This document shows, piece after piece, positions 1-64,000 of a stretch of 64,000 nt of DNA; the first letter of the stretch is position 1; every line of letters begins with the position of its first letter. A program made the position numbers and the translations under genes. Under the pieces are notes generated by a model. That model did no database searches and had not been told where the DNA came from. It saw only the letters and a program-made list of their open reading frames with translations. This DNA is from Tetraselmis striata (lineage: Eukaryota; Chlorophyta; Chlorodendrophyceae; Chlorodendrales; Chlorodendraceae), in the NCBI GenBank assembly GCA_006384855.1, contig VCJN01003607.1, positions 30,623 through 94,622 of the forward strand, given 5' to 3'.

Positions 1-198
1 CGCCAGTCCTGCCCACGCGTCATCACGGTGCTGACGACGCGCCTGACGCGCATTCAGATCAACTTGATACAGAACAACGTCAAGTACTTCCTGGAGATTC
101 TGCAGAACCGGAAATCGGACACCCTGGAGTGGATCATCATCGTCCTCATTTCCGGCGAGATCATGCTGGGGCTCTACGAAATATTCTCGAAAGTTTAG
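1..198 (+). CDS. C-terminal part of RMD1/RRG family (DUF155) protein, partial
   Basis: The window opens inside an exon whose frame begins at base 1 and gives 65 residues before TAG (196-198). The end reads EILQNRKSDTLEWIIIVLIS and then GEIMLGLYEIF. This is the hallmark C terminus of DUF155 proteins (yeast RMD1/RMD8, human RMND1, plant RETARDED ROOT GROWTH): a helical segment, the conserved LQNRKSD, then one hydrophobic membrane segment (about residues 45-60 of the fragment). Family members are mostly mitochondrial inner-membrane or organelle-associated proteins that support organelle translation or division; that role is family knowledge, not visible here. The first few codons could belong to an upstream exon boundary. 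The gene runs off the left edge, so its start and localisation signal are unseen. The family call is confident; the organelle is inferred. Confidence 0.85.
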   Translation, partial: RQSCPRVITVLTTRLTRIQINLIQNNVKYFLEILQNRKSDTLEWIIIVLISGEIMLGLYEIFSKV

Positions 199-238
199 TG
201 CAGCAGCGCCCACACCAAGCACGTACCAAACCGCAAAC

Positions 239-244
239 AATAAA
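239..244 (+). terminator. Polyadenylation signal AATAAA for the DUF155 gene
   Basis: A canonical AATAAA lies 41 bases after the TAG stop of the DUF155 fragment, a normal distance for a eukaryotic 3' UTR. Confidence 0.6.
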
Positions 245-3015
245 GCTAAGCTGCACAACAAGCCTGGGTTGATTGGGCTTCCGGCTTCGGTGGTGTTGGC
301 GACGCAATTTCTGCACATAAACACGTGTTATCTCGGAGTTGGTGAAGATATGTCACAGCCTGAGGCATATTCCCACCTTTAAACCGTTCACTTTCACACA
401 CGCCACGGTGAAACTGCACTAGCGTTTTGTCTGTTCCGTCTGGGAACGAACTAGCGCTGAGGGGGCAACGTTTGTACGTCCGTTTGGTGAAATTTCCCGA
501 TCTGTTTAAACATTATAATTAACGCACCCCTTAACATACAGGGGGGCAGCAGTATTTGTTTTTGGTGTAGTATATACTATGCCCGCCTATGAAGAATATC
601 GTAAGTATGCTGCAGTATATTATGTACCTATGTCCGCGCCGCACCTGTACCACTAGGGGTGGCGGAAGCAGTAGCAGACCAGCAGTCGCTCGGCTGTCGG
701 ACAACAGGCCAAAGGGACGGCTAATTGTGCAGGGCAGCCTGAACGGGGAGGGCAACGCTACTAACAACGTTACTAACGCGAATCGCCCCCTCATTGTTTA
801 AACCGTTTCACGTTAGTGCTTTCCCAGTTTTCCGTTGATATGTTCCACCCTCGATCTCACCCTTCATTGCCCAGTTTGTCTTTGAGGGCTGGCGCATTCT
901 TGGAGGCAAGAAAGATCCGGCACATACATTTACTATTTTAATTCCGTTCTAGAAAGACACTAGAACCTGCTTGATGTTCACAGCAGCTCAGCAGCTGACC
1001 GCTGGCAGTTTGACACAGCTGCATCAAATTCTGGTAGCAGTGCCTCCAGTTTCACCGGTGTTCCGCCAGCATGCGTGGCCGGTTGCCCATCGCAGGTAGC
1101 TTTGCTTTATTCCTCCACGCCACGGGATTGTATATAAACATATACTACATATTCATATCTGTATAACACCAGCCACGCCCGTCTACCACATATAGAGCAG
1201 ACAGTTGATATCATATATGAGCAGGCGGAGCTGTAGCCCGCGCACGTTGAGGCAGAGGTACCAGGGCACACATAACGGATGTATGGCACTATGGCTGTAT
1301 GCCGGAATCGACGATGGCGTGATCACTACGCCTGCGGGGCTGGACGCAGATACAGGGATGCCGAGTTCAGTGATTCCACTTGCGGTTTTACATCAACGTT
1401 GGGGTTAATATTTACAGCGTGTCGTTCCGCTGTTGAGACTACAACCGCGCCGCCTGCAGCGCTACCTCGTAGTAATACTATCATTCTACTGACGATGAAA
1501 GCAACGATCGTCGTAGGAGGAGAGGCGGGGGCGGGGAGAGGGGGGGGGGGGGGGGGGGGGGGGGCTAACCTCGCCCACACCCCACATGTATCTTCCCTAA
1601 ATATTTGTCGGGCCGGTGCAGCATGTTTGCAGAGTCGACAGTATTCAACTGTCCACGGGAGGTCAGGTCGCCGAGGTTTTGCTCGAAGCCTCCAGCACTC
1701 GGCGCTACTATTCGCCGGAACGTTGGCTGAGTGCTGGTTGCCTATTAAATCGCAACGGAGTTGACGACGGCGGTCGTGCCTTCATAGTACTGGTACCGGT
1801 AGCGACTACAACCTTGCCAACTTTCAGAGGAGACGTGGATACTGGACAGTAAACGTGGATACCGGTTGAGTGGCCTTGTTCGCCCTTGTGGCAGTATGCG
1901 CGCCCAACTAGCGGCACGCTCCTCTCCTGCCCGGCACGCTCCGGGACTACAAAATCGAGCGGTCGTTCGGTATGTACGTCTGCACACACGCGCCCGGCAC
2001 GTGCTGCCACCGTTAAACGCCACGGACGATTAGTCGCTAGAGCGGGACGAATAAATAGCAGTACAATAAAAAGCTGCTACTGAAATTCTAAACTGATAAG
2101 GATTAACGATGATGAATGGTTGCTGCATGTTCGCGAATAAAATATGCGGGTCCAAAACCCTGGCTGGATGACGATTTAGGACAGGATGATATTCATATCA
2201 ATATAACACGGTTGCTATTTTCCAGCAACTAGCGACGCTACCCATTAAGGATTGGTCGCTGACTCTGTTGAATCCTTCTACTGGTTGGTTAGTCACTACA
2301 CATATTTCAATAAGTTCCTCTTCAGAATAATAAGTGTTTTTGAAATAAATCACCGGTAATAATTTCAAATAGCGGTGCCGGTGCATGCCTTGAAAACACC
2401 GGTACATACTCATCCTTATATGGGGAGATAATTTACGTTCTCGTATCACTACTCCGAATCTTTAAGGATCTACCCTGATGTACGAGCAGTTGCTACTCCC
2501 CGCAGTAATTTACAGTATCTCGTACCTTGCTCGTACGCTTCTTCAATTTGGCGGCGGGCAAGAAAAGCATACGAGAGACGTCCGACGACGATGCGCGACA
2601 GGCAGTCAGCATGCCTTGCAGACAGCGTTGTACGTACTCGTATTCCAGTAGATGCTGGCCGTGGCCTGCGGGATTCATCGGCGCATCGCGCGCACGCCCG
2701 CACTGCGCGCTGGCACGACGGCGCCCACCCCGCGCCGCGCGACTCAGGTTCCGGGCGGGCGGGTGACCCCGCCACGCCGGGCGGAATAAAAGCGCCGCAT
2801 GTGCTGACGAGGGCCGAGGGCTTCTAATCCTTATATACGAGACTGCGACACCTGGTTTGCGCCCACCGCTGGCCTACATTTCTTCAGCCAGCCCGTAAGC
2901 CGGTGGGTATCGTGCCCCAGCGTCTCACACTCTGGCTGGTCACGGACCTGGCCACTATATAGCGACTGTTTCGGCGACCACTATCGGCGGCAATTCCAAG
3001 CAGGAAGCTCGCAAA
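245..3015. other. Intergenic region, no gene recognised
   Basis: Only short open frames without recognisable domains occur on either strand. It contains a 25-base G run at 1540-1564 and moderately AT-rich stretches (490-620, 2040-2480). I see no terminal repeats, tRNA-like element or conserved protein motif. The last few hundred bases should include the promoter of the HAT-repeat gene; no clear TATA box is assignable. Confidence 0.4.
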
Positions 3016-4346
3016 ATGATGGGGGTTGCGGTCAAGCTTGGCGCGCCTCGCTCGCTCGCCCTTCGAGACACGAGCGCGTCTGCTTCCCGACAGCGGTCGC
3101 ACCTAGGCGCCAGACCTGCCATGCCGATTACACGCTGCCACCCTGCCATTTGTCTGCACCATCCCAGTCGGACGGCGACAGTGTCGTCTGCAGGCGCTGT
3201 CGGCGTTGTCGCATGCTCGGCAAGCGACGTCAGCACTGGCGGGGGTGCGCGCCCTTTCGGCAAGGGGCCGCCCCGCCTTCGAAACAGCGCACAAAACAGC
3301 ACCGCTGGGCGCAGCGCTTCCGTTCATGGCGCCCCTAGCCCGCAGGTCGGGAAGGCAAGTGGACTGTCGGTTGCTCTCGAGGTTGCAACGCTGCCGCAGC
3401 TCCGGCCTGTGGACGCGCGCGCAGCGTGCTGGTACGAGCGCGCCCTGGAGCTGGCCCGGCAGCAGCAGTTTGAGCACGCGCGCCGCGTATTCGAAGCCAC
3501 CGTCAAGACCTACCCCAACTTGTGCCGAGCGTGGGTGTCCTGGGCCCAGGTATGTGCGGCACGCCTCCCAAACTTAAGTGTTTGCCTATTCAATCGAGTC
3601 ACGCGAGACGTCGCGGGCTTGCTAGTCAAAATGTACACAGCCCCGGCTGCGCGGTAAATAACGCCGCCGTCGATGACCCGGATTTATTTGAAAGTAGGAC
3701 TTAAATAGTATACGGTGCCAGCTCCGCGGCTCGTTGAGCAAATGCCATAAATTCTCAAAGCGGTGATGTTCTCCAGCCCCGGACTCCTCGACGGACTGCC
3801 CCAAATACCTGCGCAGGACTCGTTTCGACATGTGTCGAGTTCCACAACTGCTGATATCCTGGATTCGCACCACCATCTTGTCTGTTTACTCAGCGTGTCC
3901 CCGGAAAGCGACCATACTTAACCAACCGGAAAATTCTGCCCGTCCTTCAGATGGAGAAAAAGGCGCGTGGAAGCCAGCTCTTGGACTACGAGAGCTGCAG
4001 AGTGGTACTCCAGAGGGGTCTACAGCTTAACCCAACAAGCTCCTGCCTCTGCCAGGTACGCTTATAGTCCCGATGTCTATGCCCAGTTACATTCACACCG
4101 CCCCATCAAACCCGCCCGGCTGAGTGTAACAACCGTTCCTGACCGAGTCCTGTACATGCTCTTGACCCTCAGGCTTGGGGCTTGATGGAGCTTCAGAAAG
4201 GAAATGCGAAGGCTGCCGTCTGGCTACTCGACCGCTCCGCCATCTACGACCCCAAGTGCAAGCCTGTACAACGCTGGAAGCTGTACAAGGAAGCCCTTGA
4301 GAAGTCGTCCGTCAGCAGCAAGAGCCGGACTACCCGCGGCTGCTAG
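3016..4346 (+). CDS. HAT (half-TPR) repeat protein, Mbb1/HCF107-like, probably plastid-targeted
   Basis: Three exons join in frame, all in phase 0: 3016-3549 (donor CAG|GTATGT), 3951-4055 (acceptor CTTCAG, donor CAG|GTACGC) and 4173-4346 (acceptor CCTCAG, stop TAG), giving 270 residues. The first about 120 residues are rich in Ala, Ser and Arg with few acids, as in chloroplast transit peptides. The remainder is HAT repeats: WYERALELARQQQFEHARRV and VFEATVKTYPNLCRAWVSWAQ-type helices, CRVVLQRGLQLNP in exon 2, and AWGLMELQKGNAKAAVWLL in exon 3. This pattern matches the HAT proteins Mbb1 (Chlamydomonas) and HCF107 (plants), which bind plastid mRNA 5' ends and stabilise psbB/psbH transcripts. It is much shorter than those (usually over 600 residues), so it is either a short paralogue or lacks exons I did not find; GTACAAG inside exon 3 could be another donor. 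Start chosen at the first ATG of the open frame. RNA binding is inferred. Confidence 0.7.
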
Positions 4347-4548
4347 CGAGCGCCAACATGGCCCGTCTGGACATCTGCCTCCGTGTCTTCGGGATAAAGT
4401 GTGACCTTTTGAATACAAGCAGTGCTCCCACATTATGGCAGGGCAAGCAGCAGCTGCACTGCTCCCATGGCTGGATACGCTGACCGACGGGATATCGCCA
4501 TTTTGTACAATATAGCAAGGTGCCCGAAATTGACTAAGGTTGCTTGCA

Positions 4549-4554
4549 AATAAA
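4549..4554 (+). terminator. Possible polyadenylation signal of the HAT-repeat gene
   Basis: AATAAA followed by an A run, about 200 bases after the TAG at 4344-4346. Position and strand fit the HAT-repeat gene. Confidence 0.4.
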
Positions 4555-4559
4555 AAACC

Positions 4560-5600
4560 TGGTCTCGATGCCGGGATGCAAATGTGTAAATTAAAGCCAG
4601 CAAAACCCTACTACCAGCAAGTAGCACCATGCACCGCTGCATTCCGTAAATAGTACACCTATTGCTTCCCATCAGCAAACTTTGAGGGATGTGTGCGAAG
4701 TGCAGCATGTCGCCCATGTCAGGGCCTACGCACTCGCATCTATCTGCACACTCATCGCTGCTGCGTTTGCAGTCGCCAGTACAGGTGATGTGTTGGAATA
4801 GCCGATAGGAATGGCATACTGCCACCTGCATGAATGGGGCACGGAATAAGTACACATAGCGAGGCATCGCTTCCACCTGGAAATGTACGAGCGCCGCGGC
4901 GGATGTACATATCACACCATCACCCTGTGATTTAAAGAGGGGGTGCGGAGGAGGGGGTCAAACCGATAATATGCTGCAAACTCAAAGCGTTGCTCTTACT
5001 GTATGTCAGAGCCATATCTGGGCAACCGCACGAGACCCACAGCCTCCAATGCCTTGCGTCATGCCTGCAGGTCATGCATGGTTCAAGAACTATCATGCTG
5101 ATGGCTGTGCCAATGTGCCCCAGATGTCTGCTGGCAGCCGATTCGCTCATTGATTTGTGCACTGCACAATTTTACCGTTACAGAGTGAGGCGCCAAGGGT
5201 TAGTAGTGGGGCTGGAAGGCGGAAATTGCGCTGCCTGACACTTGCTATCAGTGCTGGGATGGATGCGGGATGGTGCTACCAGCGGTGGGGTGGGGCGGGG
5301 CGGGGCGGGGTAGGGTAGGGTAGGGGAGTGAGGGACACATCAGGGCAGCGCAACACCCTGCCTGTGCGGCCGGAAGCATGGGCCTCTGGGACCAGGGGTG
5401 GCTACTCTAGCCGGCGGAAAAGGAGGCCTGATGCAAGCCACCTCGCCAGCAGAGCAAACCAGCGAGGTGAAGCCTGTGGCTGACAAGTGGCACCAATAAG
5501 GATAGATAGGGACCTGCTGAATAGAGCATGGCGCACTACGTCAGACCACGGCATTCCGGGGATATTGACCACCATATACACGAGACTGGCGCAAAACGGG
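4560..5600. repeat. Intergenic spacer with G-rich block
   Basis: No supported gene. At about 5284-5330 a run of GGGG-C/T-GGGG units passes into three GTAGG-type repeats on the plus strand, which could fold as a G-quadruplex. On the minus strand it is a C-rich block about 300 bases past the casein kinase stop codon, so it may sit in or just past that gene's 3' UTR. Confidence 0.4.
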
Positions 5601-5609
5601 GCCTCACCA

Positions 5610-6893
5610 TTACTCTGGCCTCGACCGCGAGGTGTTGCCCTCCAACCTGCCAGTGGTGCCCTTGCCGTCGGCGTCCTTGGCGTCAGCGGGGCGCGGGGCG
5701 CTGGGACCGGCACGGGCCCCACTGGACTGCTGCGCCTGCTGGTACTTCAGGATGGTCCAGTCAAAGACATAGTCCCACTGGTACCCCTCCCGGGTGAACA
5801 GCTCGCGGAACAGCTTCCTCAGGTAAGCGTAGTCCGGCTTGTCATCAAAGCGCAGAGATCTGCAGTACTGAAAGTACGTGCGGAACTCCTCCGGGTGGCC
5901 CTTGCAAAGCACCTGCATCAATCACCAGCAATGCCTCAGCTTCTCGGTCTTGACGCAGATTTATCTATCACTCGACCTACATGTATTGTAATATTTACAG
6001 TGATTCGTGTACACAGCAGACGGACAACGTGCATCCTGAGCAGTGAAAGGATTGAGACGAGGCTCACCTCAATGGGGGTGGACATCTTCTTCTCACTGAT
6101 CTTCTCATACTTCTGCTTCTTGGTGGCAGCCTTCAGCCCCTGCCACGGCAAGCTGCCGCGCAAGAAATACATAAGGACATAGCCCAGCGACTCCACATCG
6201 TCGCGGCGGCTCTGCTCAATGCCCAGGTGGGTGTTGATGCTGGCATAACGAGCGGTGCCAGTGAGGTTTTTATTCTCTCTGTACGGGATGTGGATGTGGG
6301 TCTTCGGGTCGCGGTACTTCTTCGCCAGACCAAAATCAATCACATTGACCTGGTTGGCACGCTTGCCAAGACCCATAAGGAAATTGTCAGGTTTGATGTC
6401 ACGGTGAATGAAGCTCTTGGAGTGCACAAACTCGATCCGGCTGATAACCTGTTGGGAGAGAAGAGGGGGGGGGGGGGGGGGTGATCAGCTTCCAACACAT
6501 AAAGCTGCAGACGGTGAGTAACAGCAGCACACTGAGGGCGGTGGCTCATCGCACCTGGTCAGCCAGCATGAGCACGGTCTTCAGAGAAAACTGCCTGTTG
6601 CAGAAGTTGAACAAGTCTTCCAGGCTAGGCCCCAGCAGATCGAGCACCATGACGTTATAGTCGCCCTCGACGCCATACCACCTGACGTTGGGGATGCCAG
6701 TGCCACCTTGCAAGATCTTGTACAGCTTGCTCTCATACAGCAGCTGGGGGTGTTTGGTCTTTATTGATTCCAGCTTGATTCCCACCTCTTCCCCAGTCTG
6801 GACATGCGTGCCAAGATAGATGTCGCCAAAGCTGCCGCTGCCTATCTTGCGCCCCAGCCGGAACTTCCCCGCGATCCTGATGTCCAGAGCCAT
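5610..6893 (-). CDS. CK1: Casein kinase 1 (CK1 delta/epsilon-like) serine/threonine kinase
   Basis: Three exons on the minus strand, all joined in phase 0: 6893-6555 (donor CAG|GTGCGA), 6448-6068 (acceptor CCAACAG, donor GAG|GTGAGC) and 5912-5610 (acceptor GATGCAG, stop TAA). The product is 340 residues. Exon 1 holds the glycine loop [11 protein letters not shown] (from residue 18) and the catalytic lysine in VGIKLES (Lys40; most CK1s have VAIKLE). Exon 2 has [12 protein letters not shown] with catalytic Asp130, [10 protein letters not shown] with Asp151, and the CK1-specific activation segment [13 protein letters not shown]. Exon 3 has [14 protein letters not shown] and FDWTILKYQ followed by a low-complexity tail. 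CK1 phosphorylates acidic or pre-phosphorylated substrates and acts in growth, ciliary and clock signalling; substrates here are unknown. The kinase fold appears complete. Intron 1 (106 nt) has a long poly-C tract just before its acceptor. Confidence 0.95.
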
Positions 6894-8485
6894 GGCTACC
6901 CAGTCGGCTGGACAGGCTCAGGGGAGAGGGGCTGCGCTAACGCTAGAGGGACTTCCCGCGAACGAGCGCCACGGCGCGGTGTCCAGCGAGAAGGCGACAA
7001 GCCGTTCCAGCGCCGCGTGCGCAGCGCAGCCGTTCAGTATCTGCCCGTGATGGGCTCACACCGGCAGCGGTCCCGCGCGCCCGCGTCTGTCTACATAACA
7101 ACCGGAGGCGCAGATTGTAGGGGGGGCGGGGGGATGAGGCATGAATCAGCGCGCACTCCAACAACTGCCAAAGAAACACGCTCCTTACGGGGACGCGCGA
7201 GGCGCGGCGGGCGGGGCCCGAGCGGGGTCGCGTGTGGGTTCAAGGCGGCCAGCTCGCGGGGAAGAGGGCAACGGCGTAGTATATATAGTGAGCTAGTACT
7301 ATGCGTGGTATCCTCAGAGGCGGATCTCGCTGGAACAACAGAACACTAGCACCTCACGCGCGCACGCACAGGCGCAAGTCCCTCTGTCCCGTAAAAACAC
7401 TATATTGGCCGTCGCCGCAGAGGGCGGCAGTGGGGCTTGCAGAACGCGGGGCCGGGGAGCTGCGCAAGGGGGCCCGGGATGGTGTGCCTGCAGGACACCT
7501 CCGCGGGTAATACAGCTTTAAGTACTGCTCCAGAAATAGCACCAGCACCGCGGGCCTGGCCCGCGATAACCCACCCGTCGCGAAGGCACCACAGGCCGCG
7601 GCCGAAGGCGCATGATAGTTGGCGGGGCCCCAACCACGCTAGCCTGATCCGCTGCAGCACCTGTCCTTCTGTTTTACGCAGGGCGGCTTTGTTGGGAGCC
7701 AGGGCTGCACCGGGCACACGGGATCAGGGGGACTCGCAGGTCGGCAGTACATTGTCAACTAACCCATAACCCAGGACGCGGCCGCCGGATGCGATACCAG
7801 GAGCGCGGACGCCGTTGCTGCAACGTGACACCAGCCCAGCGGGCGTGCGCCTCGGGGTAAGGGCGCACCTGTAGAGATATCCGGCGAAGAAGGAACACCG
7901 CAGCACGGACCAGGCAGTCCGTGGACCTCCGGGCGTGCAATGCAGCTGGAGGGGTGTGACCAGGGTGGAGAGATATGGGGCAAAGCGGCTTCACGGCGGG
8001 AGGTGGCGGCTGGTCTACTCCCAGGTACTGTACTGCAGCACAGGTGGGCGGTCCTTTTTTTTCTTTCCGGCGGTCCTATCCGCCGGGTATCTCACACCCT
8101 CGCCTATCGCGCTGTATCCGTGGTGCGTCGGACGTTTTTTTTCCTTGGACGTCCCCACTACCTTCATCCGCATCATTGCCCACCTTCGCATGTCTGTACT
8201 CGGATCCAAATGTGCGATGCTTTGTTTAGAAACTACGAATGAAAAGACACATAAATGGAATACAGTATGAATTTTCATACCTTACACAGTGCAGCAGCAA
8301 TCCCGCCAGGTACCGGTGTGAATTGCAAAAAGCTTAGACGCAGGCAATAAAATCACCGCTAAACGTCCAACCATCTACCGGTACCAGTACTTGTAGCAGT
8401 AATCCAGGAGTAACCCTTACGTGATTACCTCTGGACGCTCACCGATGGGAATAGATATATATTTGATGTATCTAAGGATTATTAT
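6894..8485. other. Upstream region of the casein kinase gene, no other gene recognised
   Basis: GC-rich upstream sequence of CK1 (minus strand), with a possible TATA-like ATATATA around 7281-7287. Open frames here are short and overlap each other, with no recognisable domain. Two T-rich stretches (8048-8062 and 8134-8142) are unremarkable. Confidence 0.3.
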
Positions 8486-8510
8486 TTATATAATAGGTAC
8501 ACACGTATGC

Positions 8511-8550
<40 letters not shown>

Positions 8551-10017
8551 CGAACCAAAGTTTGGTTTTAAAGTCATTAAAGGTGCCGCCGCCCCACGGG
8601 TCGAAGTCGTCATGGTCTTCGCCGGGGAGTATTTGCCAGCGGCGGCGCCTTGGTAGAAAATTGGCTATGTAGAAAATTGGCTCGGCCTCGCTTGCAACCG
8701 TAGTAGTGTCGTAGCGGTCGAGGTCGAAGCCTAGGTGCGGGCATGTAGTTATCCAAGAACCCCATCTCCATGTGCATGCGGTACGTACGCTTGCGCCAAG
8801 AGGGGATGCATGCCACGAAGACATGAAGAGGGCCTTGTACGACGTCTTGCGGCTGAGGCTTGCCATCATCCTATAAGGGGCCGTCGGTCAAGTGGCCTAG
8901 CATGGATACATAGGCTGGGAGTGTAGGCAACCCATCACCAAGCGGTACATCGTGGCGATAGACGAAGATGGTGCGGACGCGGCGTACATGCCAAATAGGT
9001 CCGACCGCGAGTGTTGGAACCCGCGTGAAGGTGAAGAGTCCCCAATTAAAGCCGATCCGTTTGTTGCGGTAGTGGCGTGCGCAAATCTGAGCCGCATGGA
9101 GGGTGTTGTTGTGGTAAGATGAGGCCAGCATCCGCGGCGCCTCGCCGCTACTACAAAGGGGGGGGGGCAGGGGGGGGCATCCACAGGAGGCAACAAACAA
9201 GCCTTAGAAGATGACGTCCTCTCTGACCTCCCCGATTAGGCGCCACTCGGTATGGTCTTGACGGAAAGCGAGTGTAGGCAACAATAGTGCATGTCGACTT
9301 CGGATGCCGGGTAGCCCGCTGCGGGCAGCCGGTGCACCCACGGCAGATCAACGGAGACGGGGAAAGGCTCGTTAAGTACACCGAGCGGGGATTCCCTCTC
9401 TCACCAAGCGGTCCAAAGTGTAGATCGAGGAGCAAAAAAAGCAAGTCGTACTTCGCCGTTGCCACGAACAAAAGCGATAAGCCACCCATCGACGATGCGA
9501 CGTGCTGAGGTTGCGCGGCCACGCGTCACGCTTGGCGAGGGCGAGCCGTGGGCCGAGCAGGGCGCAAGCTCGGAGAGGTGCAACGCGCCAAATATGTGGG
9601 CGCGGGCAACCCCGCAAGAGTGGAGGACGAGAGAAAGCCAGTCCACCGACCACATCACTCACCGCGGTAGCCCGTGCGACGTTTCGAGATCCGAATACGG
9701 TACGAATAATCGGCCCACGCGCGCCGCGCCCCTACGCCGCGAATCCGTGTCCCCGCCCGCAGTACATGTCCGGCACTGCGGGCCGCACATGACGCACCGT
9801 CTAGCACACCCTCGGCCAACCCACTAGCTAGCTCGCGCCCACTCCATAGGCGTACCTCCCTCCCCCCTTTGAGGACATAGGGCAAGGCTGGTTGGGGGCG
9901 CGTGGATGTCCCGGGACGGCGGTCGTGAGGTCCACTCTCGTGACCGCCGCCAAATTGAACCCCCCCCCCCTCTTCATGGATTCGCGTTTTGCTGATACCG
10001 TACGCCACTAGGGCCAA
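8486..10017 (-). other. Unidentified coding-like sequence, probably decayed
   Basis: Several minus-strand open frames follow each other with protein-like composition but in different frames: 8869-8486 (127 codons), 9200-8871, 9658-9401 and 10017-9655. Reading from the right they would make one product of about 450 residues broken by stops and shifts. The segment around 9120-8880 (IFVYRHDVPLGDGLPTLP) and the one at 8869-8560 (FDLDRYDTTT, ILPGEDHDDFDPWGG) look coding. I do not recognise a family. Its position directly beside copia element 1 suggests a decayed mobile-element gene, but this is inference. Confidence 0.25.
8513..8549. repeat. (TG)n microsatellite
   Basis: About 18 perfect TG dinucleotides. 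Confidence 0.9.
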
Positions 10018-10289
10018 ACCGCTCGGATAGAAAGGTAGCTTAGTCCATATAGAAGGCCTAGACAGTGTACGTTGTTCCCTTACTTGTCCGACCTAGCATG
10101 CGGCATTGAGGCAAGGTTGGTGGATGGGGGCGGCGCGTATATCGGTTGTTGCAGGGCCGCCACGGAGATCACGCAGCATGCCGCTGCGCGGCCGTGGCGA
10201 TCACGACCAACCCACCATCGCCGCTAAATAGGTAGTTGTGGCGCTGCATGCGGTCGCGGTGTCGGAGGCTGAGAATCGTGGGCTGGCTA

Positions 10290-10643
10290 CAAACGGCTCA
10301 ACCGGTTAGTGATGGAAGGTTGAAGTGCTCGGAGGTACTTACAGTGGGTGCGGCGAGCCGGGCTCGAGCTGCTGGGACTAATGAAGTGTATGAAGCCGCT
10401 GCGCAGGTCGAGCCTAAGATAGGCGGGGCACGCGCACTAGTGTATGTACTGATACTAGTTCTCTAATCCATGATCTGTACAATACCAGTAGTGTCTATCT
10501 ACATGATATCTACAGTACAAGGGAAGACACTTGTCTTGTTCGGTTCGGATGTGAAGTTCGGACGCGCGCGCAGCACGCCATCTGCTGAAATTGGTATCAT
10601 CAGCAAATTGCTAAGAGGACATATCATTGCACATACTCCGACA
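10290..10643 (-). repeat. 3' LTR of copia element 1
   Basis: Aligns with 16506-17801 apart from that copy's insertion. Shared start AAACGGCTCAACCGGTTAG and shared end ACTCCRACA. Outer flank GGCTA. Confidence 0.8.
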
Positions 10644-10695
10644 GCCCCCCTCGACGGTAAACTGGGGGTTCCGGGGTGGAACCCGTGTGGCGTCG

Positions 10696-13600
10696 TCATA
10701 TCCGGAGTGTGCTCACCAACCCATAGCAAAGCCAACGTGCTTCTCCAGTGCAGGACGGGGCAGGGGTTTGGTCATCATGTCCGCCGTGTTGAGGTCGGTG
10801 GCGATGTAGTTGACCCTCATTCTCTGTGCATGCATCCACATGGTCTCTGACAAAGTGCCATGTGACATCAATGAGCTTCGTCCTGTCACTGATGGCAGCG
10901 TTTGTGGCGTAGCTGATCGCCGCTTGGTTGTCCTCCATCATGATGAGTGGTTGCACTAGACTGCCAAGAATTTCAGAGACGAACATTTTGATGTGAATGC
11001 CATCTGTGATCGCCTATGCCAATGACACTGTCTCGGCATCGACAGTCGACTGTGCAATGCCGCCCCCTGCTTCCTGTGTCGCAGTGGGCAGAAGGGCTTA
11101 CTTGTAGCTGCATGCATGCCCCGTGATCGCCGAGACGGATAAGGTATGTACGTACCCACCACGGGAACGGCGCTGGAGCAGATCGGCAGCGAAGTCGGCA
11201 TCTGCATATAGCCGACCAGTCGTAGGTTGTCGTTTGAGTCGGCGCCAAGAGTGATGCAACGATGCATAGTGCCTTTCATGTATCGTAACACCTTAAGCGT
11301 TGTCATGTGCATCACACGCGGTTGTTTTTGAACATTGCCCATGATACTGAGCGTTGTCGTGATATTACCCGGTCGAGTGCAAGTGTTGACGTACAAGAGG
11401 CAGCCCATCAGCCGCGCGCTCGTATTGGGACCGACCGTCAGCGTTCAGCAAGGGCGATGCGGGGACATCGGTGAGTGGCTGTTTGCAGAAGTCGGCCACC
11501 ATAGGCACATCGGACTTCTTGCAGTCAAGCATGTACGCGAAATCTCTCCAGAATTTATATCTGATGTAGGCTGTTTGTGTGAGAGTGATATACGTCGGCT
11601 GGGTCGATCGTAGGACACGGACATCCCAATGGCCCAAGGGTCATGTTGCATCTTGACCACGAACTGATCACGCAGGTCGGTCTAAAGCTGTCCAACCAAC
11701 GGTCGTTGTTGCTAGGCAATTCCATGTCGTCCACATAGACTCCCATGGCGGCGTAGATGTCTCCCTGTCGTAGGATGAAGATGCATGGGTCTGCCTTGCA
11801 CTGGATCTAGCCAATACTCATCAGCCACAAGGCCAGCAGTTTGCACCACTATCTGCCAGACTGGCGGAGGCCATAAAGACATTTGAGAAGTCTGCAGACT
11901 CTGCAAGAAGCATCATCAAACCCCTGAAGCTATCGCACGTACAGATACTCATCCGCCGGAATGGAAGCGTGTGTTACGCAGCCACAGCATCAAGCTGCCG
12001 GAGGTGGAGCTGCATGGCGGCCACAATGGTGACGATGACCCGCAGACTGGAAATGCGGATGACAGGTGCGTATGTTGCCTTGCACGTGACGCCAGCATTC
12101 TAGTAGTTGCCACACACAAAAGTCATGGCTTTCGCCTTGTCCAGAGTACCATCAGGTGCTGCCTTGGCCACAAAAAACCCACTGATTGGGTAGGACTGTC
12201 GCACCATGTGGGCAGTCAACCGGTTCCCATGTACGGTTGGCCATCACACCGTCATACTCCTTGTGGATGGTTGGTTCCCACAAGTCACGGAACTCCGGGC
12301 TCATTGCCTCTTTGAAGTTGCGAGGCGTAGGTATGCCCGCAGCACTCAAGAGTGCAATTGTCTGCTGCATGCCGCTGGATGGGGTCTGGAGGGTAGGTGT
12401 CATATTTTGGTTGGGGATCTGATGGATCACGGTCCAAACAGATGTTGTCGCATGCCATCATGGCATGATGCCGAGCTGGGAGTCGTTTCTCCCGGATGGG
12501 TATATGCTGTGCTGATCACGGACGGTTTTATACTCTGGAGGTTGTTGCTCATCCATGTCCATTTCTACCGTGGGATGTTCTTCCTCAGCCTCTAGCATGC
12601 ATGATGGAGCCGTCAGTGTGTGGATCCGGAGCAAAGCCGCTCTCATCCTCGAGGAAACGGACATGGACGTTGACAGTCACCCCGCCTGTGGTGGGGTTGA
12701 AGACCATCCACCCAGGTGCGCTGCCAAGGTAGCCCACAAAGATGCTAGTCCAGACCTTGGAGTCCAGCTTTTTGCGAGTGCCATTAGGGACCGTGACAAA
12801 CACCTTGCAGCCATAGACTCTGGCTTCGTCAATATGTGAATCAACATTGCCTTTGGTCAGTACCGAGACCGGTGTCTGTGCGGTGTCTTTCTGCCATCCA
12901 AATTATTGCCAGCTGTTGTGACAGTGCGCCGGTTCTTCATCTAGAAAGCTGCGCTGATAGCGGTTGCCCACAGTCGGCTAGGGACTGACATGTCTGCCGT
13001 CATGCTAGTGGCGCTGCCTCTGATGGTGCGCCATGGCCTCTCAATCTTGCCATGTTGATGATGGTAGTACGGTGCGGCCCACTCAGTACGTCGTCCTCCT
13101 ATGCTACCCACCAGAGCGTCCATCGCATCTTTGTCGAAGGTGGAGTCGTGGTCAAAGCGGATCTCGGGAGCAAACGGACCACTATACTTTGCCCAATACT
13201 TGAGGTGATAGTGTCTGACCTCATCTAGCATGGAACGCATGGCTGTCAGCACCTCCGCTGCCTCTTTGGATCTCAGGTGTCAGTGCCACTGAAATCTAGA
13301 TAGGCGGCAAATGATGTTGATTGTCCATCGGTAGCCACCCGGTGATATGATGTGAATGGGACCCGGTGTGTCGATAGTAAGTTGGCTGCAGCACGCATTA
13401 CGGAGGGCTGTAGGCTCTCGGTTGGCAATAGCTGCTGTGGCTTTGTTGAATAGGCAGGAATGACACACACACACACACCGGTTCGCGTAGGTACTCGTTT
13501 CTGAAGACCGCAAACGGGTCTCAAATCCGAGATGTGCAGCTTGCACCGCTTTTTGGCTACGTGACACGCGCTACGTGCGTATTATTAGCACGTGACCTCT

Positions 13601-14535
13601 CGCGCTCCCCCCACATCATCCCGCCGTCAGACCCATCCCTGCCCGCGACACACAGGACGAGGCACCTGAAGGCCACCACATGCCTACGTTAGGGCGCTGC
13701 TACCGCGGTATGCGCGTGATGGTGCCGGCCGGTGTGTCCGATTGGCATCGGTGGGGCGGGATGGGTTGGCGAGACGGGTAGTCACGTGGGCTCTGAGTTT
13801 TGATCAAATGACGGTATATTTGACTATATCAACCGGATCCTAATTACTACTCGTACTCGTTTCGGTAGTTGCATCTCAGGATTGTGACCCCGCTTTACAT
13901 AGCTTCAAGCCCGGGAGGATTTCATTTAGCTAGTACCCGGGGAACCGGTGTGCAGATTCCTGAGATTCCTTACATCCGGCGGAGGGAAGGCAAGTACAGC
14001 AGGTACACCATTATGATGTTGTGGCTGGACTGTGCCCATGCCGGGATGGCCTAATCTCATGTGCCACACGACTGCAAAGTCCTTGACTGTAGCACTAAGC
14101 ATGGCAATGCCATCCTGCTGTCCAGCAGGGGGAAGAAGCAGCTCCATCCGCAGGCGCGAGGTCCAATAGGTACATGCCATTGTAGCCTCTTAGGCGCACC
14201 ACTCATGCATCCATGGCCACAGTAACAGAATCAGTTTCACCCGGAAAGTTGATGGTACCAGGGAGATGGTTCTGTAGCCATGACACGCTTAGTAGTCTGC
14301 CTACACCCATCGAATTCGTGTTGAGCAGGGATGGACAGTAAACAGTTGGCATGCGCAGTGTGCAGTAGCCACCGGAGGTGGGTGCGGCCCTAATAGCTAC
14401 ACTGCCGCTAGCTGCCCTCGATGACGGTGCCCACGCCACCAAGCTCACCCTTGTGCGACCCGATTCGAAATGTTTCGAAATCAGATTTTGTATGCCGTGA
14501 CATTCTGAGGAGCGCAAGCAGAGTCTGCGATCCAT
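10696..14535 (-). pseudogene. Copia element 1 Pol pseudogene (protease, integrase, RT, RNase H)
   Basis: Read right to left on the minus strand. A protease-region frame lies at 14535-14203. The pre-integrase motif WHMRLGHPGMG is at about 14075-14043. An integrase zinc region and core follow (13567-12941), with FDHDSTFDKD and YYHHQHGKIERPWR, which carries the third acidic residue. Post-core FVGYLGSAPGWMVF is at 12803-12585. The RT N terminus (NFKEAMSPEFRDLWEPTIHK) is at 12430-12152, GVYVDDM (the RT active site) at about 11746, and the RT C terminus (GCLLYVNTCTRPG, LKVLRYMKGT) at 11408-10956. RNase H (MMEDNQAAISYATN) ends near 10696. At least six frame changes and several stops separate these blocks, so no Pol protein can be made. 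Confidence 0.85.
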
Positions 14536-14556
14536 GCCTGGCTGACACTTGGGGCA

Positions 14557-16049
14557 TCACTCAATCAGTTGTGAGAAAAAGGCTACGAGGGTCGGGGGAG
14601 TAGTGATAGGGGTTGTTACCCCGCGGAGGAGCATCTCCTCCTCCTCGAGGGTCAGATCGTCGCCGGTGTCGGTGTCGTCGCTCGGCTGGTCGGCCACAAC
14701 TGCAGTGTTGTCGTCATCGAATGCCGCGAGAGCAGCAGTAGTCGACACCATAGCCTTAGAGTCTTCGGGATACCTGATTTTCAGGGCTTTGATTTTGGAG
14801 CGCTGAAAATTCAAAATAACCGTGTCACTTGCAGTGCATTGGTTATACTAAGGTCTTCTCGCCACAAGATCCACACTTGCCGAACCACGATGACTTGTGA
14901 ATTCTGCGGGCAGTTCTGGGCGGATTCTGAGCTGTGAGGAATGCCGCATTACCAACTGGAGGTGCTGGAGCTGCATGAGCTTGTGCGGAACACAGTCTGG
15001 CGTGGACACGGAGTTCGGCGAACAACTCTGCCGCAATACACCGATGTAAGTCGACATTCCCCGCAACGACCGTCTTGATAATATCGTATTTTGCGGGAAG
15101 TGCATGATTGAGAACTGTCGGTATCAGCAACGCGTCGCGGAGCTGCTCGGTGACCTCCATAGCTGCGTCGTATGCACGGATAGCCTCCCATTTGCGGTCG
15201 AGGAAGTCGACAAGTGGCTCCGTCGAGTTCTTGTCGAATGTGCGATTCACCTCGTCGAGTAGTGACATGGTGTGATGCACGTCATGTCTGTCGAGACGAT
15301 GGCACGTGTTGTCCCATGCTGTCGCACCTCGGTTGACCGCATTGGACTGAGAGAGGTTCTTGAGTTCCGAGGTGGCACTCGGGTGGTGCTAGGCGATCTG
15401 CACGAGCGTGTGGTACAGGTATGATTGGAGTTGCGGGTCGATGTTCGGATCGCTCGGGCCAAGTAGAATCATCTGTTCCATCACCAACGGCACATAGGTG
15501 TTGATGAAGGAGAGGAAAATGCGTTTCCACGTCGTGTTTGAAGTCTGAGCTCTTCTGGAGCATCGGTGGTGTGAACTTCAGTGCCCCACCCAGCTCGTCG
15601 GTACCTCGTGGTGGTCCCTGTCGGGCCCATATGCGGCCGTCAGCAATGTCCGCTGCGCCGATGGCCTGGCGTCTCGCGGGTGCACGATAAGGCGCAACTA
15701 CGCCGAGGTAGCATGTCCGTCCGGTAGCTTTGTCGACTGCTGGGGTTCGCGACAGTGGCGGTGGTGGCGCAGCTGTCGGAGTCTGTCTAGGTGTCGGTGT
15801 TTCTCGACATGGACGTAAACATCCGTTTGACATCAGCCATCATGTCCCGTTGCTCGGCCATAAAGTCGGCATGCATGACTTTGTGACAACAGTTCGGTAA
15901 TCGTGCATCTCGCTCTGCATCTCCCCATGTTGGAAGTCTTGTCGTTGCTCCATGATAGATATATGTTGCTCTAGCCTGACCACTAGGTCCAGTCTCGGTT
16001 GATCAGAAGATTCAGCCTGAGACTTGTCAGTGTCGACCTGTGATGCCAA
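14557..16049 (-). pseudogene. Copia element 1 Gag pseudogene
   Basis: Frames at 16049-15840, 15833-15282, 15280-14843 and 14814-14557 form a broken Gag. The 15280-14843 block (LVDFLDRKWEAIRAYDAAM, LNHALPAKYDIIKTVVAGN) has the spacing of the UBN2-type copia Gag core and ends in a possible zinc-knuckle remnant, CGSCGEKT. Stops separate the blocks. Confidence 0.65.
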
Positions 16050-16493
16050 GTCCCGGGGGGAGAGGAGTGTGCCCTGGTCGGGTTGGTGAGTTGTCTGTCA
16101 TGTCGACGTCGCGCCAGATGTCCCAGTGAGAAACGCGTTCTGTCGGCCAGGACCAGCTGTCAAGTAGCAAACTGTGTTAGTCAGTATGACCTCCCGCTCC
16201 GCAGCTCCGGCGCATGTGTGTGCGTTTCGCGTCACTCGCACCACACCCCGCTCCGGATGACGCTGACATCGTGCGGCTGCAGAAGCCACCAGGGATACAA
16301 ACCAGGCAAAGAGGACGTGGTACAAGTGAGGACTCCGGTGTTCGAATTCTATCTACGTATGTCTATGCTAAATAACCAATACATCAGCACAATGGACTTT
16401 TGTGTTGAATCTCAGAGACTCAACTCGGCCTCGGAGGCTCGAGGATCTCGCCCGGGACGAGATATACTTGCACACTTATTCTAGAATATGTGA

Positions 16494-16505
16494 GGGCCCA
16501 TAACC
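16494..16505 (-). other. Primer-binding site of copia element 1 (initiator tRNA-Met half-molecule type)
   Basis: Minus strand GGTTATGGGCCC directly abuts the 5' LTR. It is complementary to the anticodon arm of initiator tRNA-Met, the primer site used by Drosophila copia and Ty5-like elements. Confidence 0.65.
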
Positions 16506-17801
16506 TAAACGGCTCAACCGGTTAGTGATGGGAGGTGGAAGTGCTCGGAGCTACTTACAGTGGGTGCAACGAGCCGGGCTCGAGCTGCTGGGACTAATGT
16601 ACTGGATGAAGCCGCTGCGCGGGCCGAGCCTAATAAGATAGGCGGGGCGCGCGCACTAGCGTGTTGATGCTAATAGTCCTCTAATCTATGATATGTACAA
16701 TACTATACAAACCCACCCACCCACCGCATGGGCGGCCCCGACGACCGTCCTCGGGCCTCGGAATCGCGAGCCCTTCCTCCGCCTCCACCCCCGGCTGGGG
16801 ATGGGGGCGGGGATCGTGCACGGGTGGCGCCTTGGTAGCCTTGGCTCCGCCCGTGCTGCCACTGCCGCGGAGGAGCAGTGTGAGCTGGACACCGGCGTCT
16901 CACGTCGTTGCTGGTCCGGTCAAGTCCCCGTTCGCTGTTCTTTGAGCACCCTCTCCCTTCCTGTCCTGTCGGCGCCTCCACATCACATTCGGCCTAGTGC
17001 CGCTATTGGAGTGGCCCTGGATGTTGTGCTGGGAAGGAAGTTCTACGTTCGGCGGAAGGGGACGCGGCCGAGATGGCGGCGGATCTGGCGCTGGGCGTAA
17101 CAACGCGAGCTGGACACCGGCGTCTTATGTCGTTGCTGGTCCGGTCAAGTCCCTGTTCGTCGTTCTTTGAGCACCCTCTCCCTTCCTGTCCTGTCGGCGC
17201 CTCCACATCACATTCGGCCTAGTGCCGCTATTGGAGTGGCCCGGGATGCTGTGATGTGGAACGCGTTCTACGTCAAGCGGAAGGGGACGCGACCGAGCTG
17301 GCGGCGGATTTGGCGCTGGGTCTGTTGCACGCCCGTGGCGCCCCGTTCTGGGTTGGACCCCCCCACTTCCGCTCCTTGCTGCGAGACCTCTACTTCGAAG
17401 CCCCTTTCCTGTCGGCGCCTTCACATCACATTCGGCCTAGTGCCGCTATTGGAGTGGCCCGGGATTGTGAGCTGGGGAGAGCGTCCCTACTGCGTGGAGC
17501 GGCGGTTGGCTGGTGGCGATGCGTGATCGGTGGCTGTCATGGCGGTTCCCGCCTCTTGTGGCCCGTAGCTGGATTTTCTTCTGGATTTCTTCATGGAATT
17601 CTTGAATTTTGCAGCTAACACATGTAATCATATGTACACTACTAGTGTCTATCTACATCATATCCACAGTACAAGAGAAGACACTGGTCTTGTTCGGTTC
17701 GGATGTGAAGTTAGTTCGGATGCGCGCGCAGCACGCCATATGCTAAAATTGGTATCATCAGCAGATTGCCAAGAGGACCTGTCAGAGCACACACTCCAAC
17801 A
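16506..17801 (-). repeat. 5' LTR of copia element 1, interrupted by an insertion
   Basis: The LTR halves 16506-16699 and 17639-17801 together match 10290-10643. The intervening sequence is a separate insertion. Confidence 0.8.
16700..17629. mobile_element. 930-bp insertion with internal tandem repeats inside the 5' LTR of copia element 1
   Basis: The LTR is split and the motif ATATGTACA occurs at both junctions (16691-16699 and 17630-17638), a 9-bp target duplication; the other LTR has one copy (ATCTGTACA). Inside are two and a half tandem units of about 220-225 bp. The shared string CTGTCGGCGCC starts at 16966, 17191 and 17409, each time followed by CACATCACATTCGGCCTAGT. No terminal inverted repeat or protein domain is visible, so it is best seen as a non-autonomous element of unknown class. 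A 9-bp duplication would suit a Mutator-like element, but the ends do not show long inverted repeats. Confidence 0.6.
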
Positions 17802-18447
17802 TGCTAGGGGCTAGAGCATGGGCACTGGGCCGCGCGACGTGCGCGTCGCGATGATGCATGTGCAAACTGAACCAACTACGGAGCGAACCGCATACCGGTA
17901 TAACACACTCGGGTAGTTTTCGCAATGCCGTACGGGGTACTGTGGGAAGTGATGTGACGCCAGGGAAGTAGAGACGAAGGCCGCTAGTGACTTGGGAAGA
18001 TCGGAAAGTGGGGGGAGGTAGGGGGGGGGGGGGGGGGCAGCAAAATCGCGCGATCGTGCACACGTTGGTGCTTCGTGTGTGTGGGGGGGGGGGGGGGGGG
18101 GGGGGGCTTGCGGAATTGGCGACTTTGGCGGGAGGACGAGGCGGCGTCATAGCGGGGAGCAGAGATCGAAAGGAGGCGGACACATGGGACGTCGATGCCT
18201 GGAAAAGCTGCGGGTGGTCATGGCGGCGGCGGTTGCTAACAGTCACATTTGCAGTCCAAAAGTACTCCGGGGGAAGGGGGGGGGGTTTGGGCTGTCCCCC
18301 CAGTGGCGGGATATGGGGCCGCGCGGGGGCGCCGGCTGCGGTAGGTGACACGCACGCCGCTGGAACCTCACTGGGTGAGGACCAGAAGCTGACGAGGGCG
18401 GGGCTCGCAGCGGGTCAGCCGGGAACGAGTAATGTGTAGTATATATA
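17802..18447. other. Spacer with homopolymer G runs
   Basis: Holds G runs at about 18020-18037 and 18081-18106 and no recognisable gene. Ends in an AT-rich stretch (TATATATA) that forms the target of the following DNA transposon. Confidence 0.5.
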
Positions 18448-18520
18448 TGTTGAGACCCAGCTAGGAACATGACTTGTTTGCAAACAAGTCACTGTCAAGA
18501 TGACTTGTTTGCAAACAAGA
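18448..18520 (+). repeat. Left TIR of the Ginger-like element with two 14-bp palindromes
   Basis: Begins TGTTGAGACCCAG. Perfect palindromes TTGTTTGCAAACAA lie at 18474-18487 and 18505-18518, likely transposase-binding sites. Confidence 0.75.
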
Positions 18521-19110
18521 CAAATTGTATGTTTTGTCCGCAAGCAAGTCAAAAATTAATGCCATGTGTGCACATAGGTCATAAATTTTGACCAAAGTGG
18601 CAACCGTCCATTTTGACCGTTCTGTTTTCATGTAAGGCATGGTCAAAATGCCATGTGTACGCTTAGGTCATTTATGATGTCATGTGTGCAAACCGGCCAT
18701 TGTGGCCATGGTCTCGCTCTTCGCTTTGTTTTTACATTGGCTACCTGAGTGCACACTAGACCGATCCCAAGTGCGAACATGCCGTTTGTAGGCTAGGTAT
18801 TCTACATAGGTCAAATAGAGTGCCATGTTTGCATAATGTACTGGCCATCCGAAATGGCGGCAAATGTGAGAACATTTGATACATTCCGTGAATTTTCCAA
18901 ATTTATCAAATTTTGAGCTATTACCGGGTGTTTTATTTATTTAAAATATCTTGTTCCATTTCTAGGCGATGCGTACTTCACATGTCAGATGGAGTGCCAT
19001 GTGTGCACACAAAGCATCGCAAATGTTGGCAGATGTGAGAACATTCGATAATTCTTACATGTATACATTTTCCAATTAATCAAATGTCGCGCTGTTGCCC
19101 ACTGTTTCCT

Positions 19111-22100
19111 TTACCTACCCCCCAACACGGACTGGACGGGGGGCGCGCTCGTTGAGGCACATGAGTCATACATGTTAACGCATGATGCATTGTCCTTCTG
19201 GCATCTAGCAGAGTTGCAAGTCCGGCTCGCCTTACGGCAGGCACATACGTTGGTCTTGCATGGCCCTTTGCAACCGCACTTTACCATACCTTGCCCACCA
19301 TGTTGTGACACAGCCTTCACAACATCTCGAAGCGAGATGTTTTTCCTTTGGCTTGGGTCCTGCCACTTCTCCACCACTCTTGCTAATCCCAATTGAGCGA
19401 GGCTCACCGACCTCATTAGCGCAAGGTCCACTTGGCCGTATGTTCGATTGATGACGCCAGCCATGTTTGCTAGCCTGCATAACTATGCTCCTATCGGTGA
19501 CCTGCCGGAAACAATCAACAAGATATCAAGGCAAGTTATATAGATTTGTGCCAGGCAATCAGAAGATACATCCTACTACGACACGCCTCGAGGACAACCA
19601 ATGTGCAGGTTGTGGCATCAACCTTTCCTTGGTCCACACCATGGACAGCGATCTGCACCGGGTCGCCAACCTGGGGACGCATGGCCACACTTGCTTGCCA
19701 CTCTTATCGCCGTGACACGGGCATGCTTTGCTTGCGCCACAACGCAATCCCGGCGGATGCTCTGTTTGAAGGGCGTAGTGGCCAGTGGGGTAGTGCCATC
19801 CTCTTCTGTTGCTTCGGGATCCATGTCTTAAAAGCGGCGCTTGGCTGCAACAAGTGGCGTACGCGGATGATCTGTCGCCACTTGCATGGCGCCAGCCTCC
19901 ACCTCTGGATCGTTGTCTCCGTTGACATCTTGTTCAATGGCCTCCCCGCGTCCTCTGGCTCCTCCACCATGTCTTCCACAACATGAGGGGGCTTTCGTGT
20001 CCAGCCCGCGTGCGCCTCTCTAGGCAATGCTCGTTGCACGAGCCGTCATCAGTCCCCCCTGTGCATACGCGAAATGGCGATATTCAGCATGATGTAACAC
20101 AGACTCGAATGACAATATCGGTTATTATATGGGATGGCTATTAGCTTAGCAGTACAAAATCACATCGTAATACATGTGGCATCCTGCGCAACGGTGCCCC
20201 CTTTGCGGGCCTTTAGTAGGTATTTTCCTCCCCACGAGACTATTGCCCCCTGTAAGCCAGGCCTTGCACGCAATGGTAAATGTTGTGGGGTTCCAACTAT
20301 CCTTGTGGTCTGGCGGAGGACTGTACTCTCGCGGCCGCGGGCGTTGCTGCGTCGCCTCCTCAGCCGGCGGGCCAGCATGGCGCAAGGTATCCGCCTCCGG
20401 CTCCCCCACAAGAGAATCGGTGGGAGGTAGATCCTGCTGGGGACGCCCCGCCGTGTCATCTTGTGCGCCAGCTGGTGCTCCGCCTGATGTTGCAGGGCTG
20501 TCGGCGTCGATTGCCATGTCTTCCGGTATGCCTAGTGCGTTGTTCAGGTCCGCCTCTGTGGTTATGGCGTCTGCCGATTCCTGCGTCAAGCGCAGAGATT
20601 GCAAGCCGACACGGGGCACTTGACCGTTCACGGCTGTGTATGGCACCTGTGCATTAGACACAAGCGATGTTAACAATAAACATCGAAAAACAAACGCGAG
20701 CCCATGTAGCTTCCGCTGCAAGGTCTTACACTGTCACTGCAACAGCACACATGGCGCACCTGCTGGATTGCGGAGTGAAACCATGTGTTGTTCTGTCATG
20801 TGTGATCTGAGAAGACAACGGGTAGTTGGGCGTGTTGTGCTCCGCGCAGTTAAAGCGGATCTTCTCTTCAGCTGCCCTATTGAAGCGCTCGCTCCCGCCG
20901 TTGCTGGGACTATGTCTTGGGCGCCCATTGACCATGGTGCACCCATGCCACGGGTCCTTTAATGTAGTTATGAAGTAACTTGAAAGGTGAATCAGCGATG
21001 CGTCGATAATTTAGAAAATTTTAAAAGAACGGGTTCTATATCACTTGCCTATAGTTCCATCAATTGCATTGCCAGCGCTTTGAAGTACTAGCAGCGAGCG
21101 TTTGCATTGCCAGCGCTTTGAAGTACCCGAGTTTCTTTTTCCATTACCAGCAGCGAGTAGCGAGTACCAATACCGGTACCAACAGTACCAGCAGTACCAG
21201 CAGCGAGTAGCGAGTACCAGGACCAACAGCGAGCGTTCGCATTGCCAGCGCTTTAAATTACAAGTAGCGAGTAGTGAGATCTTAATCGGACGGCTGTGTG
21301 GGACCGTGGGTGGGCGGGCGGGCGGGCGGGTGGATTATAGTACTTAGTAGTACATGCCAGTATATAAGCGCTTTAGTCATGCACCTATAGGCCCGATCCG
21401 CTGCACTATACGGGTACCCGTACGGCAATCAAGCTCACCGCCGAAAAATCGACGCTTCGCTGGATTACCTGCGGGATCACTTATTACAGTCGGCGAGGTC
21501 ATCAACGTAGAAGTGAATAATGGGCAAGTAGGCCCGGATATTACGATAGGGCTGCAGGACATTTTGCAAGCATGCAAACATGGCTTACATCAGCCACATC
21601 GGCGGTTGACATCTCTCTCCGGCCCGGCCACCGGCGCCGTTCTAGCAGCATCGCGCGCGCGCGAAGGAGGAGCGGTAGCACCTGCATCAGCACCGCAGCG
21701 GCATGCCGGCAATGGTAGCACCAACGTTGTGAGCGGCAATCAACAATGACAACTTGCCTACTGCCTGCAGGCACGAGCTGTGCATGCAGCAGCGGCGGGT
21801 AGGGACTTGGGCGCATCTGCCGACGGTCCGCGCAACGTACCTGTAACAACATGGCTGTCGTCACCGGCCGTGGCACCAGCATTGCCAACGTCAGCATGAG
21901 CGGCATCATCAGCATCATCATCATCGCATGCATCGTCAATACAACAGCATGCCAACAACCTTTCAATGCTAGCACCAACGGTGTCAGCGGCAAGCGACAG
22001 CATCGACGTGTTTGTGCCGTGAAGCACAATGCAGGCGACTGAAGCGCAGATATTGATAAGGCGACGTACTTGCAGCATCATGGCCGCCATCACCGGCCGC

Positions 22101-23226
22101 GGCAGCAGCATTGCCAGCGTCAGCAACTCACAATCCTACACCGGAGGAGGCGTTACGTCTAGCAAGGCCATAAAATTCTCGCCCGTTGTCGGCTTGTAGG
22201 ATGAGAGGAAGTCCAATAAGGCAAAAGAGGCGGAAGAGGGTGGCTGCTATGGTGTCTCTCTAAACACACAGACAAAGCATATCAGTAAGCAAAACCAGCA
22301 AGTAGCATGCGGCGGGTTTGGGTCTGGAAGGGAGGGGAGGGGGGAGGTGCTCACTTGCTGGGTAGGTAGTGGGGCAGTGAAGCCTAGCTTTAACCCGTGG
22401 TCGACGTAGGTGAGCAGGAGCTTGTATCATGCATATTCACTACTTCGGTAGTCCACGAGGTCTACCTGACCCCGGGCACCGAACTTCCTCTTCGACATGA
22501 TCGGCCGACTGCCGGCCTTGGCCTTTCTGGGATGCGGGCGATTAGTCTGGCAGATGGCGCATGTCTCCACGAACAAGTCTACGACTCTACGAGGGATGTT
22601 GAAGTATTTATGCGACAGCCGCATGTGCATGGTTTTGCCCTACGAGAGCACCCAAAAAGGATTCAACACGACCACAGACCCCCCCCCCCCTCCCCCCCCC
22701 CCCGGCACCACGCCAGCGGTCCGCAGGGACTTTTTTTGTTCATATTGTAGGGACAGGTCAGCGGCTTTACTTAGGGAAAATTCTCGGCCTCACCTTGCAG
22801 TGGCTGCCGTCATGATGCGCTTGTCGTATGTCATTGGTCGAAAAACACACCGGTGTGGCTCGCTAGGGCCAGCTGCTCTTGTGACATACCCTCCGCGTTG
22901 TCGCGCAGGGTTAGGTCCGCCCTCTCGCCGATCATCACCACTTGATAACGGTGGTGGTTGCGATAGATGCGCCAAGAGCGCTGCGTACCGGCAGGACAAG
23001 TGGATAGACGTGAACGCGACGTTTCGGTTTTCCTATTTTCCTTTTTCAAATTGGCAGGCGAGATCATCACGGGGCTTACCCTCTCGGAAGCAGGTAGCGA
23101 GTCCCACGCAAGGACATCGCGCTTGGCCAGGGCCCAAGCCTCCTCGGTTAGCATGCTAACGTTGGGCTTGCTCTGCTTGAGCAAGTCACGTAGCTTGTCG
23201 GTGAAGGCGGTTTTGTGGAGTGCCAT
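19111..23226 (-). pseudogene. Ginger-like integrase/transposase pseudogene
   Basis: Pieces in order on the minus strand. N-terminal region 23226-22831 (TDKLRDLLKQSKPNVSMLTE, RYQVVMIGERADL). HHCC zinc domain and core start 22630-22427, with HMRLSHKYF, FVETCAICQTN and then RGQVDLVDYRS, carrying the first catalytic Asp. An in-frame TGA follows 15 bases later, after which the frame continues (YKLLLTYVDHGLKLGF). The second Asp is in LILQADNGREF at about 22185-22155. The catalytic Glu is in MVNGRPRHSPSNGGSERFNR (about 20935-20876). Post-core sequence lies at 20721-20146. An SH3-like block (VGDPVQIAVHGVDQGKVDA) is near 19680-19620. A C-terminal Cys-rich domain, CGCKGPCKTNVCACRK and following, lies within 19464-19111. 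All three DDE residues are present. The D-to-E gap (22140 to 20965) is either an intron or a nested repeat insertion. The domain order matches KRBA2/Ginger integrases; stop and shifts make it non-functional. Confidence 0.75.
20965..22139. repeat. Repeat-rich interruption inside the Ginger-like integrase
   Basis: Contains three copies of GCATTGCCAGCGCTTT (21066, 21103 and 21239 regions), many AGTACCAGCAGCGAGTAG-type units at 21145-21230, a GCGG run at 21312-21330, and two units of about 230 bp (around 21841 and 22072) sharing ATGGCYGYCRTCACCGGCCG. It separates the second and third catalytic residues, so it is an intron with internal repeats or a nested non-coding insertion. Confidence 0.5.
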
Positions 23227-23895
23227 GGCGGCGGCAGGCTCGCTCCACCGTGGCCGGCCCGCTTAACGGCATGCCGCGGCGGGCGGCCGGCTGGCCGCCG
23301 CTGCGGGCTTCTGGGCGGTAGCCCGGGCGCGGTTCGGCAGCGCGCTCTGCTTCTGCTGCGGCGTGATCGATTGCAGTGTTAAGGGTGGCGGCCATTGCTG
23401 ATGTCGGTAAGGGCATGGGTTTTGTGGACGATAGGAGGATCCGGGGGTTGCAGCGATGTGTGTGAGCCGAGCGTAGGAGCTGCTGGATCAAATAATGCAC
23501 CGTCGCCGCCGCCGTTGCGGGAGGCGCACTTCGCCGGACAATTTGAATCTTTTCAAATCGATCCCGCAAAGCTGCTACATGGGACATTTTATATGACATG
23601 TGTGCAATCAGCACGTCATGTTTGTATGGGCCCGTGTACGAACAAAATCAAACTTTGACTTGTTGTTTGCAAATTGATCAAATTGTGTAGATGGTTTGCG
23701 TGCATTCATGGCAAAATAACATGCCATGTGTGCACACAAAACACTGAAAATGACTTATTCGCAAATGTTAAGTCACTTTTACAGCATTTTGTTTGCACAA
23801 AAGTCACGAAGACTATGGTTTCTTATTTGCTTGCAAACAAATCAAATTTGATGATTTGTTTGACTTGTTTGCACACAGGACGCATTGATGGCGAC

Positions 23896-23939
23896 TTGTT
23901 TGCAAACAAACACATGTTCCTACCTGGGTCTTAGTAACA
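23896..23939 (-). repeat. Right TIR of the Ginger-like element
   Basis: Inverted copy of 18448-18490. The palindrome TTGTTTGCAAACAA is at 23896-23909. Confidence 0.75.
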
Positions 23940-23943
23940 TATG

Positions 23944-23946
<3 letters not shown>

Positions 23947-23990
<44 letters not shown>

Positions 23991-24060
23991 CATACATTGT
24001 ATACATTATATACATTATACATTATATACATATATACATATACAGATGTATGTATGTATG
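23947..24060. repeat. (AT)n and AT-rich ATAC/ATGT microsatellite
   Basis: About 20 AT dinucleotides (23947-23986), then ATACATT- and ATGT-type repeats to about 24060, directly outside the right end of the Ginger-like element. AT-rich DNA therefore flanks both sides of the insertion. Confidence 0.85.
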
Positions 24061-24330
24061 TGGTATTGCGCGCGCCTTCGCGCCGCGCTCGGCGGGGGCG
24101 GCGGCCCTGCTGCAGGTACAGGTAGGCGTGACAGTCATCCATCCCGCCTCTTGCGGGATGCAGGCCGCTTTTAGGCGGCTTTCTGTGTTGTTTTTCTAAT
24201 ACTGGGTTTCTAAGTTGAGTCTGGTTTTGCCAAAAAGATCGCGCAGGCTGATTTACACGGTCAAGAGCCGAAATTGGCAGGATGGTTTAGCGAAAGCGTG
24301 GAACGGAGGGAAAATGGAGTCAGGGGGGGC

Positions 24331-24519
24331 GCTGCGTGGAACGCAGCGAAAACTGGAAGATGGCAGGCTCAGCTGTTCTGGCTGCTTTTTATGTCTACTC
24401 GTGCTGCACCCAAAAAGGGCGACAACAAATGCCTAGTTCCCGTACCACTGAGCAGCACTTGTAGCTAAAAAGCGGTAAGTTAGGTCAAGGGAGGAAACCC
24501 CATAAACTAGTTTAGATCA
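24331..24519 (-). repeat. A2 copy of the split direct repeat
   Basis: Matches 27234-27354 except for a 78-base segment and small indels. Both begin GCTGCGTGGAACGCAGCG, itself an imperfect hairpin (CTGCGTGGAACGCAG), and end ACTAGTTTAGATCA (plus strand). Confidence 0.8.
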
Positions 24520-24598
24520 TTTCAAAGTTGAGTCTGGTTTTGCCAGTCTTGAGCGAACGGAGAGAGCGGTGGATTGACGGAGAAGAGGTAGCGCCAAG

Positions 24599-26224
24599 TC
24601 ATGAAGGAGGCACTGGGAAGGCCACCGCTGCGGAGTCCTGTTGGACTTGGAAGTGGCGTAGGGGGGCGATGTGTCCAAAGAAGAACCATGCGCCAGGTGA
24701 AGGAAGAACGTTGGGGTCGATGTAGTCCATAACGACGTCAGAGTTAGTGGCCCAACCGCCTTGGTAGCGAATGTGGGTCAATGGCACTCCGATGGCGTTC
24801 GCTGCAGAGGCTGCGCCCTTGCGAAGACTGTGCGAGGTCCAGGAGGTGCCAGCAGGGGGGGCAGCGTTGACTAGACTGACGGCTGTGGACAGCCAGTCTG
24901 ACATTGTAGCCGCAGTCCAAGGTTTTGACTGCTCATCGGAACTGACAGCCCAGAAGTTTGACACAGCCAAGCCAACAGTAACAATGGGGACTGATTGGAC
25001 GTGGTCGAGGAAGTGGTGCAGGAGACGTGCCACTCGGGGGTGCTCTGACACTGGGAGGAGAAGTACGCGTAGGTCGTCGGGTCCGCGTCGACCAGCGCGA
25101 CCCTTCTCTCGGTACACTTGCAGGGTGATGTTGTAGTCGTCGACATGCACGTCTCGCACTCGACAGGACACGCCAGTAAGGCCCCTGGCAAAGAACATGA
25201 AGTTGACAACCGAGGCCAGGAGGGCTCGGAAGTCGTGGTGGTACTCTGGGTAGGGAGCAGACACAATCAGCTCGGCTTTTGTGACGAAGCGATAAGCTAC
25301 ATCCGCAGGCAGAGGGACACGCAAAGGGGCAGCGTCCAGTCGGCGCTGGCGCAGCATAAGCCCACGCCTTGCTGAAGTTAGGTGTAGGCTGTCCTTAGCG
25401 ATTGGGTCGAGGTTGTGCTGCTCGAAGAACGTGTTGATCGCAGACAGATAAGGTTGCAGCGACTTAGCTGCGATGTGCCCTCGCTCGCCGATCCAGGCAA
25501 CATACCGAACGACAGTGGCAGTAGTCGCCTCCGACGGGCTGATGTTCTCGGAGTCGTGGCAGAGCTCCGCGAACTGAGACAGCCGGCCGGCGTAGCTCTT
25601 GAGTGTCTGAGCGCTGAGGGAGCTGGAGAGTAGGTCGAGCGTCCGTTGGCCCAGCTCGTCTGAGCCGAACGCGTCCTGCAGCCGGGATCGTAATGAAGCA
25701 GCCCAAGGAGCGACAGCTTCGGGCTCGTCAATCACGTACGTGCGTCGTTTTACTGACAGAGTTCCACCGGCGGTACAACTACTGTTCGCAAAGTACTCGG
25801 CAGCAACGGTTAGGTTCCCGGCGGTTGGCCGGTAGCTGCTGGACGGGTTTGCAGTAGCATCGGTACGGGTTTGCGGGGCTAGGTTCGGGTAAGAGGGCCG
25901 CCCCGCGCGCCCTTCGCGCTCGTAACGCATGTCACGCGCGTAACGTACCCGCGCGAAACTTGGTCGTTGCGAACCAGTTGTAACACGTAGTGTAACAACC
26001 GACGGACGCAGAGATGGGGTAAAGAAAGCGGCGGGTTGAGCCGCCATGTGCAGGTGTGCGGATGGTTGAGCCGCACTCGGCTGTAGCTGTAAGAAGCGCC
26101 GTACCAAGGAAGGTCTAAAGGAAGTCACTAAGGTGGGGGGGTCAGGTCCTGCCACAGGGCGCTCATCTCGCCGTTGAGATGCAAGGGTGCGTCTTGCGGC
26201 GGTCACCGAAAGGTGGCCTCGCAA
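24599..26224 (-). CDS. Tyrosine recombinase of the DIRS/PAT-like element
   Basis: An uninterrupted 541-codon frame. The first about 180 residues are low-complexity. From about residue 190 comes an N-terminal SAM-like core-binding domain (LSSSLSAQTLKSYAGRLSQF, then VVRYVAWIGERGHIAAKSLQ). The catalytic domain follows: a basic box around FMFFARGLTGVSCR, a lysine in YREKGRAGRRG, the HSLRKGAAS box (His465, Arg468), GGW at 489-491, and the nucleophile in VVMDYIDP (Tyr501). All the expected R-K-H-R-W-Y elements are present, so catalysis is plausible. It would join circular element DNA to the genome with little or no target duplication. The open frame contrasts with the broken Gag-like ORF just upstream, which ends 36 bases before this ATG. 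A Crypton is the main alternative, but the split direct repeats argue for the DIRS order. Confidence 0.85.
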   Translation of the reverse strand: MRGHLSVTAARRTLASQRRDERPVAGPDPPTLVTSFRPSLVRRFLQLQPSAAQPSAHLHMAAQPAAFFTPSLRPSVVTLRVTTGSQRPSFARVRYARDMRYEREGRAGRPSYPNLAPQTRTDATANPSSSYRPTAGNLTVAAEYFANSSCTAGGTLSVKRRTYVIDEPEAVAPWAASLRSRLQDAFGSDELGQRTLDLLSSSLSAQTLKSYAGRLSQFAELCHDSENISPSEATTATVVRYVAWIGERGHIAAKSLQPYLSAINTFFEQHNLDPIAKDSLHLTSARRGLMLRQRRLDAAPLRVPLPADVAYRFVTKAELIVSAPYPEYHHDFRALLASVVNFMFFARGLTGVSCRVRDVHVDDYNITLQVYREKGRAGRRGPDDLRVLLLPVSEHPRVARLLHHFLDHVQSVPIVTVGLAVSNFWAVSSDEQSKPWTAATMSDWLSTAVSLVNAAPPAGTSWTSHSLRKGAASAANAIGVPLTHIRYQGGWATNSDVVMDYIDPNVLPSPGAWFFFGHIAPLRHFQVQQDSAAVAFPVPPS

Positions 26225-26260
26225 AGCTCCAGCAGCTCCGACGAAAGGCGCCTCACACCG

Positions 26261-27112
26261 TCACTCGTGCTCACCTTCGCGGCCACGCCCACGTCCACCG
26301 CCTCGTCCTCGCCCACGCCCGCGACCTGCAGCTGCAGCCGCCACTCGAGCAGTAGCGGTCGCCTTCGCGCTGCTGGCAACGGTCGCCTCGAAGACACGGC
26401 GCTCGTAGTCCCTCGTGAGGTCTCCAAAAATCGCGGAACCCAGATGCTCCGAAGCCGGCTGAAAATGCTGGGCTCGCAGCACGTCCAGAACCCCTTGGTC
26501 ACCGTGCACACGCTTGATCTCATTTAGCCTCCGCAGGAAGGCCAAACGAAACCGAAACGCCTTGTCGATGGCCTCGGCGTGGTTCCGAGCTCTCGCGAGG
26601 TAGGGGGTGAAGTCCTAGTTGGTGGCAGGGACTTAGGGCAGCAGCTCGTCGAGAGCCACGAAAAGCACGGCCATGTGGGCCCCGAAACACGACATCCACA
26701 AATACTCCTCATGGGCCGGCAGACGCCGGTCATCCTGCTTGAGGTACTCGTTTGTTAGGTCGGTGCTCAGGGGAAAGAGTCCAGGCACTCGGCTGACCGG
26801 TCGAACGGCCTCGTAACCAGACTATGCTCTCTGCAGTAGTTCTGGCACCGCGAGGTAGTCATCCTTGGCACTCACGGATTTTGCTCCGACACGGCCGCTC
26901 AGGGCTAGCTCTAGCAAGTCGGGGCGCTCTGCGGCTCCCCCGCTACCTGTCAGCTGTCCCGCGATGCGCTGCCCGAAGCCGGAGCCATGTGCCCCTTCTC
27001 CATCAACAACGCGCTCACGAGCCGTCAATTGAGCTCCAGCTGTAGCCAGCCAGCGCTCGCACATCTGCTTGCAGCGACTCCAGCGTCGGCTCAGCGACGG
27101 GTTCTTCTCCAT
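26261..27112 (-). pseudogene. Gag-like ORF of the DIRS/PAT-like element, with three in-frame stops
   Basis: Starts MEKNPSLSRRWSRCKQMCER at 27112. It continues in one frame to a Gly-Arg-rich C terminus (GRGRGRGRGGGRGRG) ending at 26261. TAG at about 26822 and TAA and TAG near 26645 and 26618 interrupt it. The conserved-looking core between the stops is EYLWMSCFGAHMAVLFVALD, then RARNHAEAIDKAFRFRLAFL. Position before the recombinase and the basic RG tail fit a nucleic-acid-binding Gag of DIRS-type elements; no zinc knuckle is seen. Confidence 0.55.
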
Positions 27113-27233
27113 CTGGCATGGTAACGCACGGACGTACGGACGAGAATATCACACTCGGGTGGCGAGCCGGGTGTGGTCTTGAACAACCTGGGGTGACCTT
27201 GCTCGCAACTGGTTACGATACAGTTTTTACATC

Positions 27234-27354
27234 GCTGCGTGGAACGCAGCGAAAACTGGAATAAGATGGCGCAGGCTCAGCTGTTACTGAGCAGCACTTG
27301 TAGCTAAAAAGCGGTTAGGTCAAGGGAGGAAACCCCATAAACTAGTTTAGATCA
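27234..27354 (-). repeat. A1 copy of the split direct repeat
   Basis: Partner of 24331-24519. Its right end ATCA is the likely 5' end of the element. Confidence 0.8.
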
Positions 27355-27742
27355 GAACTGCCCTTAATTTTTGTAATTCACACCAGTACAGGTAGGCGGT
27401 ACCAGCTACGGGACCAGTAGGGACGGACGGCGAGACATGCGGCGGGCAGCAAGATGCGGGCTGCGCAGCCACATGCCAGCAAGAGCGAAGGTGACCACTA
27501 CTCCCCCCACCCCCGACCCGTTCAATCCACTACCCAAGAGACAGCACGCTTGTGGACAAACAACGGCATTTTTATCTTTGCTATCGGGTTGCGGTTGCGA
27601 GTTCACGCGGAGGCGACCTCCGCCAGCCGGACGAAGAGCGGGTCACGGGTGACCGTAGCCCGGACTCGACCCTTCGCGGCCGAGAGGGCGATTCGCCAGT
27701 ACCCGTAGTGACCGCGGCCAGGCGGCCGTCGCTGGGCCCACC
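27355..27742. other. Promoter/5' UTR region of the EF-hand gene
   Basis: About 390 bases between the recombinase element and the EF-hand start codon. GC-rich from 27400, no clear TATA box, no other gene seen. The element therefore inserted within 400 bases of a host gene start. Confidence 0.4.
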
Positions 27743-28519
27743 ATGAACACCACCATCCTTGGAAGTAGCACTAGCCCTACCAAACACAAGACGCCGCTGG
27801 AGCTGGTGACGCGCGTCGTCTACCTGGACCGCATTCGCGTGAAGGACTTTTTCCGCGACTTCGACCCGCTGCGCAAGGGCACGGTCACGCGCACGCAGTT
27901 CCTTAGCGCGCTCAACATGGCGGGCATCAACCGCAAGGTGCAGGAGTGGGTGCTTGAGACCGTGGCAGACGACTACATGATCTCGGAGGGCTTTCCGCCC
28001 GTGCACAAGGTGGACTACAAAACGTTCTGCGCGGACGTGGACCTGGCGTTCACCGTGCCTGAGCTGGAGAGGACGCCCACCAAGGAGGTGCCCAAGGAGC
28101 CGGAGCACCTGCTGGACAAAACGCGCTACGAGAAGTGCTCCAAGATCCTGGAGCCCTGGAAGGAGGAGCGGGTGGAGGAGATCCTGGTGGAGCTGCGGGA
28201 GCAGGCGCGCACACAGCGGATCCTCGTCAAGCCCACATTTGACGATGCCAGCCGCGACAAGAACAGCCCCTGCCTTGTGGGCCACGTCACATGGCAGCAG
28301 TTCAAGTCCTGCATGGAGACCAAGTGCGGCTTCAAGCTCTGGGAGTCTGACATGAACCTGCTGGTGGAGAAGTACACCGACGACTACTACGGTGACATGG
28401 TGAACTACATCGCATTCGCCAAGCAGGTGGACCCTGACATCGAGGCCATCGCGCCCTTTGATGTCCCGGAGGATGTCACCGAGGGCACGCTCCCTGCGGG
28501 AGCCACCATTGAGGCCTAG
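27743..28519 (+). CDS. EF-hand family protein, single exon, possibly ciliary
   Basis: An intact intronless frame of 258 codons from ATG in the context CCCACCATGAAC to TAG. Residues 31-57 (RVKDFFRDFDPLRKGTVTRT) form a first EF-hand with the FDPLRxGxVTxxQF loop typical of a protist family of paired degenerate EF-hands; the loop ends in Gln instead of Glu. Its partner helix includes VDYKTFCADVD (90-100). A second pair lies at about 160-228: VKPTFDDASRDKNS, then VTWQQFKSCM, then YTDDYYGDMVNYIAFAKQVD. The order EF-linker-EF matches calcium-binding-like proteins common in flagellated protists, often found in cilia; that link is inference. Calcium ligands are incomplete, so binding may be weak. Codon use is strongly GC3-biased, unlike the flanking transposons, which marks it as a real host gene. 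The 3' side has TGTAA at 28533 and 28564. Confidence 0.85.
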   Translation: MNTTILGSSTSPTKHKTPLELVTRVVYLDRIRVKDFFRDFDPLRKGTVTRTQFLSALNMAGINRKVQEWVLETVADDYMISEGFPPVHKVDYKTFCADVDLAFTVPELERTPTKEVPKEPEHLLDKTRYEKCSKILEPWKEERVEEILVELREQARTQRILVKPTFDDASRDKNSPCLVGHVTWQQFKSCMETKCGFKLWESDMNLLVEKYTDDYYGDMVNYIAFAKQVDPDIEAIAPFDVPEDVTEGTLPAGATIEA

Positions 28520-28532
28520 GACAGCCCTGCCA

Positions 28533-28568
28533 TGTAATGCAGCCACTGGTGAGCCACTGCGCATGTAA
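28533..28568 (+). terminator. TGTAA-type polyadenylation signals after the EF-hand gene
   Basis: TGTAA at 28533-28537 and 28564-28568. TGTAA is the usual poly(A) signal in chlorophyte algae such as Chlamydomonas. Confidence 0.5.
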
Positions 28569-29092
28569 CAAAGCGGCTGCGGCCTTGCAGCTCGATTGCC
28601 CCCCCCCCCCCCCCCCTCGAAACCACGGTGCACGGCGCGCGGCAATGCAACTCGGTGGCGCTGTGAGAACCTGCGGCGGCGACAGGCTGATCTAGCTGCC
28701 ACCATGGTGTAGCACCGCTCACCATATGTAAGTGATACACCGCCACTGTTTTCGCATCCGTCACGTAGTTGTGGATAGCCTTACCCGCACCTGTAGCTTG
28801 AGGTTCCCCATCTCCGGCACAACTCGCGCTCCGTTTCCCATCCTCATTCATCTAGTTCTTACGCCACACCGGCACACATTTCCTTCACACGGTAATGTGA
28901 GGAATGGCCACAGCTTAAAAGGAAAGGGGCACAGTTATGAAGGGAGGCTGCCTGTGGGCAAAGGCGTTGGCGAGCAGGGGAGTGGCGGTCAGCGGCACGC
29001 ATGCAGCAGCCAGGCGTTTCCCGGGCAACACGCACCCGCCACTCGCGCGATGACTGGACATTCCGGGGTGGCCTTGCTTGTGGTGCGTCATA

Positions 29093-29122
<30 letters not shown>
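28569..29122. other. Spacer with poly-C tracts
   Basis: Two long C runs (about 28599-28616 and 29097-29121). No gene recognised. The second run ends at the target site of copia element 2. Confidence 0.6.
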
Positions 29123-29123
<1 letters not shown>

Positions 29124-29127
29124 ATGC

Positions 29128-29923
29128 TCTAGATGTTCGGAGAATTCCTAGCTTGCTGTTGGGACAGAGTCTGTGGGATCAGAATATTCTATTACAAAAT
29201 GATGAGAAATGTCTCATTATATTCTCATCTGCAGGATGCCCTTTGCTAGGGGCATGCTCCATCTGCTCATCTGTCCATTTCTCATGCTTCTTGATCTGGC
29301 TCCAATATCCAAAAGGCTATTCAGGTTCAGTCGGACACCTGTCAGAAGTCTGGGTGTGTTTGATCAAGTGATATATGAGGCATGTCTTCACATGCCTCAC
29401 ACCTGTCTTGCTCTGCAGGTCCAGTATATATGTCACTTGATAGTACCAGTACATTCTGTTGGCTAGTCAGACCCTGGCTAGCCCTGCTTTGCCAAACCCT
29501 ACACCTGACAGTTAGATCACCAACATCATCAGGTCGTGTGACCGTTCGGCGACCCGGCGGTTCCCCTCCCTCATACGGGGGCAACGCTTAGCAGCTCTAG
29601 TAGTTTCCCTTAGAGACCTTAGAGATACCGGCCAACTACCGGCATCCAGCAGGAGCAAGGGCGAGGCTGACCGAGGTGTGACCGTTCAGCCGCACGACCC
29701 GCATAAATAGCTCGGAATTCCGGAACTGTAATCATTCCTTCCTTCTCTGCTTCCAGTTCCTGAGCTGTCCCCTTGTTACATTCCATCATTTCTGCAGTAT
29801 AGCCGTAATTTACACTGCACTGTTACGAATTTATCATCAGGCTTATTTGCCTATAAGCCAGATGGGCTCACTTACACTTCATTGGACCAGTTGATCACCT
29901 GCTTTGACCAGTGCTCGTCAACA
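29128..29923 (-). repeat. 3' LTR of copia element 2 (with nested solo LTR)
   Basis: Matches 37144-37613 except for the inserted 29457-29780 segment. A TATATA motif of the LTR lies around 29425-29431. Confidence 0.85.
29457..29780 (+). mobile_element. Solo LTR nested in the 3' LTR of copia element 2
   Basis: The host LTR reads ACATTC continuously in its other copy (37469 region), but here ACATTC occurs twice, at 29451-29456 and 29778-29783, with about 320 bp between. The insert starts TGTTGGCTAG and ends TTGTTACA (TG...CA). It has a promoter-like CATAAATAG at 29702-29710 and a pyrimidine-rich initiator stretch afterwards, as expected of a solo LTR left by recombination. The exact end is ambiguous because CA is shared with the duplicated target. 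Confidence 0.6.
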
Positions 29924-31585
29924 CCCCCCTTCACTGGTTGTAGGTGCAATATTGTAGTTCATGATGCGCGAGTTCAAGGCCTCAAACTGCTGGCGGGACG
30001 CAAGTGGCTTCGTGAAGGTGTCAGCCAGCATGTCAGCAGTGGGCACGTAGTACACCTTGATTTTCTTAGAGCGTTGTGCATCTCGCACGAAGTGAAGTCG
30101 GATGTCCAGGTGCTTGGTCCGGGCTGAGGTTACGTCGTTGGTGGCGATTGTAATACATGCCTGGTTATCTTCTCCGATTGCTGTTGCGCCGTCCTGCTTG
30201 AACCCCAGTTCTGATAGCATCTGCCGCAAGAACATTGCCTCCTGCGCTGTGACGCAAAGCGCTATGTATTCTGCCTCTGCTGTCGAGAGTGCTACCAATG
30301 GCTGAAGCTTGGATAGGTAGCTGACGGCTGCTCCTGCAAGGAAGAATACATAACCGCTGGTCGACTTGCACTGACTGGGATACGTTGTTGGGAAGTTAGC
30401 ATCGCTGTAACCATGAAGGCGAAACTCGCATTCTCCTCCGAAAGTCAGTCCCCGGTCATGAGTTCCTTCCAGGTACCGGACTCAGTGTATGTCGTGCATC
30501 TTCCATGTGTGGCTGAGTTGCTTATGTCATGAATCGGCATAGGCGGCAGACGGCCTCCGCGATGTCAGGACGTGTTACAACCGTTGCGCGTACAATAGTG
30601 ATCCAACGAGGCTCCGGTATGTGGTGGTGGCGCTGTCATCCAGTGCGGTTGATGCCCTCGTATCGTTGCCAGTACTTGGGACATGTGCGGGGGCGCAGTC
30701 GCTCATACCAAAGCGCTCCAGCATGTCGTGGATGTACTTGGAATGGTGAATCTTGATCACGCCGGTTGTCTGGTCATGCTCCATTTTCATGTCCATCAGC
30801 CATGAGCATGTGCCCAGCTCTTTGATGTCAAAGCGCTGTCCGAGTGCATGCTTTAAGTGGGCGCTCCAGGGGCGCGAGTGGCTGACAATGATGATATCGT
30901 CCACGTAGATTGCGATAATGCCCAGAATGACGCCATCGCTGCTCTGGAGGACGTAGGCGCCAAAATCGGTTAACAGTTATCGGCAGTGTTGTGATGTCAT
31001 GTAGTCATTGAGTAGCGTGTGCCAATTGTGGCGGGGTGCTTGCGTTAGACCGTAAACGGCCTTCCTCACTCTGCACACCAGCTTCTCGCCATTGGGTCCA
31101 TACTGCTCAAAGCCGCGGGGCTGCTCCATGTATATCTCCTCGCTCAGATCCGCGTACAGGAACGCGCAGTCCACATCGGTATGTTCGATGTGAAGTCGAT
31201 GGTGGGCGGCAATGGAACAAATGACTCGCAGGGTTGTGAACTTCACAGTGGGTGCGAAGGTGTCGGTGTAGTCGATGCCCTCGACCTGTGAGAACCCCTT
31301 AGCTACCATGCGAGCCTTGTATCTTGCAGTTGTGCCATCCGCGTTGTGCTTGGTCTTGTACAGCCACTTGGATTTGACAGCCTTGCGTCCGCCAGGCAGA
31401 ACCACCAGCTCCCATGTGTGTCTTGAGGGAAGCGAGTTGTACTCCTGGTGCATTGCCTCCAGCCACCAAGGAGCCAGAGAAGAGTTCATGGCCTCCGTGT
31501 AGGTCAGCGGGTCGCCGGGTGTTTCACCCGCCAGTAGTACCCATTCACACGGGTCGATGTTGCGGATGGAGTCTTCTTGAACCAC
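29918..31585 (-). pseudogene. Copia element 2 reverse transcriptase and RNase H, frameshifted
   Basis: The RT N terminus at 31585-30977 contains WLEAMHQEYNSL, KSKWLYKTKHNADGT, YKARMVAKGFSQVEGIDY and DVDCAFLYADLSEEIYMEQP. The catalytic block follows after a shift (30904-30575: MDDIIIVSHS, KYIHDMLERFGMSDC). RNase H (30298-29918) has STAEAEYIALC, EDNQACITIATN and VYYVPTADMLADTFTKPL. The breaks between these frames remove any full-length RT. Confidence 0.85.
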
Positions 31586-32074
31586 AGCTGCGTAGGTGGC
31601 CCCTCGTGGTACGGTGCTGCCATCGGTGGGATCGTTTACGCCGGGGGCATGGCTGTTGCGATGCGGACGGTTGAGGATTGTAGCGGAAGTCGGGGGGTGC
31701 GGTTGTCTGAGCTTGGGGATGCGGGCGGGTGCTGGGAGGTATAGTTAGGGTAGGTGGCTGAGGTGTTGGTCCTTCTGCTAGTGGCGCGGGTGGTGGCTGA
31801 GCCGGGGGTGGAGTGCGTACACAGTGGTGCTCGGTAGGGTTGCTGTCGCTGTCGTTGTCGGAACGGAGTCGCTGACATCGGATTGCCATGTTGCAGACGC
31901 GAGTGGGCTTCCATGCTGGTGGAAGTTCCATGGAGTAAGTTGATGCCGAGCAAGTAGGGCATACTGCTCGGGGCACAACACTCGGGTCTCGGCGGCTGTA
32001 GCCCCTCCTGGCCATGAATCGGGGTGCTCAAGGGTGCTGGGCGCTGAGCGATCAGTTTCATCGAAGGTGACGGA

Positions 32075-33068
32075 TCAACTGGCCACAACAGAGCGAGTGG
32101 CGGGAAAGTACACAAGCCATGCCGGCGAGTCTATGGAGTATCCAACAAAGACACCTTGACGGGCGGAAGGGGCAGCCTTGTGCCGGGTACTGCGGGGAGC
32201 GTGCCCATAGGCATCACAGCCAAACACACGGAGGTGACGCAAGTCCGGGTTGGCGCCAGTAACGAGGTGAAGCAGAATGCCATGACACTCCACGGCGGAA
32301 GGTGCGGTTATAGATGTAGGCTGCGACTGACATAGCGAACTCCCAGTAGGTGTCTTGGAGGCTGGCGTAGTCCAGCATACAGCTAGCCCATTGGCTGAGG
32401 GTGCGCCAGGTGCGCTCCATCAGCCCATTCTGGAACTGGCTGTACGGTGCTGCATATGTGCGGCGAATGGTGAGGGCGTCGCAGGCGGACACATATGCTT
32501 GACCGCGGAAGGTTGTATCGTTGTCCAGACGCAACGCTGTGATCGAATGGCCGTAGCTGGCCACCATGGTGTTGAATGAACGGAGAGAGGCGGTAGCACA
32601 TTGTCGGGAATTGCAGAAGAACAAACACACCAGGGATGTCGCGTAGTCGACGTACCCACAGCAGTACGTGTGGCCTTGTAGCGAAGGAGTGCGCAGCTCC
32701 CAAAAGTCGCTCCCAACGAGAGAGAATGGCACAGTTGGTTTCTCATGACAGATGCGCGGCATCGGGGCCACAGTGGATTTGACGAGTGCGCAGGACTTGC
32801 AGAACGGAAGGCTGGTATGACGTAGGTCGGCATTGGGTCCCCCATTGGTAACACGGTGCATGGCGCGCTCGTGGATGTGACCGAGGCGCGCATGCCACAA
32901 CATTTTGTCAGATGGTAACGCGCTGGAGGGTGTTGCGGAGAGGGCTGTGGCAGGTTTTACCGGACTGCCATGACGGGGATGCCGTCCCTGGCGGAGCACG
33001 TGACTGTGCAAGATAAATAAGCGCCCGCCATTCTCGATGGGAATGGTCACGGCATCGGAGATCTGCAT
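32075..33068 (-). pseudogene. Copia element 2 integrase
   Basis: Open from 33068 to 32214. The zinc region has LWHARLGHIHERAM and CKSCALVK, and the core has GSDFWELRT (first Asp), ALRLDNDTTF (second Asp) and QNGLMERTWRTL (Glu). The post-core part (RVFGCDAYGHAPR, GVFVGYSIDSPAWLVYFPAT) continues in another frame at 32293-32075. DDE residues are intact, but the frame is broken before the C-terminal domain. Confidence 0.8.
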
Positions 33069-33320
33069 GGGAGTGCTGCGCGCTGTATGTCATGACTATG
33101 TGTAAGGCTGCATTGGCGTCATGCGCCTGCCGCGCACTGAAGTGACGAAGCACCTTGTTATTGGTGCGGGAAGCGAGATCGGCACAAGAAGAACGTTGTG
33201 AAGGGTGCTGCATGATGTATCGCCGTTGACGGCTCGCATGCTGATATGGACTGTAACGGTACCTACAACGTAGGCGCCCAAGCCGCTGATCCATCGGCGC
33301 GGTATGGTCTGATAGTCAGA

Positions 33321-35609
33321 TTAGTCGTCGTATTGCGCCACCACGTGTGAGGTAGCTCCAGAGTCGAAGATCCATTTGTGGGGGAAGGTGTAAATGCTAG
33401 GAAGAGCGCTCTCGTCCTTGGACGGGGAGGAGATGGCCGCCATCAGCCAGCGCGCCACGTTTGAGTCCACACAAGCTCCAATGATACGACGACGCAGATC
33501 GGCGGACACCTCGGGGAAGTCGACGGCGTTGGCATCGAAGCTCATGGAGATGCATTTGATGTCGTTGGGTGCTTCCTCATACACGCCATTGTGTAGTAAC
33601 ATACTGCTGCCCGGCGTGGACCCATGCATCTGATGCGCGAAACTGCCCTTGCGGGACACAAATAAACTTGCCAAACTTCATGTGTCTGACGCAGGTGGGC
33701 GGGAGCCTGCCACTCCGGTACGAAGCCACCTTTGGCAATCAAATCGCCCACGCTGGTTGGGCGACAGAGCGAACGATGGTAGTGGGCCTGCAGGGCGTCT
33801 GGGCTGCGCGCGTTGGTCCATAGTAGGGTGTCGCGACGGGATGATGATCTGAGCTTGTGTGCGCGGGCCAGGACAAGGTCCCCTAGGGCCGCGCGAATGG
33901 CGGGGAAACGCCCTGCTCCAGCGACATTCTCGATGACGTATGTAATACTGCTCTGCGCGCGGTTGAGCTGCTTGATGAGACGGCAGACGGCATAAAAGGG
34001 CTTGGCTCGCTGGTCATGCAGGCCTTGATTCCTCCCAGCTGATGAGAACGGCTGACACGGAGGACGGTGTTGCCACGAGAAGGTCCACACGCGGAAGTGC
34101 GGCAAACATGTTTGTGGTGAGGAGCTGGACGTCATGAGTGGGGAGGCGGTCGTAGGCATTGGCGATCGCATCAGATGAGATGAGCGCGGTACATTTCGCA
34201 CGGACTCAGTTTAGATCCGGGATCCCGGCAGCATGCACTGCGGTGTCATTCTCCACGAGTGTGATGGTAGCAGTGCGGTGTCCGGCTGCACAAAGTCCGT
34301 CAATGACGCCAAATGTGGCTCCTGCGCAGAGGATGACAACATGGAGTGGGTGGTGGGGCACCAGTGCTGCAGGGTCGGCACGAACGTGGCGGATGGATGG
34401 CAGTGGCGCTGCCTCTCCCACGAAACAACGCTGTTCAGCGGCCGCCAGAGCAGTCTCCAGTTGGTCGATAGCGTTGGGAGGGGACGAGGGGATGACAATT
34501 GGGGTGGTGGCTGCAAGGCGCTTGGTGCCGCCGATGGCAAAGGGGTCGCGCTTCCGAAGGCAACGAGCTGAGCGGCGATTGCGGTGACGACGTGCGCTCT
34601 TAGTCATGGAGAGCCTGGCGTTACTGGATGAGACCCCCTCGTGAGCAGCAGCAACATGCTGCGTCGATGGATTTTGAATGGACACGTCATCGCGGGGCAC
34701 GAGGCGAAAGGAGTCCACGGCATCATCCAGATATGTGTTGTGCATGACAACAAGCGTTGTTGGGGAAATCCAAGGGAGGCTGACATTGGGCCACGCTGTG
34801 AAGGTGCGGGCAGCGGCACGAGTGGCGCGGCGGTGAAGTTTTAATGCACGGGTGCTGGGATTGCGGCGTGCGACCAGCGAGGAGGAGCGGCGAGTGATCG
34901 AGACGGCCTTGTCACCAACAGTGTTGTCTGGGGACAGGTGCGGCATGTTGTTAGAGTTGGGGAAGACGCTCTCAGTGGTGTGCTGCTGAGTAGTGGGTAC
35001 GCCACACAGCGAGGCTGGGCTTGTGTTGTCGTAGAAGTCGTTGTCACTGATACGGTTGTCGCTAATAAGCCCAGGAACGCTTTCGTTCGCGCTGCTAGTG
35101 TCGCCAGATACGGGTGACAGTGTCAAATCATCAGCGGGAGGGAAGCCACGTGCTGCAAGTGCGGCAGGCGCCCAGTGACGCAGGAAATCCACCAGCATGG
35201 CTTCTTCATCATCGGCGCTATCGTACTCAAGATCATGATCGCTCAGGCGGCTGCAGTCAGAAGATATGCCACCGATGGTCGACGCGTTGAAGCGAGAAGC
35301 TGGTACGACGTGCGTCACAGTTGGCATCGGGACGGGTGCCTTACCCGAGCGGTGGGCGGCCGAGTGCAGCCAGTCAGCAGGCCATGGGGTGGGATCATTT
35401 GTGATGATAGCTCGGCGCACGGCAACGTCGTCGGGCAGGATGGTTGCCTTGCTTGTGCGGGCCACAGTCATGGCCACAGGGCTGGCTGCGATGAAGGCTG
35501 CAACATCAGCGATGGCGGCACGCTCCGCTGCTTCCTCCTCAGCGACTGCCGCAACGGCGGCAGCCAAATCTTGCTCTTCAGCTGACACAGCGGCGTTGGC
35601 GTCTCGCAT
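33321..35609 (-). pseudogene. C5-cytosine methyltransferase domain plus protease of copia element 2, decayed
   Basis: After an acidic and low-complexity linker (35609-34360), a Rossmann-type SAM site appears near 34340-34250: VVILCAGATFGVIDGL, then TITLVENDTAVHAAG (motifs I and II). A TGA (34206-34208) interrupts it. The frame then resumes to HDVQLLTTNMFAALPRVDLL. A one-base shift falls at the motif IV site, where the PCQPFSSAGRN box has its catalytic Cys codon at 34055-34057. ENV motif VI (ITYVIENVAGAG) is at about 33933-33915, motif VIII (SSRRDTLLWTNA) near 33860, and motif X (RRRIIGACVDSNVARWLM) near 33495-33440. The copia protease site WIFDSGATSH follows at about 33378-33350. All major methyltransferase motifs are recognisable in the right order, but stop and shifts make this copy inactive. 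C5-methyltransferases transfer a methyl group from SAM to cytosine. Confidence 0.8.
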
Positions 35610-36784
35610 TTCGCGCTCCTCCAGGAGGGTAAGCTCATCGTCTGGCCCGTGGTGTCATCGGAGAAGGTGAGGGAACCGAACGGGTTGTGGGAGCTGAGCG
35701 GGGGTGACGGCACTGCCCTGATCATGGTGCGACGGCCGGCAGGCATAACGGACCAGGCGTCAGTCGGCATGGGTGGGAGGTCAGGCGTGGCGCTGGCAAG
35801 TAGCGCCATGTGGAACGACAGTGCTCCAAACTCCTTGGCGGGCGGCTCCTCTGAACCAGGTGCGAGCCGTGGGCGGCCTTCTCCTGCTGTCTTCCTGTTG
35901 TCAGGCTTGGGGCAGTTACGGGCCAAATGTCCCATGGCGTTGCAGTTGTAGCAGCGGCGGTTCTGCGGATTGAAGCGCGGTGCACTGCCGCCGCCTCCAG
36001 TGTTGTGCTGGGACTGCATTGCAGCTACCATCGCCTTCAGTTCGTCTACCTCGGACTTGCGGGTGGCAGCCTCGGCCTTCTTCTTCTCAGCTTCCAGTTC
36101 AGTCACGCGTGCTTGGAGGGCAGCGTAAGATGTTGCCCCAGCTGGCGCAAAGGCAGCAAAGGCAGCGCCAGGTTGCTCCATACTGATGCTGTGGTCTTGG
36201 ACAGTCCTGATCTTTGCCTTGGCCAGCTCGAAGGTGGTGACAGTGGGGTCGCCCTTCACCACTGCTCGGATAGTGGCATCCTCAGTGCGCATGCCATTGA
36301 GCAGGGATACGAGCATGTCGTCATCCGAGACAGTCGCACCACAGTCCTTGATGGCAATCTGCAGGTCCTCCAGCCGGGTCATGAAGTCAAGGAGATTTTC
36401 ATGAGTACTCTGGCCATGATTCAGTGACGCTTTTAGTTGAGCGAGAAGGGTACGTTCATCGGGAAGGTATGAAGCGCGGAGTTCCTCCAAGGCCTTGAGC
36501 GCTGCGCGCCCGCTTGCTGTCTCACTGGCGCGATCAGCGGCCTTGAGCACGATGCCCTTGGCTTGATTATCCAGTAGTAATGAGGCCATAAAGTTGACAG
36601 CTTCATTGTGATGCGCGTCATCAACAGTGGTGTCATTGGCGCTGAAGATGTTGCGGTACCCAGGAACACCGCGGATGTGGCGCTTGACAGAGATGCACCA
36701 GATCACTAGGAGGCGAGCATCATGGACCTCCTGAAATTCCAGGTACTTGGCCTCCTTGAGCTTGAGTTTGGCAGGGAGAGACAT
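35468..36784 (-). CDS. Gag polyprotein of copia element 2
   Basis: A 438-codon frame beginning MSLPAKLKLKEAKYLEF. Residues 50-200 form the UBN2-type Gag core (ALEELRASYLPDERTLLAQL, NLLDFMTRLEDLQIAIKD, DDMLVSLLNGM). A coiled-coil stretch of Lys/Glu/Ala (about 222-256) follows, then a CCHC zinc knuckle CYNCNAMGHLARNC (Cys278, Cys281, His286, Cys291), which packages RNA. The frame overlaps the next one (35609 leftward) by about 140 bases, so a shift is needed to continue into the methyltransferase part. This is the only uninterrupted ORF of the element. Confidence 0.85.
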   Translation of the reverse strand: MSLPAKLKLKEAKYLEFQEVHDARLLVIWCISVKRHIRGVPGYRNIFSANDTTVDDAHHNEAVNFMASLLLDNQAKGIVLKAADRASETASGRAALKALEELRASYLPDERTLLAQLKASLNHGQSTHENLLDFMTRLEDLQIAIKDCGATVSDDDMLVSLLNGMRTEDATIRAVVKGDPTVTTFELAKAKIRTVQDHSISMEQPGAAFAAFAPAGATSYAALQARVTELEAEKKKAEAATRKSEVDELKAMVAAMQSQHNTGGGGSAPRFNPQNRRCYNCNAMGHLARNCPKPDNRKTAGEGRPRLAPGSEEPPAKEFGALSFHMALLASATPDLPPMPTDAWSVMPAGRRTMIRAVPSPPLSSHNPFGSLTFSDDTTGQTMSLPSWRSAKCETPTPLCQLKSKIWLPPLRQSLRRKQRSVPPSLMLQPSSQPALWP

Positions 36785-37135
36785 GATGCCAGGGAGTGAG
36801 GTACACAGTCGGAGAGACTGACAGGGGGAGCTTGCTAAAGTTGAGATGATTGCTTGTCACAGCCACAATCCGAGAGTGGAGCTGAGAAAAGGGGCAGAAG
36901 AGCTCGGAGCTGGGTCGCTTCTCAGGTAGGGAAAGGTCGAGTATTGCCGAGAGAGAGCTGGCCAGGGGTTTGACAGGTGAGCACAAAAGAAACGTTTGCG
37001 AGAGGCACACAGCCTCCCCTCCTCAGCAGCGAAGCTGCTGGCACGAAGTACGCGAGCACACAGCTCCGGGCACACAGGCACGAAGAACTGAACAGCAGAG
37101 CTAGAAGCAGGGGAAGCTTTGAGTCGTGTAGCTAG

Positions 37136-37143
37136 CCATAACC
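37136..37143 (-). other. Primer-binding site of copia element 2
   Basis: Minus strand GGTTATGG directly after the 5' LTR. It matches the start of the initiator tRNA-Met anticodon-arm site seen in full (GGTTATGGGCCC) in copia element 1; it diverges afterwards. Confidence 0.5.
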
Positions 37144-37613
37144 TCTAGATATTCGGAGAATTCCTAGCTTGCTGTTGGGACAGAGTCTGTGGGATCAGAA
37201 TATTCTATTACAAAATGATGAGAAATGTCTCATTATATTCTCATCTGCAGGATGCCCTTTGCTAGGGGCATGCTCCATCTGCTCATCTGTCCATTTCTCA
37301 TGCTTCTTGATCTGGCTCCAATATCCAAAAGGCTATTCAGGTTCAGTCGGACACCTGTCAGAAGTCTGGGTGTGTTTGATCAAGTGATATATGAGGCATG
37401 TCTTCACATGCCTCACACCTGTCTTGCTCTGCAGGTCCAGTATATATGTCACTTGATAGTACCAGTACATTCCATCATTTCTGCAGTATAGCCGTAATTT
37501 ACACTGCACTGTTACGAATATTATCATCAGGCTTATTTGCCTGTAAGCCAGATGGGCTCACTTACACTTCATTGGACCAGTTGATTACCTGCTTTGACCA
37601 GTGTTCGTCAACA
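37144..37613 (-). repeat. 5' LTR of copia element 2
   Basis: 470 bp, TGTTGACGA at its minus-strand start. Adjacent to CATGC duplication (37614-37618). Confidence 0.85.
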
Positions 37614-37785
37614 CATGCATTCTCACGAGCGATTCGCGGCAGGGGTGTCGGCATAGGCAGCCTGGTCCTGTGAAGCGCCACACCAGCATTTGGAAGCCTG
37701 AGGATGTACAACCGCATTTTTTCATGCGCTATCGAGGTCCACATGGAGGACGGAGGAACGGGACAGAGAGAGTGGTTGATGCCCT

Positions 37786-38088
37786 TCTCGAGACAAGCTC
37801 GAAAAAGGTTCCGATCGGACTTGGATGTCATCATCCGATATTGTAGAGCTTTTGTATACCGGTCTGAACCGGGCCGCGGACCACACCACATGACTGTAGT
37901 ACTGTACAAAGTACTGTCCCGACACCCCTCCGGCGTTGAGACACTACCTCGTACCGGGGTTCCTGTGGCGCGGTCCTCAGCCCGGGTCAGACCGGTGTAC
38001 GAGCTCTATACGACACCGGATGATGACAACTTTTTCATCCGATATTACAGGTCCGATCGGCACCTTTTTCGAGCTTGATGTCTCGACA
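37786..38088. mobile_element. Fold-back MITE, 303 bp
   Basis: Two arms of about 120-150 bp are inverted copies. The left arm begins TCTCGAGACAAGCTCGAAAA; the right arm read inward begins TGTCGAGACATCAAGCTCGA. Both continue through CCGATCGGA, CATCATCC, a GTATA block and CCGGTCTGA-CCGGG. GCCCT flanks both sides (37781-37785 and 38089-38093), a 5-bp duplication. There is no coding capacity. RNA or single-strand DNA from it would fold into a long hairpin. Confidence 0.75.
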
Positions 38089-38093
38089 GCCCT

Positions 38094-38592
38094 CCTTGCG
38101 TTTCTTCGCATCTCACTGCCACCCACACCAAGTGCGCTGATCCGTGCCGGTCAGGGTGGGCGGGGAGGGTCAGGGATCGGCTACCGCGGCCTGGCCGTGC
38201 ATTACATCGCCACGCTACAAGTTCTCGATGGCGTTGATCGCTGCCGGCAGCGGCGCATCCCAGCATCGCCAGCTTGCTGGTCTGACACGCACATGGACGC
38301 GCCGCATCCGCGGGGTGACAGGGTGACAATCGGGGATGGTGCGGCCTCAGGTGGGCTCGCACTCAAGTCGGCCATCGTGTCGCGACCGCCGAGCTGCGGA
38401 AGGGAATTCGCCATGCTGATGGTTACAATGGTTCCTTTCAGTACACGGCCTACTAATGTATGTATATGTGCGGGTTGCATGGGTGTTGCAGCAACTTGCC
38501 GCCTACAGTCCTCCCGAGCTAGCAGTCGAAAAAGCCAACGGGTAGCAAGGATGACGGCGGGGGGGGGGGGGGGGGGGGGGGCAGGCCCAAGC
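38094..38592. other. Spacer 3' of the RING gene
   Basis: No supported gene on the plus strand. A G run at about 38560-38580 is a C run on the RING gene strand. It may hold the RING gene 3' UTR (TTACAA at 38424, TGTAA on the minus strand). Confidence 0.35.
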
Positions 38593-38873
38593 CTAGCGCC
38601 TGCGCTGCCGACCGCCCCCGTTCCCGCCGGCGCGCCGTTGCTGCGGCTGCTGATGTCGGGAGGCGCGCTGCAGCGCCTGCGCCTGCGCGTCCTGCTGGCG
38701 GCGCTGGCGCTGCGCGGCGCGCGGCTCCGCGCGGCGCGCGGGCGCCACGGGAACGTCGTGGCGGAGCGCCTCCAAACGGAACATATACAATCGCCTCAGT
38801 TCCCGGATCTCCGATGCCTCCCAAAGCCCTCCCAAGCGCAAGGGCTCCAAAGGGAGTATATCTTCAATCCTAA
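38593..38873 (-). other. Possible frame-shifted extension of the RING protein
   Basis: Just past the annotated stop, beyond a 14-base C run (plus-strand G run 38884-38897), an open minus-strand frame reads MIRIEDILPLEPLRLGGLWE and then LRHDVPVAPARRAEPRAAQ, similar to the repeat blocks upstream (REDIFEDES, PRQAVPVAP). Homopolymer length change, sequencing error or another intron could join it to the RING protein. Confidence 0.4.
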
Positions 38874-42075
<3,202 letters not shown>

Positions 42076-43338
42076 GGCGGTACGGCACGTTGCGGTGTCG
42101 GGCCCCGAGCGGTCGGGCGCGCCCCTTTCGTTACCGATGAAAATACGACGAGCCGCGAGGCGCCCACTTCGCCTACTTGTGTTGGCTGGGGAAGGACGGA
42201 TATGGGCTCGAGGGAGGAAGGTTCGTGCGCAAATCCAGGCAGTGCACGGCGGACCAAGGTATTCTCGGGACAAGGTCTCGGGTCGCCCGGGTGGGTGGTG
42301 CCAGCGCAGGGATGATCTGCTTCGCCCCCGTTGTGGCGGACGACGAAAACGCTAGGCGCGAGGCGGCGACGACGATTCGATAGCGACTACTATGGGGATA
42401 TCGCCAAACGCGATGCTATGTGCGCTGATGAGTAGGAATTCAAATGCACCATGCTGAGCATCGTCATTACGTTATTACCGCCGCCAACAAGCAACCTCAA
42501 CTAGTCTCTAAGGATTTTAAGTTTAACTGCATTTACGTGATATCATGCCTTTGCATGATATGATATGATTTTTGAATCCTTTCTTGAATAATTACTTGTT
42601 ATTGCTCGGCCAAGGCTCGGCGAGGATATTCTTCCTTGTCGCCGCTCGGTGTTACTTTAGTACTACAGTGGGGATGCGTACGCGAGCAGATCCGTCTACA
42701 TATATAGGCTCTTCAGGAATGGTTTCGGAGCCCGGCTTGATCCCTTTAGTCCTCGCGGCGTTGTCAACTCGACAGGCATATTTCCTGGTACTCGTCGCTA
42801 TTCTAGTAGGCATATTTCATGCATATTTAACTGGTAGTCCGTCGCTATTCTAGGGATAGGATCCAAAGGTACCACTTTATTAGTAGTACAGTGGTGATGC
42901 ATACGCGGCGGGCAGATCCGTCTGCATATATAGGCTCTCCTCCAAGAGTGGTTTCGGAGCCCGGCTTGATGCCTGCAGTCCTCGCTCCTTGCGGCGTCAA
43001 CTCGACAGGCAATAGTAGGATGAATGGGAGTTCGGCAAACTTATGAACAGATCTACTATTAAGATCAAATATACGTTCATCGGCAGCAACACTGAAAATA
43101 GAATAGGATAGAATAGCAAGAAAGAAATATACGTGTCGATATATGATCCTTAGCTTGGATGAATATTTTGAAATGATAATCTACATACAATCCCCAACGA
43201 AAGTCTTGACCTGTACATATATGTCCATATCGCCACGTCAGCACCGGCGGCGCCGACCGCCGAGCGGTACAGTGGCGCATTTTCATAATACATATATAAC
43301 TTAAAATATTCATTAAAGGCTTGAGATGTGATAGGTGG

Positions 43339-43369
<31 letters not shown>

Positions 43370-44445
43370 CTGCCTGTTACGCTCGTGATTCCGCTCTGCG
43401 CAGGTTCATTCGAACCTTGCGGGGCCCCTCGGTGGAAATATAACCGAAGGGGGTAGGGGGAGCCCGATGCAAAAAAATTTAGGTTCTCCTACAAACCCTA
43501 GTACAGTGGCTTACCGCGAGACCCGCATCCCGACACAAATTAAGGCGATGTACTCGCCTCGCGCGGGCGGATTTTTCCCGCCTAGGGGCCCGCTAGGCGC
43601 AGCCCAATAGCAGAATATAGGAGCGAATTAATGGCTAGCCCTACCACATACCCTGGACGATCCCCTAGCAGGTGACCATATGGACCCACCCGCTGACTCG
43701 GGGGCTGCACCCTTGCGCAGTATGGGCTGAAGCCCGGCTCTACCAAGGGCGCATTGAATGCGGACAGCAGCTGTAGGTGGGTTGGCTTTGGAGAAGCCTT
43801 TATCGCAGCATTGGCCGTTTTGCGGTAAATGCTCACTTGCATGCCGACGGTGGGGAGAGCGCGCCTTTGTGAATGTGCTCTACGGTGGTAGAGCTAACTC
43901 TTGGCGTGCATCCGTACAGATAGAACGCATATACGTGCGATACAAAAAATCGTGCCCTCGTGACATTGGGTTATCAAGTTCATTACTAGCCATGGACAAT
44001 GACACGCACACGTATGGCTTTTACAACGAGAGCCCAACAAACGCCACTTAGGGCTCCCCCCACGGATGATGTCGTGTTCACGTATGACACATGGAAGGGC
44101 GCGGCCGGAAACAAAGGTGGGGGCTCATAATGGGCCAATATGCAATTGATGCTTGACAAGAGGGGCAAGACTTTTGTGGGCAGCTGTATTTCATACATTC
44201 TTCTTGTATCAGTTCCTACTAACCGTATTGCGAGCGAGTTGATTTAGTCGGGTGGATCCATGCTTTCAACCAGCACATATGTAGTATATATACTCTCGAA
44301 GAAAAATTCTCTCAGTACCCAGTCCCTCTGTTTGAGTTTGTATATTATATACATATATATATATATATATATTGTACCGGTGATATAGGAACAACATAGG
44401 CCGTACTAAAAAATTTCTTTACAACAGATGAGCGACTAGAAAATA
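42076..44445. repeat. Gene-free region with a diverged 130-bp direct duplication
   Basis: Upstream of the RING gene. Segments 42660-42782 and 42883-43014 are diverged direct copies (shared GCAGATCCGTCT-CATATATAGGCTCT, GGTTTCGGAGCCCGGCTTGA and CAACTCGACAGGCA). Each carries a TATA-like CATATATAGG, so they could be old LTR or promoter fragments. A G run lies at 43343-43369 and an (AT)n tract at about 44350-44372. No protein-coding gene recognised. Confidence 0.5.
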
Positions 44446-45085
44446 GACTAGACTAGACTAGACTGGACTAGACTAGACTAGACTAGACTAGACTAGACTA
44501 GACTAGACTAGACTAGACTAGACTAGACGAGACGAGACTAGACTCGACGAGACTAGACCAGACTGGACTAGACTAGACTAGACTAGACTAGACTAGACTA
44601 GACTAGACTAGACTAGACTAGACTAGACTAGACTAGACTAGACTAGACTAGGCTAGACTAGACGAGACTAGACGAGACTAGACGAGACTAGACGAGACTA
44701 GACTAGACTAGACTAGACCAGACTAGACTAGACTAGACTAGACTAGACTAGACTAGACTAGACGAGACTAGACTAGACTAGACTAGACTAGACTAGACTA
44801 GACTAGACTAGACTAGACTAGACTAGACTAGACTAGACTAGACGAGACGAGACGAGACGAGACGAGACGAGACGAGACGAGACGAGACGAGACGAGACGA
44901 GACTAGACTAGACTAGACTAGACTAGACTAGACTAGACTAGACTAGACTAGACTAGACTAGACTTGACTTGACTAGACTAGACTAGACTAGACTAGACTA
45001 GACGAGACGAGACGAGACTAGACTAGACTAGACTAGACGAGACGAGACTAGACGAGACCAGACGAGACTATACTAGACGAGACTA
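44446..45085. repeat. (GACTA)n pentanucleotide satellite
   Basis: About 125 units of GACTA with GACGA variants concentrated in blocks (for example 44841-44902). Confidence 0.95.
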
Positions 45086-45208
45086 TACTATACTATACTA
45101 TACTATACTATACTATACTATACTATACTATACTATACTATACTATACTACACTATACTATACTATACTATACTATACTATACTATACTATACTATACTA
45201 TACTATAC
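45082..45208. repeat. (TATAC)n pentanucleotide satellite, left part
   Basis: About 25 near-perfect TATAC units that continue on the other side of copia element 3 (52454-52528), showing that the element inserted into the array. Confidence 0.95.
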
Positions 45209-45729
45209 TGTCGGATGGGGGTTGCGCTGATGGGTAACGCAGGGTAACCGACCAAGTAACGCTGAGTGGGAAAGTCGACTAGGGTCGGCGCACACGCGTC
45301 GAGTCACGTCGAGTGCCAGCAAGCAAGGTGCACGCTGGGAAGGCAGAGGGCAGCTGATGGCTGCAAGCGATGGCTGAGTGGCACTGTCGCTAAGGTGATG
45401 GCTGAGTGGCACTGTCACGAGAGAGAGAGAGAGAGATGAGTCAAGAATTTCAGGGAACAGAGGTTGACTGGATTACAAAGAGCTGAGGCTGGTTTATTTA
45501 TACCAGCCGACTAGGTGTTGATGAAGTCAAATGTTGCTCTGTCTAGGCAGTCAACTAGAAACTTGGGGCTAATTGGTGTCGACGACGTCCACAGAGCGCC
45601 TGCCTGCGTCAGCCCCGTTGTGTCCTATTTAGGAAGATGAGAGGCAACCCGCGGGTAACTCAAACAGGTGCGGATTCCACAGAGGGAAAAAACAGGGATC
45701 CAGGGTACCGGGGTACCCTGGGTCCAACA
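45209..45729 (-). repeat. 3' LTR of copia element 3
   Basis: 521 bp, about 99% identical to 51933-52453 by eye. Confidence 0.95.
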
Positions 45730-45736
45730 CCCCTCC

Positions 45737-48700
45737 TCATCTTGTGGAATCCCGCGGGCGCAGGACTGATGGTGGCAGAGGCGCAACACAAGGCTCCTCG
45801 GAGGATCCCATCAGGAAATCGCGGAAATGTAGAAAAGTAGGGAGTGGCAGCGCCTTGGTGAAGAAATCGGCGAGCTGGTCCTTGGTGGGTGTGTAGTGCA
45901 TGTCGATGACGCCGTCCTGGCACAGTTGTGCCGCGTACTGAAACTTGAGATCAATGTGGCGCTGCGCGCTTGTAATCATGCCATGCTTGACCTGAACGAT
46001 GCACGCCTAGTTGTCCTCGCACACGCGCACTGGGTCAGTGGTGGGGCAGCTGAGCTGACGCAAAAGAACACGGATAAACGCCAGACACTTGCACGCCATG
46101 CAGAGTGCCACGAACTCAGCCTCAGCAGTAGATAGGGCCACGCTCTTCTGAACCTGCGCGCGGTAGGCGACCGGGGTGCCGTGAACCAGGGCAAGAAATC
46201 CAGTAGTGGAGCGGCGCTTGGGCATGAAGGTTGCCCAGTCAGCATCCACAAAAAAGAGGAAGTCAGGGGCTTCGTTGTCCAGTTGCTTCCGGAAGATGAG
46301 GCCATGGCTGGGGGTGCCCTTGAGGTAGCGGAGCACGGAGGTAGCGATCTGCCAATGACGCTCGGTGGGGGATGACATGTAGGCGCACAGGCGACCGACC
46401 ACAATAGCGATGTCTGGACGCGACGCCACAGCCAGCCAGATAAGGCTACCAACGAGATTGGGGTAGGGGAAAAGATTGGTGTCGAGAGGCACGCCCGCAG
46501 GATCATGAAAATCAGTATCCGGGGTGCAAGGCAGGCGGCGAGGCTTGCACTCTGTCATGTTGAAGGTAGACAGAATGTCGTTGATGTACTTTTCTTGATG
46601 AAGATGGACCACGCTGTTCGTCTTGCGATCAATGGCCATGCCAAGAAGCCATGTGCAGAGTCCGTCAGTGGTGGCGTCAAACGTAGTGAAAAGGGAGGTC
46701 TGAAAGCGCTCCTGAACGCCAGATGATGGGGAAGTTGCCAGCATGATGTCATCGACGTAGACGCATAGGATGGCCTGCAGCGACCCATCGGCAGCAAGCA
46801 GTGTCCATACGCCGGGATCGCACTCGGAGCTGATGAAGCCGAAGTCACGAAAAAAGGAAGAAAAGCGCAGAAACCACGCCTTGGGGGCCTGCGGCAGCCC
46901 ATAGAGTGCTTTAACGAGCTTCCAAGCTTGGTTTGTGCGGCCGTAGCCGGGCGGAGGATAGACGTATACATCTTCATCGAGGTCAGCGTTGAGGAAGGCA
47001 CAGGTGACGTCGAATTGATATAGCTCCCAGTCGAGTTGAACTGCGAGAGCAATAATGGTGCGCAAGGCGATGAAGCTGACAACTGGGGCATAGGTCTTGG
47101 TATCATCGTAGTTCTCACCAGCAGTGAGTTGGTCCCCGCGGACGACAACTCGCGCCTTGCGCTTGATGAGGTTGCTTTCCTTATCGTGCTTCTCCGCGAA
47201 GGCCCATGCGGTCTGAATGATGGTGGCTGCTGGGGTGTTGCGTCGAAGCTCAGGGATGCTGATCCATACGAAGGTCTCCATCTTGGTGATAGAAGCAATC
47301 TCGCGGTCCATAGACTTTTTCCACTCATCGGGGTGGTTGCCGGAGATGGCCTCCTTGTAGTTGCGCGGCGCCTTGGATACGCGGACATTAGGTGATGGCA
47401 GGGCGAGGGCTGCCATCTGCGCTGGGTAGGGACGCACAGCCTCCGCGATGGCGGACGCCACCAACGTGGGGTGGTAGTCGCTGAGGTCAGGATATGGGCA
47501 AAGCGGGTGTGCCGGCGCGTGGAATTGAGGTGCTGGGAGCGCCGTGGCGTCCCCCTCCTGATGATGCAGAAGATACTCCTCGGTGAGATGTGGAGGCGGG
47601 AGCCCCTCCTGCGCCGAGGTAGGTGCCGCTGGCGGCTGCATGGTAGGCGGTGCCTGGAGCCCCTCCTGCTGATCCGAGGGTGGCGGCTCCTCCAGCATGC
47701 GAGCATTGTTGGGGACCTGGAAGAGTGGCACAGGGAGCGCCGGTGTGCCAGAGAAGGGACGAGTCACCTCGTCGAATATGACATCCCGCGTCACTGTCTC
47801 GCGCCGGGTAGCGGGATTGTAGATGCGGTGGCCAGCGGAGTCCTCATGATGTCCGACATAGATGCCCGGCCAGGATTTGGGTGTCATTTTTCCTTTGGCG
47901 AGGCGCACAGCCACAGGGATGTTGACCCATGCCACACAACCGAAGACATGAAGGTTGGCCGGGTCGGGCTTGCGGCCGGTCATCAGCGTGTAGGGTATGG
48001 CGTTGACGGACGAGCTCCATTGGCGGTTGCAGAGATAGACAGCGTGAAGATACGCCCAATCCCAGAAGGTGCGGTCGAGGCCCGCGTGAAGAAGCATGGC
48101 TTGGGCACACTCACCGATGGTGCGAAAGGAGCGCTCCGCCAGTCCTGCCTGGTGATGGGAGTGGGACGCAGTAAATTCCAGCGCGGTGTTGAGGTCGGCG
48201 CATGCTTGACGAAACGGAGAACCAGTGTAAACCGCGCTGCGATCAGCACGGATGCGCTGGATGGAGTGACCCATGCCGAGCACCGCTGCATGAAGTTGAT
48301 GAACAGCTCGAACGGCCTCGTCCTTGGTGCGCATAGTGACAGCCACTTTAACTCCAGTGTGAGAATCCACTGCACCAAAGATATGCTGCGCGCCAGTGAC
48401 CGATGGGCATGGTCCCTTCCAGTCGTCGATGACCATGAGGCCGCACGGTTCTGTCGCACGTGGGGAGGGCTGACGGCTGACCGACTGCTGATGGGACTTA
48501 GCATGGACGCACGCCGGGCAGACGGCATCTGGTGCCGGACCGAGAGATGGGACACCGACAGCATGTTGCTGGGTGAGCCGCATGTGACGATCGCAGCGAT
48601 GACCGAGGCGAAGATGCCACAGTGAGTAGGAGGCAGTGGGCGACGGCAGCGCCACGACCCCATGAGAAGAGTCGTGCATGGGAAGGAGCTTGATGCCATA

Positions 48701-49807
48701 CAGGCCCGGGGCGCCGGGATAGGGTTGAAGGTGGATGATCGCTCCTTCCGGTGTGATCATGCTGTTGAGCAGGTTGCTGAGGTAGAAAGAGTAGCCCTGC
48801 TTGCTGAGTTGGTGGGTGCTGAGAAGGCGACTGATGTTGGTAAGGCCGACGCCGGAGGTGATGTCGGGAGTGTGGTAGCAGTCTCGTGCCACAATGGTAT
48901 GCGGTTTGCCGGTGATGTCCAGTGTTGGTGCCATTGTGGTGCCAATGCCGATGGCTGGTTTCCCGAAGCCGCCTACCAGGAACTGCTCCGTCGCAGGAAT
49001 AGTCAGGTAATAGATGTAGTCTGTGCGGTGGGCATTGACGTGAGAGGATGCGCCTGAGTCGACGAGCACCCATGATCCTCCGTCGCAGCTGATGAAGACG
49101 CCGCGCGGTGTGGCGCAGACAGCGATGATTGGTGGAGGGGCGGCGGCGCCCGAGACAGCCTTGATGTAGGCGCGCATGACGTTGAGATCGATGACTCCGC
49201 CGAGAAGCGTGCGCAGCGTAGTCTCAGAAAGACGATCAGTGGGTAGGTCGTCCAAGGTGAAACCCATGGCGCGAGCGCGTAGAGCCGCAGGGGGCTCGCT
49301 CCACCGGCCGTTTTCCGCCCATGATCCGGGGCCATCATGTTCGTAGACCATGCCAGCTCCTGGCACATCGTTGGTCTGCATACGAAAGGCATATGAGCTT
49401 GGGCGAGCGACGAACTTGGGGAAGTAATCGGTCGTCACCACTGGGGTGAAGTGAGGAAACTCCGAAAGGCAGAGGTCCCATGCGCAGGGCCCGGGGTCGG
49501 TGAGTTCAATGTTGTTGATGGTGTCGATGTAGTCCTGGATATCTTGTTGTTGAGCGATGTATGTCCACAGGAGGGTGTCCCTGTGTGCTGCTGAGCCACA
49601 GGCGGTTGCGCGCATGATGTTGCCGGTGCCAAGCGAGGTGAGTATCTCGGGACGTCCAGTGCTCCTGGCACATTCTCCACTATGTAGCGGACCGGCGTGG
49701 GCTGTGTGGTCAGGTAGAAGCGGATGAAGCCAATGACCGAGGTGAAGGCACGAGAGCGGTGGTCCTGCCAGCCAAGGCGCGAGCCCGCGCGTGACCAAGG
49801 TTGGCAT
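45737..49807 (-). CDS. Pol of copia element 3: methyltransferase C-terminal part, protease, integrase, RT, RNase H
   Basis: One frame runs 1266 codons (49807-46007); after a TAG it continues to 45737. Residues 53-217 are the C-terminal half of the methyltransferase (AAHRDTLLWTYI, motif VIII; EPPAALRARAMGF, motif IX; LLGGVIDLNVMRAYI, motif X). Protease site VDSGASSH at 249-256. Pre-integrase WHLRLGHRCDRHM at 397-409 with CPAC at 430. Integrase core Asp461/462, Asp522 (RADRS, where most elements have DNG) and Glu558 (AGLAERSF). RT from about 828 (WKKSMDREI) with VKALYGLPQAPKAW and the YVDD active site at 1017-1020. RNase H with FVDADWA (1186-1192) and STAEAEF. The TAG (46007-46009) replaces the Gln of the conserved EDNQAC motif and cuts off the last part of RNase H (DMHYTPTKDQLADFFTKALP). 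RT, integrase and protease look usable. Confidence 0.9.
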
Positions 49808-50959
49808 GGGGGTCCTGACACGATGAGGGAGACCGGGCGCAGGCGCTCCAGCTCCACGATAGTGATGTCGTTGACGTCCATGGGGGTCCTGTCATGACAG
49901 CCCTGAAATGCCAATGGAGACAAACGATCCGGGTACTTGTCGCTGATGACTCTCAGACGATGCGTCCACAAAATGCGAGCCTCGGGCGACGGGTCAGCGC
50001 CTGTGATCTTGTGGATTGTGAAGCCGCATTCCACCAACGCCTCCACCTCGGACGCGGATGGTCCATGGCATGGTGAAAATAGGTGGTCGATGACCAGAGA
50101 AGTCGGGAGCGGGAGGATGGGGGCGGCGGTGAGGACCGGTAGTGTAGGTGGCGGGTCACCACGCAAGGCGCCCTGCTCCGCATGCAGAATATGGGATGCC
50201 AACGCGGCTGACGCCGGGAACATGGGTGACGTGAGACATAGAGGATGGGCTGGGACATGGGCGAGCTGAGGTGATGTCGTATAGGGGGATGGTGAAGTCA
50301 AGGCAGTCATCAGAGTCGGAGCAGGAGACGCGCATGGGGGCTTGTAGGTCCTCCTCCGCATCGTCCTCGCCGTCCCCCTCTTGGGCTCCGGCGGCGGCCC
50401 CTCCGGGGGCGGTGGTGGTGCAGGTGAGCCTAATAGGCAGGCTGCTGGTGTGCTGTGCGGACGGGGATGCACCAACAAAGGGATAAGACTCCTGATGTCC
50501 TGCGCTGTGTTGGTGGGCGGAGTCGTCGGCCTGCTGGTGACCATGGTGCTGATGACCTGTTGGGGAGACGAAACTGACTGGCTGCTGATGGCGCTGCTGG
50601 CCGTCATTGCCGCCCTGGTTGGTCCAGTGACGGCGATGAGGAGGTCCGTCCCGATGGCCGCTGTTGGTGCCGTAGCGCTGCTGTCCCGGTGGCGCGTGAT
50701 GAAAGTCGGTGTTGCGCTGGTTGCGATTGTAGTCATTGGTGTTGCGTGCCACAGGTGCACGCCGGGGGTGGTCATAGCGAGGATCGTTGGCATGGGGGGC
50801 AGGGCCATTGTCCATGAGGTGCATACCATTGGCATGGCGTCTCGCCACACATTGCTGGAGAGTATGGCCTGGGCGGTTACACCTGCTGCAAATGATGCCG
50901 AGCCTGGTGGGGAGACGCTGCTCCCTGGAGTCCTGGAAGCCAATGACCGGTGGGCGCAC
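49640..50959 (-). CDS. Zinc knuckle and N-terminal half of the C5-methyltransferase of copia element 3
   Basis: From 50959 one frame carries the CCHC knuckle CSRCNRPGHTLQQC and a His/Asn/Gln-rich linker, ending at 50156. The neighbouring frame then encodes the methyltransferase N half: SLVIDHLFSPCHGPSASEVE near 50100-50040 (motif I position, poorly conserved), ADPSPEARILWTHRLRVISD (motif II), PVSLIVSGPPCQPWSRAGSR (motif IV, with catalytic Cys codon at 49804-49806) and VRYIVENVPGA (motif VI, 49683-49668). A second frame change near 49650 leads to motifs VIII-X in the Pol frame. The PPCQ and ENV boxes are diagnostic of cytosine-C5 methyltransferases. DNMT3/DRM-like spacing is suggested but needs an alignment. 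The enzyme could methylate the element's own cDNA or chromatin at insertion sites; that role is inference. Confidence 0.8.
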
Positions 50960-50968
50960 CGCGAAACG

Positions 50969-51742
50969 CTAGCGGCGCTGACGCCTGCGCGCCTCCATGT
51001 TCTGACCGGCGCTGATGATGGTTGCCAGGCGCTCGTTGACGGTGGCCGTGGAGATGGTGGTATCAACAATATGATCGTAGTCCGGGTGAAGTCCTGGGAT
51101 GAGGTAGTTGTTGACGACATACTCAAAGGTCCACCGGCCATGCGCCTTGTCCAGGAGCTGCCAGAGTGTTCGATAACGACGCACGTAGACCTGGACCGGC
51201 TCGTTAGGGAGCTGGCCAGCGGTGATCTCCTCCTCCAGGCGCTTACGCTCCTCCATAGACGAGCCCTGAAGCTCAGTAAGAAGGGCCTTCCAGGCTGCAT
51301 ACCCGCACCGTCTGGTGTCCATGCTGATGCTGTTGACAATGGCCAGTGCTGTGGGATACCCAGCGGTGGCATGGCGCAGAGCGGCCAAAAGAATCATCTG
51401 CTCCTGGCGAGTGCCCTTGCCCTTGGTGGTATTTAGGTAGCCGGCGCTGCCCAGGCTGATCTTGATGGCTTGAGTGTTGTCCCTCACCGAGATGGACTGG
51501 TCCCAGACAGGAACGTTCTTGAGGTCCAGGGCGGGCTTGACTGCGGCCGGGATGAGCTGCTGACTTGCGCCAATGTCGTCAGCAGAATCGCTGTTGTGAT
51601 GGAAGTCGTCCTCGGAGCCGGAGTCTTCACTGAAATCAGGTGGTGGCGGATCGCCCTCATGGTCGTGCTGCTTGATCGAACCTTTTCCAGCCAGATTGGC
51701 CAGGGGAGTGTTCATCATGCTGGTGGTGATACTGGTAGTCAT
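50969..51742 (-). CDS. Gag of copia element 3
   Basis: From the likely start ATG at 51742 (MTTSITTSMMNTPLANLAGK) to TAG at 50969-50971. It has an acidic N terminus and the UBN2-type core (AWKALLTELQGSSMEERKRL, PVQVYVRRYRTLWQLLDKAH, YVVNNYLIPGLHPDYDHI). The same frame continues after the amber codon into the zinc knuckle at 50959, so Gag and knuckle were one protein; the TAG is either a mutation of a Gln codon or a readthrough site. Confidence 0.8.
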   Translation of the reverse strand: MTTSITTSMMNTPLANLAGKGSIKQHDHEGDPPPPDFSEDSGSEDDFHHNSDSADDIGASQQLIPAAVKPALDLKNVPVWDQSISVRDNTQAIKISLGSAGYLNTTKGKGTRQEQMILLAALRHATAGYPTALAIVNSISMDTRRCGYAAWKALLTELQGSSMEERKRLEEEITAGQLPNEPVQVYVRRYRTLWQLLDKAHGRWTFEYVVNNYLIPGLHPDYDHIVDTTISTATVNERLATIISAGQNMEARRRQRR

Positions 51743-51919
51743 GTTGACATAGTGGTACACTTTTTCTGGAAGATGTAGTATGTGACGGGGTGGGTGGGTG
51801 GGAAAAAAAATGTCGTTCGTAGTCGTCGACCGTCGAGAGCTGTCGAGGGTCGAGATGCACGCAGGTTGAAGCCTCTGGCAGGCGTCGAGCACGGGGCAAG
51901 ACGTCGAAACCAAAGGAGA

Positions 51920-51932
51920 GGGCCCAAAAACC
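51920..51932 (-). other. Primer-binding site region of copia element 3
   Basis: GGTTTTTGGGCCC on the minus strand directly after the 5' LTR, a variant of GGTTATGGGCCC in copia element 1. Confidence 0.5.
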
Positions 51933-52453
51933 TGTCGGATGGGGGTTGCGCTGATGGGTAACGCAGGGTAACCGACCGAGTAACGCTGAGTGGGAAAGTC
52001 GACTAGGGTCGGCGCACACGCGTCGAGTCACGTCGAGTGCCAGCAAGCAAGGTGCACGCTGGGAAGGCAGAGGGCAGCTGATGGCTGCAAGCGATGGCTG
52101 AGTGGCACTGTCGCTAAGGTGATGGCTGAGTGGCACTGTCACGAGAGAGAGAGAGAGAGATGAGTCAAGAATTTCAGGGAACAGAGGTTGACTGGATTAC
52201 AAAGAGCTGAGGCTGGTTTATTTATACCAGCCGACTAGGTGTTGATGAAGTCGAATGTTGCTCTGTCTAGGCAGTCAACTAGAAACTTGGGGCTAATTGG
52301 TGTCGACGACGTCCACATAGCGCCTACCTGCGTCAGCCCCGTTGTGTCCTATTTAGGAAGATGAGAGGCAACCCGCGGGTAACTCAAACAGGTGCGGATT
52401 CCACAGAGGGAAAAAACAGGGATCCAGGGTACCGGGGTACCCTGGGTCCAACA
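51933..52453 (-). repeat. 5' LTR of copia element 3, with TATA box in a hairpin
   Basis: Contains TATAAATAAA (minus strand, 52226-52217) between inverted arms GGCTGG and CCAGCC (52211-52232), a likely promoter. The same hairpin is in the 3' LTR. Confidence 0.9.
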
Positions 52454-52528
52454 TATACTATACTATACTATACTATACTATACTATACTATACTATACTA
52501 TATTATACTATACTATACTATACTATAC
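52454..52528. repeat. (TATAC)n satellite, middle part
   Basis: Fifteen TATAC units between copia element 3 and the non-LTR fragment. Confidence 0.95.
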
Positions 52529-54088
52529 GTGAGACGGCGTGAGACGCGCCGCGTGTACGAGACTGTACGGGCCCTAACCACGTTACCGCAAGAAGATGTG
52601 CGGCGCGCACGCGCGGCGTATGGGCACGCCCACGAGATCTTCGAGTTACTTACGGTCAGTAATGCTACGACCACCGCTGCATCGGATCCAGCAGCTGGTA
52701 CTACGACCCGTACGGGTACGAGCACTAGCGGAGGATTGCGCGTCACCACATCTCCTTTTACGGCCACTCCTCTTGGAGTTGGTACTGGTGAGGCCGCCTC
52801 TGCTGCCCAGCAATTGCTTCCTATCGGTGGTACGAGTACTGCCAATACCGTTACTACATGCGCTTTTGTAGCTCTGAAGATACCGTCGCCGGGCGAATTA
52901 GTGGCACACCCTCCGTCAGCAGCCACTGTTTCCCTCCCAGAATCGCTGCCAGGTTCTACTGCTCCGCCCTCGGGTACGGGTTCGGGTGCGACCTCCGATG
53001 ATCAACCCACGACCATGGTTGTCCAACGCCACCTCAGCCGTGCGATTCGCTTGCGTGACTTCGTGGCCCTCGATCTCAGCTTCCAACGTACTGGTGCAGC
53101 GGCCTCGCGACTTGATACCCTGCGCCTGTACAGCGCGTGCGGGCCGGGCTCCCTATCGCTTTTCCAGTCGGATCACGAGTCCGCCCGCAAGATTCCCCAT
53201 GCTGCTTATGCGGCCGCCGCTGCGCGGGTACTGGGCCTTTGCCCGCGCGGAGGTTCCGCGCTTGTCACTTGCCCTGGCCCAACGTGTGGTATTGATCCCT
53301 TATGGCTTCGCTCTACGGATGGCTCGAACCGGAGCGCTACGGATTTCATCGTGGATCATCTACCCATATGCCCCGTAGCGAACTACAAGCACCGCATGCA
53401 TACCGCTTTGAAGAATCTGTGGGCATCTGTGGCAATTGATGCGGGGGCGGTGCTTGACCGGGACCGCTCGGGAGCCGGCGACTTGACCCTTGAGACGAGT
53501 GGGCTGCGCCCAGCGGACCGCTCGCGGCCGTCGGACCTGACGCTGGCGGGGTGGGGAGGGGCAGCGTGCGATTACATGATCGACTTCGCGTGCGTGTCCT
53601 CCACGACCCCCACTTGGAGCAACGACCCCCGCTGGTGCATCCCGGGAATCGCGGCGACCGAGGCGGAGCATGCTAAGTTGGCAGCGGACCGGGCGTCTTC
53701 CGCCCCAGTGCAGGGTGTTCACCGGTACTACCCTTTTGTGGTTGAGGACCGCGGCCGACTCGGGAAGTCCGCTTTGACTGTGGTCTACATCTTCGCGGTG
53801 CTGTTGGTTGTGCGCAACTTCCCGGGCGGTCCTTCCGCCCCGACCTCTTGCTTTCTTCGTGGTCAATCCGTTCAGGCACTTCGAAACTTTGTCGCCGGCC
53901 AACCTGCTGAGTTCCGCCGTCACATGTCGCGCACACGGCGGGGGCTGTTGCAGCGGGTCTCGGCTTGCGTGCATGGTACCCTGGGTGGCATTCTCTCTGC
54001 CGGTGTGCAGATGGCCAAGTCTGATGCGTGTGCTCGTGCCCACTCTGCGTCTTCTCATGTTCCTGCTTCCACCCCGCAGTCGATGTAG
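52529..54088 (+). pseudogene. C-terminal region of a non-LTR retrotransposon ORF (zinc motif and endonuclease-like domain)
   Basis: About 520 codons stay open to TAG at 54086-54088, without an upstream start. After a Thr/Ser-rich linker comes a Cys/His cluster (LGLCPRGG, CPGPTCG, VDHLPICPVANYKHRMHTAL). Then follows RPSDLTLAGWGGAACDYMID, resembling the PD-D core of restriction-like endonucleases in R2-type LINEs, and a conserved FVVEDRGRLGKSAL segment. The CCHC, (R/K)PD...D and K/Y order is what R2-like elements show after RT. No RT motifs are left. The family call is tentative. Confidence 0.45.
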
Positions 54089-54163
54089 AGGACCTTTCTG
54101 ATTGCCTTTTATTTTGGTGATTTCCGATATCGCCTTTTCTGCTGCTAGCTCATGTAATTTAAA
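52529..54163 (+). mobile_element. 5'-truncated non-LTR retrotransposon (LINE) fragment in the satellite
   Basis: A 1.6-kb unique segment is bounded on both sides by (TATAC)n. It holds only the C-terminal part of an ORF and ends shortly after a TGTAATTTAAA stretch, the layout of a 5'-truncated LINE copied by target-primed reverse transcription. The 5' boundary follows the array directly. Confidence 0.55.
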
Positions 54164-54377
54164 TACTATACTATACTATACTATACTATACTATACTATA
54201 CTACACTACACTATACTACACTATACTATACTATACTATACTACACTATACTGTACTATACTAAACTATACTATACTATACTATACTGTACTATACTATA
54301 CTATACTATACTATACTATACTATACTATACTATACTATACTATACTAGTAGACTAGACTAGACTAGACTAGACTAG
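54164..54377. repeat. (TATAC)n then (GACTA)n satellite, right part
   Basis: TATAC units (54164-54347) followed by five GACTA units (54352-54377). Mirrors the left side in reverse order (GACTA outside, TATAC inside). Confidence 0.95.
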
Positions 54378-54383
54378 GGTACA

Positions 54384-54452
54384 GGGGGCATTTTCGAGTC
54401 AAAACGGTCCTATTTACGGACTCGAAAATGTGACCCCCACGTGATCGCTTAG
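54384..54452. repeat. Palindromic TIR-like element
   Basis: GGGGGCATTTTCGAGTC faces GGACTCGAAAATGTGACCCC with a 20-base spacer, so two TIR ends lie nearly head to head. The same end sequence occurs at 63167 and, inverted, at 64000. Confidence 0.6.
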
Positions 54453-54579
54453 GCTGCGATATGAACCCTCTTTTTGGTTACATTTCAGGTGCTATGTAGA
54501 ACTATACGAGAGTACTAAAAATGACAATTCGCCGTGTCCTCTTCGCGCCCTGTCTCGCGTAAAGTACTATCCGCCTCAC

Positions 54580-55260
54580 CTAGGTGGTGGGGCTACTTCG
54601 CGCCATTTTGCGCGCCACGGTGGCCCGGCATGTTAAGGATTTCATTCCTCGGTGCTCGAAGCTTCGACCTGCTGCAGCGCCGCCGTTTTGGGAGCCATCT
54701 CCGCCGGACCCCGCTGGCAGTGGTAAAGATGCGGGCTTGGAGGACCCGCCAGCCTGACGCGACGCCGCTACGACCTGGTAGTAGCGGTCGTCGACCAAGG
54801 CGGGGGGGGGGGGGGGGGGGGTTAAAGACCCGGCTCGGCAGGGCAAGCAAGTGTTGGTGGACTCCATGAAGTGTTGCTTCTTGATGTGTTGAGTGCCGCG
54901 CCGCATCTCGTTGTCGTTGCGCCAGTCGCGCACGCTGCAAATTGAGTAGCCACACGGTTTCACAGTCTTGCTCTGGCACTCCCCAAAAATGGTGGAATCC
55001 ACGGCAGCGTACCACCAATCTACGGCGCAACTGCCCGCCAGACAAGGTTCCACGACGCACGGGAGTCGGGTATGGAATAGCGTCTCGTCGTTACAAGGGC
55101 TAGGAGCGACAGTGCACATGTTTTTACGCGAGATGCGGGCGTTCATCTGCCCCCGCTGCCGAGATGCGGTAACCCCACCATCACCGTTCACTCTCTCCAC
55201 CCTCTGCATCTCTTGCTCGTCAATCTTGCCAGCGGTAGTGGCTGAGGCCACCGCTGGCAA
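54580..55260 (-). other. Unidentified Cys-rich open frame within a duplicated region
   Basis: A 226-codon minus-strand frame with protein-like Cys spacing (VEPCLAGSCAVDWW, GECQSKTVKPCGYSICSVRD, TCLPCRAG), preceded by a poly-C tract. Its N-terminal half is duplicated at 55329-55570. No family recognised; could be a decayed gene. Confidence 0.3.
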
Positions 55261-55570
55261 GATTGACGCGAAGATGTACTCGCGTCCCTAAGGTGGGCCG
55301 CCGGGTTCAGTACCGCATCTCTCTCGGCGCAACCGCCTGCAAGACAAGGTTCCACGACGCACGGGAATCGGGTATGGAAAAGCGTCTCTTCGTTACAAGA
55401 GCTAGGAGCGACAGTACACGGGTTTTTACGCGAGAGATGCGGGCGTTCACCTGCCCCCGCTGCCGAGATGCTGATAATCCCACCCCTCACGGTAAATTCT
55501 CTCCACCCTTTGCATCTCTTGCTCGTCAGTCTTGCCAGGCAGCGGTGGCCTCAGCCAGCGGTGTCAATCT
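55027..55570. repeat. Direct duplication of about 240 bp
   Basis: 55027-55268 and 55329-55570 share ACAAGGTTCCACGACGCACG, TTTTTACGCGAGA and CTCGTCA-TCTTGCCA with about 85-90% identity. The first copy also has an inverted repeat (CGTCAATCTTGCCAGCGGT against ACCGCTGGCAAGATTGACG). Confidence 0.75.
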
Positions 55571-55599
55571 GCGGCGCCGTGCCGAGAATATGATGTATA

Positions 55600-57000
55600 A
55601 GGGTTCTGCCTAGCAATCTGTATAGTGTCGCGGAGGCTATGCCCTGTCATAATCCTTGTAAGTTATATCGCGCCGATTGGTAAAAGGTCTGCAACCGTCT
55701 AGGCTGTTACGGCACGCGTGAAGTCTGGAGATGTGCGGTGCGGCGGCGGAGAATCCGAGTGAATCTGCGGCGAATATGAGGTATTTTAAGGGATGATTTT
55801 GCTTAGCACTCTGTATCGTAGTGTCTCCGAGGCTACGCGCTGTCATGATCCTTGTATGGCATGTAAAGCCGAATGCTAAAAGGGCTGCAGCCGTCTGGGC
55901 TGTTACGGCACGCGTGAAGTCGGGAGATGTGCGGTGCGTCGCTGGAGATTCCATGTCAATCTGCCGCGCCGTGCCGCGGATATGAGGTATAAGGGTTCTG
56001 CTTAGCGATCTGTATAGTGTCGCCGAGGCTATGCGCTTTCATGATCCTTGTATGTCACATAAAGCCGCATGGTTAAAGGTATGCAACCGTCTAGGCTGTG
56101 ACGGCACGCGTGAAGTCGGGAGATGTGCGGTGCGGCGCTGGAGATTCCGTGTGAATCTGCCGCGCCGTGCCACGAATATGAGGTATAAGGGTTCTGCCTA
56201 GCAATCTGTATAATGTCGCCGAGGCTATGCGCTTTCATGATCCTAGTATGTCACATAAAGCCGAATGGTAAAAGGTCTGCAGCCTTCTAGGCTGTGACGG
56301 CACGCGTGAAGTCGGCAGATGTGCGGTGCGGCGCTGGAGATTCCGTGTGAATCTGCGGCGCCGTGCCGCGAATATGAGGTGTAAGGGTTCTGCCTAGCGA
56401 TTTGTATAGTGTCGCCGAGGCTATGCGCTTTCATGATCCTAGTATGTCACATAAAGCCAAATGGTAGTAGGTCTGCAGCCTTCTAGGCTGTTACGGCACG
56501 CGTGAAGTCGGCAGATGTGCGGCGCGGCGGTGGAGATTCCGATTCCGAGATTCCGAATGTGGGGCGCTGTGCCGCGAATACGAGGTATTTTAAGGGGTGG
56601 CTCTGCTTAGCACTCTGTATAGTGTCGTAGAGGCTATGCGCTTTCGTGATACTTGTATGTCTCATAAAGCCGAATGGTAAAAGGGCTGCAGCCGTTTGGG
56701 CTGTTGCGGCACGCGTAAAGTCGGGAGATGTGCGGTGCGGCGCTAGAGATTCCGTGTGAATCTGCCGCGCCGTGCCGCGAGTATCACGTATAAGGGGTTC
56801 TGCCTAGCGATCTGTATAATGTCGCCGAAGCTATGCGCTTACATAGTCCTTGTATGTCATATAAAGCCAAATGGTAGAAGGCTTGCAACCGTCTGGGCTG
56901 TTACGGCACGCGTGAAGTCGGGAGATGTGCGGTGCGGCGCTGGACATTCCGTGTGAATCGGCGGCGCCGTTCCACGAACATGAGGTATTAGGGGTTCTGG
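55600..57000. repeat. Tandem satellite, seven units of about 200 bp
   Basis: The string TCTGC-TAGC-ATCTGTATA recurs near 55605, 55796, 55993, 56191, 56388, 56602 and 56797. Each unit carries GCTATGCGCTTTCATGATCC-type and ACGGCACGCGTGAAGTCGG sequence. Confidence 0.85.
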
Positions 57001-57016
57001 GTGGGAATGGGACAAG

Positions 57017-57087
57017 ATTATAGCGTAAACGGTAGAGGCCACTATACTTCACTTATGACTCACTGAAAATGGGACAATTTACTAGCT
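57017..57087 (+). repeat. 71-bp repeat, left arm (inverted partner at 63071-63141)
   Basis: Starts ATTATAGCGTAAACGGTAGA and ends GGGACAATTTACTAGCT. 70 of 71 bases match the inverted copy. Confidence 0.9.
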
Positions 57088-57303
57088 TTAAACCCTGTGC
57101 AGGTTCTTAGGGTTCGCGTGTACTGGCACAAAGTACATGATCACTTGGTGGCGGCGGAACGAGGCAAAGGCGGCGGGTCGAGGCAGGTTCTCCGAAGGTA
57201 GGTAGGTAGGTAGGTTGCCGCGAAGTCGAGGCAGTTCTCCGCCTCCCACACCTGTCTAACAGTGATCGTTGAAACAAGTAGGAAGTAGGGCTGCGGGGTC
57301 AGT

Positions 57304-57795
57304 ATGGGTCCCCCCTTGCGGGCTATACACGAACTTCGCGCTGCACTTGGGGAGGTGCGGGAACTCATTCAAGATCATGAGGGAATGTTGAGTAGGGAAG
57401 TTCTCGAGATGACAACAAGTTGTATCGGGTCTGCCGTCGGGTATGCCCGTCTCCTCGCGTGGGGCAGCCTTGCGTGATGTTGCGACCTTGGAAGAGTCGT
57501 TAAGGGGGGGTGGCCAGCGCCCCCCTGCGTCTTTGGCCGAAGTAGTGGCGTCTGAAGAGGGTGCCGCAGGCAGCCCCGGTATGCAAGGCAGCGCTAAGCG
57601 TTCCGACACGGCAGTTGCAGGGGCCACACGGCCCACCCCGGCTGGGGCTGAGGTACAAACACACCATATCGGTCACTGGCTTCCTACCGAAGATGGCCAC
57701 ACTGAATATGCCGACTACAAAGCGGTCAAGTCGGTAGTCTCAGGCCTCTCTACTAATTGGCGGTTCTTGTATGCCTCGGCGGCTACAAAGGTATG
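57304..57795 (+). other. Possible exons of an unidentified gene
   Basis: A 57-codon frame from ATG 57304 (RAIHELRAALGEVRELIQDH, coiled-coil-like) and a second frame 57443-57790 (GHWLPTEDGHTEYADYKAVK, VSGLSTNWRFLYASAATK) ending at a donor-like AAAG|GTATGC look coding. No family recognised. They lie between two satellite arrays, so this may be a transposon remnant. Confidence 0.3.
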
Positions 57796-58015
57796 CTGCC
57801 CCTCCTCAAACAATTTCCGCGTGCAGGTAGCAGTCACCTGCGGTTGAACCAACGGATGCATTGCAGCAAGGCCGCCCACCTTGCGGCTGGCGTCGCTTCT
57901 TTTGAGGCCGGTTGCGACTATGCGGCAGCAAGGCGAGGGGGTACGTCGCTCGTGCAGCTAGCAGTCGGGGGGATGTGGGTAGGTTGAACGCGCGATGGCG
58001 ACATAAGTAGCAAGC

Positions 58016-59465
58016 TATAAAAATGCAAAGGTGGACAACAACATTATGTCGCAGCAAGGCCGACCACCTTGGCGACGTGTGTCGCTTCTTTTGAGGGCGG
58101 CTGCGACTCGTTGGCGGCGGGCGAGGAGATGCGTCGCTTGTGCCAGCTTTTGCACTCGGGGGCTGTGGGTCGAATGTGCGATGGCGACATTATAATTAGC
58201 AAGCCGAAAACTGAAACAGCCCAGCATAGCCTTACCTCGCAGAAAGGCCGCCCACCTTGGCGACTCGCGGCGCCTCTTGCAAGCCGGCTGCGACTCGTCG
58301 GTAGCAAGGCGAGGTGGTGCGTCGCTCGTGCCAGCTTTTGCACTCGGGGGCTGTCGGACGAACGTGCGATGGCGACATAAATAGCAAGTCGGAAACTAAC
58401 TAAAACAACCTAGCATAGCCTTACAGCATCGCAGTAAGGTTACGGTCACCCACCTTGGCGACTCCCGGCGCCTCTTGCGAGCCGGCTGCGACTCGTCGGC
58501 AGCAAGGCGAGGGGGTGCGTCGCTCGGGGGCTGTGGGTGGAACGTGCGATGGCGACAAAATTAGCAAGCCGGAAACTACAGGAGCCTATATCCCATAGCC
58601 TCACATCACAGCAAGGCCGTCCACCTTGGCGACTTGCGTCGCTTCATTTGAGGCCGGCTGCGACTCGTCGGCAGCAAGGCGAGGGGGTGCGTCGCTCGGG
58701 GGCTGTGGGTCGAACGTGCGATGGCGACATAATTAGCAAGCCATAAAAATGCAAAGGTGGACAACAACATTATGTCGCAGCAAGGCCGACCACCTTGGCG
58801 ACGTGCGTCGCTTCTTTTGAGGGCGGCTGCGACTCGTTGGCGGGGGCGAGGAGATGCGTCGCTTGTGCAAGCTTTTGCACTCGGGGGCTGTGGGTCGAAT
58901 GTGCGATGGCGACATTATAATTAGCAAGCCGAAAACTGAAACAGCCCAGCATAGCCTTACCTCGCAGAAAGGCCGCCCACCTTGGCGACTCGCGGCGCCT
59001 CTTGCAAGCCGGCTGCGACTCGTCGGTAGCAAGGCGAGGTGGTGCGTCGCTCGTGCCAGCTTTTGCACTCGGGGGCTGTCGGACGAACGTGCGATGGCGA
59101 CATAAATAGCAAGTCGGAAACTAACTAAAACAACCTAGCATAGCCTTACAGCATCGCAGTAAGGTTACGGTCACCCACCTTGGCGACTCCCGGCGCCTCT
59201 TGCGAGCCGGCTGCGACTCGTCGGCAGCAAGGCGAGGGGGTGCGTCGCTCGGGGGCTGTGGGTGGAACGTGCGATGGCGACAAAATTAGCAAGCCGGAAA
59301 CTACAGGAGCCTATATCCCATAGCCTCACATCACAGCAAGGCCGTCCACCTTGGCGACTTGCGTCGCTTCATATGAGGCCGGCTGCGACTCGTCGGCAGC
59401 AAGGCAAGGGGGTGCGTCGCTCGTGCCAGCTTTTGCAATTGGGGGCTGTTGGGTCGAACGTGCGA
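58016..59465. repeat. Higher-order repeat: two 725-bp blocks of four satellite units
   Basis: 58016-58740 and 58741-59465 are near-identical. Marker strings ATGCAAAGGTGGACAACAAC and AACTACAGGAGCCTATATCC recur exactly 725-726 bases apart, and unit types inside a block differ from each other more than the blocks do. Confidence 0.85.
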
Positions 59466-59479
59466 TGGCGACATAATTA

Positions 59480-60078
59480 GCAAGCCGAAAACAATAGAAG
59501 CCCAGGACAGCAACTTTACATCGCAGCACGGCCGCCCACCTTGGCGACTGGCGTTGCTTCTAGTAAGGCCGGCTGCAACTCGTCGGCAGCGGGGGCAGGG
59601 AGTGCGTTGCTTGCTCGTGCTAGTTTTTGGAGTCGGGGGCTGTCAGTCGAACGTGTAATGGCGACATAATTAGCAAGCCGTATAAAAATGCAAAGGTGCA
59701 CCACAACATTATATCGCAGCACGGCCAACCCCCCCCCCCTCTCCACCCTGCCCTCCATCCCGCCTATTCCGCATCTCTTACAATGGGCATGGTGGTTGTC
59801 GCGCCTTTAGCCTCCGAGCCGCTGGCATCCGGCACGCCCTCACCACCGCCTAATGCTAGCGCCAGTCCAGAGAGTGTGGCTGCCGACGCGCCGGCTCCCT
59901 GCCCGCCGCTCTCCCCCGCGTGGCTATCACTAGGCGTAGGCAAGCCCTCTGCCGCATCGCCAGCGGCAGCCGCCAAACTCGGCGACATGTCTGCCGCTGG
60001 CGGGCCCTGCCCCTGACCCGCCACTGACTGCGTATCGGCCCAGCTAGGTCCAATGGCCAGGGCCGCCACGCGACGAGA
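59480..60078. repeat. Segmental duplication copy 1 (partner 61930-62540)
   Basis: Satellite units followed by about 330 bp of unique sequence (ATGGTGGTTGTCGCGCC, CCTCCGAGCCGCTGGCATCC) with short open frames. Matches 61930-62540 at roughly 90%. Confidence 0.8.
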
Positions 60079-60539
60079 GCATTTGGCATGCGGATTAGGA
60101 GCAGCGCCGCGAGGGGGTTCGTCGCTCGGGCCAGCTTTTGCGCTTGGGGTCTGCGGGGGCCAACGTGCGATGGCGACTCAATTAGCATGCCGTAAAAGTA
60201 ACAAGTGCGCAACGGCAACAAAGGTGCAGCGGGTCCAACCCACCTTGGCGACATGAGGCGCCCCTGTCGAGGCCGGCTGCGACTCGGGAGCAGCGCTTCG
60301 AGGGGGTGCGTCGCTCGGGCAAGCCTCTGCGCTCGGGGTATGCGGGGCCAACGTGCGATTTCGACTCTATTAGCGAGCCGTAAAAGTAATAGGTGCGCAA
60401 TGGCAACACGTGCAACGGGGCCAACCCACCTTGACGACTCGCGTCGCCCTTGTCGAGGCCGGCTGCGGCTCGGCAGCAGGCACGCGAGGGGGTGCGTCAA
60501 CACGACTGCCATACAACACGACTGCCACTCCGAGTACCA

Positions 60540-61130
60540 GGTCACCCAGGCGGGCATTGTCGTGTATACCAGCAGTAGGCGAGGATTGCTGCCCCGACCT
60601 TGTCGCTTCTTGCAAGCCGTCCACAGAATTTGTTGTCGATTGAAGTGCGTTTCTGCGGGCGACAATGGGGTTTCCTGCGACTGCGACGAGTCCAGAAGGT
60701 GCCGGCAGTGCAGCCACCTTTATCTATGGCGGGCACTTTTGCATACATCACCAGGGTCTTAGGCTCCGCTGCGCCCGGCACCACTTCACCGGTGCCCACC
60801 CCATAGTAGAGCTGGCGATCCTGCGCTCCGCCCTCTTCCTCACGTCCTGGGGAACGATGAACCAGGACCGCGGCGGCTTGACTGCAGCGGATGGGACGGA
60901 CTTGTGCGGTGCGCCAGGGGAGGTGGGTGAAGAGGAAGTGACGGGAGTGGCAAGCAATAATCGGCGGCGGGATCGCTCCTCACGGCCGCGCTTGGAGCCA
61001 GCACCACCCTGCCCGCGTTTGCCCTTGCCTTTTCCCCCTTTTTGCTTCTCCCGGCCTGCACAGGCGTCACCAAAGGATTGCCGCAACTGTGAGCAAACTG
61101 TGAGGGTCGTTCGGGCCTTTTGCAGCGGGG
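60540..61130. other. Unique stretch between satellite blocks
   Basis: Minus-strand frame 61110-60760 has a Lys/Gly-rich segment (REKQKGGKGKGKRGQGGAGS) and RSWFIVPQDVRKRAERRIA, possibly an exon remnant. No family recognised. Confidence 0.25.
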
Positions 61131-62200
61131 GCAGCGGGTGCGTCGCTCGTGCCAGATTTTGCAGTCGGGAGGTATGGGTCGAATGTGCGATGGCGTCTAC
61201 ATAATCAGCAAGTCGGAAACTAAAAAACCCCAACATAGCCTTACATCGCAGCAAGGCCGCCCACCTTGAGACTGGCGTCGCTTCTTTTGAGGCCGGTTGC
61301 GACTCGCCGACAGCAAGGCGAGGGGGTGCGTCGCTCGTGCAGCTAGCAGTCGGGGGGGGGGGGGGGTCGAACGCGCGATGGCGACATATTTAGCAAGCCA
61401 TAAAAATGCAAAGGTGGATAACATCATTATGTCGCAGCAAGGCCGCCCGCCTTGGCGACGTGCGTCGCCTCGGTTGAAGCCGGCTGCGACTCGTCAGCAA
61501 CGGGCGAGGGGATGCGTCGCTCGTGCAAGGTTTGGGACTCGGGGGCTATCGGTGGAACGTGCGATGGCGGCATAATAATTAGCAAGCCGGAAACTGCAAA
61601 AGCCTAGCTTAACCTTACATCGCTGCGACTGGTGGCGCATGCGAGCCGGCGGCGACTCGTCGGCAGCAAGGCGAAGGGGGTGCGTCGCTTGTGCCACGTT
61701 TTGCACTCGGGGGCTGTGGGTGGAACGTGCGATGGCGACATAATTAGCCAGTCGAAAACTAAAACAGCCTAGCATAGCCTTACATCGAAGCAAGGCCGCC
61801 CACCGTGGCGACTGGCGTCGCTTCATTTGAGGCCGGCTGCGACTCGTCGGCAGCAAGGCAAGGGGGTGCGTCGCTCGTGCTTTGCAATCGGGGGCTGTGG
61901 GTCGAACGCGCGATGGCGACATAATTAGCAAGCCGAAAACAACAGAAGCTTTGGACAGCAACTTTACATCGCAGCACGGCCGCCCACCTTGGCGACTGGC
62001 GTTGCTTCTATTAAGGCCGGCTGCAACTCGTCGTCAGCGGGGGCAGGGAGTGCGTTGCTCGTGCTAGTTTTTGGAGTCGGGGGCTGTCAGTCGAACGTGT
62101 AATGGCGACATAATTAGCAAGCCGTATAAAAATGCAAAGGTGCACCACACTACCACAGCATTACATCACAGCACGGCCACAACCTCCCCCCCCCCCCCCC
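61130..62200. repeat. Second block of the 180-190-bp satellite
   Basis: Units begin near 61250, 61437, 61620, 61790 and 61975, with the same core strings as 57850-60520. A poly-C run ends the block (62187-62207). Confidence 0.85.
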
Positions 62201-62540
62201 CCCCCCCGCCCCCCGCCCTCCATCCCGCCTATTCCACAGCTCTTACCGTGAGCATGGTGGTTGTCGCGCCTTTACCAGCCTCCGAGCCGCTGGCATCCGG
62301 CACGCCCCCACCCCCGCCTAATGCGAGCGCAAGTCCACAGGGTGTGGCTGCCGACGCGCCGGCTCCCTGCCCGCCGCTCTCCCCAGCCTGGCTATCGCTA
62401 TGCGTAGGCCAGCCCTCGCCCGCATCGCCAGCGACAGCCAAGCTCGGCAACATGCCGCTGGCGGGCCCTGCCCCTGACCCGCCACTGACTGCGTATCGGC
62501 CCGGCTAGGTCCAACGGCAAGGGCCGCCACGCGACGATAG
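61930..62540. repeat. Segmental duplication copy 2
   Basis: Partner of 59480-60078. Confidence 0.8.
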
Positions 62541-63070
62541 CGTTGGATGGGGGCACGTCGAGCAGACGCAGCCCTTGGTCGAGCGGGTCGGGCGGACCGG
62601 CTGGCAGACTCTCGAGAGGGTGGCCGCGTGCGGGGGGGAAGCGGGGGGGGGGAGTTGCTAGGCACCTCCATCGCGATGGGACCTATCCCAGCCTGCATGG
62701 CAGTAACCGATAGCGTGAGCTGCAAGTCTCTATAGCTGCCTACTCACCAGCCGTGCAGACCTACGCCGAAGGTAGGCGGAGTCCATTCATGTCACGGATC
62801 CGGGCGTTCGCGCCTTTTTGTGTAAGTTAAGACCCTGCATGCCTGTGTCGCGTGGGATCCTTTCCTATGAATAGTCGCTAACTGTCTGCCACGGCCCGGT
62901 TTGGGTTCTGGGCAGCCTTGGCGGTGGTGGAAAGGTATACTAGTAGCGACTAGTAGTACTGCGCAGCCCCCCCTCCACTCGAGTGGGCGGGATAAGGGAT
63001 GGCGGCGGCGACGGCGAGTACAGTACTTTGCGCTGTATATGTATGTCTGTAGTACATTGTTTGGCGCGTG
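62541..63070. other. Spacer, no gene recognised
   Basis: No repeats of the neighbouring families and no recognisable coding sequence. Confidence 0.4.
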
Positions 63071-63141
63071 AGCTAGTAAATTGTCCCATTTTCAGTGAGT
63101 CAAAAGTGAAGTATAGTGGCCTCTACCGTTTACGCTATAAT
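63071..63141 (-). repeat. 71-bp repeat, right arm
   Basis: Inverted copy of 57017-57087 with a single mismatch. Confidence 0.9.
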
Positions 63142-63166
63142 ATTGCGCTTTTCTCGTTCTGGGTAC

Positions 63167-64000
63167 AAGGGGCATTTTCGAGTCAAAATGGGCACATTTC
63201 CGAGCTTTGAGTCGACAAGTGGCGCTTCTTGTTGAAAAGGGCTCGTGGAGATGGTCTATGTAGGGAAGGAGAGGAAGCGTGTGAGAATCTTTTCCCTCAT
63301 GCGCGAAGATGCGCACACATTTGAGGTTCCGAGGTTTTGACGCTCCGGCTGGGGCAAAGGCTGCGAATCTCCGGCCCCCCGCGATGGCGGTCCGCTTCGA
63401 TGTTGCCCACCGCTCGGTTGCAGGGGCCTCATGGGCTGAGTCGTGGGTATTGGCGCCTGGGATGCCCTCCTGCCCGAACGCAAGTGCATCTGCGGAGAAT
63501 TTTCCGCCATGGGGGTCACTAGCCGTGCGTCGAGAGCCCTCGTTGGCTCAAAACCAAGCGCAGCTGCAGATGCCCCCGCCACCGGACTCTTCGAGCGGGC
63601 AGAGGTGCGTTTTCCTTGCATGGACGGTCTGCCATGCTTTTGTGAACCAAGATGCGTGAAGATGCCTCACAAAATACAAGCTCGAGGGTGCTTGCGAGTG
63701 GTAGATGAGTGAATAACACAGCAGCGGAGTAGCATTCTAGGCGAAAACGGTTCCTTGGAAGGGTAGCGACGCATCTCGTCAACGGGCGGTGGACAGATGT
63801 GTAGTACATAGTGCAGTATAGGTGAATGGTACCTCGTACAGTGTTGGCAAGAATGTGTGAAAGGCCGCATTTAAAGTACATTCGTACAGTATTAGGCGTT
63901 AGTCGGTTTTTGCACCCCCCTTGGGGGGTGCAAAACCCGAGTCAAGGGGGGGTAATTTCGAGTCCGGAAATGTGCCCAGTTTGACTCGATATTTGCCCTT
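63167..64000. mobile_element. TIR element of about 830 bp reaching the window end
   Basis: The left end AAGGGGCATTTTCGAGTCAA and the right end read inward from 64000 (AAGGGCAAATATCGAGTCAA) match; both go on to TGGGCACATTTCCG. A hairpin TTTTGCACCCCCC / GGGGGGTGCAAAA lies at 63908-63935. The plus-strand frame at 63309-63659 has no recognised domain. Whether the element ends exactly at base 64000 cannot be seen. Confidence 0.6.

Follow-up and report, generated by a model that had tools for sequence, protein, structure and literature searches.

A young Copia retrotransposon of the green alga Tetraselmis striata with a predicted DNMT3-like cytosine methyltransferase between Gag and protease

Why would a retrotransposon carry a DNA methyltransferase, when DNA methylation is a standard weapon against transposons? 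The question is raised by a young Ty1/copia element, C1, at positions 45209-52453 of the window (the whole 64,000-nucleotide stretch of Tetraselmis striata DNA analyzed here; all features below lie on its minus strand). An earlier note on this DNA was right that a copia element is present, but the limits it gave, 45737-51742, are too short. The near-identity of the LTRs that it described is borne out: the 3′ LTR (45209-45729) and the 5′ LTR (51933-52453), each 521 bp long, differ at 4 positions, a number too small for statistics. C1 has the TG..CA LTR ends of Ty1/copia elements, a polypurine tract adjoining the 3′ LTR (45730-45743; AAGATGAGGAGGGG in sense), and the order protease–integrase–reverse transcriptase with a reverse transcriptase of the Copia type (PF07727). 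TATAC is found at both ends, but it is itself repeated at this site, and the apparent 5-bp target duplication therefore carries no information.

As the note had proposed, a C5-cytosine methyltransferase domain lies downstream of the Gag zinc knuckle and upstream of the protease; PF00145 matches it at 41.1 bits (E 2e-10), above the cut-off of 22. Its N-terminal half (49651-50097) holds motifs I (LFSPCHG), II, III, IV (PPCQPWS), and VI (ENVPG), and its C-terminal half (49142-49651) holds motif VIII (HRDTLLW), the target-recognition region, and motif X (LLGGVIDLNV); motifs IV (PC), VI (ENV), VIII, and X of C5-methyltransferases are thus all present. The Cys codon of PPCQPWS at 49804-49806, ENV at 49677, the protease motif DSGASSH at 49060, and the knuckle pattern CX2CX4HX4C at 50890 were all found where they had been placed. 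TIGR00675 (NCBIfam) also matches the N-terminal half with an E value of 4e-10, but below its curated cut-off, and a Pfam search with the C-terminal half alone gave no match. A profile built from three family members matches both halves in complementary ranges, positions 1-156 in the N-terminal half (E 1e-92) and 150-319 in the C-terminal half (E 1e-103). The PF00145 match and these family-profile matches rule out a chance occurrence of motifs. A single frameshift near 49650 divides the domain, as PPCQPWS and IVENVPG lie in a different frame from HRDTLLW and LLGGVIDLNV, which are in the pol frame. Gag and pol share one frame, and the N-terminal half is out of frame with both.

The remaining coding parts of C1 are as follows. 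Gag runs from its ATG to an in-frame TAG at 50969-50971 (50972-51742; 193 of 245 residues identical to the gene model P0004), with a Retrotrans_gag match below cut-off (E 0.038), and continues through the zinc knuckle (CSRCNRPGHTLQQC, 50849-50890), which zinc-knuckle Pfam models match below cut-off only, and a linker (50159-50968). The aspartic protease extends from DSGASSH onward (48806-49060, the lower bound being approximate; 77 of 85 residues identical to P0004). After it come the GAG-pre-integrase domain and integrase core (48158-48682; PF13976, E 1e-7; PF00665, E 4e-6, the latter at 27.6 bits below its cut-off of 32.6, yet in the expected order), the integrase SH3-like domain (47759-47980; PF25597, E 8e-21), and the Copia reverse transcriptase (46526-47224; PF07727, E 1e-47). 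The RNase H region (45737-46525) is assigned by its identity to P0014 (155 of 169 residues upstream of a stop) and is broken by an in-frame TAG at 46007-46009, downstream of which a Pfam search gave no match. The gene model P0004 skips part of RNase H. With stops in both Gag and RNase H and the frameshift inside the methyltransferase, the C1 copy is defective and is unable to make an intact methyltransferase.

The frame breaks could be taken to mean that the methyltransferase is an assembly chimera or a chance insertion peculiar to this copy, the latter a possibility that the note itself had raised. The segment is, however, present in other family members. T. striata gene models of the family encode Gag, methyltransferase, protease, integrase, and reverse transcriptase in a single protein (1948 amino acids, 31 members), and the methyltransferase profile finds 67 T. 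striata protein clusters, several of which have Gag and pol around the domain; PF00145 matches P0004 at 37.1 bits, above its gathering score of 22. These family models, relatives outside Tetraselmis, and a second element of the window with the same order rule out a copy-specific insertion, and the chimera has practically no probability left.

Between subfamilies, the methyltransferase is 87-89% identical, and the protease, integrase, reverse transcriptase, and RNase H are 88-92% identical, whereas the linkers are 48-61% identical; the family retains the catalytic Cys, ENV, and motif X. By this protein-level proxy for selection, applied to members known from gene models alone, constraint on the methyltransferase equals that on the polymerase enzymes. 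One might still see in it a passenger, a captured host gene without a role that awaits loss, and a related group of gene models with a decayed methyltransferase, which lack its C-terminal half, the protease, and most of the integrase, would accord with such a history. But a constraint equal to that of the reverse transcriptase and integrase, in a protein whose linkers diverge, and an identical position in two distant Copia elements make this very improbable.

The second of these elements, C2 (29127-37614), has the same order as C1 and is delimited by LTRs at about 29127-29924 (holding an insertion) and 37143-37614; Pfam matches include zf-CCHC (E 5e-7), RVT_2 (E 2e-40), and the pre-integrase domain (E 8e-9). 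Its methyltransferase (33420-34352) is recognized by PF00145 and the C1-family profile and lies in three reading-frame pieces: the first with motif I VVILCAGATFGV (34209-34352), the middle with PPCQPFSSAG..YVIENVAG..RRDTLLWTN (within 33545-34210), and the last with motif X IIGACVDSNV (within 33324-33677), followed by the protease motif DSGATSH at 33365. PF00145 matches the middle piece above cut-off (E 5e-7), and the C1-family profile matches the middle (E 3e-17) and last (E 8e-5) pieces. For a third, degraded Copia element (about 10.8-13.5 kb), neither profile produced a methyltransferase match that passed the inclusion threshold, and the minus strand of 11-19 kb is free of zinc knuckle, PPC[QN], and ENV motifs; this is weak evidence for a Copia element without the domain.

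The nearest relatives of the methyltransferase found outside Tetraselmis belong to a Gypsy-type polyprotein, P0081, and an RNase H-like fusion, P0042, both from metagenomes; the alignment search scored the 8000 candidates sharing most words and did not return P0042, which was a row of the query alignment. P0081 is 28% identical over about 320 amino acids (E 2e-26, in a small database), and P0042, in which the methyltransferase is followed by an RNase H-like TDGS segment assigned by eye (Pfam gives no match there), is 31% identical over about 300. Both share the motif X type of the Copia enzymes (LGQCIDAN in P0081, LGQCIDLN in P0042). P0081 differs in its order, RT-RH-MTase-INT-PHD, and both differ in having a canonical motif I, with loops of the GGIGTG type.

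In the C1 family, by contrast, the canonical SAM motif FxGxG is absent and LFSPCHG stands in its place, so that SAM binding is not assured. The poor conservation of motif I that the note had remarked upon is real and fixed, as H[LI]FSPCHG occurs in 22 of the 24 clusters that cover the motif. Such fixation would suit a module resembling DNMT3L, in which SAM binding has been lost or weakened and the domain serves in nucleic acid binding, assembly, or targeting rather than as an enzyme. This seems unlikely, because Cys, EN, and motif X are conserved though unnecessary for a binding module, and because the structure model, which predicts a C5-methyltransferase fold, retains the strand-loop-helix geometry at motif I.

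As to the class of enzyme, the modeled fold of the Copia methyltransferase matches DNMT3 chains above Dnmt2 (10.3 versus 8.6), in a tie with M.HaeIII, and the P0042 model behaves likewise (12.0 versus 8.8, DNMT3A first). By sequence, P0042 and P0081 score higher with DNMT3 than with Dnmt2, DNMT3A being first among solved DNMTs for P0042. The Copia sequence itself scores slightly better with Dnmt2, both by profile (Dnmt2 first, E 2.6e-5 versus 0.0084 for DNMT3) and as a single sequence (M.HaeIII first; Dnmt2 0.0017 versus DNMT3 0.0036). Predicted fold and weak sequence similarity together point, although not conclusively, to an affinity with DNMT3. The slight preference for Dnmt2, the adjoining nucleocapsid, and the RNA role suggested for SymbioLINE-Dnmt (PMC5890265) might instead indicate an RNA methyltransferase, acting on the element's genomic RNA or primer tRNA in the particle as DNMT2 does on tRNA. 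Against this stand the fold ranking in both models and the sequences of P0042 and P0081, and we consider it quite improbable.

In a tree in which DNMT3A is the only eukaryote anchor, the retroelement enzymes fall as ((C1,C2),P0042),P0081 with DNMT3A outside (supports 94/85, 97/84, and 91/86), and DNMT3A groups with them against 15 metagenome and viral-contig rows (99/96). The reverse transcriptase of C2 is 40% identical to that of another Copia element, P0087, and 30% identical to that of C1, yet the C1 and C2 methyltransferases group together, a comparison that speaks against simple co-descent of the two elements. Because the nearest outside relatives are methyltransferases of other retroelements, descent from or exchange with these is at least as likely as fresh capture from a host, the separate acquisition for which the note had allowed. 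Donors of other kinds found no favor. Twelve pattern matches in viral contigs included no relative of P0042; of 128 pattern matches in an alignment scan, 11 were viral loci, similar only locally (25-45% identity); 5 prokaryote loci of 34 pattern matches were likewise local (31-49%); and of the 7 phage records that tblastn returned for P0042, none reached 80% coverage. Because the viral and prokaryote scans depend on short conserved patterns, they may overlook relatives. Tree and reverse transcriptase comparison fit a further reading, which we offer tentatively as possible rather than probable: that a DNMT3-derived methyltransferase is a traveling retroelement module, exchanged between superfamilies and not captured anew in each host, whose SAM loop was rebuilt (LFSPCHG) on the C1 branch. 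The clade in question, comprising C1, C2, the Gypsy-type element, and the RNase H-bearing element, is marked by a motif X of the form (L/I)Gx(C/V)(I/V)DxN.

For the function of the domain, we lean toward the view that C1 is a young, defective copy of a T. striata family whose predicted DNMT3-like C5-methyltransferase is kept by selection and methylates the element's own cDNA. The enzyme would be packaged into the virus-like particle within the polyprotein, beside the nucleocapsid, and would methylate the cDNA during or after reverse transcription. New insertions would then arrive pre-marked, and might be tolerated or down-regulated, as a form of copy number control, or be taken for host DNA. 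We infer that SAM is bound even with motif I altered and that DNA is the substrate, and likewise the packaging, its timing, and the benefit. C1 shows no CpG depletion of its own, such as self-methylation might have left, when set beside other Copia stretches of the window (observed/expected 0.875, versus 0.872 and 0.647 in two others and 0.958 in the rest).

Methyltransferases of retrotransposons are already known from LINE, DIRS, and Gypsy elements (PMC5890265), and the C1 family has the features of the class of de Mendoza et al. 2018, a DNMT in the retroelement coding region and many copies. One near counterpart is SymbioDIRS-Dnmt3 of dinoflagellates, likewise a DNMT3-like domain inside a retroelement polyprotein, for which catalytic residues, purifying selection, and de novo CG methylation in yeast have been reported (PMC5890265). 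SymbioDIRS, however, is a DIRS element with a tyrosine recombinase, whereas C1 is a Copia element of a chlorophyte host with a Gag-proximal methyltransferase and an altered motif I. In KnitGypsy-Dnmt3 of Klebsormidium nitens an LTR retrotransposon again has a Dnmt3 domain, situated in Pol (PMC5890265), but the element is of the Gypsy superfamily, whereas in C1 the domain lies between nucleocapsid and protease. The SymbioLINE and KnitGypsy enzymes gave no methylation in the same yeast assay, a result that the authors call inconclusive, and the abundant Copia elements of Symbiodinium are without a DNMT (PMC5890265). One sentence of a 2025 paper places DNMT3 in LTR Copia and DIRS elements, crediting 2018 work on streptophytes and dinoflagellates; in its main text, as far as available, Tetraselmis is unmentioned and no Copia architecture or analysis was found (PMC12344493). 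No description of a Tetraselmis Copia element with a methyltransferase was found in the accessible full-text literature (few subscription journals and no preprints). What is new here is a chlorophyte Copia group with a methyltransferase, possibly using a module common to retroelement superfamilies.

An element that keeps its own predicted DNA methyltransferase under selection would invert the picture of methylation as a defense against transposons. Should a single module prove to move among retroelement superfamilies, the independent captures described in the literature would have to be reconsidered. DNMT3 went undetected in the green algae covered by published transcriptome work, so far as its available text shows (PMC9998398), and in a cell of this kind an important share of any DNMT3-type activity could therefore come from the element. 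A Copia family with many copies in a green alga that can be cultured, accompanied by related gene models that have lost catalytic residues and by a second lineage as internal control, would make the purpose of retrotransposon methyltransferases directly testable.

The Ty1/copia element C1 (45209-52453, minus strand) is bounded by LTRs of 521 bp, the 3' LTR at 45209-45729 and the 5' LTR at 51933-52453, that differ at 4 positions, in keeping with the near-identical LTRs of the earlier note. Next to the 3' LTR lies a polypurine tract, and the insertion site is a TATAC repeat; long pentanucleotide repeats (TAGAC, TATAC) lie on either side (44500-45200 and 52454-52520), the element having inserted into the TATAC array. 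Between the LTRs the order is Gag, zinc knuckle, C5-cytosine methyltransferase (MTase), protease, pre-integrase, integrase core, SH3, Copia RT and RNase H. On the minus strand, the Gag start ATG (51740-51742) is followed by an in-frame TAG (50969-50971), the zinc knuckle (50890) and the protease motif DSGASSH (49060), and a further TAG (46007-46009) cuts RNase H. Gag and pol share a frame. Because of these in-frame TAGs, and because the N-half of the MTase is out of frame with both Gag and pol, this young copy is defective; assembly errors may be the source of the frame breaks. The best database match to its pol, P0003 from T. striata (EukProt Tetstr1), shows 99% identity over 85% of the query region and ends exactly at the RNase H TAG; it therefore represents either the locus in the window or a copy nearly identical to it. 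Tetraselmis belongs to the Chlorodendrophyceae, a class of chlorophytes.

That an MTase lies between Gag and protease, as the earlier note proposed, holds on sequence profiles. The profile search suggested there succeeded for the N-half (PF00145, E 2e-10), but the C-half searched alone gave no Pfam match. A family profile built from three members (P0004, P0007 and P0010) matches the two window halves over complementary ranges (E 1e-92 and 1e-103). In P0004, a gene model of 1948 aa with 31 members, PF00145 falls between Gag and pre-integrase within a single protein. C1 aligns to P0004 over residues 535-737 and 736-1791, with no gaps that resemble introns; the RNase H of this model is partly skipped and its C-terminus unrelated. 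The other family copies compared are likewise gene models. The MTase profile matches 67 T. striata clusters among the 91 proteins compared (2 of these 91 being from the window), and the segment is thus no chance insertion.

The C1-family MTase is real and well conserved. Between C1 and P0004, identity is 89.0% in MTase N (129/145) and 86.9% in MTase C (146/168), next to 90.6% in protease (77/85), 89.9% in integrase (266/296), 88.3% in RT (288/326) and, against P0014, 91.7% in RNase H (155/169). Gag stands at 78.8% (193/245), and the linkers at 57.0% (knuckle, 118/207), 13/27 (MTase-protease) and 60.6% (integrase-RT, 63/104). Judged by these identities, the MTase appears to evolve like the polymerase enzymes, unlike the linkers. 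Motifs IV and VI are both covered in 35 of the 67 clusters; the catalytic Cys is retained in 19/19 with intact EN and 9/16 without, and the motif VIII Arg in 15 of the 18 intact-EN clusters covering it. Motif I was described earlier as poorly conserved: LFSPCHG does replace FxGxG, but it is fixed in the family (22/24 clusters). The corresponding sequences are LCAGATFG in C2, the second Copia of the window, LCGGIGTG in P0042, a metagenome MTase with an RNase H-like segment, and PFGGLCAG in P0081, a Gypsy-type polyprotein. The structure model of P0010 predicts a strand (265-269), loop and helix (275-284) here, as does that of P0042. The family enzyme is probably functional.

Thirteen gene models, drawn from the group in which motif VI is altered or from its close neighbours, were compared with P0004. 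In ten T. striata models (P0059, P0060, P0062, P0063, P0066, P0071, P0073, P0075, P0031 and P0033) the match jumps directly from residue 790 to 1341, so that they lack the MTase C-half together with the protease and the greater part of the integrase; in P0061 and P0065 the jump runs from 805 to 1388, and the junction in P0030 is similar. These models retain Gag and/or the MTase N-half, with motif VI altered and the catalytic Cys often replaced by Leu. Since they are gene models, a predicted intron at a common site may be the alternative, but a single shared deletion in non-autonomous derivatives is probably the simplest reading.

C2 (29127-37614, minus strand) has its own LTRs, the 3' one with an insertion of roughly 320 bp, and an MTase in the same place. 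The C1 profile matches two pieces, 33545-34210 with E 3e-17 and 33324-33677 with E 8e-5, between the C2 zinc knuckle (35953, minus strand; zf-CCHC E 5e-7) and protease (DSGATSH, 33365, minus strand), and PF00145 detects this MTase independently (E 5e-7). Because of this placement and a pol identity of about 30%, the Gag-MTase-protease order is common to two distant Copia lineages. The two MTases group together, with 41% identity over about 94 aa of the core and roughly 25-30% in the C-part. The C2 RT is nonetheless closer to the Copia pol protein P0087 (40% identity, 174 aa) than to C1 (30%, 188 aa), and C1 is 32% identical to P0087 (281 aa), whose sequence starts at integrase (4.5-kb contig). 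Copia lineages may thus have exchanged the MTase. A third, degraded Copia pol (about 10800-13500, minus strand) has no detectable MTase. In P0081 (1742 aa, 10.8-kb metagenome contig) the MTase follows RNase H and precedes integrase, and a PHD finger lies close to the C-terminus, which places a DNA-methylating and a possible histone-reading domain in one retroelement.

Three of the 4 LTR differences of C1 are C/T when read in the sense orientation; two of these fall at CpG and the third at CAG. They fit 5mC deamination by any agent, and match what CG and CHG methylation of young copies would be expected to leave. Observed/expected CpG is 0.875 in the C1 interior and 0.80 in its LTR; the other two Copia stretches give 0.872 and 0.647, and the remainder of the window gives 0.958. 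Within the window these values lend no support to stronger methylation of the C1 family than of others.

DNMTs have been described in dinoflagellate LINE and DIRS elements and in Klebsormidium Gypsy (de Mendoza et al. 2018, PMC5890265). In the available text of that paper, SymbioDIRS-Dnmt3 has CG activity in yeast, the LINE and Gypsy enzymes showed none, a result its authors call inconclusive, and Symbiodinium Copia carry no DNMT, in contrast to C1 and C2. DNMT3 in LTR Copia and DIRS is mentioned in a single sentence in the accessible part of Sarre et al. 2025 (PMC12344493). The sections available of a 2023 study (PMC9998398) report DNMT3 from none of the green algae in its transcriptome set, but DNMT5a from Tetraselmis astigmata and DNMT6 from three members of that genus; those of PMC10120064 and PMC11244446 add nothing on the C1 family, and our literature search found no description of it. 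Retroelement-borne DNMTs are already known; the Tetraselmis Copia family with an MTase is new as a variant. In the most likely mechanism, which we infer, its MTase would be packaged in the particle and mark the element's own cDNA.
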